DNA from: a virus
IMG/VR virus record: IMGVR_UViG_3300010430_000035
Location: 1-61,329 of that record
Direction: 5' to 3' (one strand)
DNA: 61,329 bases
Part shown: piece by piece, positions 1 through 61,329 of the stretch
Layout of the letters: each line of letters begins with the position of its first letter
Numbering within the stretch: position 1 is the first letter of the stretch
The notes under the pieces: model-generated
Database searches by the model: none
Seen by the model: the letters and a program-made list of their open reading frames with translations, nothing else
Told to the model about the DNA's origin: nothing
Position numbers and translations under genes: made by a program

Positions 1-123
1 AGTTAATGGCAGCGGTTCATCATCCGCTTTCGTTTTACCCAAGTGCGTCAGTAGTCTCTCCCAGCCATCTTTGCAGGGTGAGTGTTTGCGTATGGCGTTC
101 AGTGTTGTCGTTATCTCACTCAT
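1..123 (-). CDS. Conserved phage hypothetical protein, N-terminal fragment (runs off left edge)
   Basis: ATG at 123 opens a frame with no stop to the window edge (41 codons seen). The fragment contains NAIRKHSPCKDGW followed by LGKTKADDEPLPL, which resembles the N-terminus of a small conserved protein found in many phages of Gram-negative hosts. A GGAG lies 12 bases upstream. It is the last gene of the leftmost minus-strand operon seen here. Function unknown; the family resemblance is from memory. Confidence 0.6.
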   Translation of the reverse strand, partial: MSEITTTLNAIRKHSPCKDGWERLLTHLGKTKADDEPLPLT

Positions 124-190
124 CGGGTGTAGTTCTCCATCAACACAAGTGCAGTCGGGGCAATTACCCCTGCTGAACCCCTTGGGGCAT

Positions 191-712
191 TCATTCATCG
201 GCAAGCCCCCCTTGTTCGTCGTGGTGGGTTAGAGCCTCCGCTGCCACCCGCCCGATGTCGGTGATGACGTAGACCCTGAACGGGAACAGCTCGGTGTAGT
301 TTTGGGCGAAGCCGTTGTCGAGGAGCACCCTGAGCGTCCCTCTACGGGTCGACTCCATTCTCTCGGAGTCTTCTGCATCGGGGTCGTCGTGGACCAGCCA
401 GAAGCGCGAGGAGCCCTCCTGATGAATGCCTCGCACCTCTACGAGGCGGGAGCCGTGAAACATCCGCCGCAGCGTCTTCTGCTGGGCGGGGCTGAGCTCA
501 CACAGGGCGAGCCGCTTGATGGCTCTGGTTTCACAGGAGGAGAGGTTATCTACGAACGATTTTGCGTCGACTCGCACGCCGGCGCTGTGCGGCGCCGTAA
601 TGAGTACATCCGGCTCGGGTCCCGCCGGAGGGACGCGCAAAATCATTCGGGCTTTTGTCGATGCTGAACTCGTAGAGCAGCCAGCCGAGGGCGAGGTGTT
701 GCGTTGGCTCAC
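191..712 (-). CDS. Hypothetical protein, 173 aa
   Basis: I chose the GTG at 712 because it overlaps the stop of the upstream gene as GTGA, the coupling used all over this phage; an ATG at 646 is the alternative and would remove a low-complexity Ser/Thr-rich N-terminus. The C-terminal two thirds look like a small folded domain (a possible DNA-binding or enzyme fold cannot be told apart). No recognisable motif. The first 22 residues are the least certain part. Confidence 0.5.
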   Translation of the reverse strand: MSQRNTSPSAGCSTSSASTKARMILRVPPAGPEPDVLITAPHSAGVRVDAKSFVDNLSSCETRAIKRLALCELSPAQQKTLRRMFHGSRLVEVRGIHQEGSSRFWLVHDDPDAEDSERMESTRRGTLRVLLDNGFAQNYTELFPFRVYVITDIGRVAAEALTHHDEQGGLADE

Positions 713-1173
713 GACGATTCCCCTTCCGGCTCTGCACCGACCTCTGCGACCTCGGAGGGTGCTCCGCAGATGGAGCAGGTTGGGACGTACTTGCCGTCGT
801 GGTAGACGAGCGGACCGGAGGCGTCGCATTTGTGGTCAGCAGGCTCTTCAGCGCTGCCACGCCCTTCTTCAGGGTCCGGTTGTTCTTGAGGTTCGGTTTG
901 TGCATTGGTGCTCTCTCCGCTAGCTGGGTCGACGTTGACAATGCTACACCCGCCGACAGGAATACTCTCGATGTCGACGACCGCCTTCAGGACGACCTGA
1001 TAGTGCTCTGGCGCCATGCTGTACTTCAGGACGGCTGCCGCTTTTTTCTTTCGTGCTGTTTTATAGCACGAGCCTTGGTAGATGCGCTCGCCAACAAGGT
1101 TCCGACCGGAGCGCATGGCTACCAGCCGGACCTCGTAGGTGGGCTTCATCAGTAGACGAAGGACCCAGTTCAT
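709..1173 (-). CDS. Hypothetical protein with C-terminal zinc-knuckle-like cysteines, 154 aa
   Basis: ATG at 1173 follows the TAA of the upstream gene directly and has GGGAGGG before it. The N-terminal half is basic and beta-rich in appearance. A Glu/Pro-rich linker (about residues 90-112) leads to a C-terminal segment with HKC and CSIC, which could bind one metal ion. It overlaps the next gene by four bases. Function unknown. Confidence 0.6.
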   Translation of the reverse strand: MNWVLRLLMKPTYEVRLVAMRSGRNLVGERIYQGSCYKTARKKKAAAVLKYSMAPEHYQVVLKAVVDIESIPVGGCSIVNVDPASGESTNAQTEPQEQPDPEEGRGSAEEPADHKCDASGPLVYHDGKYVPTCSICGAPSEVAEVGAEPEGESS

Positions 1174-1611
1174 TTACGAGCCCTCCCCAAAGCTGAGCTG
1201 CTCGGTGGCGCTGGTCTGCTTCAGGTATCCCTGTTCTACCAGCTCGCGCAGCGCTTTGTTGACCTTGCTGTATTTGTAGCCAAGGGTCTTCATAACGCTC
1301 TTACGCAGCTTCGCCTTGTTGATGAAGTCGACGCGCTCAGGGGTCCGCATGGCTTCCCGCACCGCCTCGAACACCAGCGCGTTCGTTTCGCTTCCTTCGG
1401 TGTACTTCTTCCGCTGGGTGCGGGAGATGTTCAGGAACTCCGCCTTCGGTCGTTTGACACCGGTGGTGGCGCCTTTCTTAACCATGGCGTTGCCGTTGGC
1501 TGTTCGGACGTAAAACCGGACCTCGGTCTTTTTTTCGACCAAATGCCCGAAGCCGATATCCCTCAGCTCCTTTGCCTTCTCTCTCGAGATTTCTTCTAAT
1601 TGACCGCTCAT
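1174..1611 (-). CDS. Winged-helix-like DNA-binding protein, 145 aa (putative)
   Basis: The C-terminal half (about residues 80-135) reads as a winged helix: a helix around ALVFEAVREAM, a helix starting KLRKSVMKTLGY, a recognition-like helix SKVNKALRELVEQG and a short wing ending in YLKQ. The N-terminal half is charged. It lies in the operon that starts at the leaderless promoter 2002-2030. It is one of two candidates in this window for a protein that binds the shared operator, but nothing shows that directly. Confidence 0.5.
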   Translation of the reverse strand: MSGQLEEISREKAKELRDIGFGHLVEKKTEVRFYVRTANGNAMVKKGATTGVKRPKAEFLNISRTQRKKYTEGSETNALVFEAVREAMRTPERVDFINKAKLRKSVMKTLGYKYSKVNKALRELVEQGYLKQTSATEQLSFGEGS

Positions 1612-1620
1612 AGCACCTCC

Positions 1621-1995
1621 TTAATGGCTCTTCAGGTCGTTGAGTAACTTCTTGAGGACCTTCCGGTATTCGCGCCCATGGGGGTCCTCACCTATGTGCC
1701 CGTATTTAGCGCATATCACGAGGTGTGCTACCTCGTGAGGGATGACCTCGCTGTGAAGGAACTCCTTGTCCGTGTCCGGATTTAGGTAGACCTTCATTTT
1801 GGGCAGGCACTCTGCCGCACCGTGGTACAGGCTCGCCGGCATACTGGGCGGCATCTCATAGCTGAGCGCTGCCTCATGCTTCGCCAGACCGGCTACGTTC
1901 ATGGTGAGCCGCATCCGGTTGACGTCATCACCGAGGGCGAACTTGGTAAACAGGACCAAGACGACCATCACGATAAGTAAGAGTGCTTTGTTCAT
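1621..1995 (-). CDS. SprT-like zinc metallopeptidase-like protein with N-terminal hydrophobic segment, 124 aa
   Basis: The motif HEVAH (about residue 87) followed by a second histidine in a HGREYRK segment is the SprT/WSS1-type zincin signature. The first 22 residues are a hydrophobic stretch (LLLIVMVVLVLF) ending in ALGDD, so the protein is probably anchored or exported. I chose ATG 1995, not the upstream in-frame ATG at 2073, because the hydrophobic segment begins there and because a consensus promoter places +1 on this very A. There is no Shine-Dalgarno, so the mRNA looks leaderless. Substrate unknown. Confidence 0.7.
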   Translation of the reverse strand: MNKALLLIVMVVLVLFTKFALGDDVNRMRLTMNVAGLAKHEAALSYEMPPSMPASLYHGAAECLPKMKVYLNPDTDKEFLHSEVIPHEVAHLVICAKYGHIGEDPHGREYRKVLKKLLNDLKSH

Positions 1996-2001
1996 GGGCT
2001 G

Positions 2002-2030
2002 ATTATAACATCCAATGGCTGGACTGTCAA
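2002..2030 (-). promoter_or_regulatory. Sigma-70 promoter with operator, leaderless output to the SprT-like gene
   Basis: On the minus strand TTGACA (2030-2025) and TATAAT (2007-2002) are separated by exactly 17 bases. The spacer holds the operator TCCAGCCATTGGA, one base after the -35. Counting seven bases from the -10 puts +1 at 1995, the A of the ATG. Both hexamers are perfect consensus, so unrepressed expression should be strong. Confidence 0.85.
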
Positions 2031-2773
2031 CGTGAGGAGATGTGTGGCTCGTTGTAAAACTCGATGCCGGCAACCTCCGCCTCTCCCTTCTGGCTCTTCG
2101 CCACCTTGTTCAGAGCCAGCTTGTTCACGCGCTCTTCGGGCGGGCGCAGGAACTCCTCCGGCACCGCGTTGATATCGACGATGCGGTACTTCCAGTTGTC
2201 GACCTTGGAGACTTTGGCGCCTTGCGTGCCGGTAACCTGACCAGTCTTCTCGGGAGCCTTCGGCACCACCTGCTGGCGGACCGAGTCGGTCCGCTCGATT
2301 GACTCTTCAACCGCAGCCTGAGCCTCGAGCACCTCGTCTTCAGTCTCCGCCAGCTGCGCCAGACGTTCAGCTTCGATACGGGCTTCTTCAGCCTCGCGCT
2401 CTTCCTGCTCTTTCTTCAGGCGAGCCTGCTCGGCTTCACGAGCGATGCGCTCCTGCTCGCGGGTCCATTCCAGAAGCAGCTTGTCGCATGAGCCCTTGAT
2501 GCGGTCCAGCTCGGCTAGCGGCTCCTTGAACTTGTCGTTCAGGCTGCGCTGAATCTGAAGGGCGGGGGCAACCATCTCCTTGCGCTCGTTGTCCAGCTCG
2601 CGCTTCCGGACTGAAATCTGCTGGCGGAACTCTCCGACGGCAGCAGCCTGTTCTTCGGTCTCAATGGTGCCGAGCTTCTCGACCTGAGACAGCAGCTCCT
2701 TTACTTCGGCAAGAATGGCTACAGCGTTCTTGCTCTGGGTGATTTCGGTGTAGATTGTTGCGGGTGCACTCAT
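2027..2773 (-). CDS. Coiled-coil protein of the recombination operon, 248 aa
   Basis: The protein is mostly charged helix, with a long Glu/Arg/Ala coiled coil at about residues 100-155 and a more globular C-terminus beginning KVDNWKYRIVDI. Proteins of this shape commonly sit next to RecT and YqaJ-type exonucleases in phages; their role is unclear. The start ATG at 2773 overlaps the exonuclease stop as ATGA and has AAGGAA upstream. The 3' end overlaps the promoter at 2002-2030. Confidence 0.7.
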   Translation of the reverse strand: MSAPATIYTEITQSKNAVAILAEVKELLSQVEKLGTIETEEQAAAVGEFRQQISVRKRELDNERKEMVAPALQIQRSLNDKFKEPLAELDRIKGSCDKLLLEWTREQERIAREAEQARLKKEQEEREAEEARIEAERLAQLAETEDEVLEAQAAVEESIERTDSVRQQVVPKAPEKTGQVTGTQGAKVSKVDNWKYRIVDINAVPEEFLRPPEERVNKLALNKVAKSQKGEAEVAGIEFYNEPHISSR

Positions 2774-3411
2774 AGTAAATTCCTTAGTTCTTTGGCGCTT
2801 TTGCGCACTGGCTTAAATTCTCCTCCGGCAAGGTGGACCTCCAGAAAGCGGTTCACCTTGTCCATCAGTTCGGCTTCGTAGGTCCGGTCACGCTCGACCA
2901 GAACATCGAAGTAATTCTTTCCCTCGGGCTGCCTCGGGTCCCAGCTGGCGAACCAGCAGTTCTCGAGGTCGGGGACTATCATTGACCACATCACCTGTGG
3001 CTTGTGCTCTTCGGGCAGCTCGCCCCGCTCTAGCCACCCAACAAACTTCTCTTCGACGTAGGGGCACTTGACCTCCAGCGCCGAGACCATCCTGCCGTTC
3101 TGCCCGAGGATGGCGTCGGGCGACACGCCGGTGTAGTGGTGAAACACCAGCGCCTTGGCGTCGTGCCACCGCAGCATCTCGCTGGGCAGTGTGACGTACT
3201 CGGAGTGGCGCTCCCAGAATTGCCCTACGCATTGGGGCTCGTACTTCGCCCCATGCGCCAGACTGGGTATCGGCGTATTGACCGCACGGTCGTATGGGAT
3301 GGGCTTGGCTTCATGCAGCTCTCGGCTCAGAGTGTTCCATGCCTTGTAGCCGCCCTTTGCAATAACCCCTATACGAGAGCCGGTGATTCGCCCCTCACGA
3401 GGCTGCAGCAT
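2770..3411 (-). CDS. YqaJ-like viral recombinase exonuclease, 213 aa
   Basis: The core motif is SPDAILG (about residue 118) followed by EVKCP (about 132), the D...ExK signature of the YqaJ/lambda-exonuclease branch of PD-(D/E)XK nucleases. The length fits the family. It resects double-stranded ends to give single strands for the RecT protein encoded just upstream; the two genes overlap by 17 bases. The ATG at 3411 has AAGGAG before it. Confidence 0.82.
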   Translation of the reverse strand: MLQPREGRITGSRIGVIAKGGYKAWNTLSRELHEAKPIPYDRAVNTPIPSLAHGAKYEPQCVGQFWERHSEYVTLPSEMLRWHDAKALVFHHYTGVSPDAILGQNGRMVSALEVKCPYVEEKFVGWLERGELPEEHKPQVMWSMIVPDLENCWFASWDPRQPEGKNYFDVLVERDRTYEAELMDKVNRFLEVHLAGGEFKPVRKSAKELRNLL

Positions 3412-4348
3412 TTTTGCGCTCCTTTACCTCGCCTAGACGAGTCATCAGCGAGCCCTGAGCGCCCTCTACAGCGTCTGCCGGCAGCTGCTTAATGCTGGCG
3501 TACCCGCGAGCCTCGGCGTACTTCTGGAGCCATTCTGTGGCTTCTGAGCCGCTCAGCCCACCCTCCGTCAGGGAGGCGTGCAGCGCGAGCTCCTGCTCTT
3601 CACTGATAACCACGTACTCTGGCGGAGGTGAGTCCGCCGGCTCGTCATCAAAGCTGACGGGGTCGAAGCGGTTTGCCACTTCCATGGCGTGAGCCATCAG
3701 CCCCTCGGGGTCCATGGGGAACTTCTTCCATGCGCGGCGGATAACGGACTTCGCCACCATCTCTGAGCGCCACGGTCCATTCCAGACGTAGCCACCCCCC
3801 TTCCTCTTGGCAGCCTGCTCGCAGGCGTTGACCTGCTTGGCGGTCATTATCTCTGTGTAGGTCGAGCCGTTGGTGAACTTGGCAACGCAGTATGCGTGCG
3901 TCAGCTTTGTGACGTCCCTGTCGTCAGGGTTGCGGGCTTCTTCATGCAGGATATGCTTGCCCTCAATGTCGGTCCAGACCCGAAACGTGGGGTCCTTGGG
4001 GACGACGTAGCCGGTCTGGACCAGAGCCACGGTACCGGCTTTATAGACCATGTGAAGCAGACCTCGGTAGCCTGCCTGAAACTGAGCCTCGAAGGTGCTG
4101 CCGTTCTTGTATGGCACCAGATAGGCGTAGCCCAAGGACGGACGCAGCGAAAGCCCCGAAAACGCAACGTCCAGCATAGCGTTCTTCAAGGACTGCTCTG
4201 TGCAGTTGGCGAGTTTTTCGTTCTTCCCGAGCATCTGCCCGAGAAACTGAAGCTCCGCCTTGAACTTCATGTCAGGCAGGGTTCGGTTGGCGGTGAAGCT
4301 CGAACGTAGGGACGGCGTGTTGACCGCCGTGATAACAGGGTGTTCCAT
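3395..4348 (-). CDS. recT: RecT-family single-strand annealing protein, 317 aa
   Basis: The body matches the RecT family: a segment around SLKNAMLDVAFSGLSL, then SLGYAYLVPY, QFQAGYRGLLHM and a C-terminal WRSEMVAKSVIRRA. It anneals complementary strands after resection by the neighbouring exonuclease. I took ATG 4348, which has AAGGAGG six bases upstream, over an in-frame ATG at 4438 that lies upstream of the promoter. The acidic C-terminal tail is less conserved. Confidence 0.9.
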   Translation of the reverse strand: MEHPVITAVNTPSLRSSFTANRTLPDMKFKAELQFLGQMLGKNEKLANCTEQSLKNAMLDVAFSGLSLRPSLGYAYLVPYKNGSTFEAQFQAGYRGLLHMVYKAGTVALVQTGYVVPKDPTFRVWTDIEGKHILHEEARNPDDRDVTKLTHAYCVAKFTNGSTYTEIMTAKQVNACEQAAKRKGGGYVWNGPWRSEMVAKSVIRRAWKKFPMDPEGLMAHAMEVANRFDPVSFDDEPADSPPPEYVVISEEQELALHASLTEGGLSGSEATEWLQKYAEARGYASIKQLPADAVEGAQGSLMTRLGEVKERKNAAAS

Positions 4349-4363
4349 TGGTTCCTCCTTAAA

Positions 4364-4400
4364 TTTCGACCAGTATAGTCGAAAGGCTGGATGTTTGCAA
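4364..4400 (-). promoter_or_regulatory. recT promoter with operator half-site and inverted repeat over the -10
   Basis: On the minus strand TTGCAA (4400-4395) and TATACT (4377-4372) are 17 bases apart; +1 would be 4365. The spacer contains TCCAGCCTTTCGA, an imperfect copy of the shared operator. A second inverted repeat, TTTCGAC and GTCGAAA separated by seven bases (4364-4384), covers the -10 and is found at no other promoter in the window. Confidence 0.75.
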
Positions 4401-4423
4401 GTGAAAGGTCCAACAGCTAGAAT
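4395..4423 (+). promoter_or_regulatory. Divergent promoter of the 4449-6311 operon, sharing its -35 with the recT promoter
   Basis: TTGCAA (4395-4400) is its own reverse complement, so the same six bases are the -35 in both directions. On the plus strand a 17-base spacer leads to TAGAAT (4418-4423). An operator-like TCCAACAGCTAGA overlaps the -10. Confidence 0.65.
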
Positions 4424-4448
4424 GCGTGGGTCTAACAAGGAGAACCTA

Positions 4449-4862
4449 ATGTATCAGTATTCACACCGTCAGGCTGACTCGTTCGTCGGTCTGTTTCGCA
4501 CACCACAGGAGGCGCTGCTCGCTGGTCGGGAGCAGTTTGGAGACGACGTCACTGTCTTCGTAGCCGTCACCCGACCGATGTCGTACAAGGACCTGCTGCC
4601 CAGCGCCGAAATTCTGCTGGCGGATATGTCCGAGAAGGCAGCCAGCATGGGCAATGACAACGCAACCATTGCTATCGACAGCCTGAACGCGCATCAGCGC
4701 AGCTCCATGATTAAGGCGCTGGAGCAGTCGATGCTGGACTGGGAGGTCCACCTGAAAAAGGAAGCGCGGCTGGATGGGAGGATGCCGGCGGCGGTTGTTA
4801 AATATGTAGAGGGAACCAGCGTGGGGAAGGAATGGGATGGACTTAGCAAAAGAAATAAATGA
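4449..4862 (+). CDS. Hypothetical protein, 137 aa
   Basis: ATG 4449 has AAGGAG nine bases upstream and lies just downstream of the divergent promoter; an earlier in-frame ATG at 4260 is inside recT and is rejected. The protein is soluble-looking and mixed helical, with a basic C-terminus. No family recognised. First gene of the short operon that ends with the RusA-like resolvase, so a role near recombination is possible. Confidence 0.7.
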   Translation: MYQYSHRQADSFVGLFRTPQEALLAGREQFGDDVTVFVAVTRPMSYKDLLPSAEILLADMSEKAASMGNDNATIAIDSLNAHQRSSMIKALEQSMLDWEVHLKKEARLDGRMPAAVVKYVEGTSVGKEWDGLSKRNK

Positions 4863-5610
4863 GCAGGACGCGGAGTACGTCAACGACTTCACCGCCTACG
4901 AGAGCTATGTCGAGTATCGGGCATGGATAGAGACCAGCGCCCACGGCTTTAAGGTGCAGCTCACCCTGCCCAGCAGAGAGCACCTGAAGGCGTTTGACGG
5001 CGTTATGACGCGCCGGAAGGGTAAGGCAGGGCATCGGTACCAGATTGTCGTCTCCGGCGACAAGGTGGACACCAAGCGCTTTGAGACGCAGTTCTGGGGG
5101 CGTGGCTGGTCGGAGCAAAAAGGCACGCACATCGCGCTGCACTTTGCCGGCAGCGACGTTATGTGGTGGAAGCAGCAGCGCACCAAAGACCAAGGAGAGG
5201 CAGAGGAGCGGGGCGACCGCTTCTACGTCATCCTGCTCGAGGTGGGCGATGATGAGCGCATCATTAACCAGCGCCACCTGAGAGAGGCGGAAGCCAGAGC
5301 CTACGCCGGCATGGAGCGTGGCGTGGCGCAGGAGGTCGCAGAGGCGTCCGGCAAGCCCCTCAAGGGCGGACCGAAGAGTCAGAATGCGGCTCGAATGTTG
5401 CGCGAGGACGACTTCCTTATGTGGTTGAACCACGCCAGCAGGTACCGCGAGTACGGACCGTTCTCAACCTATGCGGACGCGCACGAGCTCGTAATAACGA
5501 CACTGCAGATGGATTCGTTTAAGCAGTTCGATGTGAACGAGTTTTTCTGGGGTCAATTCCAGCAGCTGTTCAAAGTGCCCTACATGGGGTGGCTCGGCAC
5601 CGATGCCTAG
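4837..5610 (+). CDS. Hypothetical protein of the recombination region, 257 aa
   Basis: ATG 4837 overlaps the upstream gene by 26 bases and has a GGGGAAGGA stretch before it. The sequence looks like a globular alpha/beta protein; the segment SQNAARMLREDDFLMWL resembles phage proteins of unknown function that accompany single-strand annealing proteins. No catalytic motif seen. Confidence 0.75.
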   Translation: MDLAKEINEQDAEYVNDFTAYESYVEYRAWIETSAHGFKVQLTLPSREHLKAFDGVMTRRKGKAGHRYQIVVSGDKVDTKRFETQFWGRGWSEQKGTHIALHFAGSDVMWWKQQRTKDQGEAEERGDRFYVILLEVGDDERIINQRHLREAEARAYAGMERGVAQEVAEASGKPLKGGPKSQNAARMLREDDFLMWLNHASRYREYGPFSTYADAHELVITTLQMDSFKQFDVNEFFWGQFQQLFKVPYMGWLGTDA

Positions 5611-5977
5611 CGCCGAGACTAAGAAGCACTGGGACAGGGTGGCGGGGTTGCAGTGCCTGCTCACAGAGCAGCCTGCTACCATCGCCCACTGTCACGGCGG
5701 CTCCATTATCGACGAGCTGGGCTACGAGTGGCAGCCCGCGCTTGCGCGAAAGCAGAACGACTGGCTCGTGATTCCCCTGTCGAAAGAGCTGCATCAGGGC
5801 GACTGGGGTCTCGACACAATGAAGGCGGGTCCTCGTGGCTGGGAGGCAGAGTTTTACCGCCAGACTATTTTGCTCGAGTGGGTCAGTCACCTGCTCGGTT
5901 ACGATGTATTTGAGAGAGCAGGCTATGACCGTAAGTTTGAAACTCGTCGTCCCTACCAAGCCCCCCAAGAGCCTTAA
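5603..5977 (+). CDS. HNH/DUF968-like zinc nuclease-type protein, 124 aa (putative)
   Basis: A CLLTEQPATIAHCHGG segment near residue 20 and LSKELHQGDWG near residue 60 resemble the Cys/His spacing of small phage HNH-like proteins (DUF968 or Ref type) that often sit beside RusA. It overlaps the gene before by eight bases and the resolvase gene by 53 bases. The assignment rests on pattern and context only. Confidence 0.55.
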   Translation: MPSAETKKHWDRVAGLQCLLTEQPATIAHCHGGSIIDELGYEWQPALARKQNDWLVIPLSKELHQGDWGLDTMKAGPRGWEAEFYRQTILLEWVSHLLGYDVFERAGYDRKFETRRPYQAPQEP

Positions 5978-6311
5978 CTCATATCTCCGGATGCACTGGC
6001 GGTCGCGCCGGCGCTACGACAAGATGTGGTTGCAGGAGGTGTGGGTGGCGAAGCAGCAGGCTGGAGTGAGGGGCACCCCAGCGCTGGCGTTCACCAAGGC
6101 GCAGCTGCGCTTCACATCGTACTTCTCTGGTGGACCCATCAAGGATGAGGACAACTGGCAGGGCGGCTACAAGCCCGTGGTGGATGCGCTGGTGAAGCTC
6201 GACATCCTGCCGGACGATACCACCGAGGTCATTACGCAGAAAAGCCTTGAGCAAAAGCGCTGCAAGGCTGGTGATGAGAGGTTGGTTATTGAGGTGATAA
6301 AGGACGCCTAG
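5925..6311 (+). CDS. RusA-like Holliday junction resolvase, 128 aa
   Basis: The segment KDEDNWQGGYKPVVDAL (about residues 67-83) followed by a DD pair matches the RusA pattern with its acidic metal ligands and conserved lysine. Length is typical. I chose ATG 5925, where the conserved VPTKPPKSLN strand begins, over an in-frame ATG at 5835 inside the previous gene. It would resolve the recombination or replication junctions made by the RecT pathway. Confidence 0.8.
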   Translation: MTVSLKLVVPTKPPKSLNSYLRMHWRSRRRYDKMWLQEVWVAKQQAGVRGTPALAFTKAQLRFTSYFSGGPIKDEDNWQGGYKPVVDALVKLDILPDDTTEVITQKSLEQKRCKAGDERLVIEVIKDA

Positions 6312-6359
6312 GGCGGGACCGACGAGGGCTGTCGGCACGGACTAATCGCCCGCCCTAGG
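6307..6359. terminator. Large inverted repeat between convergent operons (terminator-like)
   Basis: CCTAGGGCGGG (6307-6317) and CCCGCCCTAGG (6349-6359) form a perfect 11-bp stem; inside it CCGAC and GTCGG form a second stem. The left arm includes the stop codon of the resolvase gene. It sits exactly between converging operons, as a bidirectional terminator would, but no T-tract follows on either strand. Confidence 0.45.
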
Positions 6360-6371
6360 AGAATCTGGATA

Positions 6372-6713
6372 CTACCAGTTAATCGGTCCGCCGTCCCAGA
6401 TGCCGTTCGGCATTCCTGCTGAGACCAGTACGGCGTACAGCACCTCTCGCACCGCGGTGTCGGTCGAGCCGTAGGCTTCGTATTCTTTGAAGCTGTGCAT
6501 GATGGCTTTGATTTTATCCTTCCAATGGGAGCGCCGGACCAGCTCGTTCTCGACCGACTTATTCATTTCGGCAGCGACGCCTTCCGAGCCGTCCATGTCG
6601 TAGAGCCCCCAGTCGAGCCGGTACAGCTCGATGCTGGCGTGGACCGAGCTGAAGTGGTTGTAAACCTGCACGTACTCAGACATATCGGGCTTCAGGTTTT
6701 TTAGTTCAGGCAT
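6372..6713 (-). CDS. Hypothetical protein, 113 aa
   Basis: Last gene of the operon from the promoter at 7911. A good AGGAGG precedes ATG 6713. The protein is acidic and probably helical, with several aromatic residues and no family I recognise. Confidence 0.65.
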   Translation of the reverse strand: MPELKNLKPDMSEYVQVYNHFSSVHASIELYRLDWGLYDMDGSEGVAAEMNKSVENELVRRSHWKDKIKAIMHSFKEYEAYGSTDTAVREVLYAVLVSAGMPNGIWDGGPINW

Positions 6714-6724
6714 ATATCCTCCTT

Positions 6725-7042
6725 CTAGGCTGCCATTCCCAGCGCCTTCTTGCCGTCAGCAAGGGTGCCGTCAAAGTAAAGGTCGACCTCAATCATTGGC
6801 AGGGCGCCAGCCATCATGGTCAGGCTCTCGAGCTCCGGTACGCTGATGTAGCCGTACTCAGGGCACCCCATGCCGAGGTCCGCGATTCCGAACGCCTCTC
6901 CGGTGTCAGGGTTGTACTCTGATACGAACCATGTGCCGGCTCCGTAGGCGTTGAATAACTTAACTGCCGGCGCCTTCGCCGGCTTGGCGTCCATCTCGTA
7001 GAGATTGGGTAGCTTCTTCAGTGCGTCTTTAATCTTGCTCAT
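6725..7042 (-). CDS. DUF2958 family protein, 105 aa
   Basis: The run LFNAYGAGTWFVSEYNPD, then FGIADLGMGCPE and YISVPELESL, is the DUF2958 pattern common in plasmids, integrative elements and phages. The family has no established function. ATG 7042 is preceded by AGGAGG. Confidence 0.8.
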   Translation of the reverse strand: MSKIKDALKKLPNLYEMDAKPAKAPAVKLFNAYGAGTWFVSEYNPDTGEAFGIADLGMGCPEYGYISVPELESLTMMAGALPMIEVDLYFDGTLADGKKALGMAA

Positions 7043-7051
7043 TACTCCTCC

Positions 7052-7405
7052 TTAGTTGTCCCAGTTGGCGGTATCGACCTTCTCAAGGAAACCGGTGTAG
7101 ACCGCGTAGTAAAGTTTCATTTCACCTTTCTTAAAGGCTTCCAGCTCTTCCTCGCTGGCTAAAAGCCCGCTTTCGTCTTCCATTCGGGCGATGTCGATTC
7201 GGCTTGGGTCGTCGCCGCAAGAGTCGATATCAATGGCATCATTGTCGACCAAGAAGTGGTCCATGATGCTGCTCTTCACCTCCTCCGGAGAGTCGCCGGT
7301 AAACTCGATGTTGTAGTCTGCGACCCGCCCAGTTTCCGGAAGGCAACCCTCTAGGTAGGAGTCCTCTTCGGAGAAGTAGCGCAGCCCATTAACACGATAT
7401 TTCAT
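7052..7405 (-). CDS. Acidic hypothetical protein, 117 aa
   Basis: Strongly acidic (many Asp/Glu), with no signal or membrane segment. Preceded by AGGAGG. Acidic small early phage proteins often bind host proteins or mimic DNA, but nothing here decides that. Confidence 0.65.
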   Translation of the reverse strand: MKYRVNGLRYFSEEDSYLEGCLPETGRVADYNIEFTGDSPEEVKSSIMDHFLVDNDAIDIDSCGDDPSRIDIARMEDESGLLASEEELEAFKKGEMKLYYAVYTGFLEKVDTANWDN

Positions 7406-7413
7406 ATCACCTC

Positions 7414-7644
7414 CTATCCGTTTTTCATAATGTAGTCGTAGTCTGCGGTGCCTCGGGCGATGCCCATTTCGGCGCAGTAGGTCCGGCGGGCTTCCATGAT
7501 GTCGGCTGCCTCTTCCTCAGAGAGCTTCCGCATCTTGCCGGTGCCGCGGCATGGCTTGCAGCTGACCCGAACTTTGTCGCCGGCTTCGCCGCGCAGCTCG
7601 CTGCCGTCGCCCTTGCAGTATTTGCAGATTACCCACTTGTCCAT
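7414..7644 (-). CDS. DnaJ-type zinc-finger protein, 76 aa
   Basis: Two CxxCxGxG-like repeats (CKYCKGDG near residue 6 and CKPCRGTG near 29) give a DnaJ-type four-cysteine zinc finger; the rest is a short helical tail. Such small proteins are frequent in phage early regions. It overlaps the upstream stop by one base. Confidence 0.7.
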   Translation of the reverse strand: MDKWVICKYCKGDGSELRGEAGDKVRVSCKPCRGTGKMRKLSEEEAADIMEARRTYCAEMGIARGTADYDYIMKNG

Positions 7645-7841
7645 CAGGACACCTCGACGTACTTCATGGTGGTCGACAACACGTTGTCGTAGTCGCCGCT
7701 CATCGCTTCGTCGCTGTATTTCTCAATCTCTGCGGGGTCGACGCCACCCCGCTTCATTGCCTTGCGAACCCGACCGATGATGGAGAAGGCGTTGCCGCTC
7801 TCTCCGACCAGCTTCACATTGATGTCTGGATACTTAGCCAT
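7644..7841 (-). CDS. Conserved small phage protein, 65 aa
   Basis: The pattern of a short strand, then NAFSIIGRVRKAM, then SGDYDNVLSTTMKY is one I recognise as a small conserved phage protein of unknown function found across many tailed phages. First gene after promoter 7883-7911; its ATG overlaps the TAA of an upstream nine-codon leader ORF (TAATG). Confidence 0.75.
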   Translation of the reverse strand: MAKYPDINVKLVGESGNAFSIIGRVRKAMKRGGVDPAEIEKYSDEAMSGDYDNVLSTTMKYVEVS

Positions 7842-7858
7842 AAAACCTCCTTCGTTGA

Positions 7859-7911
7859 GTCAGCCCCATCGCTGACATGGTTAGTATAGGGGTTCAGCCA
7901 CTGGATGTCAA
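7859..7911 (-). promoter_or_regulatory. Operator-promoter with +1 hairpin, cassette 7841-6372
   Basis: Minus strand: TTGACA (7911-7906), operator TCCAGTGGCTGAA directly after it, 17-base spacer, TATACT (7888-7883), predicted +1 at 7876. A perfect 6-bp hairpin, arms GTCAGC and GCTGAC with loop GATGGG, occupies 7876-7859, so it starts at +1. AGGAGG follows the hairpin. Confidence 0.85.
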
Positions 7912-8235
7912 GGGGCGGAGAGGTATTGATACCGGCTTAATCCGGTCCTTGCTTGGGGCTCGGAAGGTCGGGGCGTATGCCCATGCAACCATGTGCTCCA
8001 TCGGCAGTGGGTCCCAGTAGTCCTCGAACCCGCGTATCAGGAAGACGCCCTCTCGGCAGTTGTAGTAGCCCGTGGTGCAGTAGGTGTCCTTGCCGCCGCT
8101 GTTCGTCGTCAGCAGTATTTGCAGCAGCGGGCTTCGCAGGTTGAGCCGCTCTGGGTCAACCGGCAGGGTTAGCGTGGGTGGTGTGGACGGGCAGTACCAG
8201 TCCAGCACCACCGGCTTCGGAGGAGTCTCCATCAT
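7894..8235 (-). CDS. Hypothetical protein, 113 aa
   Basis: Pro-rich N-terminal third and a C-terminus that runs into the promoter of the next cassette. Overlaps the upstream gene by four bases (ATGA). No family recognised. Confidence 0.6.
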   Translation of the reverse strand: MMETPPKPVVLDWYCPSTPPTLTLPVDPERLNLRSPLLQILLTTNSGGKDTYCTTGYYNCREGVFLIRGFEDYWDPLPMEHMVAWAYAPTFRAPSKDRIKPVSIPLRPLTSSG

Positions 8236-8678
8236 GCCGCCACCTCCTCTGCTGGTGGCTCCAGATAGAAGACGTCCATCACCCGAGCCCTTGGTGAGTG
8301 CACCTTATCGAGTGGGCTGGGCATCCGGAAGTAGGTGTCGACGAACTCGCCGTTGCTCATCGCCCAGAAGTGGGTGGTGGTCCGCACCACGCACAGGGCG
8401 GTGCCGTCGTAGTGGTCCGCCAGCCAGCGCTTCAGCGTCGGTCCTTTGCCTCGCCGGTAACTTTCGGTGCCCTTCGACGAGAACCCGTTGCGAAGCAGTA
8501 CGTGCAAGAGGTCGAACGAGTACATCCCTCGGATGGACGGCTTCCCCGTCACTGCTCTGGCTTCGGCTGCCGCCTCGCCGGTCGTCATGCCGGTGATGGC
8601 GGCTATCGCAGCTGGACCGCAGTAGCGGTTGTGCTTGCCGCCCGCCGGCTCCAGTGCATTGTGTAGTTTGTGTCCCAT
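8232..8678 (-). CDS. Papain/C39-like cysteine peptidase fold protein, 148 aa (putative)
   Basis: NRYCGPAAIAAITG near residue 17 carries a Cys-Gly-Pro at the start of a helix, THFWAM near residue 103 a His at the start of a strand, and a VDT follows about ten residues later, which together are the Cys-His-Asp order of C39/papain-like proteins. No signal peptide or ABC domain, so it would act in the cytoplasm. It might also be an inactive or transglutaminase-like fold. AGGAGG precedes the ATG. Confidence 0.55.
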   Translation of the reverse strand: MGHKLHNALEPAGGKHNRYCGPAAIAAITGMTTGEAAAEARAVTGKPSIRGMYSFDLLHVLLRNGFSSKGTESYRRGKGPTLKRWLADHYDGTALCVVRTTTHFWAMSNGEFVDTYFRMPSPLDKVHSPRARVMDVFYLEPPAEEVAA

Positions 8679-8689
8679 GGTTCCTCCTT

Positions 8690-8965
8690 TTAGCAGGTGG
8701 GCATTCCGCCCTTACAGTAGATGTCGCGCTCGACTGCATCGAGGACGCCTTCGGTCAGTTTGACCGAGCTGCCGCCACTGCCTTTCCATGGCGTCATCCA
8801 GACCGTGTACCAGTCGACCTCCTTGCCTTCCCACTCTCGGACCGAGAGCTCGACCTTGATGGCGCCACCCCAGCCTGCAGCGACAGCCGTAGCTCCGCTC
8901 GACTTGCCGCCGAGCCGCGATACTTCGCCGCGGCTGCCTTTAATGCTTGCGTAAAATCGTGCCAC
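8690..8965 (-). CDS. Conserved small phage protein, 91 aa
   Basis: GTG start at 8965 with a near-perfect AAGGAGGTG upstream. The protein begins ARFYASIKGSRGEVSRLG and is Gly/Ser-rich with a beta-like pattern, resembling a widespread phage hypothetical protein. Function unknown. Confidence 0.7.
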   Translation of the reverse strand: MARFYASIKGSRGEVSRLGGKSSGATAVAAGWGGAIKVELSVREWEGKEVDWYTVWMTPWKGSGGSSVKLTEGVLDAVERDIYCKGGMPTC

Positions 8966-8968
8966 TAT

Positions 8969-9061
8969 TCACCTCCTTTCTTTAGTAGTGTTACTGCCTT
9001 CTTGGCGCCGCCTACGGCGATGCCGCCTCGCGTTTTCGATGTCGATATAGTTGTTGCTCAC
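8969..9061 (-). CDS. Arginine-rich micropeptide, 30 aa (putative)
   Basis: GTG 9061 has AAGGAG nine bases upstream and is the first start codon after the promoter at 9101-9129; the TAG of the leader ORF overlaps it (TAGTG). The frame encodes VSNNYIDIENARRHRRRR and ends four bases before the next GTG. The arginine cluster would allow RNA or DNA binding. Confidence 0.45.
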   Translation of the reverse strand: MSNNYIDIENARRHRRRRRQEGSNTTKERR

Positions 9062-9076
9062 TAGCTTCTCCTTTTG

Positions 9077-9129
9077 GCTGGTCCCATTACCAGCACAGTC
9101 ATCTTACCAGTCCAGAGGCTGGACGTCAA
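9077..9129 (-). promoter_or_regulatory. Operator-promoter with +1 hairpin, cassette 9061-7894
   Basis: Minus strand: TTGACG (9129-9124), perfect operator palindrome TCCAGCCTCTGGA, 17-base spacer, TAAGAT (9106-9101), predicted +1 at 9094. Hairpin arms GCTGGT and ACCAGC with loop AATGGG fill 9094-9077. Confidence 0.83.
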
Positions 9130-9261
9130 CTACTTTGGGTTGGCGTTGATAAAGGCTTTGCGGTAGCGCTCGTTGCGAGCCTCCGAGATTCCTTCCTTGC
9201 GGCGCCTCTTGAGGTTCCGCAGGAGGATTGCCTTGACGTCTGGCTTAAGCGGCTTTGACAT
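9130..9261 (-). CDS. Small basic hypothetical protein, 43 aa
   Basis: ATG 9261 lies inside the end of the upstream gene and has GGAG upstream; a longer in-frame ATG at 9348 is within that gene. The 43 residues are Lys/Arg-rich (NLKRRRKEG) and helical-looking. The stop abuts the promoter of the next cassette. Confidence 0.55.
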   Translation of the reverse strand: MSKPLKPDVKAILLRNLKRRRKEGISEARNERYRKAFINANPK

Positions 9262-9691
9262 AGCTGGGGTTCTCCTTGATGGCTGCCTTGTAGTCGTTGT
9301 AGTCGACAGTGGACGGGTTGTAGATTCGCATGGTCCCGCTTGCCGCAATCATTAGGGCGCCAACTATCGGCGCTCGCTTCCTGCCGAGGTCGGACTCTTC
9401 GTAGTACATCGGTTCGCTGCGGTTCAGCTTGTAGACGAGTGCTCCGTCCTTCAGCTCCGTAGCAAAGAAGGCTCCGTTAGGGTTAATTCCGGCTCGGTCC
9501 CAAGCTCGTTTCGTTGGCAGGTACTTCCGAGCCATGATGCGCCGGTTGACCTTCTCGTTCTCCTCACCACGAAACCCGTAGGGCGACAGTGGCTTGAAGA
9601 CGAACTCAGCGAGGTGGATGTCAACAGTGTCGGCGCTCAGCCCGACATTAACGGTCGTGGGCTTGGCTAGTAGCTTGTAAAGGTAGTCCAC
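9245..9691 (-). CDS. Hypothetical protein, 148 aa
   Basis: GTG start at 9691, immediately after the preceding gene. Soluble, mixed alpha/beta, with no motif I recognise. Third-to-last gene of the cassette driven by promoter 10623-10651. Confidence 0.6.
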   Translation of the reverse strand: MDYLYKLLAKPTTVNVGLSADTVDIHLAEFVFKPLSPYGFRGEENEKVNRRIMARKYLPTKRAWDRAGINPNGAFFATELKDGALVYKLNRSEPMYYEESDLGRKRAPIVGALMIAASGTMRIYNPSTVDYNDYKAAIKENPSYVKAA

Positions 9692-9692
9692 G

Positions 9693-9974
9693 CTACGCCT
9701 CCTTCGGTAATTCGTAGACGCCCAGTCGACCGTAGGGCAGGTTGTCTGCGACCTTCTTCTTGAAGGCTTCCTCCGCCTCTGCTCGCTCAGCCTCGCCGTT
9801 CGAGCCCTCGCTCACTGGGAAGTATTTGCCCCAGAACAGGCTGCCTTCGGCGTTAAAGCTCCAGACCACAAACTTGCCGTCCAGCTTCGCCAGCACAACA
9901 CCGCCGGCATAGTCCGCCGGAATGTCGAAGATGGCGAGAACCAGTCCGTTCTCTTTCAGATAGTTAAGACGCAA
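9693..9974 (-). CDS. Hypothetical protein, 93 aa
   Basis: No ATG is available. Two TTG codons, at 9980 and 9974, follow AAAGGAGGAG; 9974 gives the better spacing (8) and is chosen. The N-terminal half looks like a small beta-sheet (LVLAIFDIPADY, VVWSFNAEG), then a charged helix. Function unknown. Confidence 0.6.
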   Translation of the reverse strand: MRLNYLKENGLVLAIFDIPADYAGGVVLAKLDGKFVVWSFNAEGSLFWGKYFPVSEGSNGEAERAEAEEAFKKKVADNLPYGRLGVYELPKEA

Positions 9975-10134
9975 TTCCAACTCCTCCTTTCTTGTCGTTA
10001 ATGATGCGAAGCCTCAGCTCTTCCTTCAGCTTCTCGATGGTTTCTGCAGCCCTCATGGCTCTCTTGCGGTTGTTCTCGAGCCTCCACTCATTCGAGTTAA
10101 TCACGCCCAGAGGGTCTATTCCGATATCCTTCAC
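9964..10134 (-). CDS. Small helical protein, 56 aa
   Basis: GTG 10134 overlaps the previous stop (GTGA) and has AGGAGG upstream. The protein contains a long charged helix (ETIEKLKEELRLRI). Its end overlaps the start of the next gene, with the AAAGGAGGAG ribosome site inside its last codons. Confidence 0.5.
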   Translation of the reverse strand: MKDIGIDPLGVINSNEWRLENNRKRAMRAAETIEKLKEELRLRIINDKKGGVGIAS

Positions 10135-10253
10135 GATTCCTCCTCTTCGCTATCGCCGGCGACATTGTCAGGGATGCCGGCATCTTCGGCGTCCGCGGGG
10201 CGAATCCCAACCCGCTCCCACATAAGATATTCGCTCATAGACATTGGGGTCAT
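10131..10253 (-). CDS. Small acidic protein, 40 aa
   Basis: ATG 10253 with AGGAGGAG upstream. It begins MTPMSMSEYLMWERVGIRP and ends in a run of Glu. Position and ribosome site argue that it is real; no family recognised. Confidence 0.5.
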   Translation of the reverse strand: MTPMSMSEYLMWERVGIRPADAEDAGIPDNVAGDSEEEES

Positions 10254-10264
10254 GGTGTCTCCTC

Positions 10265-10456
10265 CTAGTAAGGCGCTATCGAAGCGCCGTCGTGAATAAC
10301 AGGCTCGCCGTCGACTTCAGCGAGCGCCACTGAGAGCAGTCCCATTTTTGTCAGTGGGACAGACAGCTCGTGCATGGCTTTCTTCTTGGCTTCGTAGAGT
10401 GAGGGGGCGTAAATCTCAGCCTTCTTCCCTCCGTAGTGCGCGATGTATCCGTTCAT
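10265..10456 (-). CDS. Conserved small phage protein, 63 aa
   Basis: The pattern YIAHYGGKKAEIYAPSLYEA then a helix and VALAEVDGEPVIHD resembles a short conserved protein found in very many phages, of unknown role. ATG 10456 overlaps the stop of the upstream gene. Confidence 0.72.
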   Translation of the reverse strand: MNGYIAHYGGKKAEIYAPSLYEAKKKAMHELSVPLTKMGLLSVALAEVDGEPVIHDGASIAPY

Positions 10457-10578
10457 GCTAAGGACCCCGCGGCGTCGGCAAGCAGTGCCGAGTTGTATGA
10501 AAGCGACGATTCGTCCAGCTCAAGGTAGAGAGAAGCGAGAACCGACGCGATGATTAGAGCTGAAAGCAAACCAGCCAT
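10453..10578 (-). CDS. Single-pass membrane micropeptide, 41 aa
   Basis: ATG 10578 is preceded by AAGGAGG. Residues 3-17 (LLSALIIASVLASLY) form a short membrane helix. The ATG in the leader hairpin loop (10608) is in frame and would add ten residues (MGPALEKEVD), so two forms are possible. Confidence 0.55.
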   Translation of the reverse strand: MAGLLSALIIASVLASLYLELDESSLSYNSALLADAAGSLA

Positions 10579-10597
10579 ATCAACCTCCTTTTCCAGT

Positions 10598-10651
10598 GCG
10601 GGTCCCATTACCCACAACCCAGAGTATAAGGGTTCAGCCACTGGATGTCAA
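10598..10651 (-). promoter_or_regulatory. Operator-promoter with +1 hairpin, cassette 10578-9130
   Basis: Minus strand: TTGACA (10651-10646), operator TCCAGTGGCTGAA, 17-base spacer, TATACT (10628-10623), predicted +1 at 10616. Hairpin arms GTGGGT and ACCCGC (one G-U pair) with loop AATGGG lie at 10615-10598. Confidence 0.85.
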
Positions 10652-10850
10652 GTCTCTGAAAGTCAATAACCATCGGGCACACGCGACCAACCGCAGCATC
10701 AGCGGTGGTGCTCCCTAGTGTCGTATACAGTAGCGACTGCTGTCCCTCTTCGGCTAGAGACTCCCGAGGGGGGCATGGCGGATGTCGACTCCGGTCTCTG
10801 CGCCTGTTTATTACGCAGCCTCTGCCCCGAACTGGGACCGAGAAAAGTGT

Positions 10851-10953
10851 TTGAATCGAAGGCGGATTATGGGATAATGGAACCCTAAACCCGAGGTCGG
10901 TCTGCAAACTTTCGCTCGGTCGAAGCCCGCTTTCACAGCGGGCTTTGTCTTTT
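10851..10953 (+). ncRNA. Possible phage small RNA, about 69 nt, with own promoter and terminator
   Basis: TTGAAT (10851-10856) and GATAAT (10873-10878), 16 bases apart, predict +1 near 10885. An intrinsic terminator ends at about 10953. No ORF with a ribosome site lies between. The stretch 10652-11036 between divergent operons otherwise holds no gene I can support. The transcript would contain two copies of CGGTC. Promoter strength is only moderate, so this is a candidate. Confidence 0.4.
10923..10953 (+). terminator. Intrinsic terminator, plus strand
   Basis: AAGCCCGC and GCGGGCTT form a perfect 8-bp stem with a 7-base loop, followed by TTTGTCTTTT. The opposite strand lacks a T-tract, so it acts on plus-strand transcription, yet no plus-strand gene lies upstream of it except leftwards past 6311; this points to a short RNA ending here. 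Confidence 0.8.
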
Positions 10954-11036
10954 CAGGATAGCGGCTTCCTGCTGCGCTGTCACCTTCAACCCAACTTTAA
11001 CCTTACACATTAAAGCCGGCTTCAAGGTTGCGGCTA

Positions 11037-11092
11037 TTGACATCCAAGGGCTGGACTGGTATCATCGCTGTGCACTGGGAATGGGCTCAGTG
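11037..11092 (+). promoter_or_regulatory. Operator-promoter with +1 hairpin, cassette 11110-12045
   Basis: TTGACA (11037-11042), operator TCCAAGGGCTGGA, 17-base spacer, TATCAT (11060-11065), predicted +1 near 11072. Hairpin arms CACTGGG and CTCAGTG (7 bp with one G-U) with loop AATGGG lie at 11073-11092. Confidence 0.82.
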
Positions 11093-11109
11093 ACACAGGA
11101 GGGTTCCAC

Positions 11110-11322
11110 GTGAAACCAATCGAACTGTACAGCCGGCTTGAGAAGCACGACTGGTGGTATCACATGAGTGACGACCACCGGCACTACAAAGCCGGCGAGG
11201 CGGACAGCGAGGAGCTGCGAGCCGCATCCGAAGAAAGCCCCGAGAACAAGGCAGTGTATGACGACTACATCGCCTACAAGAGCGGGAAGGGACCCAAACC
11301 AAAACCACCAGAAGAAGGATAA
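11110..11322 (+). CDS. Hypothetical protein, 70 aa
   Basis: GTG 11110 with AGGAGG upstream; the stop of the leader ORF overlaps it as GTGA. The protein is charged, with a Lys/Pro tail. No family recognised. Confidence 0.6.
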   Translation: MKPIELYSRLEKHDWWYHMSDDHRHYKAGEADSEELRAASEESPENKAVYDDYIAYKSGKGPKPKPPEEG

Positions 11323-11541
11323 ATGTCAGAAAACAAGGCAAAAATTATCGTGGTCGGACCCCACGTATACGGGTACGGAGATACCCTGAAGGAGGCGAAG
11401 GCTAACGCCAAGAAAGAGCTGGGCAAGGTGTCTGGCAAAAAGGCTGTGTTCAAGGGCTATGTGACTGACCCGAGCGGCTACGTTGACCACTTCGGTTACA
11501 TCTTGGCTGACGAATTTCTTTACGAACTAGGAGAGGTGTAA
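11323..11541 (+). CDS. Hypothetical protein, 72 aa
   Basis: ATG directly after the previous TAA. The sequence suggests a small alpha/beta domain beginning with a hydrophobic strand (KIIVVGPHVYGYG) followed by a Lys/Ala helix. Function unknown. It overlaps the next start by one base. Confidence 0.6.
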   Translation: MSENKAKIIVVGPHVYGYGDTLKEAKANAKKELGKVSGKKAVFKGYVTDPSGYVDHFGYILADEFLYELGEV

Positions 11542-11876
11542 TGCCAGAAGCAAAGGCATGGGATGGCTATGACTCGATAGCCGAGTTTTTCAAGGTAGAG
11601 CTGGAGGACAGCCTGTCAGACATCGCCAGCCACGGCGCGGATGGAGGTTATCCGTACATCACCTACTACAGCGACACTGTCGCTCTGTACGACAAGTACG
11701 AGGTCGAGATAATGGGGGCGCTGTCGGAGGAGGCGGAGTCGCTGGGGTACGAGAACACCAGCGCCATGATAGCCGGATTCAACCGAGCCGATGACGCCGA
11801 CACCCCAACCGGTCGCAAGAACCTGCTGGTCTGGTACATGGCGGAGAAGGTGGCGCTCGAGGTGGAGGATGCGTAA
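11541..11876 (+). CDS. Acidic hypothetical protein, 111 aa
   Basis: Preceded by AGGAGAGG. Acidic and helical, with conserved-looking ITYYSDTVALYDKYE. Resembles small phage proteins of unknown function. Overlaps the next gene by eight bases. Confidence 0.65.
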   Translation: MPEAKAWDGYDSIAEFFKVELEDSLSDIASHGADGGYPYITYYSDTVALYDKYEVEIMGALSEEAESLGYENTSAMIAGFNRADDADTPTGRKNLLVWYMAEKVALEVEDA

Positions 11877-12045
11877 CTGGCGCAGCTGCCATCACGTAGC
11901 CGAGAACGACGGGCATTGCCACTACTGCGGGATGCCTGTCGACCTCGACAACTGGGCTGCCGAGAACGGTCTCTGGGACGAGCCTCATAGGGCGGCTCGG
12001 GAGTTCGACAAGGCGGTGGACGAGTACAAAGAACGCCATTCTTGA
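11869..12045 (+). CDS. Small zinc-binding protein, 58 aa (putative)
   Basis: ATG 11869 lies within the last codons of the previous gene. Cys and His residues in CHHVAENDGHCHYCGMP (about residues 6-22) could bind one zinc. A charged helix follows. An earlier in-frame ATG at 11791 would be inside the previous gene. Confidence 0.55.
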   Translation: MRNWRSCHHVAENDGHCHYCGMPVDLDNWAAENGLWDEPHRAAREFDKAVDEYKERHS

Positions 12046-12094
12046 CATCCAGCAGTTGGACTGTTATACTGTGTTTGTCGGGAATGGGACCGAC
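12042..12094 (+). promoter_or_regulatory. Operator-promoter with +1 hairpin, cassette 12112-13027
   Basis: TTGACA (12042-12047, overlapping the previous stop codon), operator TCCAGCAGTTGGA, 17-base spacer, TATACT (12065-12070), predicted +1 at 12077. Hairpin arms GTCGG and CCGAC, with the AATGGG loop (12083-12088) flanked by a G-A mismatch, lie at 12077-12094. Confidence 0.85.
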
Positions 12095-12111
12095 GAAACA
12101 AAGGAGGTGAT

Positions 12112-12342
12112 GTGAGTATCTACGACGAGGACCTGATTGTTTCTGGCTACAAAAGCCTGAGAATCAACAAGGAGTCTCTCGATATGTTGTTGAATAGCAA
12201 GTCGATAGCGGAGCTTCCAGAGGGAGCATACGCGCCAGTCAGGATGGACTTGAGGCTGGCTCGGGACCGAGTCGACGTAGCGATGAAGACTGTTGAGCGA
12301 TATTTCCCAAACATCAAAGAGAAGGCGTATGAACGGTCCTGA
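12112..12342 (+). CDS. Hypothetical protein, 76 aa
   Basis: GTG 12112 is preceded by AAGGAGGTGAT. Small helical protein with no recognised family. The stop of the leader ORF is one base before its start. Confidence 0.6.
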   Translation: MSIYDEDLIVSGYKSLRINKESLDMLLNSKSIAELPEGAYAPVRMDLRLARDRVDVAMKTVERYFPNIKEKAYERS

Positions 12343-12529
12343 TTTCATTATTAACCCCGCGGGCATGAGTCTTGTGATTCTGGTTCCGTGGAGTGACAAA
12401 GCGAAGGCGTGGGCGAAGGAGAACATTGATATCCCCGACTACGCCAGCGAGAGGTCCATCCCAGTAGAGCCGCGATACATCGGCGCCATTGTGGATGGTA
12501 TTAAGAACGACGGGATGACCGTCAGCTAG
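12329..12529 (+). CDS. Hypothetical protein, 66 aa
   Basis: ATG 12329 overlaps the end of the previous gene by 14 bases and has AGAAGG upstream; the longer ORF from 12293 is unlikely. A hydrophobic strand (MSLVILVPW) is followed by a helix. Function unknown. Confidence 0.55.
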   Translation: MNGPDFIINPAGMSLVILVPWSDKAKAWAKENIDIPDYASERSIPVEPRYIGAIVDGIKNDGMTVS

Positions 12530-12540
12530 AGGAGGTTGTT

Positions 12541-12822
12541 ATGACTGAAGCAGCATACGAAGTTTTAGACATGGGTGGTGGCGAGCTTTACGAGGCGCTG
12601 TCGCCGGAGAAGAAAGCGGTAGCCGACAGTATGGGCTACTGTAAGATGTTCGCAGAGGCGCCAGCTGACGCGGACGAGGCATTCACGGTCTTCGAGAAGT
12701 ACGCGAAGGCGGATGGGGAGGGCTCCGCAGCCTACTCATCGGTCGGACTGATGATGTACCTGAATCGAAGCATCGCAATCATCGCCGCCGAGGTGAGCAT
12801 CGACGAAAAGGAGGAGAAGTAA
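12541..12822 (+). CDS. Hypothetical protein, 93 aa
   Basis: GAGGAGG precedes ATG 12541. Acidic, helical and Ala-rich. No family recognised. Its last codons contain the AAGGAGG that serves the zinc-ribbon frame that follows. Confidence 0.62.
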   Translation: MTEAAYEVLDMGGGELYEALSPEKKAVADSMGYCKMFAEAPADADEAFTVFEKYAKADGEGSAAYSSVGLMMYLNRSIAIIAAEVSIDEKEEK

Positions 12823-12823
12823 A

Positions 12824-13027
12824 ATCAAGCTAGCATCGGACCGCTGCCCGCACATAATCTGTGAGTGCGGAAACAAACTGTACCTCGGTCGGATAAATCC
12901 CGACGCGATGGTAGGCAGGGTCTTCGAGTGCTCACGATGCGGCGAAAGGATAGGCGTGAACGGCGGACCGCCGCCGCCAGAAGAGCTTCTTCTGGGACCG
13001 GTCCCCGACGAAAACATATTGCACTAA
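12824..13027 (+). CDS. Zinc-ribbon protein with no canonical start codon, 67 codons
   Basis: An open frame from the previous stop to TAA 13025-13027 encodes CPHIICECGN and later CSRCGERIG, a clear four-cysteine zinc ribbon, then a Pro/Leu tail. AAGGAGGAG ends eight bases before 12824, but the codon there is ATC; the first ATG in frame (12911) is after the first cysteine pair. Either AUC is used, an upstream frame slips, or the start is mutated. Confidence 0.5.
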   Translation: MKLASDRCPHIICECGNKLYLGRINPDAMVGRVFECSRCGERIGVNGGPPPPEELLLGPVPDENILH

Positions 13028-13225
13028 CAAGCGCCCACACCGCGCTCCTTGCGGTGGTGAGCGGGGGCATCATCGCGGCGGAACTCCGCCCGAAATAGCC
13101 CAAGCAGTGTTGCTACTACCGGTGCGGTCGCAGGGGCTTTTAGGATTACTTCTACCCTGCGCGGGCGACGTCATACAACCGGTAAAGTGCTGCAACCCCC
13201 GCACTAATTCTACTAAGGAGGAACC
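13028..13225 (+). other. Gene-free stretch before the HD protein
   Basis: No supported ORF. It contains a hairpin-forming pair ACACCGC and GCGGTGGT around a GCTCCTT loop near 13036-13057, and two ACCGGT sites at 13118 and 13191. No consensus promoter with the shared operator was found here. AAGGAGG at its end serves the next gene. Confidence 0.5.
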
Positions 13226-13675
13226 ATGAACCATGATTACAAGAGCTTGGTCACCCCAGCTGTGATGCTGGCGACCACGATGCACGAGGGCGATGAGGAC
13301 AAGATGGGGCGACCCTACATCCTGCATCCGCTGAGCGTGATGAACCGCGTTAAGGCGCGGAACGAATACGACTACGTCGGCATGATTGTCGCGGTCCTTC
13401 ACGACACGGTGGAGGACACTCCCTTGACGCTGGCGGAGGTTATGAACGCCTACGGGGTTGAGGTCGCGGAGGCAGTCGACGCCATCAGTAAGCGCAACCA
13501 CGAGACCCACAGTGAGTACATCAGCCGAGTGCTCGAGAACCCGATTGCGGTGCGAGTGAAGCTGGCGGATGTGGAGGACAACATGGGTCGGGATGGCGCA
13601 CCGCCGAGCCTGATGAAGCGCTACGAGAAGCTGCACCCAGTGCTGCTTGCTCGCTACTCAGCGAACGCTGGTTGA
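13226..13675 (+). CDS. HD-domain phosphohydrolase similar to SpoT/MESH1 alarmone hydrolases, 149 aa
   Basis: The order of motifs is that of (p)ppGpp hydrolase domains: MGRPYILHPLSV (about 29-40), AVLHDTVEDT (about 56-65, with the HD pair) and VKLADVEDN (about 111-119, with the final Asp and Asn). The length fits a stand-alone small hydrolase; there is no synthetase domain. It could lower the host alarmone during infection or clean up another nucleotide. ATG 13226 has AAGGAGG upstream. Confidence 0.72.
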   Translation: MNHDYKSLVTPAVMLATTMHEGDEDKMGRPYILHPLSVMNRVKARNEYDYVGMIVAVLHDTVEDTPLTLAEVMNAYGVEVAEAVDAISKRNHETHSEYISRVLENPIAVRVKLADVEDNMGRDGAPPSLMKRYEKLHPVLLARYSANAG

Positions 13676-13725
13676 CATCCAGCCACTGAACTGATACAAT
13701 GTGTTTTGTCGGTAATGGGACCGAC
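13672..13725 (+). promoter_or_regulatory. Operator-promoter with +1 hairpin, cassette from 13742
   Basis: TTGACA (13672-13677, containing the stop of the previous gene), operator TCCAGCCACTGAA, 17-base spacer, TACAAT (13695-13700), predicted +1 at 13707. Hairpin arms GTCGGT and ACCGAC with loop AATGGG lie at 13708-13725. Confidence 0.85.
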
Positions 13726-13741
13726 TAATTAAGGAGGCACT

Positions 13742-14356
13742 ATGCCAGTAGTATTCAACAGCGGTAAGGGCGACAGCGCTCCGGCATACGTCGGTGCGGT
13801 CCTCGAGACCCGCGAACGCAACTACTACGATGACTCCGACTTTTACGCCATTGTGTGGGACGACGAGGAGGGGAAACTCACCAACGTCGAGTATGCCACC
13901 ACACGCTTCTGGAGCGACGGCAGCGCAACGGTCGACGCGACCGATGAGGTCAAAGCCAAGGCAGAGAAGTGGGCGGCAGAAGCGATGTTCGAGCCAGTGA
14001 AGTCATACTTCCGGAACGAGGCGTCGCGGATTGTCAAAGGCAGTCGGGTCAAAGTAGTCAAGGGACGCAAGGCGCCGGTCGGCACCGAAGGCGTCGTGTT
14101 CTATATGTCCGAGAAGAAGTACGGCTACCATAAGACCGTAGTCAGCATCGGAATTTCACCCAGCGGCAAGGCGGTAGACGGCAAGTATCCGGATGCGGTC
14201 TGGACCTATCGCAGCAACGTCGAGCTTGTCGACGGCGAGGTCGAGTCGCGGATGAAGAGCGACGAAGAGATTCGAGAGCTGCTTTCTGACGGAAAGTCAT
14301 ACAACCGCTGGAAGAACTACCGAGCCAGCAGCTCTGGTTTGATTTATTTAGGGTAA
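13742..14356 (+). CDS. Hypothetical protein with KOW/SH3-like segment, 204 aa
   Basis: AAGGAGG precedes ATG 13742. Residues about 97-125 (IVKGSRVKVVKGRKAPVGTE) look like a KOW/SH3-like barrel of the kind that binds nucleic acid or ribosomal parts. The rest is acidic at the N-terminus and unassigned. Confidence 0.65.
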   Translation: MPVVFNSGKGDSAPAYVGAVLETRERNYYDDSDFYAIVWDDEEGKLTNVEYATTRFWSDGSATVDATDEVKAKAEKWAAEAMFEPVKSYFRNEASRIVKGSRVKVVKGRKAPVGTEGVVFYMSEKKYGYHKTVVSIGISPSGKAVDGKYPDAVWTYRSNVELVDGEVESRMKSDEEIRELLSDGKSYNRWKNYRASSSGLIYLG

Positions 14357-14366
14357 GGAGGGCGAT

Positions 14367-14699
14367 ATGCCATACATAGGAAAGCACCCTGATGAGGGGA
14401 AGAACTGGATTGTAGCCTTTGTGTCTCCAGACCCGAACGGTCGGGTGGAGGCGCTGAAGCGCTACAAGCACAAAGGCACCGCAGAACGGCACTGCCCGCC
14501 GGTCCATGACCGGTACGGGTACAAGGTCTGCGACTATACGAAGAAGCATTGTCGCGTGATGTCGCTGGAAGAGTACGTGAAGCTCGCCAGCGAAGAGGTG
14601 GTGGTACGCAGCCTGATGAGCGGCGGTCCGGTGAAGATTAGCCGGTCCGAAGTCGGTGGTTGCTGCGACCCGAGCACCGAAACTTACTGGAGTATGTAG
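14367..14699 (+). CDS. Hypothetical protein, 110 aa
   Basis: AAGGAGG precedes ATG 14367. Basic centre with several His and Cys residues (ERHCPPVHD, TKKHCRV); metal binding is possible but the spacing fits no family I know. Confidence 0.6.
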   Translation: MPYIGKHPDEGKNWIVAFVSPDPNGRVEALKRYKHKGTAERHCPPVHDRYGYKVCDYTKKHCRVMSLEEYVKLASEEVVVRSLMSGGPVKISRSEVGGCCDPSTETYWSM

Positions 14700-14701
14700 C
14701 G

Positions 14702-15067
14702 GTGAACGACGAGCAATTCGACTTCCTGTGGGCGCAGTACCCGAAGCGACAGGGAAACCTGAAGGGGAAGAGCCGCAAGCTGATTGAGCGGCACATCCAG
14801 AAGGGTCACGCGACCTACGAGGAAATCCTCGCCGGCACCATCGCCTACGCGAGGCACATTGAAAGAGAATCACAGCGCCCCAAATGGCGGCGCTGTTTTA
14901 TTAAGCAGGCGCAGACCTTCTTTGGACCGTCCCAGCACTGGGAGGGGTACGAGGATGAGCCTGACCCAGAGCCACAGAGAGAGTCGGCTGCCGACCGAAT
15001 CCGCCGAAAGGCGCAGGAGGGCGGCAGCGTGATTGATGTGAGCCCAGACAACCGGAGGCTGCTGTGA
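14702..15067 (+). CDS. Replication protein O-like C-terminal domain protein, 121 aa
   Basis: GTG 14702 follows the previous stop closely. The segment FDFLWAQYPKRQGNLKGK, then a helix-rich part with YARHIER and FIKQAQTFFG, matches the conserved C-terminal region of phage replication-initiation (O/DnaT-like) proteins. The DNA-binding N-terminal domain of full-size O proteins is missing. It lies beside a P-like gene, so a replication role is likely. Confidence 0.62.
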   Translation: MNDEQFDFLWAQYPKRQGNLKGKSRKLIERHIQKGHATYEEILAGTIAYARHIERESQRPKWRRCFIKQAQTFFGPSQHWEGYEDEPDPEPQRESAADRIRRKAQEGGSVIDVSPDNRRLL

Positions 15068-15354
15068 GTGCTGAAGACGTCATCGAGTTGATAGCGATTG
15101 TCGCACCCACCATGGGGTTTCTGGTGGGGCTGGCGGTCGGAGCAATGGTGGGCGGTTATCGTAACGCCAAGCTGCGCAGGGAGCTGCAGGAAGCGCGAAC
15201 GTATGTCGACCATATCCATGGTATTGAGCATATGTATAACGAGCTGGAGTGGCACCTGAAGACGATATATGCCAGCTACCGGAAGACGGGGCAGCTGGAG
15301 AAGGTCGACCACTTGATTATGAAAATACCGGAGGTGCTGGATGACGCCGGTTGA
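15064..15354 (+). CDS. Single-pass membrane protein with coiled coil, 96 aa
   Basis: GTG 15064 overlaps the previous stop (GTGA). Residues about 8-28 (LIAIVAPTMGFLVGLAVG) form a membrane helix, followed by a charged helical tail. Role unknown; it sits between the replication-like genes. Confidence 0.62.
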   Translation: MSAEDVIELIAIVAPTMGFLVGLAVGAMVGGYRNAKLRRELQEARTYVDHIHGIEHMYNELEWHLKTIYASYRKTGQLEKVDHLIMKIPEVLDDAG

Positions 15355-15811
15355 TGTGTGGGTCCGCATGGCGGAGATGTACGGAGAGCGGTGGACGTCT
15401 CTGATGGGCGATGTGCCCAACGAGATGTGGACCGCGGCTATCGTGTCGATGAAGCCGTATCAGGCGCAGCACGCCTTTAAGCTACTGATTGAGGAGGGCG
15501 GGGAGCACCCGCCGTCGCTGCCGAAGTTCGTGAGGTTCGCTAAGGCAGCGGACCCGAGCAGCTACGAGCCGGCGAAGCTGACCGACCCGACAGAGAATCA
15601 GTCGATTCACCAGCGGTACGCCAACCGGAGAATCTTTGACATCATCTGCAAGCAGAAAGGGCTCGAGCAGCAGCTGCTCGACAAAGTGGTGGCGGAGGCG
15701 ACCGCGATTGCTCGGGAGGCAGAGCAGAAAGAGGCGGACGGTGTTGAATACAAGCAGGTTGTTCGGGAGTTTGCTACAGCTTTTGATGAGAGGGTGTATC
15801 CTCTGCTATAG
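15341..15811 (+). CDS. Phage replication protein P-like (helicase-loader-like), 156 aa
   Basis: The N-terminal part, W at position 18, then MWTAAI and EHPPSLPKFVRFAKA, follows the pattern of lambda P-like replication proteins that recruit the host DnaB helicase. The rest is helical and charged. Paired with the O-like gene upstream. The promoter for the late operon lies over its last codons. Confidence 0.6.
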   Translation: MTPVDVWVRMAEMYGERWTSLMGDVPNEMWTAAIVSMKPYQAQHAFKLLIEEGGEHPPSLPKFVRFAKAADPSSYEPAKLTDPTENQSIHQRYANRRIFDIICKQKGLEQQLLDKVVAEATAIAREAEQKEADGVEYKQVVREFATAFDERVYPLL

Positions 15812-15812
15812 T
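15783..15812 (+). promoter_or_regulatory. Probable promoter of the morphogenesis operon
   Basis: TTGATG (15783-15788) and TATAGT (15807-15812) are 18 bases apart; +1 would be about 15819. The shared operator is not in the spacer. Instead TCCAGTCGGTGGA lies at 15820-15832, right at +1, where a bound protein would still block initiation. The same bases also form the first arm of a leader stem. Confidence 0.5.
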
Positions 15813-15819
15813 TAGATTA

Positions 15820-15944
15820 TCCAGTCGGTGGACACACGACCCCACACCCATTTCAAGGTCGCTGTTCCCTCAACACCCCCATGCACCGACTGGTAGAAGG
15901 GGTGGACCTACCTCCTTGGTCCACCCCTTCGACCTATTAGGAGG
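15820..15944 (+). promoter_or_regulatory. Structured leader of terS with an anti-SD loop
   Basis: A 10-bp stem (CCAGTCGGTG 15821-15830 with CACCGACTGG 15884-15893) encloses a C-rich loop of 53 bases. A second, perfect 13-bp stem (15896-15908 with 15918-15930) has the nine-base loop TACCTCCTT. CCTCCT of that loop (15911-15916) is the exact complement of the terS ribosome site AGGAGG (15939-15944), so a pseudoknot could hide it. Confidence 0.6.
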
Positions 15945-15949
15945 ACAGG

Positions 15950-16684
15950 ATGTCGCAGCCAAGGCTCAGGGAGCTGATTGCACAACAGAAAGGGCAGCAG
16001 GTGGTGAAGAGTGCCCCGCAGCCCAAGGCGCTGGAGAAGGCGAAGACCGCCAAGGCGGTGGCGAAAGCCAAGAAGGATGACCAGCGCCGCCGCCGATTCG
16101 CTCTGCTCTGGTTGCGCAACGACTGCAACGCGGCGGCTGCGTACAGGGAGATGAGTCCCAAAGTCACCGCGAAGACAGCCGCAGTCGAGGGCTGCAAGAT
16201 TCTAAACCACCCAGACACCCAGCGGTACGTGTCCGCGCTCACGAAGCAGCTGCACGACGACCAGAAGCTGGAAGCAGACTTCATCATTGGCAAGTGGATT
16301 CAACACGCCAACGCCAACGTCATGGACTACCTCGATTACGACGAGGAAACAAAGTCCCTCAAGCTCAAGAACCTCAGCCAGCTGCCAGTAGGGATGCAGC
16401 AGAATCTGCGCAAGCTGAAGATAAAGCGCACCGTGGTGGTTGGCGACGAGGGCGAGGAGGCAGCCATCAACGAGGACGTTCAGTTCGAGCTGGTCGACCC
16501 GCAGAAGGCGGTCGACAGTATGGCGCGGGCGGCTCATATGCTGACCGACAAGGTCGAGGTAACCCACAGGTTTGATGCTGCCGACATGGTTGAGAAGGGC
16601 GTGGCTCGCATGAGGGAGCTGGGCAGGCTGGAGGGCGGCAACCTGTACGACGAGGAAGGCAATCTCATAGAGGAGGGGGCGTAA
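15950..16684 (+). CDS. terS: Terminase small subunit, 244 aa
   Basis: A basic N-terminus is followed by an HTH-like region (CNAAAAYREMSPKVTAKTAA) and NHPDTQRYV, then a helical oligomerisation part, in the order typical of terminase small subunits. It would recognise the packaging site and recruit the large subunit encoded at 19890. AGGAGG precedes ATG 15950 and may be masked by the leader. Three genes lie between it and terL, which is unusual but known. Confidence 0.78.
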   Translation: MSQPRLRELIAQQKGQQVVKSAPQPKALEKAKTAKAVAKAKKDDQRRRRFALLWLRNDCNAAAAYREMSPKVTAKTAAVEGCKILNHPDTQRYVSALTKQLHDDQKLEADFIIGKWIQHANANVMDYLDYDEETKSLKLKNLSQLPVGMQQNLRKLKIKRTVVVGDEGEEAAINEDVQFELVDPQKAVDSMARAAHMLTDKVEVTHRFDAADMVEKGVARMRELGRLEGGNLYDEEGNLIEEGA

Positions 16685-16986
16685 TGGTTTCGGCTTGCAC
16701 TGATGCAGTAATTGGACTAAGGTCTGGTTCAATGAGTGGACAGACACACAAGCCGATGTACCGCAAATATGTCATAGCTGGCAACTACGACCAGTACCGC
16801 AGATGGATGCGTGAGCAGAATGCGCATCCAGATGCTGCTGTGTACGTGCGTAGTCCCGTTGACCTGTTCGGGCTGGACCCAGCCGGCGGTGAAATCGAGC
16901 TCGTAGGTGAGTATTGGAAGAGCGAGGCATACGACAGCGTGGCACTAGCCCGCTTTCAGTCGCACCCTCGCGCCATGACCGGATAG
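16684..16986 (+). CDS. Conserved phage hypothetical protein, 100 aa
   Basis: ATG 16684 overlaps the terS stop (TAATG) with GAGGAGG upstream; a second ATG at 16732 is an alternative. The segment KYVIAGNYDQYRRWMRE and later GLDPAGGEIELVGEYW resembles a small phage protein often near terminase genes. Function unknown. Confidence 0.6.
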   Translation: MVSACTDAVIGLRSGSMSGQTHKPMYRKYVIAGNYDQYRRWMREQNAHPDAAVYVRSPVDLFGLDPAGGEIELVGEYWKSEAYDSVALARFQSHPRAMTG

Positions 16987-17039
16987 GGGGCTATCGTCCG
17001 AGCCGGCGAGTCCCCTGCGCGGGGCTCGCCGGAGCCCCC
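16986..17039. terminator. Very GC-rich nested inverted repeat after 16986
   Basis: Outer arms GGGGGCT (16986-16992) and AGCCCCC (17033-17039); inner stem CCGGCGAG (17003-17010) with CTCGCCGG (17025-17032), continued by CCCC and GGGG around a short loop. No T-tract follows. It may slow polymerase, protect RNA ends or cap a transcript. The remaining 17040-17176 holds ACAGGGCGT and ACGCCCTGT as a further long-range pair and no gene. Confidence 0.45.
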
Positions 17040-17176
17040 GCTTTAACCCCTTGAGTTGACCCAGAAATCGTGCCAGTCTCTGCGGATGGCTCACAGGGCG
17101 TTCGAGTACGTGCAGGTAATTTGCTTCTGGTACGCCCTGTGGGAGGTCACACAGATACTCTTCTAGGGAAAGACAG

Positions 17177-17500
17177 ATGACCACACGAGCAGTACCAGCG
17201 AGAAACGCCACCATGGAGTGGACCAATCTCACCTCATCCTACGCGCAGACCAACACCCAGTCGGTGCGTGAGTTCAACAAAACCAGACGCCCCATCGCCC
17301 TGTACATCAGCGGGCTGGACGCGGGGCAGACCCTTCAGGCAGTTGGCAGAGTCGCCGGCTCCAGCGACGCACTGGAAGACATCAATGGCATGGCTTACAC
17401 CGCCGATGGTGTTTATTCGGTTGACCTTGCGGACGGTCTGGAGATTGACTGGAGCGTAAGCGGCTCTGGCACCATCGAAACCGTTAAGCTGATTCGGTAA
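17177..17500 (+). CDS. Probable small virion protein, 107 aa
   Basis: Ser/Thr/Asp-rich beta-type sequence with no signal peptide, ending one base into the start of the tail-spike gene. It looks like a small head-fibre or spike-associated protein; the assignment is by position. Confidence 0.5.
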   Translation: MTTRAVPARNATMEWTNLTSSYAQTNTQSVREFNKTRRPIALYISGLDAGQTLQAVGRVAGSSDALEDINGMAYTADGVYSVDLADGLEIDWSVSGSGTIETVKLIR

Positions 17501-18981
17501 TGTCCTTCGCGGTAAAGACCAGTCTGAGACCCTCTGGGAGTTTCTCTCAGGGGTTTGGTCATGTCCGTCGGACCAACCGCGGCGGGAATCAGAACCCCCT
17601 GACCAAGCTGCCCTATGAGCTGGTGGATGATGCGAACGTGGCGAACTGGACACGAGACAACGGGTTCTGGTTAGAGGATAGCTCCGCCCGCCTCTTCGGC
17701 AGCGGCGGCATGATTTATTACTACGACGGCGGTACGTCCACGATTACGCGGGACTTCGGCACGCCGTTCGCCATCCCCGACACCACAAAGCCCCTGACCT
17801 TCTGGATGCAGTTTGGCGCATGGGCGGGTCTGGGCAGTCGCTCGCTGACCATTACGGTCTATGGCAACAGTGGCGACTACAACGAAAGCAGCTCTTTTAC
17901 CCTGACCATCAGCGAGTTCTCCAAGGAGGACGGCTGGTGCCCGATTCGACTGCTGCCGTCATGGCTTGAAGACGCCAGCTATGGTGCAGATGGGTTCTGT
18001 CCTGTTCGCGGTGAGGGCTGGGTCGCCGGCTCCAGCGGGCACTGGGACCCGTCAGACGGTATTGTGCGCATCACCCTGTCAGGCGATGTGTGGACCCTGA
18101 GTCGGTCGTGGAAGTTCGGTGGCATTACCTATGGTGGCGGTATTTCGCCGGTGCCGGTAGCCCTGATGTTCGATGACGGGTACGACGGCGTTTACGCATA
18201 CAGCCACGACAACAGCGACGGGTTGGGCTCGCTCACTTCCTTTGAGCGCATGAAGCATCACGGCATTCCGGCGAGCGTGCCGGTGATTCGTGAGAAGATT
18301 GATACGCCCGCGTATCTGGACTCTGAGCATACCACCGAGATGTATGCCGCCGGCTGGGACCTCTGCGTGCATGGCAGCGCAACTCAGGAGGACGCGAACT
18401 TTGTTAATGCCAGCAATGGCATGAGCTGGGACCTAGATGAGGGCGATGCGGAGGACGGCATTCTCTACAACAGGCGATATATGTCGGAGACGCTGAACCT
18501 GAACAGGGCTATTGATTATTACGTGTTTCCAGCGAACAGAATCAAGCCCAACCAGACCTACCACGACGCGCTGAAACCGCTGATGCAGGCGGAGGGCTTT
18601 AAGCTGCGTCGAACCAGCTACCCGCAGTTTGGCGTGTTCGACCCCAGTGTGTACAGCACCTTCAACCCCGAGCACATCGAGGGGTATGGCATCGAGGGCT
18701 CTGCGTCGCCGGCGGACCGTCTTTCACAGCTGCTCGACAATGCGCTGGGGCACACCATTGTAAACAGCGGTGCACCGCAGCTGCTGTATATGCACCAGAT
18801 TCTGGACGCGACCAATCCAGACACTACGAACAGGACCTTTCTTGGGACAACCTCGTTCCACAAGGACGACATGGCGGACTTCATCGAGAAGCTCGCGGAG
18901 CTTCAGAACAATGGAGACATCATCTGCCTCAACATCTCTGACTGGTATGCTTACGTGACAGAGCTGTACAACGGCGGGTAA
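17500..18981 (+). CDS. Tail-spike-like protein with polysaccharide deacetylase (NodB/CE4) domain, 493 aa
   Basis: Residues 1-210 form a beta-rich, Gly/Ser/Tyr-rich part that may attach to the virion and bind glycan. From about 220 a NodB-type domain follows: VALMFDDGYDG (about 222-232) holds the Asp-Asp of motif 1, KHHGIPASVPV follows, and DLCVHGSAT (about 287-295) supplies a metal-ligand His. It would remove acetyl groups from host capsule or O-antigen. No signal peptide. A next-door beta-helix protein probably shares the tail. Confidence 0.75.
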   Translation: MSFAVKTSLRPSGSFSQGFGHVRRTNRGGNQNPLTKLPYELVDDANVANWTRDNGFWLEDSSARLFGSGGMIYYYDGGTSTITRDFGTPFAIPDTTKPLTFWMQFGAWAGLGSRSLTITVYGNSGDYNESSSFTLTISEFSKEDGWCPIRLLPSWLEDASYGADGFCPVRGEGWVAGSSGHWDPSDGIVRITLSGDVWTLSRSWKFGGITYGGGISPVPVALMFDDGYDGVYAYSHDNSDGLGSLTSFERMKHHGIPASVPVIREKIDTPAYLDSEHTTEMYAAGWDLCVHGSATQEDANFVNASNGMSWDLDEGDAEDGILYNRRYMSETLNLNRAIDYYVFPANRIKPNQTYHDALKPLMQAEGFKLRRTSYPQFGVFDPSVYSTFNPEHIEGYGIEGSASPADRLSQLLDNALGHTIVNSGAPQLLYMHQILDATNPDTTNRTFLGTTSFHKDDMADFIEKLAELQNNGDIICLNISDWYAYVTELYNGG

Positions 18982-18993
18982 AAGGAGAGCAAG

Positions 18994-19878
18994 ATGCAAG
19001 GACAACCAACCTACACATTAAGCCGAAAGGGGCAGGTTCCTGACCCGAGCTACAACGTGATTCCGGAGCGAACGGTCTTCGTCCGCTCCGGCGGTGATGA
19101 CAATGCCGACGGGCGTTCGCCGGAGACTGCGGTGAAGACGCTCGAGAAGGCAATCGAGCTTGTCGGGGTATATTTTGAGGCTGGCGATAGCCAGACCCTC
19201 AATCGCATTGTGGTGACCGATGCCGTCGACTTCGGTGGTGAGCAGGGGCTGCAGCTGCCGAATTACACATGGCTGTTTGCGCCCTACAGTCGGTTGCGCA
19301 ACCTTACGCTGGGCGGTGGCTGCATCGTTGATGTTCACCTTGTTCTGAACGACTCGACAGGCAACGGCATCACCATCTCGGGGTCTGCACCAACTTCGTC
19401 AACGAACGTGATTCGCGCAAACCGTATTGAGGCAAGCTCCAGCGGTCCGGCTATTTATCACACGCAGGTTAATCACCTTATCGTGGAAACCCCGATGGCG
19501 ATTAAATCCGGTGGTAGCGGCAGCCTGTTTGGCGGGTCAACCGCCACAGACGATGGCAACCTGACGCTGGATATCGGCGTGTTGATGGGCGCGGTAATTA
19601 CCACAGCCCACGACCTGATTACCTTCGAGGGAAGCGCTGGCGACCTGTCGGTTCGGGTGGGTCGCGTGGTGCAGGTGAACTCTGGCGCCACTACGTTTAT
19701 TAACAACGACAGCTCCGCCACCGTGAACGCGATGGTGGGCTTTATCGACGTCACAACCATTGACGACAACGCCGCTGGCGCGACGACCAACATCCTGAAG
19801 GTGGGCGAGGGCTCGGTGCGCAGTAACACCGCCGGCGCTGGCGCAGGAACATCAAACATCACGAGCGTGATGCCGTAA
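18994..19878 (+). CDS. Beta-helix tail protein, 294 aa (putative)
   Basis: AAAGGAG precedes ATG 18994. FVRSGGDDNADGRSPETAV near residue 30 is the typical opening of parallel beta-helix tail spikes, and the rest is a run of short strands rich in Val, Ile, Asn and Gly. No catalytic residues can be named. It ends 11 bases before terL. Confidence 0.65.
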   Translation: MQGQPTYTLSRKGQVPDPSYNVIPERTVFVRSGGDDNADGRSPETAVKTLEKAIELVGVYFEAGDSQTLNRIVVTDAVDFGGEQGLQLPNYTWLFAPYSRLRNLTLGGGCIVDVHLVLNDSTGNGITISGSAPTSSTNVIRANRIEASSSGPAIYHTQVNHLIVETPMAIKSGGSGSLFGGSTATDDGNLTLDIGVLMGAVITTAHDLITFEGSAGDLSVRVGRVVQVNSGATTFINNDSSATVNAMVGFIDVTTIDDNAAGATTNILKVGEGSVRSNTAGAGAGTSNITSVMP

Positions 19879-19889
19879 CGGAGTAGCCA

Positions 19890-21404
19890 ATGGCTCAGGC
19901 AGCCTCGGACCTCTCACCGGACGAGGAGGTTGAACGAGACCTTGGTAAGAAGATGCTGGACTTTTACGCGGACCCCTTGGGGTTCGTGTTGTTCGTGTTT
20001 CCGTGGGGAGAGAAGGGCACGCCCCTAGCCGCGTTCGACGGTCCAGACGACTGGCAGCGCGACTTCCTCCATAAGCTGGGGCAACTAATCAGGGCGGGGT
20101 TTCCCGCCGAGCAAGCCATCAGGATGGCGGTGACGTCGGGTCACGGTGTCGGCAAGACGGCGCTGGTGGCATGGCTCATCATCTGGTTCATGGCTACCCG
20201 ACCGAATCCGCAGGTGGTAGTGACCGCCAATACCCAGAACCAGCTGACCACCAAAACGTGGCGAGAGCTGGCGAAGTGGAACGACGTCTGCCTTATCGGG
20301 CACTGGTTCCAGCACACAGCAACACAGCTGAAGCGCAAGGGCAGGGAGGCGACATGGTTCGCTACCGCGGTGCCATGGTCTGCCAGCAACTCATCAGCGT
20401 TCGCCGGTACTCACGAGGCGCACGTACTGGTCATCATGGATGAGGCGTCAGAGATTGACTCCATTATCTGGGAGGTGACCGAGGGCGCCATGACGACAGC
20501 CGGCGCGATGTGGTTCGCCTTTGGTAACCCGACCGATAACTCCACTCGCTTCCGCCAATGCTGGACGAAGTTCCGCCGGCGCTGGGTCACCTATCAGGTG
20601 GACAGCCGCAACGCCAAGATGGCGGACCAGAACCAGATTGCCGAGTGGATTGAGGATTACGGTATCGACTCGGACTTCGTGAAGGTTCGTGTTCGCGGCG
20701 AGTTCCCATCGACCGGCGCCAAGCAGCTCATCAGTATCTACGACGTCGAAAAGGCGGAGGACCGCGGCGACCCGAAGAGCGAGCGCTACGCCGACCCGCG
20801 GAAGCTGCCTGTGTCCTTGCCGAAGATTATGGGTATCGACATCGGCTCGTATGGCACCGCCGAGAACGTCATTGTGCGCCGGCAGGGTAACGTCATGTTC
20901 CCCGACATCATTCGGTTCCGAGAGGGCAATCACACCTCGATTGCTGGCAGGATTGCGGAAGCCATCAACAAATTTACCCCAGACATCGTGTTCGTTGACG
21001 CCAACGGTCACGGGCATGGCGTGTATCTGCTGCTGGTACAGCTGGGCTACGACAATGTGGTCCCTGTGTATGCCGGCGAGCGCCTGAGCAATAAGGGCTG
21101 GGATGGCAAGATTTTCTATAACCAGCGCATCCTGATGTGGTACAGGATGAAGCGCTGGATAGAGGGGCACGGCGCTATTCCGAGCGACAACCCGCTGAAG
21201 GAGGACCTTATTGCGCCACAGTACGAGTACGACATCGCCATGCGCATGAGGCTGGAGCGCAAGGAGGATATGGAGAAGCGTGGCGTGGCATCACCGGACA
21301 CCGGCGACGCGCTGGCTATGACCTTCGCAGAGGAGGTTCCGTCCAAAACCAGCATGGGCTCTAGCTATTCAGACCCTGATGCGTTCGAGCCCGAGTACGA
21401 ATAA
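19890..21404 (+). CDS. terL: Terminase large subunit, 504 aa
   Basis: Walker A is SGHGVGKTA (about residues 84-92) and Walker B VLVIMDEAS (about 180-188). The nuclease half has GIDIGSYG (about 314) and DIVFVDANG (about 366), acidic residues of the RNaseH-like fold. It packages DNA into proheads through the portal encoded at 27999. Length is normal. Confidence 0.92.
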   Translation: MAQAASDLSPDEEVERDLGKKMLDFYADPLGFVLFVFPWGEKGTPLAAFDGPDDWQRDFLHKLGQLIRAGFPAEQAIRMAVTSGHGVGKTALVAWLIIWFMATRPNPQVVVTANTQNQLTTKTWRELAKWNDVCLIGHWFQHTATQLKRKGREATWFATAVPWSASNSSAFAGTHEAHVLVIMDEASEIDSIIWEVTEGAMTTAGAMWFAFGNPTDNSTRFRQCWTKFRRRWVTYQVDSRNAKMADQNQIAEWIEDYGIDSDFVKVRVRGEFPSTGAKQLISIYDVEKAEDRGDPKSERYADPRKLPVSLPKIMGIDIGSYGTAENVIVRRQGNVMFPDIIRFREGNHTSIAGRIAEAINKFTPDIVFVDANGHGHGVYLLLVQLGYDNVVPVYAGERLSNKGWDGKIFYNQRILMWYRMKRWIEGHGAIPSDNPLKEDLIAPQYEYDIAMRMRLERKEDMEKRGVASPDTGDALAMTFAEEVPSKTSMGSSYSDPDAFEPEYE

Positions 21405-21417
21405 CCAAGTACAGCCC

Positions 21418-21446
21418 TTGTATTGTCCAGTGACTGCACTTATTCT
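21418..21446 (+). promoter_or_regulatory. Weak promoter with operator-like sequence before the small regulator
   Basis: TTGTAT (21418-21423), 17-base spacer, TATTCT (21441-21446); +1 would be about 21453, two bases before the ATG at 21455. The spacer contains TCCAGTGACTGCA, close to the shared operator. Hexamers are poor, as in promoters that need an activator. Confidence 0.5.
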
Positions 21447-21454
21447 AGGCGCCC

Positions 21455-21712
21455 ATGAAAGTAAAAGACCAAAACAACAAGCAATTCCTGAAGCTGCTGA
21501 AGACCCGCCGCTTCAAGGAGCTGCTTGCCTCACAGGAGCGAAAGGCGGAGGTCCCATTCATTCAGGATATTACCGGCTATTCGCGTACATACATCTTTGC
21601 GTGGAAGGCGGACCCCGAGTCTGTCAGCTACCTGCCCATGCCTGATTCAGCTTTGCGGCTGTTCAAACTGGAGCTCGGCTTTGCTGAGCCCCGCTATCCG
21701 GCGGAGGGCTAG
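21455..21712 (+). CDS. Possible helix-turn-helix regulator, 85 aa
   Basis: Basic N-terminus (KVKDQNNKQFLKLLKTRRFKE), then VPFIQDITGYSRTYIFAWK, which reads like a Cro/CI-type helix-turn-helix, and a short hydrophobic end. There is no ribosome site and the predicted +1 is nearly at the ATG, so the mRNA may be leaderless, like the lambda repressor transcript from PRM. Its own promoter carries an operator copy. The fold call is by eye. Confidence 0.45.
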   Translation: MKVKDQNNKQFLKLLKTRRFKELLASQERKAEVPFIQDITGYSRTYIFAWKADPESVSYLPMPDSALRLFKLELGFAEPRYPAEG

Positions 21713-21714
21713 GC

Positions 21715-22251
21715 GTGTCGTGGTTAATCTTCTTCGCAGGCGCCACTACGGGCGTCCTGCTGGTCCTAGGGCTGGGTTTCGTGGCGACAGTGCTAGGCTG
21801 GTTCGGGCTGCAGCCAGACGGCTTTGTAGGCGCAACCAGAGAGCCTAGCACGCTGTTCACTTATGGTTCGGCGCAGGCGCTAGTGAACAAGCGAGGGCTT
21901 GACGGCGCGTACCACATCAGTGTGGCGCTGTGTACGGGCGGCTACGAGCCCGCCTTTGACCTTGATATGACGATGAGCGACGTTCCGGCTCTGTATCAGG
22001 TGGGGCGGAATCCGCTGGGCGTGTTTCAGTTTGTCGATGGAGTGCTTGCCGCAGGCTTGTCGGTGCAGATACCTGACATCCCGAGAGCCCGCGAGACGAA
22101 GCACGTTGTGCTGTTTGACGCCATGGACGGCGTCCTTTTAGCGGCGGCGGAGGTCGACCTTGAGGACAAGCCGTTGCCGGCAATCGTCCGGTGGAACGAG
22201 GGGCTGATGCGGGTCACGCTGAAAGCCAGACAGGTGGAGGAAGCGCATTGA
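21715..22251 (+). CDS. Membrane-anchored hypothetical protein, 178 aa
   Basis: GTG 21715 follows the previous stop. Residues about 3-30 (LIFFAGATTGVLLVLGLGF) form a membrane helix; the remainder is a beta-rich domain predicted outside or inside the membrane. No family recognised. Confidence 0.6.
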   Translation: MSWLIFFAGATTGVLLVLGLGFVATVLGWFGLQPDGFVGATREPSTLFTYGSAQALVNKRGLDGAYHISVALCTGGYEPAFDLDMTMSDVPALYQVGRNPLGVFQFVDGVLAAGLSVQIPDIPRARETKHVVLFDAMDGVLLAAAEVDLEDKPLPAIVRWNEGLMRVTLKARQVEEAH

Positions 22252-22574
22252 GCAGGTCGTATGTAGGCGGGAAGGGTGACGAGCCCAGACAGGTGAACAG
22301 GGACCAGTACGAGCGTGGACACATCAATGCGTTCGCCAAGCCGGAAGAAGGCTACGTGATGCTGAAGCACACGAAGTGCGGCGGCAAGGCGTTTCAGTAC
22401 AAGGAGAGCGAGTACGTGGCGGGTGCGGTGATTAAGTCAGAGCACGCGCTGACGGTCGAGGGCAGAGAGGTCTGCTTTGCGGCGCCAGCGGAATGCTGGT
22501 ACTGCGGCGAGAACATTAACTTCGAGAAGGTGGGCGAGCAGCTCGACCCGCCACCGAGAGATAGCGATGAATAG
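22248..22574 (+). CDS. Zinc-ribbon-like hypothetical protein, 108 aa
   Basis: TTG 22248 overlaps the previous stop (TTGA) with GGAGG upstream; no ATG fits. HTKCGGKAF near residue 48 and ECWYCGEN near 89 supply a cysteine set for one zinc ribbon. Function unknown. Confidence 0.6.
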   Translation: MSRSYVGGKGDEPRQVNRDQYERGHINAFAKPEEGYVMLKHTKCGGKAFQYKESEYVAGAVIKSEHALTVEGREVCFAAPAECWYCGENINFEKVGEQLDPPPRDSDE

Positions 22575-22863
22575 ACGAATGTTTTTGATGGGTGCCGGCG
22601 CGGCGCTTGTGACCCCGCTGATTCCGAAGTTAGCGTCCGACAGCGAGCTGACACTGGAACACATCCAGAGCATTAAGGCTGCGCTCGATGGCGCAGACGT
22701 CGGACTGGACTCCTACTACGGGTTTACGCAGTACATCCAGACGACCAGTGGCGCGAAGATAGTGCGCCAGACCGCCGTTCACACCGACGCCTCCGGCAAG
22801 GTGATTGAGAAGCGTCAGTGGGAGCGCGAAGATTATTTTGAATTATTAAGTCCAAAGGCTTGA
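22567..22863 (+). CDS. Tat-signal-like exported protein, 98 aa
   Basis: The N-terminus NRRMFLMGAGAALVTPLIP has the twin-arginine pattern (RR, then Phe-Leu) and a hydrophobic core. The mature part is small and charged. ATG 22567 overlaps the previous gene. Its stop codon TGA lies inside the -35 of the giant-RNA promoter. Confidence 0.6.
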   Translation: MNRRMFLMGAGAALVTPLIPKLASDSELTLEHIQSIKAALDGADVGLDSYYGFTQYIQTTSGAKIVRQTAVHTDASGKVIEKRQWEREDYFELLSPKA

Positions 22864-22887
22864 CTTCCAGCCACTGGACAGTATAAT
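22860..22887 (+). promoter_or_regulatory. Operator-promoter of the giant RNA
   Basis: TTGACT (22860-22865) and TATAAT (22882-22887), spacer 16, predicted +1 about 22894. The spacer begins with TCCAGCCACTGGA, a perfect 13-base palindrome and the best copy of the shared operator. No RAUGGG hairpin follows; instead a UUCG-capped hairpin starts at 22897. Confidence 0.85.
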
Positions 22888-23420
22888 GCTCCTTAATCGC
22901 TGCTTCGGCAGCGACATTCGTCTCAGACGAAGCGGTGAACCCAACGGGCTTCGGCTCACGCGGGAACAGCAAAACTGATGAGACAGACGCGGCATGGCGT
23001 GGATAGCCGGTAGTGATATCGGTCAAAGGGATACGGGCATACACGTACCCGCCACCAAGGTGGTCAGACCATGCAAGCCTCGCTCAGCGTGCTTACAGGG
23101 CACGGGGTTCGTAAAAGGCGGACCGGACCGGCGAAGCTGCTGCATTGAAAAGGATGAAGGTGGGTAACTCTGGCTGGATTCCGATGGCGTGAGAAGCCAT
23201 AGGTGCGCTCAAAAGCAGCGAACTGGCGATGAGTAAGGGGTAGGACTGGAGGTTCAAGGTTGATAGCCGAGGGCGCCAGACCAGTTGCAAATGCGGAATG
23301 CGGGTAACGCCGTGAGTCGCCAGAACCGTGAGTAGCCGTCAGGTGAAAACAGACGTCGGGTGTTATTTTGCTGGGGCAACCCAGTGAAGGCACAGGCAGG
23401 CGCTCGTCGTAGATATGCTT

Positions 23421-23493
23421 AGCTTAGTAGCTCAGTTGGTAGAGCTCTTGCCTTGAAAGCAAGCAGTCGGTGGTTCGAGTCCACCCTTAGCGA
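23421..23493 (+). tRNA. tRNA-like domain, anticodon UGA, short variable loop, imperfect acceptor
   Basis: D-arm GCTC with GAGC (23430-23445), anticodon stem CTTGC with GCAAG (23447-23463), loop CTTGAAA giving anticodon TGA (serine, codon UCA), variable loop CAGTC, T-arm GGTGG with CCACC around TTCGAGT (23469-23485). The acceptor AGCTTAG with CTTAGCG has an A-G end mismatch and a T-T mismatch. CCA is not encoded. A serine tRNA should have a long variable arm; this one has five bases. Confidence 0.75.
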
Positions 23494-24311
23494 CGAACTA
23501 TTAATTCGTTAATGCGAAAATGGAAAGACGCCTGTCGGTGCCAGAGCAAAAGCGGCATAACGGTCAGCCTACGGGTAATGACCTACCAGACGACCTCCAA
23601 GGTCCGACGGGATTGAGGGGAGCCCAAATACTCGGCGTTAGCTGCGCAGGGTAAGAGGACGAACTTCGAGATGCTCGGTAGAACAGGGCTATCGCCAGCG
23701 CTGTAAAAGAAATTGGCTGTCGTGGAGTACGGACCCTGCCTTGGCGGGGTGGACACGAGATTAACCGAAAGGGTACGGTCTCAAAGGCGGCTCCAGTGTT
23801 GGGTGTAGTCTCAGCCCTTCCACACCTTTACGATTGTTTAGAAAGACCCCGCGAAGCAACTGCACCGTCGTAGGTGTAGGCAAAAGCGCCCAGACGCACC
23901 CAGAAGCCCTTCGGGGCGAAATGCTGGCTCTGTTATGGTCTAAGAGTTCTGGGGTACGACCGCGAGTAGCGTTAAGTAGCGGGTTCTCTCTAAGCGATTG
24001 CATCGGTTTGGGGTTACTGCCGGCGCCTTTTGAAGAGCTCACGAGCAGGCGTCAGTGACAAGAAGCAGGGCGCAGTCGGTTCGCTACCGGCATTTAAGCG
24101 AACAAAGCGGTCTCGGTGGTCTCCTGCTGCCACAAACCCTGATTCAGTTAATGGCACGCTGCGGTGTGGAACGCAGACACACAGCGGCACCTTGCGAGCA
24201 TGGTGACCGTGGCGGAAAGGGCATAGGGGTGCTGACGAGCATCGGAGAGCTATAACCGCAGCAGAGGGTAGCGTCCTGCCGGCGTGCCGCCAAAAAATTC
24301 CAGTAACTTTC

Positions 24312-24338
24312 AAAAAGTGAAAGGTACGGGTACTTTTT
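24312..24338 (+). terminator. Probable terminator of the giant RNA
   Basis: AAAAAGT (24312-24318) and ACTTTTT (24332-24338) form an A/T-rich stem ending in a T-run; just upstream CTTTC and GAAAG offer a competing hairpin. A second hairpin AGGGC with GCCCT follows at 24340-24354. The end of the RNA is therefore approximate. Confidence 0.5.
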
Positions 24339-24405
24339 GAGGGCGTTAAGCCCTTGAGTTAAGGGGTGTTTCGTGTAGTGTTTGGGAACTGCAAAGGAGA
24401 GCGAA

Positions 24406-24516
24406 ATGAAGACCACTGATGTTATTAAAACCGCCGACCCTGTAGACCCGCTGGCAGTAATCGGTCACGAGTGGTGGGGCGACTCAGGGAGTTGCGGCAT
24501 CACGATGTGGGTGTAG
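24406..24516 (+). CDS. 36-codon ORF ending in an amber codon in frame with the fibre-like gene
   Basis: ATG 24406 has a good AAAGGAGAG ribosome site. The frame closes at TAG 24514-24516 and continues without another stop as the gene at 24520. It may be a leader, the broken start of the larger gene, or its real N-terminus made by readthrough. Confidence 0.5.
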   Translation: MKTTDVIKTADPVDPLAVIGHEWWGDSGSCGITMWV

Positions 24517-24519
24517 CCT

Positions 24520-25860
24520 GTGCGGCGTGAAGCAGCAACAGCCATCACCAAGACGGTCCCCGTCGCAACCGGCAGCGAGAATGTAGCCCGCGCCGGCTTT
24601 CCTTCGCCGGTCTTCGGCGTACACCTCGGGGCACGAGCCCAGAAGAACCAAGAGAGCGACCACGTAGGCGTTGGCATCGGTCTGTCGATAGGCGGAAACG
24701 GTCAGCGCCTTTTTACGTTGAGTGCTGAGGATGGTGCGGCTAACTCAGGCACAGCATCACGCAACGACGCGGTCATTGGTGCCGGCGACCAGAGCAACAG
24801 CGCGAACCTCCTGTACGAGTCAGCCCTCACCGGACTGACCGAGGGCGGTATCGCAACCGACTTCAGCAACGTGGGTACGCAGGGCGACTACGTCTCGACC
24901 CTGTTTCAGGAAGGTGTAGCCCAAGCCGAGCTGGTGGATGCCACCATCAACGGCACCGGTACCACCGACATCACCACCACATTCCAGCCAGACGCCATCG
25001 TGTGCTTTGGCAACCCTTCTGCCATGGGCGGGAGCAGCAACAACGCCAGCATGGCTGTCAGCTTCTACGGCAACAGCAGCTATGCGTCAGTAGCCGCAGC
25101 CGATGAGCACGGAGCAAGCCCAAGCAACAGTGATAGCTACAGCACCAGCACCGCGATGATTGCAGAGCTGGATTACGTGGCATCAACGCCGACACTGCAG
25201 ACCTTCACGGTAGGCAGCATCACCGACACCGGATTCACTTGCACCAAGGTAGCCGGCACTGCCGATGCGTCAGTCACCTTCCTGTGCCTGAAGCTCATGG
25301 GCGGATACAGCCTGAGAGTAGGCTTCGCACCTACGCCAACCTACCTGAGCCCACACCAGAGGCTCGACACGCTGTTCCCTGATAACGAGTATCACGCATC
25401 CGTGTTGTTCGCAGGTGCAACCACTGCACTGGAGACCGTTGAAGATGATATGCGCTTCATGCTGGGGACCGTAGCACCGGACGGCACACAAAGCTGCCTG
25501 TCACTGTCCGCAGAGAGCGGAGTGGCAACACCGAACACGAAGAGCGGTGTGTACAACGACAGGGCGGTCCACCTAATGAATCCTAGCGACAGTGCAGCCA
25601 CTGTATCTGCATCCTTCGAGAGCCACTCGGCGTTTAGCCGTGGGACGGTGCTGACGTTCAGCAGAGCCCGCGACCCGATGCAGCTGGGCTGCCTGTTCAT
25701 TGGTCGTGATAAGACCGGACGGGTAGGCGGTGGGCACGCCGGCACCAAGGTGATGGATGCCCGCACGATAGCCGACAAGTATTCACAGGGAAGACCCAAG
25801 GTGGCGGAGTATGAGTTCCGTCATCGCAATTTCTATCAAGGTGGTGACGACGATGGTTAG
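24520..25860 (+). CDS. Fibre-like or head-decoration virion protein, 446 aa
   Basis: GTG 24520, six bases after the upstream amber codon and in the same frame; it lacks its own ribosome site. The protein consists of about three related beta-rich blocks of 110-130 residues (for example around DITTTFQPDAIVCFG), like beta-sandwich modules seen in phage fibre proteins. No catalytic motif. Receptor or glycan binding is a guess. Confidence 0.6.
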   Translation: MRREAATAITKTVPVATGSENVARAGFPSPVFGVHLGARAQKNQESDHVGVGIGLSIGGNGQRLFTLSAEDGAANSGTASRNDAVIGAGDQSNSANLLYESALTGLTEGGIATDFSNVGTQGDYVSTLFQEGVAQAELVDATINGTGTTDITTTFQPDAIVCFGNPSAMGGSSNNASMAVSFYGNSSYASVAAADEHGASPSNSDSYSTSTAMIAELDYVASTPTLQTFTVGSITDTGFTCTKVAGTADASVTFLCLKLMGGYSLRVGFAPTPTYLSPHQRLDTLFPDNEYHASVLFAGATTALETVEDDMRFMLGTVAPDGTQSCLSLSAESGVATPNTKSGVYNDRAVHLMNPSDSAATVSASFESHSAFSRGTVLTFSRARDPMQLGCLFIGRDKTGRVGGGHAGTKVMDARTIADKYSQGRPKVAEYEFRHRNFYQGGDDDG

Positions 25861-26050
25861 GATTAAGGTTGAGTACAAACGGGCAGCGGTGGCTGCCATC
25901 ATGTTCACGCTGTTCGGCGCGAGCTTTTATGAGCTGGCGATGTCCGGCAACTTTGCACTGGCTGCATTCCAGCTGGTGTTGACCGCGCTGTTGGTGTGGG
26001 TGTTCCTTGAGGAGCTCGGCATCATCCCGCGGTTGGTTACCGACAAATGA
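25853..26050 (+). CDS. Two-helix membrane protein, 65 aa
   Basis: ATG 25853 overlaps the fibre-like gene. Two hydrophobic segments (about 10-25 and 30-48) with a positive N-terminus. It may be a membrane or holin-like protein, but lysis genes lie elsewhere. Confidence 0.55.
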   Translation: MVRIKVEYKRAAVAAIMFTLFGASFYELAMSGNFALAAFQLVLTALLVWVFLEELGIIPRLVTDK

Positions 26051-26187
26051 CTGTGCCCACCAACTACATCTCTCGGCTGTATCGGAAGCTCGCAGAGCAG
26101 GAGCGCGAATATCGCCGGCGAGAGCTATGGTGGTTTGGTCGCTTTGACCGCTTTCGACCGGTTAGGCTCAGGGAGGACCTATGCTGA
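26047..26187 (+). CDS. Small basic protein, 46 aa
   Basis: ATG 26047 overlaps the previous stop (ATGA) and the stop overlaps the next ATG. The protein is Arg-rich (EQEREYRRRELWWFGRF), helical and aromatic. The double overlap supports translation. Confidence 0.55.
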   Translation: MTVPTNYISRLYRKLAEQEREYRRRELWWFGRFDRFRPVRLREDLC

Positions 26188-26516
26188 CCGGCTACGAGGA
26201 CTGGCTCCCCATGCCCAAGACGACGGACCCCACGCTCAACGAGCTGTACGAGCAGGTGCCGGAGGGCTGCATCCTGAAGGAGGTGGCTTCGTTCGGTCGT
26301 ACTATGGACGGCGGTGTCATTGAGATGGTGTGGGAAGACCTGCTGCACAGAGTGGGCGGAGACCGTCACGAGCTGATGAAGCTGGCAGCGTATGCACGCT
26401 GGGGCGTAGACAACGCGAGAAACTGCTGGGTGCTTGCTGTGCTGGAGAGAATCCCGCAGCCACCCGAGGAGCGGGTAGAGGCGGACAACGTCGTTTACCT
26501 GAGTGATTACCGGTGA
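26181..26516 (+). CDS. Hypothetical protein, 111 aa
   Basis: GGGAGG precedes ATG 26181. Soluble, mixed alpha/beta, with conserved-looking HELMKLAAYARWGVDNARN. Resembles small phage proteins of unknown role upstream of portal genes. Confidence 0.6.
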   Translation: MLTGYEDWLPMPKTTDPTLNELYEQVPEGCILKEVASFGRTMDGGVIEMVWEDLLHRVGGDRHELMKLAAYARWGVDNARNCWVLAVLERIPQPPEERVEADNVVYLSDYR

Positions 26517-26941
26517 ACTACAGTCGCAATCACGTACTGGCAAGGCTCGGGCGACTCCGCCTCAAGGATGCCTTTAGCCGCTACGACATCACCCATCGAA
26601 TGATTGCGGCTGGCGGACTGAACAAGCCCATCTTCGCGCAGGCGCTCAAAGTCCCAGCCAACGAGAAGAGCATTGCGGCAGCCGAGGACGCCTTCGGAGA
26701 GCTCCTGCGTAAGGCTGACAGCCACGACAAGTGGGTGGAGTGGCAGATGAATGGGCTCATCACAGAGGCGCAGTACGACGCCCTGCTGGCGGCACAGGCG
26801 GAGGACCGCGCCTTCAATGAGCGAGTGAGCGAGAGCTGGCACCGCAGGTTCGATGTACCGAAACAGGAGCAGCTGGACGCCAAGACGCTGTCCGGCGCAG
26901 AGTTTGAGAAGAAGTACGGCAAGCAATGTCCGCTGTATTGA
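26513..26941 (+). CDS. Hypothetical helical protein, 142 aa
   Basis: GTG 26513 overlaps the previous stop. Mostly amphipathic helix with Ala, Glu and Lys. No family recognised. Confidence 0.6.
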   Translation: MNYSRNHVLARLGRLRLKDAFSRYDITHRMIAAGGLNKPIFAQALKVPANEKSIAAAEDAFGELLRKADSHDKWVEWQMNGLITEAQYDALLAAQAEDRAFNERVSESWHRRFDVPKQEQLDAKTLSGAEFEKKYGKQCPLY

Positions 26942-26980
26942 GGCTGGAGTTGACAGCTTACCCGAGGTAGAGTCCTGACT

Positions 26981-27193
26981 ATGAAAAGCATCTGGTACTG
27001 CATCGACGACAACACCGTGTACGACAACGGACCTGCGCACATTCCGGCGCGGGTCCATTCGCATTACACGATGAACCGCGACAAGCCAGTGGCAGAGCGC
27101 ACGGACATCGTTATCTATGGGCAGAGCAACCTGCGCCCCGACACTGGAAAGATGCTGGCAGCCGTCAAGGAGCATCTGGGGATTGCGGCATGA
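26981..27193 (+). CDS. Hypothetical protein, 70 aa
   Basis: ATG 26981 after a short gap of 39 bases that holds no clear promoter. Small soluble protein; it overlaps the next gene by four bases. Function unknown. Confidence 0.55.
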   Translation: MKSIWYCIDDNTVYDNGPAHIPARVHSHYTMNRDKPVAERTDIVIYGQSNLRPDTGKMLAAVKEHLGIAA

Positions 27194-27483
27194 GTAAGGG
27201 GCAGCTGGTGTGGCTGAACATGGATTCCTACGAGCCGGCGATTAAGACCGAGGCTCCTGTAGGCACACCCAAGCCCAGATACATCAGGACCTTCGATTAC
27301 CCAAAGAGCGACATCAGGGTGATGGCGTACAGCAATCTGCATGAGCCGTTAGAGGTTGTGGTGGTGCGCTGCCTGAGCGAGTTCCTGAAAACCGAGCCCG
27401 AGCCATGGGTCAGGGTTAAGTGCTCCGGCTCCTTCCCGCGTAGAGACCGTTTCGACGGGAGTGAAATCCTTGGCACACTATGA
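27190..27483 (+). CDS. Hypothetical protein, 97 aa
   Basis: Overlaps its neighbours on both sides (4 and 23 bases). Beta-rich, no family recognised. Confidence 0.55.
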   Translation: MSKGQLVWLNMDSYEPAIKTEAPVGTPKPRYIRTFDYPKSDIRVMAYSNLHEPLEVVVVRCLSEFLKTEPEPWVRVKCSGSFPRRDRFDGSEILGTL

Positions 27484-28018
27484 CGACAACGAAAACATCG
27501 CCGTACCAGACTTCGTTAGCAACCCCAACGCTCTGGTCGACGTTAGCGCCACCCTCGAGGTGGTACTCAAGGATATTGGCGATGCGCTCGAGCGACACTA
27601 CCCGAACTGGGGCTGGGTCCTCATACCTAACGAGAAGGGCGGCATCGTCCAAATCCTGTCGCTGCGGCTGTCAGGAGAATGGGGCTGGGTCGAGAAGATT
27701 GACAAGCTCCAGAACCACGACCGCAACAAGATAGCGATGGAGGTCGGTGGGCACATCCTTGAGCGCTTTGGGCTGGAGCGTGCCGGCTACTCACCCGAGC
27801 AGTGGAAGCGCTGCCGTAAAGATATTCTGGGCAGACCGATGCCCGACCAGTCGGACCAAGACCGCAAGGTCCGCAACCGCATTCGTGATAAAATCGTGAC
27901 CGAAGCGATTCAGGAAGGTGTGCTGGAGATTGCAGTGCACGACATCGAGGCGCCTCATGGAGGGGCGACACGGCATATAGCTATCAGGGAGAACCCAGAT
28001 GCCCCAGTCGATGACTAG
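27461..28018 (+). CDS. Hypothetical protein upstream of portal, 185 aa
   Basis: GTG 27461, overlapping the previous gene. Mixed alpha/beta in the first 100 residues (HYPNWGWVLIPNEKGG), then a charged helix. It ends 20 bases inside the portal gene. Head assembly is possible by position only. Confidence 0.58.
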   Translation: MKSLAHYDDNENIAVPDFVSNPNALVDVSATLEVVLKDIGDALERHYPNWGWVLIPNEKGGIVQILSLRLSGEWGWVEKIDKLQNHDRNKIAMEVGGHILERFGLERAGYSPEQWKRCRKDILGRPMPDQSDQDRKVRNRIRDKIVTEAIQEGVLEIAVHDIEAPHGGATRHIAIRENPDAPVDD

Positions 28019-30332
28019 CAAGCAGCCGCCCGTAGAGGGCAAAGAAGGCACAGCCGGCAAAGCGTCCGGCTTTAGTTATTACGCCGCGGATGTTCCTGAG
28101 CACCAGCAGGAAAACGACGACCATTACATGGCGCTGTCGCGTGATGCCTACCGCGACGGGGTGGACTGGTTCGATGCCTCGGTCAGGCGTCAGCAGGAGC
28201 GCAACCAGAGCCTGTTCAACAGTAAGCACCCGAAGGGCTCCAAATACTGGTCCGACCAGTACCGCAAGAAGTCCAAGATTTTCAGACCCAAGGTCCGCAC
28301 CGCCATCAAGAAGCGAGAGGCTTCTGTCGGTGTAGCCTTCTTCAGCACCAGCGATGTGGTGCACTGTGCGCCGGTCAACGACCGTGATGAAGCCCAGCAG
28401 CTGGCTGCTGAGGTGCACATGGCGCTGCTGAACTATCGACTGGACCAAGACCAGAGCTGGTTCCTCACCTGTGTCGGTGGCTTTCAGGATGCCGACAAGC
28501 AGGGCGTGGTAGCCGCTCGGGTGGACTGGCTGTACAGCTCAGCGCAGACCGCTTATGAGGAAGAGTACGAGGACGGCTTCGGCAATGTGCAGAAGCAGAC
28601 CGTGATAGAGGACGAGGTGACTGAAGACCGCCCGAACGTCACGCTGCTGCCGCTGGAGAACCTCAAGGTCAGCCCGTCGTGTGACTGGCGCGACCCCATC
28701 AACACAAGCCCATATGTCATCGAGGATATGCCGACCTACGTCCACGAGATTAAGTCTCGCATGGCGTCAGGGCAGTACCGTCAGCTCGACGACGGCGTGC
28801 TTAAGGCTGCTGTAAAGCAGGACTGGGACAGCATCCGTAAAGCCCGCGAGGGTGATGAGCGTCTGGACCGGTACGACAACGAGGTCGCCATCAACGAGTT
28901 CCAGATTGTCTGGGTCCGTCGGTACATTATGAAAATCGACGGGCAGGACTGGTGCTGGGACACACTGGGCGGCGAGTTCCTGCTGTCTGATGTGAAGCCT
29001 CTGAACGAGGTGTACCTGCACGGACTCCGTCCCTACGTCTGGGGTCGCAGCAACATCGAGACCCACAACCCGTATCCTGCGGGTATGCCGCAGCTGCTGG
29101 ACAGCCTGCAGAGTGAGGCGAATGACCTCGCCAACCTGCGTCTGGACAACCTGAAGCTGGCGCTCAACAAGCGCTACCTGCTACGCCGCGGTGGTATGAC
29201 CGACGTCCGCAGCCTGCTGCGCAACGTGTCAGGCTCAGTCACCATGACCGGTGACCCCGATGCCGATGTGAAGGTAGTGGAGACCCGAGACGTCACGGGC
29301 AGCTCGTATCAGGAGCAGGACCGCCTGAATCTGGATATGGACGACCTCAGCGGTAGCTTCCAAGGCGGCAGCGTCATGGCGAACCGCAAGATGAACGAGA
29401 CCGTGGGCGGTATGTCGCTGACAGCTGACGCCGCCAACGAGGTGAAGGAGCTCGACCTCCGCACCTACGCAGAGACTTTCGTGGAGCCGGTGATGCGCCA
29501 TATCATCGCACTGGAGGCAGCCTACGAGACCGACATGACGGTCCTGAGAGTGGTGGGTGAGCAGGTGATGTTCACTGACAACCAGACAGGGCAGAAGTCG
29601 CCGCTGTCGGTTAAGGAAGTGCTCCAGCTGCTCAAGGAGAACACCAAGGTCCGCGTCAACGTGGGCTTCAACAGCACCAACCCAGCGAAGCGTATCGAGA
29701 AGCTGGCTCTGGCACTGAAGGTCGTGTTCGACTATATGCCGTTTATGCAGGGCGAGCTGGACGGCGGTGAGCTGGTCAACGAGGTGATGGGCGCTGTCGG
29801 TCACGATGGCGAGCGCTTCTTCCCGTCACTGGGTAAAGACGGACCGAACCCGCAGGTGGCACAGCTGCAGCAGCAGGTACAGCAGCTCACGCAGGCTCTC
29901 GAGATGAAGCAGGTAGAGGCGCAAGCCAAGCTGCAGGACACTCAGATTCGAGAGCAGGGCGCCCTCCAGCGCGAACAGATGAAGCTGCAGACGCAGTTGC
30001 AGATTGCCAGAGAGAAGGGACAACTCGATGCGGCAATGAGCCAGATGAAGAATCGCCTCGAGCAGTACGACAGGCAGCTGGCTTCTATGAAGGCAGGCGT
30101 GGAGCGCGAAGAGCTGGAGTTGCAGAAACAGGCTCTGGCGCACACAATCAAGCAGGCGGAGACCGCAGATATGCGCGAGGACCGCCGCATGAATTTCGAT
30201 ATGACAACCAAGGTAGCTGGCGCAGCAGCAGACCGTAGTCCAGAGGAGGGTCCGATGGACCTGAAGGGCAACGACAAGGCTGGTGTGATGGCTCGTGAGA
30301 ACTACGACCTGATTCCCCAGAACATCCTGTAA
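27999..30332 (+). CDS. Portal protein, 777 aa
   Basis: Size, position before scaffold and coat genes, and a central part with acidic patches and NPYPAGMPQLLDSLQSEAND resemble P22-like podovirus portals. The last 150 residues form a Gln-rich coiled coil (AQLQQQVQQLTQALEMKQ), a C-terminal barrel like that of P22. The protein ends in PQNIL, which matches a short motif shared by the ejected proteins. GGAG precedes ATG 27999. Confidence 0.8.
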   Translation: MPQSMTSKQPPVEGKEGTAGKASGFSYYAADVPEHQQENDDHYMALSRDAYRDGVDWFDASVRRQQERNQSLFNSKHPKGSKYWSDQYRKKSKIFRPKVRTAIKKREASVGVAFFSTSDVVHCAPVNDRDEAQQLAAEVHMALLNYRLDQDQSWFLTCVGGFQDADKQGVVAARVDWLYSSAQTAYEEEYEDGFGNVQKQTVIEDEVTEDRPNVTLLPLENLKVSPSCDWRDPINTSPYVIEDMPTYVHEIKSRMASGQYRQLDDGVLKAAVKQDWDSIRKAREGDERLDRYDNEVAINEFQIVWVRRYIMKIDGQDWCWDTLGGEFLLSDVKPLNEVYLHGLRPYVWGRSNIETHNPYPAGMPQLLDSLQSEANDLANLRLDNLKLALNKRYLLRRGGMTDVRSLLRNVSGSVTMTGDPDADVKVVETRDVTGSSYQEQDRLNLDMDDLSGSFQGGSVMANRKMNETVGGMSLTADAANEVKELDLRTYAETFVEPVMRHIIALEAAYETDMTVLRVVGEQVMFTDNQTGQKSPLSVKEVLQLLKENTKVRVNVGFNSTNPAKRIEKLALALKVVFDYMPFMQGELDGGELVNEVMGAVGHDGERFFPSLGKDGPNPQVAQLQQQVQQLTQALEMKQVEAQAKLQDTQIREQGALQREQMKLQTQLQIAREKGQLDAAMSQMKNRLEQYDRQLASMKAGVEREELELQKQALAHTIKQAETADMREDRRMNFDMTTKVAGAAADRSPEEGPMDLKGNDKAGVMARENYDLIPQNIL

Positions 30333-30707
30333 GTGAGCGAGCAGCAGGAAGAAGCCGCGCTGGACGCGGAGCTGCGCAGGCAGCTGGGAGACGAGAGAGT
30401 TCATCTGGCAGACCACATACAGCTGGGTCTGGAGATGGAGTCCTTTCTCGACAAGAACAAGGCGGCACAGTATCTGGTAGCCAGAGCACAGTCCGCCATC
30501 GAGGACGGCAACGCCGCTTTCCTCAACGCCACAAACCTCTCGGACGAGAAACTGGCGAAGCTGCACTTTGAAGCCCGAGTGGCTGCCACCCTCATCCTGT
30601 GGATGAACGAGGCAATCGACAACGGCAGGGCTGCAGCCAAGCAAATACAGACGCAAGAAGAGCTCGACAGTCACCCGATAACCGGAGAGGATAGCTACGA
30701 TGAATGA
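30333..30707 (+). CDS. Helical protein between portal and scaffold, 124 aa
   Basis: GTG 30333 follows the portal stop. Ala/Glu/Leu-rich helices throughout. It may assist assembly; it overlaps the scaffold gene by eight bases. Confidence 0.6.
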   Translation: MSEQQEEAALDAELRRQLGDERVHLADHIQLGLEMESFLDKNKAAQYLVARAQSAIEDGNAAFLNATNLSDEKLAKLHFEARVAATLILWMNEAIDNGRAAAKQIQTQEELDSHPITGEDSYDE

Positions 30708-32109
30708 ACCCAATGTGAATGTTGCCCAGCAGGTAGACGCTGACGGCAACCCGATTCAGACCACCGACGAGATTCAGGTGGAGCCGGTGTCTGCCGAGGA
30801 AGAGGCAAAGCTCACCGCAACGCCCGAGGCGCCAGCCGCAGAGCCTGAGCCGCAGGTGGTGGAAGAGCCGCAGCCGTTCACCGATGACGCCCGCAACGAC
30901 ATCTACAAGAAAGCCGCGGACGAGCGCACCAATCAGGACCAGATGCGCACCGAGGACATGGACCCTGAGGAGAAGGCGCTCCACGACCAGCACATCCGCC
31001 GCATGGAGCTGGAGGCACAGGGCGACAATCACCCCGACGTCGAGTCCGGCGAGCAGACCATCAATCAGGTCGACCCCTACAGCGAGGAGGAGCCCGCAGC
31101 GGTATCCGACCCCAACCAGCCGGCAGAGCCCGCAGTAGACCCGAGTCAGGGTTACGTGCCTGCTGCATTACAGGGTGTTGACTTGAGCGCCGAAACCACT
31201 ACTATCGTGGTGTTCGGAGAACAAATGGAAGTCCCAACCAGTGAGGTTGTAGATGCCGGAGGCATCGGGGCAATCCAGAAGAGTAAGGCAGCCGATATTC
31301 GCCTGACTCGTTTAGCGGAAGAACAGGACCGCACTCGAGACTGGCAAAACCGGCTTCAGGATTTACAGGCTCAGCTGATGGCTGGGCAGGTTCCCCAGAA
31401 TAGCCAGTCACCTGATGGCAACGCTCCTGAAGAGACAGGGGCGCCGGATTACTTGGAAACAGCGAAGACCATTGTTGCGTCCATGTATGAAGGAAACGAG
31501 GACGAGGCAGCCCAAAAGCTAGCCGAGACCTTCTCTGAGATGAATAGGCGCGAGCAAAACCAGCTTGCTACCGGAAGTCCAGAGGAACTGAGACGCATGG
31601 TTCACGAAGCCGTTGCGTCGACGCGAGCTGAAGAGCAGCAGGTCAGTGATGACTCCGCTCGGCAAGCCGCAAATGATGCGTTCAGGAATGAGTTTCCGGA
31701 CCTTCTGTACGACCCAGCGAAGAAGGCTGCAACACAGGCTGAGATTGAGCTGGTCCGTCAAGACCCCATTATGCGGGGTCAGCCGATGGAAGCAGTCGTG
31801 CGAGAGGCAGGCTACCGTTCACGGGCGAAGTTTGCTGGGCATACCGTCCCGCAGTCTCCGTCTCACGGTCCCGCTCCGGTTATTCAGTTGTCCAACGAGC
31901 CATCAGTTGCAGCTAACGCTCCAGCGCCGGTTCCTTCGGACGTTCCTGTGAACGACCTTAATTCCCGCCTAGAGCTTAAACGCCGAACCGTAATCACCCC
32001 TTCCGCCCAAGGCGCCGCGCCGACCACCGCGCCGACTGAGCCGACTACAGCAACCGGTGCTGATATCGTTGCTCAGATGCGGAAGGACAGAGGATTGCCC
32101 CCGCAGTAA
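30700..32109 (+). CDS. Scaffolding-like protein, 469 aa
   Basis: Acidic, disordered and helical, rich in Glu, Pro, Ala and Gln, located directly before the coat gene, as scaffold proteins are. Codon use changes near 31150: the first 450 bases are GC-rich like the neighbours, whereas the rest uses more A/T-ending codons. Confidence 0.68.
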   Translation: MNEPNVNVAQQVDADGNPIQTTDEIQVEPVSAEEEAKLTATPEAPAAEPEPQVVEEPQPFTDDARNDIYKKAADERTNQDQMRTEDMDPEEKALHDQHIRRMELEAQGDNHPDVESGEQTINQVDPYSEEEPAAVSDPNQPAEPAVDPSQGYVPAALQGVDLSAETTTIVVFGEQMEVPTSEVVDAGGIGAIQKSKAADIRLTRLAEEQDRTRDWQNRLQDLQAQLMAGQVPQNSQSPDGNAPEETGAPDYLETAKTIVASMYEGNEDEAAQKLAETFSEMNRREQNQLATGSPEELRRMVHEAVASTRAEEQQVSDDSARQAANDAFRNEFPDLLYDPAKKAATQAEIELVRQDPIMRGQPMEAVVREAGYRSRAKFAGHTVPQSPSHGPAPVIQLSNEPSVAANAPAPVPSDVPVNDLNSRLELKRRTVITPSAQGAAPTTAPTEPTTATGADIVAQMRKDRGLPPQ

Positions 32110-32142
32110 CGAGACCAGTGCCACTATTGGGAGAATTTCCAA

Positions 32143-33174
32143 ATGGCAGGACAACTTTGGTCCGTATCCAGCCTCGGCGGATATATGTATTCGGACGAGC
32201 TGTCGAATATCCTGCGTACAGCGCTGCAGCCGGTGGTCCGGTTCCGTCAGTTCTGTGACGCTCGTGACGCGACCAGCAAAGGTCTGAATAAGGGTGAGTT
32301 GTACACATGGAACGTCTACAGTGATGTAGCTGACCAAGGCGGCGAGCTGAACGAGCTCGACACAATGCCTGAGACCAACTACACAATCACTCAGGGTTCC
32401 CTGACCGTGACCGAATACGGCAACTCAGTTCCGTACACTGGCAAGCTGAACAACCTCAGCAAGCAGCCTGTGTCGGAGATTATCAACAAAGTGCTGAAGA
32501 ATGATGCGCGTAAAGCGCTCGACGGCGCGGCTTTCACCGAGTTCAACAAGGCAGGTATCCATATCGTGCCGACCTCTGGTACTTCAACTACCTCGGTCGA
32601 CTTCGACGATACTGCCGCTACCACGACCACGAACAACGTGGCTTTCGGCAGAGCTCACGCTGGTCTGATTTCAGACGGTCTGAAAGAGCGCAGCATTCCG
32701 GCATACACCGGCGACGACTACTATGCCGTTGCATGGCCGAGCACGTTCCGCGCACTGAAGACTGACCTCGAAGACGTACACAAATACGTCGAGACAGGTT
32801 GGCAGCGCATTATGAACGGCGAAGCCGGTCGCTATGAAAACATCCGCTGGATTGAGCAGACCAACATTGCTCATGGCGGTGCGGTTGACATCAACCCGTA
32901 CCACACAGCAGGTGGCACATGGCGCTACTACGACAACGTCACCAGCCCCGCTACTGGTCAGTGGAACAACGCAGCCTCTGACTGGATTATGTTCTTCGGT
33001 GAAGACACGGTAGCTGAAGCTATCTGTATCCCTGAAGAGATGCGCGGCAAGATTCCGACCGACTACGGTCGTTCTCGTGGCGTAGCGTGGTACTACCTCG
33101 GTGGCTTCGGCATTGTTCACGCCGGCTTCAGCAACAGCGAATCTCGTATCGCTAAGTGGGAGAGCGCAGCATGA
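32143..33174 (+). CDS. Major capsid protein, N4-gp56/P22-coat-like, 343 aa
   Basis: The start (WSVSSLGGYMYSDELSNI), VYSDVADQGGELNELD and YTGKLNNLSK match the N4-gp56-type coat family as I remember it. Length and position after a scaffold fit. A small protein and a strong hairpin follow, as is common after coat genes. Confidence 0.82.
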   Translation: MAGQLWSVSSLGGYMYSDELSNILRTALQPVVRFRQFCDARDATSKGLNKGELYTWNVYSDVADQGGELNELDTMPETNYTITQGSLTVTEYGNSVPYTGKLNNLSKQPVSEIINKVLKNDARKALDGAAFTEFNKAGIHIVPTSGTSTTSVDFDDTAATTTTNNVAFGRAHAGLISDGLKERSIPAYTGDDYYAVAWPSTFRALKTDLEDVHKYVETGWQRIMNGEAGRYENIRWIEQTNIAHGGAVDINPYHTAGGTWRYYDNVTSPATGQWNNAASDWIMFFGEDTVAEAICIPEEMRGKIPTDYGRSRGVAWYYLGGFGIVHAGFSNSESRIAKWESAA

Positions 33175-33608
33175 GCAGTCAGTCATACGACAAACCACTG
33201 GTAGTAACCTACCAACTCGGTGGCGAATTTGACTTTGGCGCGGGCGGAGACTCGTTCTCTATCCCCGTACCGACCGGCAAGGTGGCTTGCCGTATCGAGT
33301 CAATCGCCTTTTCAGCAACCAGCGAAGCAGTCGCTAACGACACCAGCACGGAGTCAGTAGAGATTGGTACCGCCGCGGATACGGACAAGTTCGCTTCGTT
33401 CCTGATTCCCGACGGCACCGCCGATACCGACTCTGTCGCGTCTGATGCGGACGACTTGGTTGACAACGGCTACGGTGGCGCAGGCATCGTCAATGTAGGC
33501 AGCGAGGGTGAGAACATCTCCCAGCTGGAAGTCACGTATGTGCAGCATACGGACTCTGGCACCGCCGCCGGCATCGGCTATGTCCACATCACCATCGGCT
33601 GGTGGTAA
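33171..33608 (+). CDS. Capsid decoration-like protein, 145 aa
   Basis: ATG 33171 overlaps the coat stop (ATGA). Beta-rich, Asp/Ser/Thr-rich sequence with no enzyme motif, which fits a head-decoration protein. Assigned by position. Confidence 0.6.
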   Translation: MSSQSYDKPLVVTYQLGGEFDFGAGGDSFSIPVPTGKVACRIESIAFSATSEAVANDTSTESVEIGTAADTDKFASFLIPDGTADTDSVASDADDLVDNGYGGAGIVNVGSEGENISQLEVTYVQHTDSGTAAGIGYVHITIGWW

Positions 33609-33617
33609 TCTGAACCT

Positions 33618-33648
33618 CGGACGGTAGCCCCCTCGGGGGCGCTGTCCG
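33618..33648 (+). terminator. Strong hairpin after the capsid genes
   Basis: CGGAC with GTCCG outside and GCCCC with GGGGC around a CTCG loop inside. No T-tract follows, so it may be an attenuator or an RNase-stop that sets capsid mRNA levels. Confidence 0.5.
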
Positions 33649-33667
33649 AACTATCAGGAGGTATCCG

Positions 33668-33832
33668 ATGGATACGAAAAACGACAAAAGTCTGAAAGCT
33701 GGCGTAGGCTCTGGTCTTTCCCACCGTTCACCGGCGGGTAAAGATGTGAAGCGCACTGGACAGAGCAAGAACGAGGGTCTGCCCTCGGCTAATCCGTCCC
33801 AGAAGGCGCGTGACGGTCACACCATCAAGTAA
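33668..33832 (+). CDS. Small basic protein, 54 aa
   Basis: CAGGAGG precedes ATG 33668. Lys/Ser/Gly-rich and disordered, enclosed by two hairpins. Perhaps a packaged basic protein. No family recognised. Confidence 0.6.
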   Translation: MDTKNDKSLKAGVGSGLSHRSPAGKDVKRTGQSKNEGLPSANPSQKARDGHTIK

Positions 33833-33846
33833 GGCACCGCACTGAA

Positions 33847-33866
33847 CCCCCGACTCCGGTCGGGGG
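33847..33866 (+). terminator. Hairpin terminator or attenuator
   Basis: CCCCCGAC and GTCGGGGG form a perfect 8-bp stem with a TCCG loop, followed by CTCTTCAT. The weak T-tract suggests partial termination. Confidence 0.6.
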
Positions 33867-33885
33867 CTCTTCATGGGAGAGCACC

Positions 33886-34092
33886 ATGAAAGACCCAATT
33901 TTTGAACCCTTCCGTATGCCCATGGGCGAAGTGCCCGAGATTGAGTACACGGACGAGGTGAACGAAGACCTGAAGCGCCGTCGCTCCGAAGCAGGGCACT
34001 CCTGCCCGAAGGGAGGCGACGTTAAGGAAGGACTTGCCCACAGAACTCGGATGGCTGGGCAATTTGAAAACCCTGACTTTGAGGATTTCTAA
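33886..34092 (+). CDS. Small acidic protein, 68 aa
   Basis: GGGAG precedes ATG 33886. Acidic at both ends with a basic centre. No family recognised. Confidence 0.55.
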   Translation: MKDPIFEPFRMPMGEVPEIEYTDEVNEDLKRRRSEAGHSCPKGGDVKEGLAHRTRMAGQFENPDFEDF

Positions 34093-34093
34093 T

Positions 34094-34582
34094 ATGTCAG
34101 CCAAACCACAGTACAACCCCAACCTACCCAGCTCGACGTTGTGCGGCGATACGCCGGCAGCGTACAAGCAGAACGGCTACTACTTCGATGCAGAGTTCCG
34201 CCTGCTGACGCCCGAGCAGGCGTCAATGGGTCGTGAAGCGTACTACGCGGACCGCAGCCCCGAAGAGCCCGTAGCAGAAGAGCCGACAGCGCCCGACATC
34301 ACAGCGCCTGCTGAGCTGCCTCCGGAAGAGCCGAAGGAAGAGTCAGCCGCGCCTGAGATTGTTATGGGCGAAGCCGAAGGTGGTCCGGAACCGGACCCCG
34401 ATGCTCCGTCGGCAGAAGCACCTGAGCTTGACGGTGCGCTCGAGGAAGAGCTGCGGGACATGCACCACCTCAATGTTGCCAAGCTGGTAGAGGCGGCGGG
34501 TCTGACTCCTGTTACTGGCAAGGACAGCAAGTCGAAGAACATCGCGCTGCTGCTCGAGCACGAAGCCAAGCTGGACGGTTAG
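34094..34582 (+). CDS. Acidic head protein, 162 aa (putative)
   Basis: ATG 34094 follows the previous TAA. A short N-terminal domain, a long Pro/Glu/Ala linker and a C-terminal helix pair resembling a SAP-like or head-completion motif (LNVAKLVEAAGL, SKNIALLLEHE). Function is guessed from position. Confidence 0.55.
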   Translation: MSAKPQYNPNLPSSTLCGDTPAAYKQNGYYFDAEFRLLTPEQASMGREAYYADRSPEEPVAEEPTAPDITAPAELPPEEPKEESAAPEIVMGEAEGGPEPDPDAPSAEAPELDGALEEELRDMHHLNVAKLVEAAGLTPVTGKDSKSKNIALLLEHEAKLDG

Positions 34583-34586
34583 GTGA

Positions 34587-35312
34587 ATGACCTATCTGGA
34601 GCTAGTACAGTCGCTCGTTAAAGAGCTCGGACTCGGTGGGTCCAACAACACCGGTACTGTGCCGACCACAACAGTCAGCCAGACCGGTCAGCTCGGTGAC
34701 GCCTGTAACTGGATTGCCCAGAGCATTCTGGACATCGAGAACACATGGCGAGACTGGGACTTCCTCCAGACGGACTATAGCGAGACCCTCACCGTGGGGT
34801 CTCGTTCTATTCCTGCCCACTCCGGCGCCGGCACGGTCCGTGAGTGGGACAAGCGTAGCTTCTTCCTGAACTACGCCGGTGCATCACCGACTGAGCTGAC
34901 GTTCGTCGACTGGCGACAGTTCCGCCCCGTCTTCGATGTCGGCAACCACCCGACGGCAGGTCAGCCGCGGTATTTCAGCATCAAACCCAACAAGGAGGTG
35001 ATTCTGGATACACCACCAGAGCAGGCGTACACGCTGTCTGCCTCGTTCTGGAAAAAGCCCACGCTGATATCTGGTGACGGCACGGAGCCCAATATCCCTG
35101 ACAACTACGACAGGGTCATCATTGCGGGCGCCGCCATCAAGTACGGCAATAAAGCGGCAGCAGCTGAGGTCATCGACGGGATGGCAGCAGAGTACGAGGT
35201 GGGCTTCCTCGTCCTCCAGAGCGAGATGTGTCCGTCATTCAACGCTGGCGGCATGTCAGGTGACGACCAATTCCTCGAGATGGAGATTCCCAACACAGGG
35301 GACTGGGGATGA
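34587..35312 (+). CDS. Head-tail adaptor protein, 241 aa
   Basis: A pattern of LVQSLVKELGL, AQSILDIENTWRDWDFL and a C-terminal helical region around AAIKYGNKAAAAEV matches podovirus adaptor proteins of the gp4/tail-tube-A kind that bind below the portal. It overlaps the next gene as ATGA. Confidence 0.75.
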   Translation: MTYLELVQSLVKELGLGGSNNTGTVPTTTVSQTGQLGDACNWIAQSILDIENTWRDWDFLQTDYSETLTVGSRSIPAHSGAGTVREWDKRSFFLNYAGASPTELTFVDWRQFRPVFDVGNHPTAGQPRYFSIKPNKEVILDTPPEQAYTLSASFWKKPTLISGDGTEPNIPDNYDRVIIAGAAIKYGNKAAAAEVIDGMAAEYEVGFLVLQSEMCPSFNAGGMSGDDQFLEMEIPNTGDWG

Positions 35313-38182
35313 AGACGGTGTCTCGTGCCCGTATGGAGAAGCGCCGGATGCCAGCGCCGGACAAGACCCATACGGTCCCCTTTGACGGAGGCTTGAACCT
35401 CCTTGCCTCGGACCTCGACATCAAGTCGGGAGAGCTCATCGGCGCGATGAACTACGAGATTGCGCCGGCAGGCGGCTACGAACAGGTAGCCGGCTACGAG
35501 GGCTACGACGGCGCCAATGCCACGGACGTTGACTACTATGTGCTGCCCATAGGCGGTGTTCAGGGTGTCGATAACCCGCAGGTGGGCGACGTCGTTGTTG
35601 GCGCATCCAGCGGCAAGTCAGGCACCGTGATTGCGGTCCGTGAGCGCTACGCAGAGCGCATCAACTACATTGAGCGCGGCGAGGACCTGAGCTACTTCGG
35701 CAGCTGGACCGACTCGAACTGCACGGTGGGCTCGACGGATTATCCGGTCACCGACCCAGACTCAGGCATGAGCGTGAACACCCAGAAGGCGACATTCACC
35801 GGCAGCGCGTCGACGGGCGGCGTCATTATCACGCACACCGGTGACGACATTCCCTTCCCAGCGGACGAAGGGTCCGCGCACATCGAGTTCTTCTGCGCAC
35901 TGGACAGCAGCACCATGAGCTATCCGGTGGGCATTTCAGTCACCCTGCCAGACCAGAGCAGCGGCTCAACGGAGACGTTCACTGGTGTGGGTTGCCCTGA
36001 CGGCATCGCGCACGCCATCATCCCTCTGGAGGAGGAGGGTGTGGAGCTGGTTAGCGGTATGCACAGCTGGTGGTGCACGGTGCAAGAGACCGACGGCATC
36101 AAGAAGGTATTTCTGTCGACCGGAGAGAAGGACGGCACGCCATCGCGGGACGCCCGTCTGCGCTTCGAGCTGTATATCAATCACACGACGCTGGGCTGGA
36201 TTCCAGCTACCACAGCCTACTCAGGTGACGCAACCGTGCAGATGGGTGGCGTGAGCTACGTCACCTCACCGGTGGATGACTTTATCTATCAGGTGGGTCA
36301 CTCCAACAGTGTGGGCGACGTCGCATCGAGCTGGACTGATGCACCGACCACCTACACCGCGGACCTGATTCTGTACCCAGAGAACGGTGCGGGCGACTGG
36401 ACTGTCAACGAGGATGTCTCGGTGGGCAGTCACGTGACCGCAGAGGTGAAGGGTGTCTCACGCATCAACGGTGAGTCGGACGCGACACTGGACGCCCAAT
36501 ACAAGGCGCTGGCGTTCGATGCTGCCAACGCTGCCGTGACAGCCGTTGGTGGTGGTTCGTGCTCAGGACCCGTGCGCGGCGTCTGGATTTACAACGGCAC
36601 CAAGTACGCCTTCAGAGACAACGCAGCCGGCACGGCTGGCACCATGTGGAAAGCCACGGTGACGGGCTGGCAGCAGGTGGTAATGAACGACCTGCTGTAC
36701 TTCGATAACGGTAACTATCAGGAAATCCTGCAGGAAGGGACGGTCGTGACCGGCTCTGCCTCGGGCGCTGCAACCATTGAGCGAGTCGTATTGACGTCCG
36801 GCACGTTCGCCCAAGGCAACGCGGAGGGCTACTTCGTCCTGTCCAACGTCACCGGCAACTACGTGAACAACGAGTGGGTGGAAATTGGCTCCACCCAGAT
36901 TGCCCAAGCCACTGGAGCCAACGCGGCTCACACGCTGGAGGCGGGCGGCAAGTACGAGTTCCGCAACCACAACTTCGCTGGTCATGTCAGCACGTTCCGG
37001 ATGTACGGCGTTAGTGGCGTCGACTACGGCTTCGAGTTCGATGATGTGGGCTCGGGCAACGGTACCGTGTTCTGCCCTATCTGGACCGGCATGGACAACG
37101 TCAGCACGCCGTCACACTTCTCTCTGGGCGACAAGCCCACGCATCTCGCTGTGCACGAGGACCAGCTGTTCTTCGCTTTTGAGGGCGGGTCTCTGCAGCA
37201 CAGCTCTATCGGCGCCCCGCTGGAGTGGAAGGTGGTCACCGGCGCGAACGAGCTGGCAGTGGGCGACGAGATTACCGGCATGGTGGAGGAGATGGCGGAC
37301 AACCTGTTCGTCATCACCCGCAACCGCATCCGTGTTCTACAGGGGCAGAATGTCAGCAACTACCAGCTGAAGGACTACGCCAGCGAGCACGGTGCCCGCG
37401 AGTGGAGCGTGCAGCGAATCGGCGGCGGCATCTATTTCGACGACTTCGGGTTCGGCACGCTGCAGAGCACCGACAAGTTCGGCAACTACGAAGACAACGC
37501 CATCAGCTCCAAGATTCAGCCGCTCATTGAGGAGCTGCTGGAGCTGGACGTTCAGGCGTCCATGACCTTTCGCCGGAAGAACCTCTACCGCTGCTTCTTC
37601 AGCGACAAGCGCTTCATCAGTGTGGGCTTCCGAGACCGCAAGGTTGCCGGCTTCATGGTGGGGCAGCTCAACCATCTGGTGACCTGCTGCGTGTCTGAGG
37701 AGGACACCTCGGTGGGGACCGAGCGGCTGTTCTTTGGCTCTGACGATGGTTTCGTCTATGAGATGGAGTCAGGCACCAGCTTTGATGGCGAGGCGATTAA
37801 TTACAGCCTGCGCTTTCCGTTCTGGTATCACGGCGGCTCGAACCGCATGAAGAAGTACACCAATCTGCGCCTCGAGGGTCGCCTAAAGGGCTCAGCGAGC
37901 CTCGATGTAAACGCCGAGTACGACAACTCGGACGCCGACTACAATCACGACGAGGTGGTCTCGCTCAGTAGCGGCATGGGCGGCGGCACATGGGATTTTA
38001 TGACATGGGACCAGTTTAATTGGGACCAGCCGACACGCCGGTTTCCGCAGGTGAAGCTGGAGGGCGAGGGGCTCAACATCTCCCTTCATCTGTACGGTAG
38101 CACCACGGCGAATGCACCGCACACCATCAGGGGCGCGACGCTGTCGTACCGCCCGAGAAACATTGACAGGAGAGCAGGGTAA
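35309..38182 (+). CDS. Large tail hub/nozzle protein, 957 aa
   Basis: FDGGLNLLASDLDIKSGEL near residue 25 and GGYEQVAGYE are typical of the N-terminus of podovirus nozzle/tail-hub proteins, which are beta-rich throughout, as here. NLFVITRNRIRVLQG near residue 670 fits the conserved core of such proteins. Part of the short tail. Confidence 0.72.
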   Translation: MKTVSRARMEKRRMPAPDKTHTVPFDGGLNLLASDLDIKSGELIGAMNYEIAPAGGYEQVAGYEGYDGANATDVDYYVLPIGGVQGVDNPQVGDVVVGASSGKSGTVIAVRERYAERINYIERGEDLSYFGSWTDSNCTVGSTDYPVTDPDSGMSVNTQKATFTGSASTGGVIITHTGDDIPFPADEGSAHIEFFCALDSSTMSYPVGISVTLPDQSSGSTETFTGVGCPDGIAHAIIPLEEEGVELVSGMHSWWCTVQETDGIKKVFLSTGEKDGTPSRDARLRFELYINHTTLGWIPATTAYSGDATVQMGGVSYVTSPVDDFIYQVGHSNSVGDVASSWTDAPTTYTADLILYPENGAGDWTVNEDVSVGSHVTAEVKGVSRINGESDATLDAQYKALAFDAANAAVTAVGGGSCSGPVRGVWIYNGTKYAFRDNAAGTAGTMWKATVTGWQQVVMNDLLYFDNGNYQEILQEGTVVTGSASGAATIERVVLTSGTFAQGNAEGYFVLSNVTGNYVNNEWVEIGSTQIAQATGANAAHTLEAGGKYEFRNHNFAGHVSTFRMYGVSGVDYGFEFDDVGSGNGTVFCPIWTGMDNVSTPSHFSLGDKPTHLAVHEDQLFFAFEGGSLQHSSIGAPLEWKVVTGANELAVGDEITGMVEEMADNLFVITRNRIRVLQGQNVSNYQLKDYASEHGAREWSVQRIGGGIYFDDFGFGTLQSTDKFGNYEDNAISSKIQPLIEELLELDVQASMTFRRKNLYRCFFSDKRFISVGFRDRKVAGFMVGQLNHLVTCCVSEEDTSVGTERLFFGSDDGFVYEMESGTSFDGEAINYSLRFPFWYHGGSNRMKKYTNLRLEGRLKGSASLDVNAEYDNSDADYNHDEVVSLSSGMGGGTWDFMTWDQFNWDQPTRRFPQVKLEGEGLNISLHLYGSTTANAPHTIRGATLSYRPRNIDRRAG

Positions 38183-38643
38183 TGGCGAACAGCCTATACA
38201 CACCATCAGGTAAGCCGTCTCAAAACTCGTCCGGCTCCAGTAAAGAGGTGCGCGATGAGTTCGTCGCCATCGAGGCGGCGATTGACTCGCTGGTTGTGGG
38301 TGTGGTGCAGACCGCACGCATGACAAACGCCAACGACGCGACCGAGAAGGTTTACATGGTCTTCCCGTATGCGGGCAGCCTCACCGGCGTGGACATCATC
38401 AATACGGTAACCAATACCACCACGGCAACCGTCATCGACATCGACATCGCTGGCACTGCAGTGACCTTCGGCGGTGGCGACCCGACGGTCGGCGCTACTG
38501 ATACAGCCGGCACAAAGAACACAGCCACGCCCACGGCGGACCAGACGTTCACCGCGGGACAGCTGGTAACCATTGGCACGGATGGCGGCGGTGCGCCGGT
38601 GATGCCGCTCGACATCATCCTGACGGTGACAAGGACCAGCTGA
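38182..38643 (+). CDS. Small tail or fibre-attachment protein, 153 aa
   Basis: ATG overlaps the previous stop (TAATG). A helical N-terminus (KEVRDEFVAIEAAIDSL) and then Thr/Gly/Val-rich beta sequence, like head-fibre or tail-knob components. Assigned by position. Confidence 0.55.
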   Translation: MANSLYTPSGKPSQNSSGSSKEVRDEFVAIEAAIDSLVVGVVQTARMTNANDATEKVYMVFPYAGSLTGVDIINTVTNTTTATVIDIDIAGTAVTFGGGDPTVGATDTAGTKNTATPTADQTFTAGQLVTIGTDGGGAPVMPLDIILTVTRTS

Positions 38644-39095
38644 TGGCGACTCGCAGCCCTCTTTACGGCGCACAGCTCATCTATGAGGGTGACGGCTCAG
38701 ACCTGCCTGTCTCCTTCTTGATGCCGCCGGAGATGGCGAACGCGCCTCACCATATGTTCTACGTGCACGCCAACGACACGGCGGATGCCGGCTGGGGAGG
38801 CTCTATCAATATCCGAGGGCATTGCGTCAACGACAACAGGGCTATCCCTTGCCAGCTGATGGCGGACTTTCGCACCGGCAACGACCGAATGCAGGCGTCG
38901 CTGGAGAACATTGCACTGGCGACCGTGGACAGCAACCCCATGGCGTTCTTTTACTCCGGCTTCCTGTCGCTGGTACAGGTCATGGTGCACACCACCATTA
39001 CCGGCATCTCGGGCGACGAGAAGCTGTACATCTGGATGGCGAGCGGTCGGGAGATTCTCGGCACCTCAGCCATCCTCCAGTACGAGCAGTCCTGA
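38643..39095 (+). CDS. Small virion protein, 150 aa (putative)
   Basis: Overlaps the previous stop. Beta-rich, with a pattern like small receptor or tail accessory proteins. No motif. It ends in a TGATG overlap with the endolysin gene. Confidence 0.55.
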   Translation: MATRSPLYGAQLIYEGDGSDLPVSFLMPPEMANAPHHMFYVHANDTADAGWGGSINIRGHCVNDNRAIPCQLMADFRTGNDRMQASLENIALATVDSNPMAFFYSGFLSLVQVMVHTTITGISGDEKLYIWMASGREILGTSAILQYEQS

Positions 39096-39613
39096 TGGAA
39101 AACAGACGCCTATCAGAGAACTTCACACTGCACGAGTTCCTCGTGTCAGATACGGCTGTGCGCATGGGCAGGGACCTGCGCACCGAGCCGGTCCCGCATA
39201 CGGTTGTTGCGAACCTCCGTAGCCTGTGCGTACAGGTATTACAGCCCGTCAGGAATGTCCTAACGACGAAAGTGTCGCCAGACATCCGCATCCACATCAC
39301 CAGTGGCTATCGACCCCCGTGGCTCAACCGAGCTATAGGCGGTAGCCGGACGTCGGACCACCGCCTCGGGAGGGCGGCGGACTACGGTATCTCTGGCGCT
39401 CCTGACGGGTTTTCTTTATACGACGCCTGCGACCTGATTATCAGGGAGATGGGCGACCTTCCATACGACCAGCTGATATACGAGGGTGGTCGATGGATTC
39501 ATCAGAGCTGGAGGCATCAGCCACGCCAGCAGATACTCACGGCGACCTTTACACGCACCGCGCTGGGTCGTCGTAAGACGCTCTACCAAACCGGCTTGCA
39601 CAGGGTCACCTGA
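39095..39613 (+). CDS. Endolysin, peptidase M15-like, 172 aa
   Basis: ITSGYRPPWLNRAIGG (about 67-82), then SDHRLGRAADYG and finally WIHQSW give the ligands of an M15 (VanY/DacA-type) zinc peptidase: His and Asp in SxHxxGxAxD, and the last His. No signal peptide, so it would reach the wall through a holin. It would cut peptide cross-bridges. Alternatively it could act as a virion-bound wall enzyme. Confidence 0.8.
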   Translation: MENRRLSENFTLHEFLVSDTAVRMGRDLRTEPVPHTVVANLRSLCVQVLQPVRNVLTTKVSPDIRIHITSGYRPPWLNRAIGGSRTSDHRLGRAADYGISGAPDGFSLYDACDLIIREMGDLPYDQLIYEGGRWIHQSWRHQPRQQILTATFTRTALGRRKTLYQTGLHRVT

Positions 39614-39630
39614 AGGAGGAGGTGTAGTGA

Positions 39631-40053
39631 ATGAGCGAGGAGAACAGTCATGTTGGAGATAATTTCTGGCAGCGTAATTTGGCAGGCATTGTTACTACTG
39701 CTCTGGGCGGGCTTCTGCTTTTCCTTATACTGCTACTTATCAATGCGCCGTCCGCGGTCGACGAAGACAGCCGAGCGCGACACAGGCAGCAAGCAGAGGA
39801 AATCGCAGAGCTCAGAGAGCTCATCGGAGAGCTCGAAGAAGAGCTTGGGACCCTCCGACTTCAGCAGAAGGAATTACAGCTACTCCTCGCAGCCGGAACC
39901 GGAGACCGGTTCACTGGAAAGGAGTGGGCACTTGAGAAGCAGCATCTGCAGACGCTTCAGAAGAACACCGACGAAAGCATTGCACGTATAGAGGCGAACG
40001 TCGGTCGAATTGTGAAATACATATCGAGCTATCCGGCAAACAGGGATGAGTGA
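39631..40053 (+). CDS. Membrane protein with long coiled coil, 140 aa
   Basis: A membrane helix (about 17-38, IVTTALGGLLLFLILLL) is followed by a charged coiled coil with Leu/Glu heptads. This resembles an inner-membrane spanin or antiholin part. A frame nested inside (39650-39991) also starts with a ribosome site. AGGAGGAGG precedes ATG 39631. Confidence 0.6.
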   Translation: MSEENSHVGDNFWQRNLAGIVTTALGGLLLFLILLLINAPSAVDEDSRARHRQQAEEIAELRELIGELEEELGTLRLQQKELQLLLAAGTGDRFTGKEWALEKQHLQTLQKNTDESIARIEANVGRIVKYISSYPANRDE

Positions 40054-40444
40054 CGAATTTGTAGAGAGACGCAAGAGCCCAGTGAAGCGCTGGCTTTACG
40101 GGCTGAGTAAGCAGGCAACCGCCATCACGGCGGTGCTGACGCTGCTGGTCATGGTGCTGCCCGTGATTCCGGAATCGTTCTGGCTTGCGACCCGAGGTTG
40201 GACAGAGAGTCACTTCGGGCAGAAGGTTGACCTTGGTTACGAGAAGGACCTGAACACCGACATCGCCCACTACAACAAGCAGATATGCTACGGCACGCAC
40301 ACCCAGTACGACGTCGACACACTGGCGGACAGGCTGGAGCAGTTCTACGAACACAAGAACCATCGGCACCAGTACGACGGTGCTTCACAGGCAGAAATCT
40401 GTCACAAGCTGAGAGTCCCATACTCGGGAGGTAACAATGGCTGA
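40046..40444 (+). CDS. Membrane protein of the lysis cluster, 132 aa
   Basis: ATG 40046 overlaps the previous stop. One membrane segment (about 24-45), preceded by basic residues, then a soluble, His/Tyr-rich tail. Possibly part of the holin system. Confidence 0.6.
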   Translation: MSDEFVERRKSPVKRWLYGLSKQATAITAVLTLLVMVLPVIPESFWLATRGWTESHFGQKVDLGYEKDLNTDIAHYNKQICYGTHTQYDVDTLADRLEQFYEHKNHRHQYDGASQAEICHKLRVPYSGGNNG

Positions 40445-40643
40445 GAAGTCAACGGGTCTGAGCGGAATCCTTGAGAGCAAGAAGATGCTCTTCGGTGGGT
40501 TCTATGTAATCGTATCGACCGCGCTGCTCATCGCCGGTCTGCTGGAAGGCGGACAGTGGGTGGCAGCTACGGCATCGGTGGTAGCTGCACTGGTCGCCTC
40601 ACAGGCGTATCAGGACCGCGCCTACAGCGAGTTCGAGCAGTAG
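40437..40643 (+). CDS. Holin-like protein, 68 aa
   Basis: GGGAGG precedes ATG 40437. Two hydrophobic segments (about 19-36 and 41-57) and a charged C-terminus fit a class II holin. No family is certain. Confidence 0.62.
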   Translation: MAEKSTGLSGILESKKMLFGGFYVIVSTALLIAGLLEGGQWVAATASVVAALVASQAYQDRAYSEFEQ

Positions 40644-40988
40644 ATGACGAAGTACCTGCTCATCGCCGTTGCTGTACTGACCCTGCTGCTGGCTGGTGCC
40701 GGCAAGCTGTACATCGAGAGCCAGAAGAAGCTGGCTCTGGCGGAGCAAGAGGTTGAACAGAAAGAGGCTGAGGTGGAGCAGTACAGGGAGAGGGTAGAGG
40801 AGCTGAACCGCCTGTCGGCTGTAGAGGCGCGGTACCGGCAGCTGCTGGAGCAGCAGGTCGGTCACCGCTTGGAAATATCGGAGGGTGCAGATGCACTCAT
40901 GTCAGACGAAGATTGGTTGTGCGCTAGTAGCGTCGTCCCTGATGTTGTTATTGACGGGATGCGGGACCACCAAGTGGCTCCCGAGTAA
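40644..40988 (+). CDS. Rz-like inner-membrane spanin, 114 aa
   Basis: N-terminal membrane anchor (LLIAVAVLTLLLAGAGKLY), then a long coiled coil of Glu/Gln/Arg heptads, the usual Rz arrangement. The following gene is embedded in its 3' end in another frame, as Rz1 is in Rz. Confidence 0.75.
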   Translation: MTKYLLIAVAVLTLLLAGAGKLYIESQKKLALAEQEVEQKEAEVEQYRERVEELNRLSAVEARYRQLLEQQVGHRLEISEGADALMSDEDWLCASSVVPDVVIDGMRDHQVAPE

Positions 40989-41193
40989 GCGCGAACCCGT
41001 GCCGGAGGCTCTGCTGGAGCCCTGCACAATTACCCCGCTACCAGAGCGGGGCTCGTCGTGGCTGGAGATAAAGGATGCGCTGGTCGCCAAGGATGTCGAG
41101 CAGCGCTGTTGTAATAAACGCTTTGACCGCATCAGGGATTGGGGCAATGGCGAGGCTGCAGTGGAGACGGGAAAAGACGACCGTTGTGACTGA
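40891..41193 (+). CDS. Rz1-like outer-membrane lipoprotein spanin, 100 aa
   Basis: ATG 40891 has GGAGG six bases upstream. The N-terminus ends in LLLTGC, a lipobox with the lipid-carrying Cys at about residue 24, followed by a Pro-rich stretch. It starts inside the Rz-like gene in a different frame. With it, it would fuse the two membranes after wall degradation. The tail is longer than typical Rz1. Confidence 0.72.
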   Translation: MHSCQTKIGCALVASSLMLLLTGCGTTKWLPSKREPVPEALLEPCTITPLPERGSSWLEIKDALVAKDVEQRCCNKRFDRIRDWGNGEAAVETGKDDRCD

Positions 41194-41338
41194 AGCCGAC
41201 CATGTGCGGCTTGAGGCAACGCTGAGGTTTTGGGCGAGCTGCTCACGAGCAGCTATTGTGCAGTCAGAGCAACTGCTTGAAGAGATTGAGAAAAGGGCTG
41301 GAGCTGAGGAGCGTACCGGCTATAATCAGGAAGATTAG
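41147..41338 (+). CDS. Small helical protein, 62 aa
   Basis: ATG 41147 overlaps the lipoprotein gene by 47 bases; a start at 41075 is possible. A charged helix with an aromatic centre (LRFWASCSRAAI). Unknown. Confidence 0.45.
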   Translation: MARLQWRREKTTVVTEADHVRLEATLRFWASCSRAAIVQSEQLLEEIEKRAGAEERTGYNQED

Positions 41339-41353
41339 AGAGAGCGTAGAGTT

Positions 41354-42859
41354 ATGTCATCTATTTCAGAAGCGGTAGGGTCATGGGTCAGCAGGAGAGG
41401 GGGCAGCAGCTCCGGCTCCAACGACATCCTTGGCGGCACTCAGACGCCTACCGGCAATACCGGCAACGACATTCTTGGTAACGTCAGCTCACTGCCCGCC
41501 GGTGCCAGCACCACGGGAGAGTCGACGAGCGCCGGTAGCAACCCATGGGATATTGACCCACTGCGCACGGAGCAGAGGACGGGCAGCCTCTTTGGACGCG
41601 ACTACACCGTCGAGCAGAACTACTGGCACAACGACATGACCCGTTCGCCTGCCTACTATCGTGGGGAGGGCGACAAGTATGCGGAGAAAGCTGCCGGCGT
41701 TCCTGCGGATTACACCGGACGGTTTGGCGTCGACTACTACAACGACCGCTCCCAGACCGCGTATCTGAACGCTGATAAGGCAGCCGGTCTGGTGGACGCC
41801 AATGGCAATCCGGTTAATCCCGCCAACCCAATCGAGCACACCGGTGTGCCGGACTTCTCGACACTGCCCCCCGTAGGCGAGGATATCTTGCCGCCGGCAG
41901 CGGCAGAGAACGACCCGTTCATCATGCCGACCCTTGGTACCGCAGAGGGAATGGAAGACCCGACAGACCCTGCGGCGTGGATGGACCAGTATTTCAACGA
42001 CCCCAGCACCGCCGTTATGCGAGAGGCTATGGAGGGCAAGGCGGAGCAGAAGATGCACAGCCGCGGTCTCCAGAACTCTGCGCTGGCAGCACAGGCTGGC
42101 GCACTGGCAGCAGCTGACGCCACCGCCCCGATGGCGGATGCCCAAGCGAAGTATTACAAGACGCTGCAGCAGATGGAGTTCAACGGCACGCTGGCATACG
42201 GTCAGCAGTACCTTGCCTCTGCTTCGGACCGCCAGAAAGCGCTGTCCAGCGAGATTGCAGCCATCTACCAGAACGACAAGATGAAGCCGGAGGCGCAGGA
42301 GGCGGCAGTGTCAAAGGCTCGTGCCAACGCCAAGGCGGACCTCGATATGCTGGCAGACTTCTACTCGAAGTCGCCGGTCTGGGAGAGCTCGTGGTGGGCG
42401 GGACGCTCATCCACGCCGGACGACATGGGCTACCACAAGACCAACTGGCAGCTGGATAATGCCGACAGGCGGGGTGTGTGGGAGACCGAGCAAGCCAACT
42501 ACGAGAAAGACATGGCGTACTACCAGCAGGAGATGCAGGTCTGGGAGCAGTCAGCCCCGCAGATGGGTGACTACGGTCCGGCGCAGGGCGGCTACGCGGC
42601 ATACCAGCAGGCAATGCAGGCGTACCAGACGCTCTACCCACAGCCGACAGCCCCGCAGCAGCCCGAGGCGTTCACACCCGCCAATCAGGACCGCTCCGGC
42701 TATGAGTCGGCTCTAAGGCAGTGGGAGGACGCAAACCCAAAGAATCAGGGTTCCGGCTATCTGGGCGACTTCATGCACACGTACAACGGCTTGCGCGGCG
42801 AAGAAGCAAGGTCGGCGTGGGCGGCAGACAAGCCTGACCCAGCGGACTACGGCTTATGA
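41354..42859 (+). CDS. Internal virion (ejection) protein, 501 aa
   Basis: Gly/Ser/Asn-rich N-terminus with three copies of a short (D/N)ILG/P motif (near residues 24, 39 and 177), then Ala/Gln-rich helices and a Tyr/Gln/Pro-rich C-terminus. No signal peptide. It begins the run of ejected proteins that ends with the megaprotein. Confidence 0.65.
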   Translation: MSSISEAVGSWVSRRGGSSSGSNDILGGTQTPTGNTGNDILGNVSSLPAGASTTGESTSAGSNPWDIDPLRTEQRTGSLFGRDYTVEQNYWHNDMTRSPAYYRGEGDKYAEKAAGVPADYTGRFGVDYYNDRSQTAYLNADKAAGLVDANGNPVNPANPIEHTGVPDFSTLPPVGEDILPPAAAENDPFIMPTLGTAEGMEDPTDPAAWMDQYFNDPSTAVMREAMEGKAEQKMHSRGLQNSALAAQAGALAAADATAPMADAQAKYYKTLQQMEFNGTLAYGQQYLASASDRQKALSSEIAAIYQNDKMKPEAQEAAVSKARANAKADLDMLADFYSKSPVWESSWWAGRSSTPDDMGYHKTNWQLDNADRRGVWETEQANYEKDMAYYQQEMQVWEQSAPQMGDYGPAQGGYAAYQQAMQAYQTLYPQPTAPQQPEAFTPANQDRSGYESALRQWEDANPKNQGSGYLGDFMHTYNGLRGEEARSAWAADKPDPADYGL

Positions 42860-43347
42860 TTCGGGTAGCCACAAGCAACGACACGACGGTGCTGCTGGAG
42901 CAGTTCGAGAGGTCGCTGCCGGCTACGTCGTTCGCCACCGTAGCGGTGGAAAAGCCCATCGCACGGGGTTCGATTAACCACTGCATTAGCAGTAAGTTTG
43001 GTGCGGCATTCCTGTACAAGGAGCAGGAGATGGCGCCGCCGACCGGCGCGATTGTCGGCATTGCCGATAAGCTCTGGTACTCAAAGAACGGTCGTTGTGC
43101 TGTGAACCTGTTTCTGGCGTATGAGTCACAGGCGGGTGCGGATGAATTGTTGAGAGCCTTCACTGGGTGGGCGTGGTCCATGAAGACCGTGAAGGAAGTG
43201 AGAATTGTGAAGTCTTCTGACTTCGAGGATATCAACCAGCAGATGGTGATATTCGCAAATGCCGGTCTCAAAAGAGCCGGTGGAATGTATGTAGCACACA
43301 GGAGTGAAGCCCATGGGAATTGTGAGCGGCGTAAAGCGGGCTGTTAA
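42856..43347 (+). CDS. GNAT-fold-like protein, 163 aa (putative)
   Basis: The arrangement IVGIADKLWYSKNG, FLAYESQAGADELLRAFTGWAW and an end strand fits a small acetyltransferase fold, but the acetyl-CoA loop is not clear. Proteins of this type occur among podovirus internal virion genes. The start codon overlaps the previous gene. Confidence 0.5.
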   Translation: MIRVATSNDTTVLLEQFERSLPATSFATVAVEKPIARGSINHCISSKFGAAFLYKEQEMAPPTGAIVGIADKLWYSKNGRCAVNLFLAYESQAGADELLRAFTGWAWSMKTVKEVRIVKSSDFEDINQQMVIFANAGLKRAGGMYVAHRSEAHGNCERRKAGC

Positions 43348-44266
43348 GAAGGTCGCATCAACCGTTAAGCGCGTCGTGAAGAGCGTGGGTAAGGCGTTCG
43401 GCAAGGTAATGAGCAAGCTGCCGTCGATTGCCAAGGTCGCACTCATGGCGGTCGCGGCGTACTTTACCTTCGGGGTGGCGTTATCGTTCATCCCTGCAAC
43501 ACAGGCGTTTGCCGCCAGTATGCCGCTGTTCTCAGGTGGTGGTCTGGCAGGCACCGGTATCGCCGTAGGCTCGAACCCAGTGGTCGCCGGTGGCGGCATC
43601 TTCAGCAAGGCGGCTGGCGCCATGGGCATGGGCGGCGGGCTGGCTAAGGGCGCCTCATCAGCCTACGGGCTCAAGGCGGGCGCCATCAGCACCAAGGCGC
43701 TGGGCTCTGTAGAGGGCGTGAAGGCTGCGGTAGGTCAGGCTATCACCTCCACGCAGGCAACGGCGCCGGTGACGATGGGCGCTGGCGCTCAGGCGTCTGG
43801 TGTAGTGACAGCGGGCACCGAGGTGAACACCATGGCGCAGCAGGAGCTGCTGAAGTCGCAGGGTAAAGCGCTGGTCGGCAAGGCGGGCGGCAAGAGTGCT
43901 GTGGTAAACAACGCCTCCGGCATGGGCGGCGAAATCCTTACAACCGCCGGCACAGAGGGTGCTAAGAAGGCGGGTATGAGCATGGGCGAGAAGTTGCTTC
44001 TGGCTTCCACCGGTCTGTCTGCTGTTGGCGCACTGACGAAGGGCGGACCCGATGGACCGCCGGCACCGCAGGGCTTCTATGGCGTAAACCCGAACACCGG
44101 TGAGCAGGCATCAGGCTTTGCGCCAGACCCGATGATTTCACCCGACAACCCGTATGGCAACGGCGTGGGAGACAGCAACATTCTGCCGCCGAAGCCGGTC
44201 AAGCCGATGACGGGCGACATCGGACCGGAGACCATTGAGACAGGGATGAAGACACAGTATGGCTGA
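43313..44266 (+). CDS. Internal virion protein with membrane segment, 317 aa
   Basis: ATG 43313 has AGGAG eight bases upstream. Basic N-terminus (VKRAVKKVASTVKRVVK), a hydrophobic segment (about 40-62, VALMAVAAYFTFGVALSF), then Gly/Ala-rich sequence. It ends near a NILPP motif. Such proteins insert into the host membrane when ejected. Confidence 0.6.
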   Translation: MGIVSGVKRAVKKVASTVKRVVKSVGKAFGKVMSKLPSIAKVALMAVAAYFTFGVALSFIPATQAFAASMPLFSGGGLAGTGIAVGSNPVVAGGGIFSKAAGAMGMGGGLAKGASSAYGLKAGAISTKALGSVEGVKAAVGQAITSTQATAPVTMGAGAQASGVVTAGTEVNTMAQQELLKSQGKALVGKAGGKSAVVNNASGMGGEILTTAGTEGAKKAGMSMGEKLLLASTGLSAVGALTKGGPDGPPAPQGFYGVNPNTGEQASGFAPDPMISPDNPYGNGVGDSNILPPKPVKPMTGDIGPETIETGMKTQYG

Positions 44267-45023
44267 CAATATCCTCGCACCGCCGGCGCAGCAGCCGATG
44301 CAGATTGGTACCGACACCCCCACCGGACAGATGCCCGCTGGGCAGCCGGATATCCTGCCAAACCCGCAGGTGGCTCAGGCTCAGGAAGCCGAGGCGCGTG
44401 ACGCGGAGATGGCTGCGTCCGGCAAGCTGGACATTGAGGCAGAAGAGCCTGACGAGAAGGAGCAGGAAGACTACGACCAGCTCGTCTACAACTTCGCCAA
44501 GTACGCCTATAAGGATGGTCGTGACGCCGTCCTGCGCCGCATGAACAATCCAGATGAGCCGGTCTGGAATAATGTTGCGGCTACCCAGCACAGCATCATG
44601 CGCGAGATGATTGCTCAGGCAGAGGAGACTACCGGCGAGCCGCTGTCACCGGATGCTATCTATCACGCAGCTGCCGAGCAGATTGCGATTCTGATGGACC
44701 TTGGCGATGCTGCCGGCATCTTCCCGTTCGACCAGAAGGACCCCAAGTACGAGGAGAACATGAACCTCGCCTTCACCGAAGCGCAGCGTCGCGTAGGCGA
44801 GGAGCTGCTGCAGGGTCCGGACAAGGAGTTCCACCGACAGGATGCAGCCGAGACGGCGCAGAAACATATTGCATTGGAGGCGGACCGAGGTAATCTGGAC
44901 CCTGAGTATCAGAACAGTGTTCAGGCAATGATGGCGAACCCCGACTACGACACAGCCCATGTGGCTGGTCAGCCGCCGGAGACGCCACTACAGGCTGGCA
45001 TGAGGAAGGCGACCGGTGGGTAA
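44259..45023 (+). CDS. Internal virion protein, 254 aa
   Basis: Begins with ADNILAPPAQQ and contains PDILPNPQ, both copies of the motif shared by its neighbours. The centre is acidic and helical. It overlaps the gene on each side by eight bases. No family recognised. Confidence 0.62.
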   Translation: MADNILAPPAQQPMQIGTDTPTGQMPAGQPDILPNPQVAQAQEAEARDAEMAASGKLDIEAEEPDEKEQEDYDQLVYNFAKYAYKDGRDAVLRRMNNPDEPVWNNVAATQHSIMREMIAQAEETTGEPLSPDAIYHAAAEQIAILMDLGDAAGIFPFDQKDPKYEENMNLAFTEAQRRVGEELLQGPDKEFHRQDAAETAQKHIALEADRGNLDPEYQNSVQAMMANPDYDTAHVAGQPPETPLQAGMRKATGG

Positions 45024-46413
45024 GAATACAGGCGAAGCGTTACAGGTACTGGGGCAGGGTCTCGGTCAGCTCGTTAATTACCGCATGAATGTGCGGCTTG
45101 CGGAGCTGGAGGCGATGCGTGAAACGGCTCGCATGGAGCTGGGTCACCAGTACAAGCTGAAGGAGATTGAGACCTCCGATGCCGCTGCACTCAACCGCAT
45201 GGACGTTCAGTACGACCGCGACGTTCAGTTGGCTGCCGACCGCCGCTCCCATGAGCTGGGTCTTGCGGCGACAGAGGCTGAGTTTAAGGAGCGCGAGTTC
45301 GCCCACACTCAGGACAAGGACAAGCGAGCCCGCTTCGCCAGCTACCGCAGCAACTACGATACGCAGATTGGTCGTATCGAGCAGGAGTACACCAAGCGCC
45401 GCAACGACACTTTCGACGCGATGAAGGCAGACCAGTATGGCGGTCAGGGCTTGACCTATGAGCAGGGTAAGGCGGCTCTGGACGAAACCGACAACTGGTA
45501 TAAGAACGCCAAGCTGGCTGCTGCCGAGAACACCATTGCAGCTGTATCCGCACAGGAAGGCGACTACTTCAGTAGCTCGGGCAATCAGGATGAGCTGGCT
45601 GCCAAGATGAGTCAGTTCGTTGACTCGAACTACGCCAACCTAATCTCCAGCACAACGTGGGACGACAAGGCTGAGACATGGCATCCGGAGCGCTTCAAGC
45701 CGACGCCGATGCCGACAGACCTCGAGCCCAACAGCGGTGTGACCACTGCCCAGTCCACGCCTTATGGCATGGTGGGTGGCGGCAGCGGTGACGCCGACAT
45801 CCTGCCATCAGCGACCGAGAAGACCGGTCCTATGGTAGCCGGCACGAGCGACCCTGTTTCCGCCCCAGCTCCACAGCCGAGTGGGGGAGCCGCTTCCCCC
45901 GCGACGGGTGGCACTGCCCCAGCAGCGCCGGCAGCACCAGCTGCCCCTGCTGGCGGCGGTGACATTCTCGGCGCACAACAGAACCTTAATGCAGCCAGTC
46001 AGGCGGTCGGAGACGCCGCAGGACAGGCTGCAACTGCCACGGCAGTGACCGGAGTCGCTGATGCCGCTGGGGCTGCTATGCAGTCCTCGGACATCATGCC
46101 GACGCCCGCGCAAACCGTTAAGACGGCTGATACCGTCAACCAGAACCTCGCCGGCATGGCGAAACAGAACGCGACTCCGACATCCGTCGACGCCCGCAAT
46201 TACGAGCAGGGCGAGGTGCAAGGCGACTTCAGTGTCGACTCACCGATGGGACAGAAGGTAATTGAAGACCTTCAGGCACAGGGCAAAGCCTATGGATTGA
46301 AAGGCGAGGGACTCCGTGTCTGGTTGGATGAGAACATCAAACTGGTAATGGCAGGCAAGGAACCGCGTCGACCTTCGACTGAGCACAGGCGGCTGAGTCA
46401 GGGAGCGGAATAA
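45016..46413 (+). CDS. Internal virion protein, 465 aa
   Basis: GTG 45016. The first 200 residues form a long charged helix (LAELEAMRETARMELG); the rest is Pro/Ala/Ser/Thr-rich and disordered, with ADILPS, GDILGA and SDIMPT. It is the last gene before the megaprotein. Confidence 0.62.
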   Translation: MGKNTGEALQVLGQGLGQLVNYRMNVRLAELEAMRETARMELGHQYKLKEIETSDAAALNRMDVQYDRDVQLAADRRSHELGLAATEAEFKEREFAHTQDKDKRARFASYRSNYDTQIGRIEQEYTKRRNDTFDAMKADQYGGQGLTYEQGKAALDETDNWYKNAKLAAAENTIAAVSAQEGDYFSSSGNQDELAAKMSQFVDSNYANLISSTTWDDKAETWHPERFKPTPMPTDLEPNSGVTTAQSTPYGMVGGGSGDADILPSATEKTGPMVAGTSDPVSAPAPQPSGGAASPATGGTAPAAPAAPAAPAGGGDILGAQQNLNAASQAVGDAAGQAATATAVTGVADAAGAAMQSSDIMPTPAQTVKTADTVNQNLAGMAKQNATPTSVDARNYEQGEVQGDFSVDSPMGQKVIEDLQAQGKAYGLKGEGLRVWLDENIKLVMAGKEPRRPSTEHRRLSQGAE

Positions 46414-46416
46414 TGA

Positions 46417-49400
46417 ATGGCAGACAATTACGACTGGCTGACTGACGAAGCGAAAGCTCGCTACGGCATCACCCCCACTGAACCCTCTGTAGACCCGTCC
46501 AGCGCACCTGTAGCGCAGGACGATTATTCGTCGTGGCTGCCCGAAGAGGCGCGTTCTAAATACGGCATTGAGCCCGTCAGCTTTGTCGATGAGGGGCTTC
46601 TCGAGCAAGCGAAGACCGACGCCAAGCAGGCGGTTGAGGAGGACGAGCCAAGCATCCTGAGTAAGGCGGAAGACTGGTCTGTCAACGCCAGCAAGCTGTT
46701 TACCGAAAGCGCCTCGCACCTGACCGGCAATCTCATGTCGTGGACGGACCTCTACAACCGAGACCTGTTGACGCCGGTGGGCAAGCAGCAGGAGTGGCTC
46801 ACCGAGAAGTTCTACAACCTGAATGACGCCATGAATCTGGGTGGCGTCGTCTGGGAGGGTGGCGACGAAGGCTTCCGGTATGTGCCGCAGGAAGAGTGGG
46901 ACACGAAGAAGGAGCGGATGCGCACCGGCAACGTCGTTCGGGATATTGCCAAGTCGCTGAAAGAGTTTAAGTTTCAGGACTCCTCCAAGGTAGACATTGA
47001 GGACATCAAGGATAGCGCGAAAGAGGGCGAGTACGGCAAGGTAGCCAAGGACACTGGCAACTGGATGGCGCAAACTAACGTCGAGTCATTGCCGCACATG
47101 GCGGTTGCGATTGCCTCGCTTCCAGCTTACGCGCTCGGGCTGTCCGACAAGATGGGGCAGGACCGTGCTGCCGCCATGGGCGAGGAGCACACGTTCTGGC
47201 ACAACCTGCAGGCACTGCCGTTCGCAGTAGGTGCAGCATGGTTCGAGCGCTTTGGCGCAGAGAAGGTCTTTGGTGCAGGCAAGGAAGCCGCAGAGGAAGC
47301 CGCCAAGCAACTGACCAAGGACGTCATCGAGAAAAAGGGTACCGAGATTCTCTGGCTGGCTACCAAGGAGGTGGCTAAGGCAGGGCGCGACGAAGCGCTG
47401 ACCGAGTTCGTGCAGGAGGGCTTCTTCGAGTATCTGGGCGAGAAAGCCTTTACCGGACAGGACCTAGACGTCGGTGACATGGTGGAGCGAGGCGCATGGG
47501 GTGCGCTGGCTGGTGGCGCCGGTGGCGCGGTGCTTGGTGGCGGTGCTGCTGGCACACGCATGGCAACGCTGAACAGCCAGAGCAACAAGGCTCGTATGAA
47601 CGCAATGCGCCACGCCCACAGGGCGAAAAAGGCGGTTGACGATGCCGGCTTGCACTCGCTGGTGGATAGCGTGACAGCCCAGCTTGATGCGAACGAGTTG
47701 GACCCGTTTACCGCCCAGACGCTAATGCAGTATGTGGAGGGGAACGCGCAGGAAATCGTTGAGGCGTCGCCCGCCATTATGGAAGCCACCGGCATTGCCA
47801 AGGCGGTCGTCGATGGCGGCTTGGACCCGCAGTCTGCCACCGAGGCGGTTGAGGCGTTAAAGGCTGGCATGAGCCAGACCTCCGCGCAGCTGGTGGATGC
47901 GGTGTACGCAATGAATCTGGGCAGCGCCGCTACGGCTGCCCAGACCGCAGCCCAAGAGGAGGAAGCTGTTGAGGCAGAGGAAGCGGAGACCGGTCCGAAG
48001 ACCCGTGTACTGGAGGGCACCGTCGCAGCACGAGACGGTACCGAAGGTGAAGCGGTCACGATTTATGATGCTGATGGCAACCCGCTGCAGGCGACTGTAG
48101 AGGCGGTCAGCGAACAGGGCACCATTGCCGTCACCATGGAGGACGGCACCCGAGAGCTGCTGGATGTTGGTGACTACTCCGCTAACGATGTGCAGAGCTC
48201 AGCCTACCCGCTGGAAGCCGTGGAGGTGGAGGGCGTTGAGACCGTTGGTGAGCTGTCCGATGACCAGCTCACCGCCGCTGTGCAGAGTGTCGAGAAGCAG
48301 GTGGCAGATATCGCGGACGGGGCGGTCCCCACGGAATCCGCCGCAAAGCGCCGGCAACTGGCTGCCCTGAAGAACGAGCAGGCACGCCGCACCGGCGGCA
48401 CCGATGTAGAGGCGGGAGCCGCCACCGCAACGATTGACCAGCTGCTGGAGGGCAAGACGCCCGCACAGGCGCGTGACGCCATTGAGTCCGCCCTTGATGA
48501 GAATGCCCGCGAAATCGACGCCTACAGGCAGCGAGAGGGCTCTCTGCCGCCCGACGACCATGCGCTGATAGAAAGGCGTGACGACCTGCTGAACGCCTAT
48601 GACGAGGCAGCAGCGGCATCTGAGCGCAACGAAGAGCTGATGAGTCGCCGGTCGAACCCGACCACCCGCACCACCAATCCGCAGCAGCAGCCCAAAGAGA
48701 AGGGCGAGACGGCGACTGCCAAGGTGGGCATGACGGTAGCCACCGACCGCATTGAGGACATTAAGGAGCTGCTGGACGAGGCGCGTGCTGGCAACACAGA
48801 GGCGGCTGAGGAGATTCGGGAGATTAGCCGAGCTGCTCTGGATGAGGCGCTGGAGGGCATGGATGTTGACACTCGCACACCCTCGTCAACCGGCTTGTAC
48901 TTTGGCGACATCGAGCCTTCCATTGGTACGCAGATTGACTTCGAGGAGAAGGACCACCACAAGGTTGTGGTGGCTCTCGTCGAGGTTGCGCGTGACTTCC
49001 AGCAGGAGCAAATTCATGTTCGCCAGCCGGCGGAAGAAGGAACCGATGTCGGTCACGAGTACGGCGACGGCAGCTTCAATACACTGACTTACAACATTGA
49101 GCTGACTGCGGATATGTCGCAGGCGGATATTCAGGCGGCGCTGAAGGAGTCCGGTCTCGCCGGCGGCACCGTAACAGATGGTAATATAGAGGCGTACTAC
49201 GTCGGAGATTTCGATGAGCAAAGCATCACAGACTTCAAGGCAGGCATCGCCCGCCTCACCCAATCCCTTGGCAGCAGCGCGGGACGAATTGAACAAACAA
49301 CTGAGCGACTCTGGATTTACGGTGAAGGCGCAGGCGCCATCCCGTATGACCAAGCCGGTCGCCCAATTCAGCGGGCAGTCAGGTACACATACTCCAAGGC

Positions 49401-52400
49401 GCCAGCCCTCGACCCCGACGCAGAAATAACCCTCGACACCCGTGTTGACGTAGACCCCGTCACCACGCTCGCCGGCGACATCTATCAGGGCGAGCAACCA
49501 GAGGGCACGGACCCTCTGCTTCACGAAACTATCGACAAGTACCCGCTCGACGAGAACGGATTACCGACAGACCCCGAGCGCCGCGTGCTTCACGAAAGCA
49601 TTGTCAGCGCAGTGCTGATGGGCGCCACTCCGGTGGTGGGGCGCAAGCCTGTTGCCTACTTGATGCTGGGTGGTTCGGCGTCTGGTAAGACGACCATCAT
49701 CAACGCACTCAAGGCGGTGGGCGCCATCCCTCGTGACGGCGTGGTCCACATCGACCCAGACCGAGTGAAGACCGGTTATGACTCTGACCGCGATGAGTTC
49801 AGTAACGATGACGATATTGGCTACGACGGTCTTCCTGAATACTGGGAGGTGTATGACGCCGGTGACTCGCGGGCAGCTTCGGTGGTACACGAAGAGTCCA
49901 GTCACCTGAAGAAGCAGCTGACGGACATTGCAACAGACCCCGCCGGTCTGCATTCAGACATCCTGCTGGATGGCACCCTATCGAATCTGGACTCTGCCAC
50001 CAAGCTCATTAGGAAGCTCAAGGAGCGCGGTTATGAGGTGAAGCTCTACGGAGCCACCGTGAGCGCAGAGACCGCGGTTCGCCGCATCCTCGAGCGTGGC
50101 AAGAAGTCTGGTCGCTTCGTACCAATGAAGCACGCATTGGGCTCCCATCAGGGTTCGTCGAAGGTGTTCGACTCCGTGGCGCCCTTGGTGGATGAAGCGT
50201 GGCTGTTTGATACGGAGGTGGCGAAAGTCGGAGATGGCACGAGCGTTCCTTACGTCGTAGCGAGCAAGCTGGGCACTGAGGAGCGGCTACAAATTGACGA
50301 CAAGGAAGTGTATGATATCTTCCTCGGAAAGGTACGATTAGATGCAAAATCAAAAACACTCAGAGAAATCACAGCCAGCCAAGGGCGTGACCCCGAGAGC
50401 CATCGCATCCCGAAGCGCGAGCCCACTGGTTCGCAGAGCAATCAAGGCGAGCGAGGCACAGGACCTCGGACGCCGCTCGAAACCCAAGGCTACACCCGAC
50501 CGTCCATAAGGCGGGGCAACCAGACCCAACTCCATAGCAGGGGTGCAGAGCCAGCCGTCGACCCAGACGGCATGACTGTAGACGAGGTCACCAAAGCCAT
50601 CTCAGGCATCATTATGGGTATCGGCGGAGCGGTCGATATTCGCGTCGTGCAGTCCGAGTCTCAGGTTCCTGACAGCGCGACAGCTGGACGCTTTGAAGGC
50701 GTATGGGAGACGGGCACCAGCACGGTCTATCTGGTAGCCAATTCTCTCTCTGGTCCTCGCCGTGCCATCGAGGTGGCGACCCACGAGGCGCTCGGGCACC
50801 TTGCCATGGAGCGTATCCCTGAGTTCAAGAAAGCCCTTGATTCCACAAAGAACCTGATTAAGCAGGTCATGGACGACATGACGCCGGAGGAGGCAGAAGC
50901 CTATGAGGCGGCGCGTCAGCGGGCGAATGCTGCACAGAAGGCTTACGAGGACTTCATTAACGAGAACGGTCGTCCGCCCAGAGCCGACAGCTCCATCGTC
51001 AAAGAGCTGACCGCAGCAGAGCGGGCGTTCAGTAAGCTGGCGCTGACCCAGATTGCCGGCAGCGGCAAGGCTGGCAACAAGGGTTTCCGTCAGGCGCTGG
51101 CACAGATTGCTGCCCGCCCAGACTTCCACCACATGAGCGAGACCGTTCAGGCGAAAGAAGTTATTGCCACCATGGCAGAGATGCGCCTGCGCAACGGCAT
51201 CATGGGGCGCGTGAAGGCGTCGCTCAACAAGCTGCTGAATCGCCTTGGCGTCACCGAAGACTTCAATGAAGAGACGATTGTCAGTCTGATTCAGGCTGCG
51301 GCGGTAGACCTGCAGGCGGCGTCAAACGCGGTGCGGGCAATGCAAAGCGCTGACGGCTACAGCGTGCTTACCCCTGTTTCGTCCGTGGTGGACATTCTCG
51401 CTGACACTGCGTGGACTCCTATGCCGGAGGACACGAGGGCAAGGCTGGCGGAGGAGGCTCAGCGCCTCGAGTCCAGAATGCCACTGCCGGAGGGTGCCGA
51501 GGAGCGCCTTGATGCCATTCGCCGCCGTCTGGCTGCCGGTGATGTAAGCCGCGTAATGGCAGCTGTTACGAACACCCGAGCGCAGCTGGAAGACAGCGAG
51601 GACTCGGTCGAAGAGTCTCCGCTGTTCTCGCGGCTTGAGGGCGAGCGGAGAGAGGACCGGCGCAGCCCCCATGATGTGGTGGGCGGGGCGCTTTACTCAA
51701 GATTTATCTCGCCAAGCGCAACACACCTGACCGCCTCGGAGGTGGAAGCGGCGCTCGAGCGTAAGGTGCAGTCGGCAGCGACCGGCGAGTACCGGAGCTA
51801 CTTCGGCTTTATGACAGACGGCGATGTGTCGATTCTGGTAAACCCAACCATGTCAGAGCTGCGTCGCATGAGGGAGACCTCAGAGTATGGCGAGCTTCGC
51901 TACTACCAAGAGCCAAGCACTGGCGACTACTGGTTCTGGGACGCGGAGAATGCGTGGCACAACCCCGTCATCATTGGCATGGTGCTGACTGACGACCGCT
52001 ACTCACACCTGTCAGACGAGATTTCAGGACCTTATGTGTTTGATGGCGGCATAGAGGTGACAGGGATGCTTCGTGACGCATGGAACGAGGCGAGCGACAA
52101 TATCATCTACGACATCAATTACGACGGCGAGATTCTGGTCGACGCCACTGCCGGCGACCCCTTTACGTTGGACTACCAGCCGGCGACCGAAACGGCGGAA
52201 GAAGTTGCCGCACGATTCAAGACGCCTGCGCCCCGTAACTACTCGTACAGCCGCGATATTACGCAGAGTGAGATGGATGAAGCGATACTGGCAGAAGCGA
52301 AGAAGCGCGGACTGAAGCTGCCGAAGCCGATGCTGCCCGAGCGCCAGCAAGCCATCAAAGAGAACGACCGGTATTACTGGGACGACTACGTGATTATGGA

Positions 52401-55400
52401 TGGCACGTACTACGAGGAGGAAGACTGGCGCGACTTCCGAAGAGAGAATGAGGACCTCTCTCGTGAGCTGTTCCCAGAGTGGTGGCAGGACTTCGATGAG
52501 CGGTGGAATGCTCGTCACAATCAGTTCAAACCTAACCCAGACTCCAAGCTCTACAGCCGTTTTGTTAGCCCGAGTGTGGAAGCAGACCTTACTGTCAACT
52601 CTGTGAACCGAGCAATCAGGGAGCGCTTCCCTGACGTTGCCGAGAGGTTTGATAGCACCAGCGAGATGGACAGGGTTTTTCGTGGGCTTGGTTACGGCTA
52701 CATGAGTGAGCAGGACCCTGTCTCGGTAATGGTGAACCCAACCAAGGGCGAGCTCATCCGGTATCTCGAGACCTCTGATTCAGGGGAGCTGCGCTGGTAT
52801 CAGGAGCCACAGACAGGTGAATTTTGGTTCTGGGACGCGAACCGCTCGTGGCACGGCATGGTGCTGGCGGGCATGGCGCTGAACAACCCTAGCAAATACA
52901 GCGAGATGAGCGAGTCGTTCGAGGTCGAGGAGGACCGCCCATACGTCAGCTTCCGCAAGGACACAGAGGCATACCGCGAGTGGATGAACGCCTCTGACAA
53001 CATTATTCGTCAACGCAACACGGACCTCGATGGTCCGGAGTTGGTGCTGGGCTTTAGAGACACCCATCGGTACAGGTTCCCAGACGGCGGCACGGCGGGC
53101 TTCAAGAAGCCTGCGCCCCGCGACTACTCGTACAGCCGCATGGCGCAGGACTCTGAGCTGCTTCAGAAAGCTCGGGATGAGGGCAGGGCACTGCCCGCAC
53201 CCATGAGCCAGACGCGCCAGAAAGCTATTGAAGAGAATGACCAGTATTACTGGGACGACTATAAAATCGTCGACGGCATGTACTACGAGGAGGAAGACTG
53301 GGAGGCGTTTAAGGACGCTAACGAGGACCTATGGAAAGAGCCGGAGCAGCCCAAGTCTCCGATGGCTGAGCGGTTCCGCTTAATGGAACTGCAGCGCAAT
53401 CGGCGCTCTGGTGCCGACTACAAGCCCAAGGCTGGGCACCGCTTCTCTCCATACGATTACGAACAGTTCCGCGAGATGAAGGGCTCGCAGCCGTGGACTA
53501 AGGAGCTCGTGGAGAAGTACCTCGGTCCGGATGCCAAGCCGGCAGAGATTGCGGATATGACTCGCGTGTACGACGCGGAGTTCATCGAGAAGCTGTCACC
53601 AACACCGCTGTCAGAAGATGAGGTGGTGCAGTTCGAGGGCTTCAACTACAGTCGAGCTCAGGTAGCCAGCCTGCCCAACGGCACGCCGGTCCTGAAGAAC
53701 CCCTCACGCGAAGAGCTGCGCTTCATGCTGCAGATGGTGGAGGGCACTGTGCGCAAGGGTGAGCCCAGCGTGCGCTTTGCCGTGGACAATGACGGTAATT
53801 TCCACTTCTTCGATTCTGCCTACAGCCACAGAGAGATGGCTGCGGTAGTCGAGGACCCCAATGCCTTCATGCGCCCCGACCCGAAGAAGAAGCCGATTCC
53901 ATCTGGTCGCGGAAAACCCTACGAGGAGTTCAACCGCCAGTTGTTCTATATGCGCCGTAACAGCGGCACCCGTGCGGCGATGGAGAAGTTCGTCACGCTC
54001 GACGACCTGAAGAACGACAATGTACTGGAGAACACCAAGTCTGGTCTTGAGTACGCCCCAAACCTGAAGGCAGCGGAATCCGCCGCATCACCGACGCCGG
54101 CGTACAAGACGCCAGCACCGCGAGACTACCGGTTCAGTCGCCCGACCGTCAGCACGGTCGATGAGTTTGTCGACACCACCATGACCCAGCTGAACCGGAC
54201 CTCTCGCACGCTCGCCGGCAAGGTGGACGCGACAGGTCAGAAGGGCAAGTTCCGTGCGCTGGTTCGCATGAAGGGCGACAAGGCAGCCAAGTTGGCGGAC
54301 GCCAATATGAAGCGGGTGCTGCGCAAGCTGTGGAGCGACCGCGACAAACAGTTCACCGGACCGGATGAGCTGCTGGCGTATTTCGATGAGATTGCCGCAG
54401 AGGTCAGTAGAGGCATCCTGAAGGACGGTCACCTGTTGCGCGAGTCAGAGGGCAAGGCGGAGTATCGCTACGCAGGGGTGGACGAGATTCCGCAGATTCG
54501 TGCCACGCTCGCCGGCACGGTGTTGACGATGATGGACGACCCAGAGGTTGACCCAGTCGACACCGCGGCTTACCTGAAGTGGACCATGGACCATGACGGG
54601 CACATCTATGCGGACGGCGTTGGCAAGACGTCGACCGCGCTAGCCAGCTGGATTCTGGCACGCGAAGGAATTGCTCCGCCCAACCTGCCGTACTTCAAGG
54701 ACTATATTGCCAAGGTGGATGAGGCGAAGAGTGGTCCGGCGCCGTATCCGGAGTTCCGGAGCTACTACAAGTCGCTGGTCCGCAGCCGCAACTACAGCAA
54801 ACAGAACTACTACGATTTTGATGCCCCCGAGACGGCGATTGCGGACGCAGAGTATTCTCGTGATGAGCTGACCGAGAGCCCTTCTTTTATGCAGTGGTTT
54901 GAAGGCTCAAAGATTGCAGACGGCTACGGAAGACCGATTGTTTTGTATCGGGGCTCCAAGGGCGGCTCGAACAACCCCAACTCTCTGGGGGTGAAGACGT
55001 TTACCTCTGGCTTCGGTACGGCGACACAGTATGCCGAGAACGATATAGCGACGTACCTGCAAGAGTGGCGCGGGGACCGTGACCCGAAAATAGGTGCCTA
55101 TGCGGTCAACGTCCAGAACCCCTTTGCGCCAACTGAAGAGGACATCTCCGCGGTGCCGATACCGGTTCGCCGGCACGTAGGGCTAGATGACCTAGAGGCG
55201 GCTTTGGCGTCGGGCGAGGAGCTGGGCTCGGACAGGGTTGTTGCTCGCAGGATAGAAAGGAAATTTTATAAACAGTATCTGCGCGAGATAGCTGACTACT
55301 GGACCGACGTAATGATTAAGCTCAGCCCAGCGGAGCCGACGGTCGCTGAGAAACGCCGAGCGCGTCTGCTGGTGCATAGGGGTGTCAGCGACAAGCCCTT

Positions 55401-58400
55401 TGTCGCACTCCCGCCCAGTCCTTATGTCGCGGTGTTTATTTTTGATTCCGAGCTGGTCGCCAAGGCGGCGCAGATTCTTGGTTATGACGGCGCGGTTTAT
55501 CACGACCAAGGCGGTTGGCGCTCGCACGGCGATGCGACGGGTCTGTTCCATGAGGTCCGCCCGTTCGACTCAAGCCAGATTATGCGCATCGACGATGCGG
55601 GCAAGGGCTACTACGGTGAAGAGCTCGACAACTACCAGAAGCCGATGCGGTACAGCCGCGGCGTTATCAGTGGTTGGGGCAACGACAATGCGACCGGCGA
55701 CCCAGCGGAGGATGCCGCATGGATGGAGCAGGTCCGTGCCTCGAAGCAGCAGCAGCAGGATGATGCGGCTCGTCTGAAGCGCCTTCGTCAGGAGGGTCGC
55801 AGCGGCGTCCCCATCAGCACCAACCACATTGCCGAAAGCTCCGGCATGGGGCGCGGGCATCACTGGGTAGTGGACCGCTCCGGCACAACTCACGGCTACA
55901 TCGTCGAAGACCCCACCACGCAGGGCTATATTGCTTACAGACTTGACGGTACAGAGATGGCTCGTGGCTCAAGCATGGAGGGCGTCGGAGACGGGTTTAC
56001 AACCAACTCGCAGTACGTGGACCCTCGCAGCGAGCCTCGCGCTCCCATGGAGCTGCCGAAGATGTACGACTCCATGTATTCACGCCCGAGCTACAAGGAA
56101 GCCTACTCGATGTTCTGGGAGGACAACCCGAACTTCAAGAAGTGGTTCAAGGGCTCCAAGGCGGTCAGCGATGGCGGCACGCCAATCCGGCTGTATCGCG
56201 GCGCATCCGGTCTCGAGGGTCTTGGTAGGGGCGAGGACGGCGCAGGCATCAGCCTGACCGACAGCCCCACTGCAGCGGCAACCTATGCGGTGCAGGATAT
56301 GCCCAACCCGTTCAACCCTTCACACTCGGTGGGGAATCACCGCACCGGCGCATGGTATGCGCGTGTCACGAAGCCGCTGGTCCTCACTAAGCGGATGTTC
56401 TACAACAAGGACAGCTTTATCGCCGCGGTGACCAAGCAGGCTGACAGTAAGAAGGTGGCGCGTCAGGTGATGGCTGCCCTTAACTGGAGGTCGTTGGGTG
56501 AGCGTGGCGATGACTTGATTAGCAACCAGTCGTATGGCTTTAGCATTATCAATATGCCGGTCGTTGTGGCGGCACTGAAGGAGCTGGGCTTTGACGGAGT
56601 GAGGCTGCTGTCGACACCAACAACGGTTAGCGAGCCGAGCAAAATGGTTGCGGTGCGCGACATTGCCCAGAAGGAGATGACAGAGCAGTTTGGCAAGACC
56701 AGTTTCCGCGGAGCGTCGGGCGAGCCGGTGATGGAAGAGTGGCGCGTGTTTGAAGAGTCGCAGCTGTCGAGCGCAATCAGCCCGAGCGTAGGCTATCGTG
56801 GCGACAAGGTGTACTCTCGTCCGAGCGCGGACCCAGAGATTGAGTCCATGCTAAAGCGCCTGATGGCGACACCGCAGGAGGACCTGACAGCTCTGGACCG
56901 CATCCGCGAGTATGTGAACCGCCTTGGCGCGTTCAATCTGCTGGGCGTGCGTCAGGGCATTATCGACAGCGCCGCCAGCTGGGAGGCTTGGGAGCGCGGT
57001 CAGTCGATGGACGGCAACCTGCTGGACGCCTCCATCAGTCCGTATAAAGCCATCGCCGCCACGAAGAACCTGAACGGCGTGATGGCTGCCATTATGCTGA
57101 AGGGTGTGCCGGTCTATAAGGACGGCTCGTTCCAGATGGTTCGTGGCAGGAAAGGCATTGCTGAAATCTTCAGTCAGCTGACCGAGAGTCAGTGGGGCAA
57201 CCTGATGGCGGAGTGGGAGCTTTACGCAGCAGCCCGCCGCGCCAACCAGCTGATTAAGCAGAAGAACAAAGACGGCACCAGCCGCGAGAAACTGTTTACC
57301 CAGAAGGACATCGACCGCGCTCTGGCTAACGCGCAGAAGTACAAGCTCGATGACGGCACCCTGCTGTTCGAGAGTGTGTTTGATGAGTGGCGGAGGTTCA
57401 ACCGTCAGGTGCTGCAGATGGCGGCGCAGGCAGGCGTCCTCGACTCAGAGGCTGCGAAGGAGTGGGCGAAGAACGACTACGTCCCGTTCTATCGTGCGGT
57501 GGAAGAGGCGGCTGGCGAAGTGCAAGGACCCAAGGCAGCCGGCACCCGAGCCGGCGTGTCGGATGTCAACGCCAACCAGAAGCGCCTATGGGGCAGCGAG
57601 AAACCGCTCGGCAACATCTTTGAGAACATGATTACCAACGTCGCGTATCTGGTCGATGCCAGCTATCGCAACACCGCCATGCAGCGCGTGGTCGACCTAG
57701 CGGAAGGCTCGGTGATGACCAAGGTGCCGATGGCGGTGCAGGCGCTGAAGGTGTCGGATGACCAGATTGCCCGCGGCATGATGGCGGCAGGAATGCTTCA
57801 CGATAAGAGCGGTCGCAAGGTGACAGACGCGAAGGTTGCGCTGTCCATGGTCCGCGAGATGGGGGCAGACCAGAAGGAATACTGGGTCACCCTGTTCCGC
57901 CGCGTGAAGCCGGTAGGCAAAAACATCGTCAGCGTGCTTGTCGATGGCAAGCCGCAGTATTACGAAGTGAACGACCCGCTGATGTTGCGCACGCTGCAGG
58001 GCATGGGTCCACAGCAGTTCACCGGTGTGATGAAGTGGTTCGTCGGCGGCAAGCGCCTCCTGACAGGGGCGGTGACCATTGAGCCCAGCTTTATGATTGC
58101 CAACTTCCTGCGCGACACCCTGTCGAACTACATTCAGACGGACATGGGCAAGCTGCCGGCGCAGGGTACGCTCGGCGGTTTTGCCGAAGCCATGAAAGAG
58201 GACGAGGATATGCTCGCCCTGATGATGGCTGGCGCGGGCGGTGGTGGTCACTACGACATGAACCCGCGTGGCGTGCGTAAGCTGCTGGCGAAGAAGATGC
58301 CCAAGGCGAAGGTCGAGCCGTTTATGAAGACCATTATCGGGGCGCCGGTGAAGGGCTCGCTGTCGCTGCTCGAGGCATACCGCAAGATTGGTTCGGCGTC

Positions 58401-59586
58401 GGAGCAAGCCAACCGCATCGCCGTATATCGGCGGGTGCTGGAGAAAGGTGGCACCGTAGCAGAAGCCGCCTATCAGGCACGAGACGTTCTGAACTTCACC
58501 CGACAGGGCGACTATGGCGCCATGATGACGCTGGTCGCTGTGGTGCCGTTCCTGAACGCTCGCATTCAGGGTCTCGACCGATTGCAGCGCGGTGTCAGGC
58601 AGCAGGGCGACATCAACTTTATGGGCGTGGCGATGAAGGGCTTTGTGTATGTGGCAGCCTCTCTGGCTCTCGCATACCACAATGAAGACGAGGAGCGCTA
58701 CCAGAACCTGCCCGACTGGGACAAGGACACGTACTGGCACTTCTTCATTGGCGATGAGCACTACCGGCTGCCGAAGCCGTTCGAGGTGGGCGCCCTGTTC
58801 GGCACCGTGCCCGAGCGGATGTACCGGACCATGACCGGTCAGGACGACATGAAGCTGTTCGCAGAGCGGATTGGCGCAATGTTCTCAGAGACGTTCGCCT
58901 TTAATCCTGTGCCCCAGCTGGTCCGCCCGATTGCCGAGCAGTACATGAACAAGAGCTTCTTCACCGGCAACCCCTTGGTGGGTTATGCGGAACAGCGCCG
59001 GCAGGAGGAGGAGCAGTACAACGCCTTCACCAGCGAGACCGCCATTGCGCTGGCAGACGCCATGCCTGATGCCGCCCCAGCATGGTTGCGGTCACCAATG
59101 CGTCTGGAAGCCGCTGTAAGGGGGTATACGAGCCAGACGGGTATGTACGTCCTCAAGGTAGCCGACGCGATGACCAGAGCCGTCACAGACGCTCCTGCGA
59201 AGCCTGAGAAGGATATTAGGGACTTCCCTGTCCTCGCCCGCTTCTGGCGCTCACAGAACCCTAGAACGAATCGCTGGGTCAGCGAGATGTACGAGATGTC
59301 GAATGAGGTCGATGCGTTGTACAACAGCATTGAGCACTACAAGAAGACGATGCAGGGGGAGAAGGCTCAGGAGCTGCTGGCAGAGGAAGGGGCGAAAGCG
59401 AAGCTCGGTGCTCGCCGCGCCCTCAACGACATGAAGCGCGATATCTCGAAAATCAACAAGAAGATTCAGCAGGTAATGAACGACCGCAGCATGACGGCTG
59501 CCCAGAAGCGGAAGGAGATTGACAAGCTCAACGAGCTTCGTCTGGAGCGGGCGACTCAGGCGGCTGGGTTTGCAGAGTTATTCTAG
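46417..59586 (+). CDS. Polyvalent ejected megaprotein, 4389 aa
   Basis: One frame fills 21 percent of the window. Recognisable parts, in order: a Gly/Ala-rich membrane-like segment near 365-380; a zeta-toxin-like kinase with Walker A GGSASGKTT (1085-1093, Lys1091); a zincin-like helix HEALGH (1456-1461); tandem repeats between 1740 and 2490; a Fic-like motif HIYADGVGK (2729-2737); two ADP-ribosyltransferase-like domains with YRG near 2845 and 3261; and a long helical C-terminus (about 3470-4389) like the large polyvalent-protein domain LPD38. Eleven [YF]SR tripeptides mark the borders between 1737 and 3466. In the polyvalent protein model such giants enter the cell with the DNA and act on host defences. 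Activities are inferred. Confidence 0.85.
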   Translation: MADNYDWLTDEAKARYGITPTEPSVDPSSAPVAQDDYSSWLPEEARSKYGIEPVSFVDEGLLEQAKTDAKQAVEEDEPSILSKAEDWSVNASKLFTESASHLTGNLMSWTDLYNRDLLTPVGKQQEWLTEKFYNLNDAMNLGGVVWEGGDEGFRYVPQEEWDTKKERMRTGNVVRDIAKSLKEFKFQDSSKVDIEDIKDSAKEGEYGKVAKDTGNWMAQTNVESLPHMAVAIASLPAYALGLSDKMGQDRAAAMGEEHTFWHNLQALPFAVGAAWFERFGAEKVFGAGKEAAEEAAKQLTKDVIEKKGTEILWLATKEVAKAGRDEALTEFVQEGFFEYLGEKAFTGQDLDVGDMVERGAWGALAGGAGGAVLGGGAAGTRMATLNSQSNKARMNAMRHAHRAKKAVDDAGLHSLVDSVTAQLDANELDPFTAQTLMQYVEGNAQEIVEASPAIMEATGIAKAVVDGGLDPQSATEAVEALKAGMSQTSAQLVDAVYAMNLGSAATAAQTAAQEEEAVEAEEAETGPKTRVLEGTVAARDGTEGEAVTIYDADGNPLQATVEAVSEQGTIAVTMEDGTRELLDVGDYSANDVQSSAYPLEAVEVEGVETVGELSDDQLTAAVQSVEKQVADIADGAVPTESAAKRRQLAALKNEQARRTGGTDVEAGAATATIDQLLEGKTPAQARDAIESALDENAREIDAYRQREGSLPPDDHALIERRDDLLNAYDEAAAASERNEELMSRRSNPTTRTTNPQQQPKEKGETATAKVGMTVATDRIEDIKELLDEARAGNTEAAEEIREISRAALDEALEGMDVDTRTPSSTGLYFGDIEPSIGTQIDFEEKDHHKVVVALVEVARDFQQEQIHVRQPAEEGTDVGHEYGDGSFNTLTYNIELTADMSQADIQAALKESGLAGGTVTDGNIEAYYVGDFDEQSITDFKAGIARLTQSLGSSAGRIEQTTERLWIYGEGAGAIPYDQAGRPIQRAVRYTYSKAPALDPDAEITLDTRVDVDPVTTLAGDIYQGEQPEGTDPLLHETIDKYPLDENGLPTDPERRVLHESIVSAVLMGATPVVGRKPVAYLMLGGSASGKTTIINALKAVGAIPRDGVVHIDPDRVKTGYDSDRDEFSNDDDIGYDGLPEYWEVYDAGDSRAASVVHEESSHLKKQLTDIATDPAGLHSDILLDGTLSNLDSATKLIRKLKERGYEVKLYGATVSAETAVRRILERGKKSGRFVPMKHALGSHQGSSKVFDSVAPLVDEAWLFDTEVAKVGDGTSVPYVVASKLGTEERLQIDDKEVYDIFLGKVRLDAKSKTLREITASQGRDPESHRIPKREPTGSQSNQGERGTGPRTPLETQGYTRPSIRRGNQTQLHSRGAEPAVDPDGMTVDEVTKAISGIIMGIGGAVDIRVVQSESQVPDSATAGRFEGVWETGTSTVYLVANSLSGPRRAIEVATHEALGHLAMERIPEFKKALDSTKNLIKQVMDDMTPEEAEAYEAARQRANAAQKAYEDFINENGRPPRADSSIVKELTAAERAFSKLALTQIAGSGKAGNKGFRQALAQIAARPDFHHMSETVQAKEVIATMAEMRLRNGIMGRVKASLNKLLNRLGVTEDFNEETIVSLIQAAAVDLQAASNAVRAMQSADGYSVLTPVSSVVDILADTAWTPMPEDTRARLAEEAQRLESRMPLPEGAEERLDAIRRRLAAGDVSRVMAAVTNTRAQLEDSEDSVEESPLFSRLEGERREDRRSPHDVVGGALYSRFISPSATHLTASEVEAALERKVQSAATGEYRSYFGFMTDGDVSILVNPTMSELRRMRETSEYGELRYYQEPSTGDYWFWDAENAWHNPVIIGMVLTDDRYSHLSDEISGPYVFDGGIEVTGMLRDAWNEASDNIIYDINYDGEILVDATAGDPFTLDYQPATETAEEVAARFKTPAPRNYSYSRDITQSEMDEAILAEAKKRGLKLPKPMLPERQQAIKENDRYYWDDYVIMDGTYYEEEDWRDFRRENEDLSRELFPEWWQDFDERWNARHNQFKPNPDSKLYSRFVSPSVEADLTVNSVNRAIRERFPDVAERFDSTSEMDRVFRGLGYGYMSEQDPVSVMVNPTKGELIRYLETSDSGELRWYQEPQTGEFWFWDANRSWHGMVLAGMALNNPSKYSEMSESFEVEEDRPYVSFRKDTEAYREWMNASDNIIRQRNTDLDGPELVLGFRDTHRYRFPDGGTAGFKKPAPRDYSYSRMAQDSELLQKARDEGRALPAPMSQTRQKAIEENDQYYWDDYKIVDGMYYEEEDWEAFKDANEDLWKEPEQPKSPMAERFRLMELQRNRRSGADYKPKAGHRFSPYDYEQFREMKGSQPWTKELVEKYLGPDAKPAEIADMTRVYDAEFIEKLSPTPLSEDEVVQFEGFNYSRAQVASLPNGTPVLKNPSREELRFMLQMVEGTVRKGEPSVRFAVDNDGNFHFFDSAYSHREMAAVVEDPNAFMRPDPKKKPIPSGRGKPYEEFNRQLFYMRRNSGTRAAMEKFVTLDDLKNDNVLENTKSGLEYAPNLKAAESAASPTPAYKTPAPRDYRFSRPTVSTVDEFVDTTMTQLNRTSRTLAGKVDATGQKGKFRALVRMKGDKAAKLADANMKRVLRKLWSDRDKQFTGPDELLAYFDEIAAEVSRGILKDGHLLRESEGKAEYRYAGVDEIPQIRATLAGTVLTMMDDPEVDPVDTAAYLKWTMDHDGHIYADGVGKTSTALASWILAREGIAPPNLPYFKDYIAKVDEAKSGPAPYPEFRSYYKSLVRSRNYSKQNYYDFDAPETAIADAEYSRDELTESPSFMQWFEGSKIADGYGRPIVLYRGSKGGSNNPNSLGVKTFTSGFGTATQYAENDIATYLQEWRGDRDPKIGAYAVNVQNPFAPTEEDISAVPIPVRRHVGLDDLEAALASGEELGSDRVVARRIERKFYKQYLREIADYWTDVMIKLSPAEPTVAEKRRARLLVHRGVSDKPFVALPPSPYVAVFIFDSELVAKAAQILGYDGAVYHDQGGWRSHGDATGLFHEVRPFDSSQIMRIDDAGKGYYGEELDNYQKPMRYSRGVISGWGNDNATGDPAEDAAWMEQVRASKQQQQDDAARLKRLRQEGRSGVPISTNHIAESSGMGRGHHWVVDRSGTTHGYIVEDPTTQGYIAYRLDGTEMARGSSMEGVGDGFTTNSQYVDPRSEPRAPMELPKMYDSMYSRPSYKEAYSMFWEDNPNFKKWFKGSKAVSDGGTPIRLYRGASGLEGLGRGEDGAGISLTDSPTAAATYAVQDMPNPFNPSHSVGNHRTGAWYARVTKPLVLTKRMFYNKDSFIAAVTKQADSKKVARQVMAALNWRSLGERGDDLISNQSYGFSIINMPVVVAALKELGFDGVRLLSTPTTVSEPSKMVAVRDIAQKEMTEQFGKTSFRGASGEPVMEEWRVFEESQLSSAISPSVGYRGDKVYSRPSADPEIESMLKRLMATPQEDLTALDRIREYVNRLGAFNLLGVRQGIIDSAASWEAWERGQSMDGNLLDASISPYKAIAATKNLNGVMAAIMLKGVPVYKDGSFQMVRGRKGIAEIFSQLTESQWGNLMAEWELYAAARRANQLIKQKNKDGTSREKLFTQKDIDRALANAQKYKLDDGTLLFESVFDEWRRFNRQVLQMAAQAGVLDSEAAKEWAKNDYVPFYRAVEEAAGEVQGPKAAGTRAGVSDVNANQKRLWGSEKPLGNIFENMITNVAYLVDASYRNTAMQRVVDLAEGSVMTKVPMAVQALKVSDDQIARGMMAAGMLHDKSGRKVTDAKVALSMVREMGADQKEYWVTLFRRVKPVGKNIVSVLVDGKPQYYEVNDPLMLRTLQGMGPQQFTGVMKWFVGGKRLLTGAVTIEPSFMIANFLRDTLSNYIQTDMGKLPAQGTLGGFAEAMKEDEDMLALMMAGAGGGGHYDMNPRGVRKLLAKKMPKAKVEPFMKTIIGAPVKGSLSLLEAYRKIGSASEQANRIAVYRRVLEKGGTVAEAAYQARDVLNFTRQGDYGAMMTLVAVVPFLNARIQGLDRLQRGVRQQGDINFMGVAMKGFVYVAASLALAYHNEDEERYQNLPDWDKDTYWHFFIGDEHYRLPKPFEVGALFGTVPERMYRTMTGQDDMKLFAERIGAMFSETFAFNPVPQLVRPIAEQYMNKSFFTGNPLVGYAEQRRQEEEQYNAFTSETAIALADAMPDAAPAWLRSPMRLEAAVRGYTSQTGMYVLKVADAMTRAVTDAPAKPEKDIRDFPVLARFWRSQNPRTNRWVSEMYEMSNEVDALYNSIEHYKKTMQGEKAQELLAEEGAKAKLGARRALNDMKRDISKINKKIQQVMNDRSMTAAQKRKEIDKLNELRLERATQAAGFAELF

Positions 59587-59743
59587 CTGGAGCGTTGACA
59601 ACCAGCCCCTTGCCCGAGATGTTGCCGCTAACAATGCGGTGAAGGATGAAGAGATTTTGCGCCTGCCCGCCTGCGGCGTTCGCCGGTGACATGGGCTTGA
59701 ACTCATTGATGACCAGCCCGTGAGGCAGCGTCAGTGTTTTCAT
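59528..59743 (-). CDS. Small hypothetical protein, 71 aa
   Basis: GGGAG precedes ATG 59743. Its end overlaps the 3' end of the megaprotein gene by 59 bases on the opposite strand. Small, beta-rich, with a Pro/Glu tail. Resembles a head-fibre or cell-surface accessory only vaguely. Confidence 0.5.
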   Translation of the reverse strand: MKTLTLPHGLVINEFKPMSPANAAGGQAQNLFILHRIVSGNISGKGLVVNAPARITLQTQPPESPAPDEAR

Positions 59744-60315
59744 AGTGCCAACTCCCAGCGAACCTTCTTTGTGTCAGCCTGTGGCGCAGACCGCTTTCTG
59801 GTCTCGTCCCAGCGCTGCACGGAATCGCGCTTCTGTCCTACGTGCCAGCCGGCAGCCCTATAGATAGTGCCGGTGTGGAACTCGGTGTCCTGATAGCTGA
59901 TAGCTCTGGTTATCTGGGGCAGGTTGCGCCGGATGTCCTTGACCATGACGGAGAGTATTCGAGACGCCGTGTTCTTGGGCGCGTCAGGCGCTATAGCCAG
60001 CCGGCGGAGCTCCAGTATGGTGTCGCCATCCTTGAAACGATTAGCGGCGACAGGGGAGCTCCAGATGCCCGTGGCGTAGATGTAGCCGCAGTGCTCAGCG
60101 AGATAGGTCCGGTAGTGCTTATTGCGGGTTACGTTCGACCAGTGAATCTCCGGAAGGCGGCTATGAAAAAGCCGGTTAATGTCGCAAGCCAGCCGCACAT
60201 CACACTCCGCCACGAAGAGCTCTTTCGCGGAGGTTGGTGCCTCCCAGTCTTCTGTGTCGAAAAACAGCGGGTGCAATATGCGGGGCTCGCTCCACTTCAC
60301 GGTACGGCGTTCCAT
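59740..60315 (-). CDS. GNAT protein similar to the Mom DNA-modification family, 191 aa
   Basis: Conserved-looking parts are ELRRLAIAPDAPKNTASR (about 114-131) and ISYQDTEFHTGTIYRAAGW (about 149-167), which match the order of the Mom-type family: a strand ending in an arginine-rich loop, then SYxD, H, G, and YxAxGW. Mu Mom converts adenine to N6-methylcarbamoyladenine and so blocks restriction. I chose ATG 60315. A general phage GNAT without that activity is possible. Confidence 0.66.
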   Translation of the reverse strand: MERRTVKWSEPRILHPLFFDTEDWEAPTSAKELFVAECDVRLACDINRLFHSRLPEIHWSNVTRNKHYRTYLAEHCGYIYATGIWSSPVAANRFKDGDTILELRRLAIAPDAPKNTASRILSVMVKDIRRNLPQITRAISYQDTEFHTGTIYRAAGWHVGQKRDSVQRWDETRKRSAPQADTKKVRWELAL

Positions 60316-61028
60316 CCGTTGATGACAGCCAAGGCATCCTTGGTGTCCTGACCGACCGAGGTTACAGCCGCCTTGTCCCAGTAGATGTATCCGTCGAAGC
60401 CCAGCTGGCGCAGCCACAGGGCGTCCTCCATCATTCGGTCGATGGTGACCTCGTCGTCGCCCGAGCCGCGGTAGTAGCCGGCGTGAATGGGAATGTCAGG
60501 ATAGTACGACAGTGCCAGTCCGTACTGGATTCGGATGCGCTTCCTCCACTCTTCCTGATTCGGCGCGGTGACCGGATAGCAGTCGATGTGCATGAAGTCG
60601 ACAAGCCCGCTGATGTGGTCGGAGCACAGGGCGTCCCGACGGGTCATCTCTTCCCATTCAGTATTGAAGTTCTTTGCAGAGAAGGGGATGCCGTACACGC
60701 CGAAGTGGACGTCGGGGCGAGCTGCACGAGCCGCTTCCAAGAAGTCTCGGCGGATGGTGGCAGATGTAGCGGGGTTCGCGTTGGGGTGTGCAAGGTCCAG
60801 ATTGACGTCAGTGTGGTCGGGGTCCAAGCTGCCCTCGATGTCGAGGTAGCAGTATCCGTTCTGGGGGACGTCCGCCATCTGGTCTATCAGCCCGTCGGTC
60901 CACGGGATGCGGAAGTCCTTGGTCGGCGGCGTCCACGAGCCTTCAACAATCAAGCCGTAGGGGATTGACTTGTGGGTCTCGTAGAGTGTGTCGAGAATCG
61001 GGTCCTGCGTGCTATTGATTACCTTCAT
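60297..61028 (-). CDS. TIM-barrel glycosidase-like protein, 243 aa
   Basis: CAGGAG precedes ATG 61028. Strand-like segments NGYCYLDIEGS, VHFGVYGI, VDFMHIDCYP, IPIHAGYYRGSG and FDGYIYWD follow the spacing of a beta/alpha barrel, and a Glu in DIEG could be catalytic. No signal peptide. It may be a virion depolymerase or a lysis enzyme. Family uncertain. Confidence 0.6.
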   Translation of the reverse strand: MKVINSTQDPILDTLYETHKSIPYGLIVEGSWTPPTKDFRIPWTDGLIDQMADVPQNGYCYLDIEGSLDPDHTDVNLDLAHPNANPATSATIRRDFLEAARAARPDVHFGVYGIPFSAKNFNTEWEEMTRRDALCSDHISGLVDFMHIDCYPVTAPNQEEWRKRIRIQYGLALSYYPDIPIHAGYYRGSGDDEVTIDRMMEDALWLRQLGFDGYIYWDKAAVTSVGQDTKDALAVINGWNAVP

Positions 61029-61260
61029 TGGTTTCTCCTGAGTTATTGCCTGCATCCAGTTGCAGGCAGTATTGGTAGTGTCGCAGATAATCGGGTCGGC
61101 TCAATAGCGTCTCGTGGTCCGAGAGGGCTCCAGCCCCCACCTGCTTTTTCGCATACTCCTTGCAGTCCGTCACGTTAAACGGGTCGATATAGCTCTGAGC
61201 GAAGGTGCTTACCGTTCCTCCGAGTATTGCGCCGATGGTGAGGGGTATAAGGTCTTTCAT
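61012..61260 (-). CDS. Membrane or exported small protein, 82 aa
   Basis: GGGGAAGGG precedes ATG 61260. The N-terminus (LIPLTIGAILGGTVSTFAQS) is a signal peptide or membrane helix; two Cys (near 33 and 66) might form a disulphide. The C-terminus is acidic. It overlaps the glycosidase-like gene by 17 bases. Confidence 0.6.
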   Translation of the reverse strand: MKDLIPLTIGAILGGTVSTFAQSYIDPFNVTDCKEYAKKQVGAGALSDHETLLSRPDYLRHYQYCLQLDAGNNSGETNEGNQ

Positions 61261-61329
61261 CCCTTCCCCGCCATAGCCAGTACAGCGTTCATAGCGTCAT
61301 AACGCGCCACCTGTTCTCTGTTAGTGGTC
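61257..61329 (-). CDS. C-terminal fragment of a gene entering from the right edge
   Basis: The frame ends VLAMAGKG with TGA 61259-61257 overlapping the next start as ATGA. 23 codons are visible. Too short to identify. Confidence 0.5.
   Translation of the reverse strand, partial: TTNREQVARYDAMNAVLAMAGKG

Follow-up and report, generated by a model that had tools for sequence, protein, structure and literature searches.

The locus and its promoter

The window, meaning the whole 61,329-nt stretch of viral DNA analysed here, originates from a short-tailed phage of the SU10-like type. A terminase, an SU10-type portal (34% identity to that of Vibrio phage 431E46.1), a major head protein, and an SU10 adaptor are encoded on the contig, and the RNA of interest is located between the terminase and portal genes (Table 1). 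Like GOLLD RNAs in general, it is therefore encoded in a phage or prophage, as these head and packaging genes indicate.

The original prediction assigned a 1.45-kb giant structured RNA to the largest gene-free stretch of the window, and the lack of genes was confirmed. The non-coding run from 22981 to 24481 (1,500 nt) is the longest of the 61-kb window, the runner-up being 600 nt. From about 22830 to 24400, all six reading frames had negative codon-usage scores, with 16 long ORFs as the training set. When the chance ORFs of the stretch were used in a protein-family search, no match of weight was obtained (best E 0.094), and a search of the stretch for internal repeats found none. A match to PhotoRC-I at 22856-22912 (E 0.006; 22.3 versus 45 bits) was rejected as chance agreement at a UUCG hairpin.

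Two further observations concern the ORFs of the window. Downstream of the RNA, a short ORF with a good ribosome site (ATG at 24407) ends at 24517, and a 446-aa ORF without a clear ribosome site starts in another frame with GTG at 24520; a frameshift, recoding, or an assembly slip is possible at this junction (24407-24520). In addition, a single ORF of 4389 aa (46417-59586) occupies more than one-fifth of the contig.

The predicted promoter of the RNA belongs to a group of about eight related operator-promoters in the window, at 2029(-), 7911(-), 9129(-), 10651(-), 11037(+), 12042(+), 13672(+), and 22860(+); the transcript start was placed from the -10 box. A near-palindromic operator, TCCAGCCAnTGGA, lies between the -35 and -10 boxes of these promoters and points to a phage regulon. 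The RNA had been described as carrying the strongest copy of the regulon promoter. The phage operator is indeed present, but the strength is surpassed at 2029(-), where a perfect TTGACA-17-TATAAT offers better hexamers than the GOLLD promoter. As a separate observation, the 5' leaders at 9088(-), 10609(-), 11080(+), and 13714(+) have in common a hairpin with an AATGGG loop, and a similar one occurs at about 12070(+). Their stems (6 to 7 pairs) differ in sequence yet remain complementary and stand just before the ribosome site, so the leader of several operator-controlled genes is possibly protein binding or regulatory.

Table 1. Features of the RNA locus, in window positions
Feature	Position	Strand	Basis
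Predicted promoter, sigma-70 type, TTGACT-16-TATAAT; operator TCCAGCCACTGGA (22866-22878) in spacer	22860-22887	+	Consensus; copies within the window only
Putative transcript start; 5' leader with UUCG and further hairpin loops, preceding the region that aligns with other GOLLDs	22894-22989	+	Sequence, fold
GOLLD 5' domain	22990-23350	+	Profile of 21 other GOLLD 5' regions; collinear MAFFT alignment
GOLLD conserved 3' domain, including linker insert	23353-23817	+	RF02032 match, pair conservation
tRNA-like domain in GOLLD linker; UGA (Ser) anticodon, 74-nt short-arm body, no CCA encoded	23421-23494	+	ARAGORN; Rfam tRNA, 62.8 bits
GOLLD 3'-terminal signature GGTGTAGTCTCAGCC	23802-23816	+	Motif also ends the GOLLD model and other GOLLD loci
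Non-coding tail after GOLLD	23818-24338	+	Without coding signal, homologue, or clear fold signal
Weak terminator-like hairpins TCAAAAAGT/ACTTTTTGA and CCCTTgagttAAGGG	24311-24367	+	Sequence; not above chance

Relationship to the GOLLD family

The Rfam model of GOLLD (RF02032) matched 23353-23817 from end to end (model positions 1 to 416 of 416; 55.9 bits; E 1.9e-13, or 1.7e-15 for a single genome), with the tRNA accommodated as an insert in the linker. The score misses the curated Rfam cut-off of 150 bits, which is a curator's choice and no biological feature; other clear GOLLDs, such as L037 (126.5), L057 (149.4), and L256 (139.0), also remain below it. At the gathering score, Rfam found the tRNA alone on the stretch, and GOLLD emerged with an E-value threshold. 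Of the 89 pairs of the model, 4 are gapped and 75 of the other 85 are kept as standard pairs (27 the same, 8 changed on one side, and 40 changed on both sides), leaving 10 non-standard; these counts come from the printed alignment, which is itself fitted to RF02032.

For an independent test, the 5' regions of 21 linker-tRNA GOLLDs, with the window left out, were aligned and converted to a profile. Against both strands of the 61-kb window, the profile gave one match, on the plus strand at 22990-23350 with E 3.3e-7, corresponding to the less conserved upstream region of GOLLDs, which is about 400 nt long. Domain order, spacing, terminal signature, and tRNA position all agree with other GOLLD loci. 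Judged by these alignments, the window is shown to contain both GOLLD domains, collinear and correctly ordered, with the conserved pairs kept via compensatory changes. We take GOLLD membership to be settled for about 22.9 to 23.8 kb. The GOLLD-like kinship with a tRNA inside, as originally proposed, was thus upheld by the covariance-model match, the compensatory pairs, and the 5' profile, and the tRNA-shaped domain by ARAGORN and the Rfam tRNA model. In the same covariance-model search of 22800-24500, ROOL, HEARO, OLE, and group I/II introns gave no match even at E 10.

It had also been suggested that the RNA may form a new class, in which case its resemblance to GOLLD would be due to chance. 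The score below the gathering cut-off and the default annotation, which finds only a tRNA, would fit such a class, but it can hardly be reconciled with two independent, correctly ordered domain matches, the terminal signature, a linker tRNA at the fixed place of the family, and 40 compensated pairs. We consider it extremely improbable.

The size of the RNA agrees with GOLLD as well. The env-38 GOLLD comprises 420 + 413 nt, that is, 833 nt (PMC12286853), and the corresponding regions of the window measure about 459 nt, counted from the promoter, and 465 nt, tRNA included. GOLLD proper is about 830 to 925 nt here, which is a normal size; the description as longer than GOLLD was misleading, since the 1.45 kb counts about 520 nt past the GOLLD end. 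The reported richness in tetraloop hairpins (UUCG, GNRA, or CUUG; stems of at least 4 pairs) was reproduced, with 7 in the stretch versus 1.03 in dinucleotide shuffles and 0 of 500 shuffles reaching 7. Six of them lie in the GOLLD part, and one lies in the last 520 nt (0.38 expected). The local fold mean z was -1.38 for the GOLLD 3' domain (-1.0 to -1.6 for other GOLLDs). A single structured RNA of 1.45 kb was not supported: the structural signal ends near 23817, and the local fold of 23818-24338 is no better than that of shuffles.

Compared with RF02032 and the env-38 GOLLD (PMC12286853), the window copy has the same end-to-end 3' domain, 5' domain, linker tRNA, terminal signature, phage origin, and length of about 0.83 to 0.92 kb. 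It differs in being very diverged (55.9 bits, whereas 32 of 34 loci with an RF02032 match score 126 to 327), in its place amid head-packaging genes, with no tRNA array, and in its 520-nt non-coding tail. A position beside tRNA genes is a frequent but non-defining GOLLD trait; here, the linker tRNA stands alone in 61 kb, and many marine GOLLDs likewise lack a tRNA array. ROOL is also a giant, cage-forming phage RNA often found near tRNAs (PMC12286853), although its model leaves 22800-24500 unmatched.

Neither the 50 phages with a related terminase nor the 14 control genomes gave a GOLLD match. Searches for close homologues suited to a covariation test, with the 446-aa protein, the portal, and the terminase, and with DNA in phages and plasmids, yielded nothing beyond identical contigs and unrelated hits to tRNAs. 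On another contig, with a tRNA array (L205:1950-2160), a GOLLD-like 3' end, GGTACGG...AAAG...GGTGTAGTCTCAGCC, was noticed (RF02032 E 0.11), which may be either a relic or a still more diverged GOLLD.

The tail and RNAs downstream of GOLLD

The tail gave zero Rfam matches and zero DNA matches in phages, and only identical contigs among the fetched loci. A coding function was rejected on the codon-usage scores and the lack of a protein-family match of weight. The terminator-like end of the original prediction was located in the hairpins at 24311-24367, but these are weak, and the terminator search gave 2 sites versus 2.6 expected by chance. No convincing terminator was found directly after GOLLD that would separate the tail from it.

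Two readings of the tail were considered. Firstly, the whole of 22.89 to 24.34 kb may be one functional ornate RNA, a GOLLD whose additional 520 nt or so form a third domain, at the 3' end, that shares in the assembly. The absence of a terminator right after GOLLD and of coding in the tail is consistent with this, as are gene-free stretches of about 430 to 600 nt directly downstream of other GOLLDs (L085, L203, and the marine conserved family described below). The whole-length fold z was -2.3 to -2.6 in the tails of L046, L085, and L203, and -1.2 in the window (about -1.0 to -1.2 overall). However, the local fold mean z of the tail was +0.36 and +0.46, neither tetraloop enrichment nor a homologue was found, the tail is no member of the marine RNA, and the solved GOLLD stops at its 3' domain. 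Thus, a third domain is possible but rather doubtful. Secondly, the tail may be a decayed gene or plain spacer, with which the joint absence of a coding frame, structural excess, and a homologue agrees. Against this, given how densely the phage genome is packed, 520 useless nt would be unusual, and gene-free tails recur behind other GOLLDs; we regard decay or spacer as a real possibility, though short of probable.

Marine phage contigs contain, immediately after GOLLD or after GOLLD plus a tRNA-Met, a non-coding RNA of about 430 nt that is conserved yet diverse in sequence (L018:942-1390, L046:2273-2704, L025:1503-1929(-), L038, L033, L099, L032, L028, L095, L234, L088, and L216). Its 3' end is an intrinsic terminator. 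A TGTGG/CCACA hairpin is nearly invariant, and the other helices covary, with both-side changes in 11 of 19 pairs. Compared with Rfam, it gave zero matches above the Rfam cut-off. When its 3' half was turned into a covariance model, two further probable members, L064 and L092, were recovered. The same model misses the tail of the window, which was therefore rejected as a member. In marine phages, then, a recurrent and undescribed non-coding RNA lies directly downstream of GOLLD.

The linker tRNA and the function of the cage

The tRNA-like domain is placed exactly in the linker that separates the first 3'-domain helix from the remainder. Such a variable linker, sometimes with a tRNA, is characteristic of GOLLD, and the site is the same as in 23 other loci: the tRNA lies at -380 from the terminal signature, within the range of -337 to -417 for 24 GOLLDs including the window. 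Its D, anticodon, and T arms are intact. In bacteria, tRNA-Ser carries a long variable arm; here, this arm is absent and the variable loop has 5 nt. The acceptor stem, with 5 of 7 pairs and two mismatches, is incomplete for tRNA-Ser. Because the long variable arm is missing and the acceptor stem is broken despite the Ser anticodon, this domain cannot be a normal tRNA-Ser.

The linker tRNAs were then compared as a class. A set of 84 distinct GOLLD-like loci was picked by the terminal signature with an upstream GTGGA or CTGGA, a few of which may be non-GOLLD; 24 of the 84, the window included, have a linker tRNA detected by ARAGORN, which may overlook more degenerate linkers. The remaining tRNAs of these loci, 288 in number, served as the control. 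An incomplete acceptor stem was found in 21/24 linker tRNAs versus 59/288 neighbours (p 5e-11), an encoded CCA in 4/24 versus 195/288 (p 1e-6), and an unusual A34 anticodon in 5/24 versus 2/288 (p 3e-5). A Ser or Tyr anticodon on a body of <78 nt occurred in 6/6 versus 0/23 (p 2e-6), and the control also includes some short-bodied Leu anticodons (7/49 Ser/Leu/Tyr). These p-values are optimistic, as related loci are counted as independent. In four loci from bacterial MAGs (L255-L258), fetched later by a tRNA-blind pattern, all four linkers contained a tRNA, with an imperfect acceptor in 3/4 and CCA in 0/4; one had a 6-nt anticodon loop and one, with a body of 72 nt, a Leu anticodon. In L259, the body of the linker tRNA measures 77 nt, again with a Leu anticodon. 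The idea that the acceptor strand is used twice, its TTGC pairing with a conserved GCAA after the tRNA, was rejected (10/24 versus a null mean of 4.4 and maximum of 10); the pairing is attractive in L011, L044, L204, and others and absent in the window.

Thus, the tRNAs of GOLLD linkers seem to be tRNA mimics that take no part in decoding. As interior linker tRNAs are systematically unfit for decoding, their shape, and not translation, is probably selected. Phage tRNAs often supplement codon use, and the domain of the window might similarly be a working tRNA-Ser(UGA), freed from the GOLLD transcript by host RNase P for phage translation. Its good tRNA score (62.8 bits) and three intact arms would suit this role, but the 5-nt variable region, the two acceptor mismatches, the absent CCA, and the defects of the class relative to neighbouring tRNAs render it quite unlikely. 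As reported previously, the mycobacterial counterpart, termed a pseudo-tRNA, also showed no detectable expression as a tRNA (PMC6582537). That GOLLD may contain a tRNA was already known. The GOLLD of M. aubagnense, like that of the window, holds a pseudo-tRNA, but it sits in a 32-tRNA cluster, whereas the linker tRNA of the window is the only one of its contig (PMC6582537). What is new here is that linker tRNAs are mostly defective as a class, across 24 linkers; a general quantitative statement of this was absent from the literature searched, although Weinberg et al. 2009 and Morgado et al. 2020 may contain parts.

In general, the locus very probably encodes a strongly diverged GOLLD of about 0.83 to 0.92 kb (22894/22990-23817) in an SU10-like phage, with an operator-controlled promoter, a non-decoding tRNA mimic in the linker, and a cage by homology. 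The RNA would be made from an operator-promoter in common with other phage genes. The cryo-EM structure of the env-38 GOLLD is a homo-14-mer, a hollow RNA cage with the linkers inside, and this 14-mer is known for env-38 only (PMC12286853). By analogy, the RNA of the window may self-assemble into a closed 14-mer cage, with its linkers, and hence up to 14 tRNA-like domains, inside. Judging from the linker tRNA comparison, these domains would be non-decoding tRNA mimics.

Kretsch et al. mention ribosome pull-down with GOLLD and propose that the cage may hold tRNAs or other cargo (PMC12286853). As the likeliest use that we can name, we tentatively suggest that the mimic may present or sequester a tRNA-shaped bait for a host tRNA-binding factor, such as the ribosome or a tRNA-targeting enzyme, in the lytic phase. 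A wider and distinctly more speculative idea, which we consider unlikely as a whole, is that GOLLD linkers are dedicated non-decoding tRNA mimics caged to lure a host factor that binds or cleaves tRNA, and that GOLLD is often trailed by a fast-changing partner non-coding RNA, with the window as an extreme case with a 520-nt partner domain. Here, GOLLD is extended to a lineage overlooked by default Rfam annotation, and its defective linker tRNAs provide a testable handle on what GOLLD cages are for.
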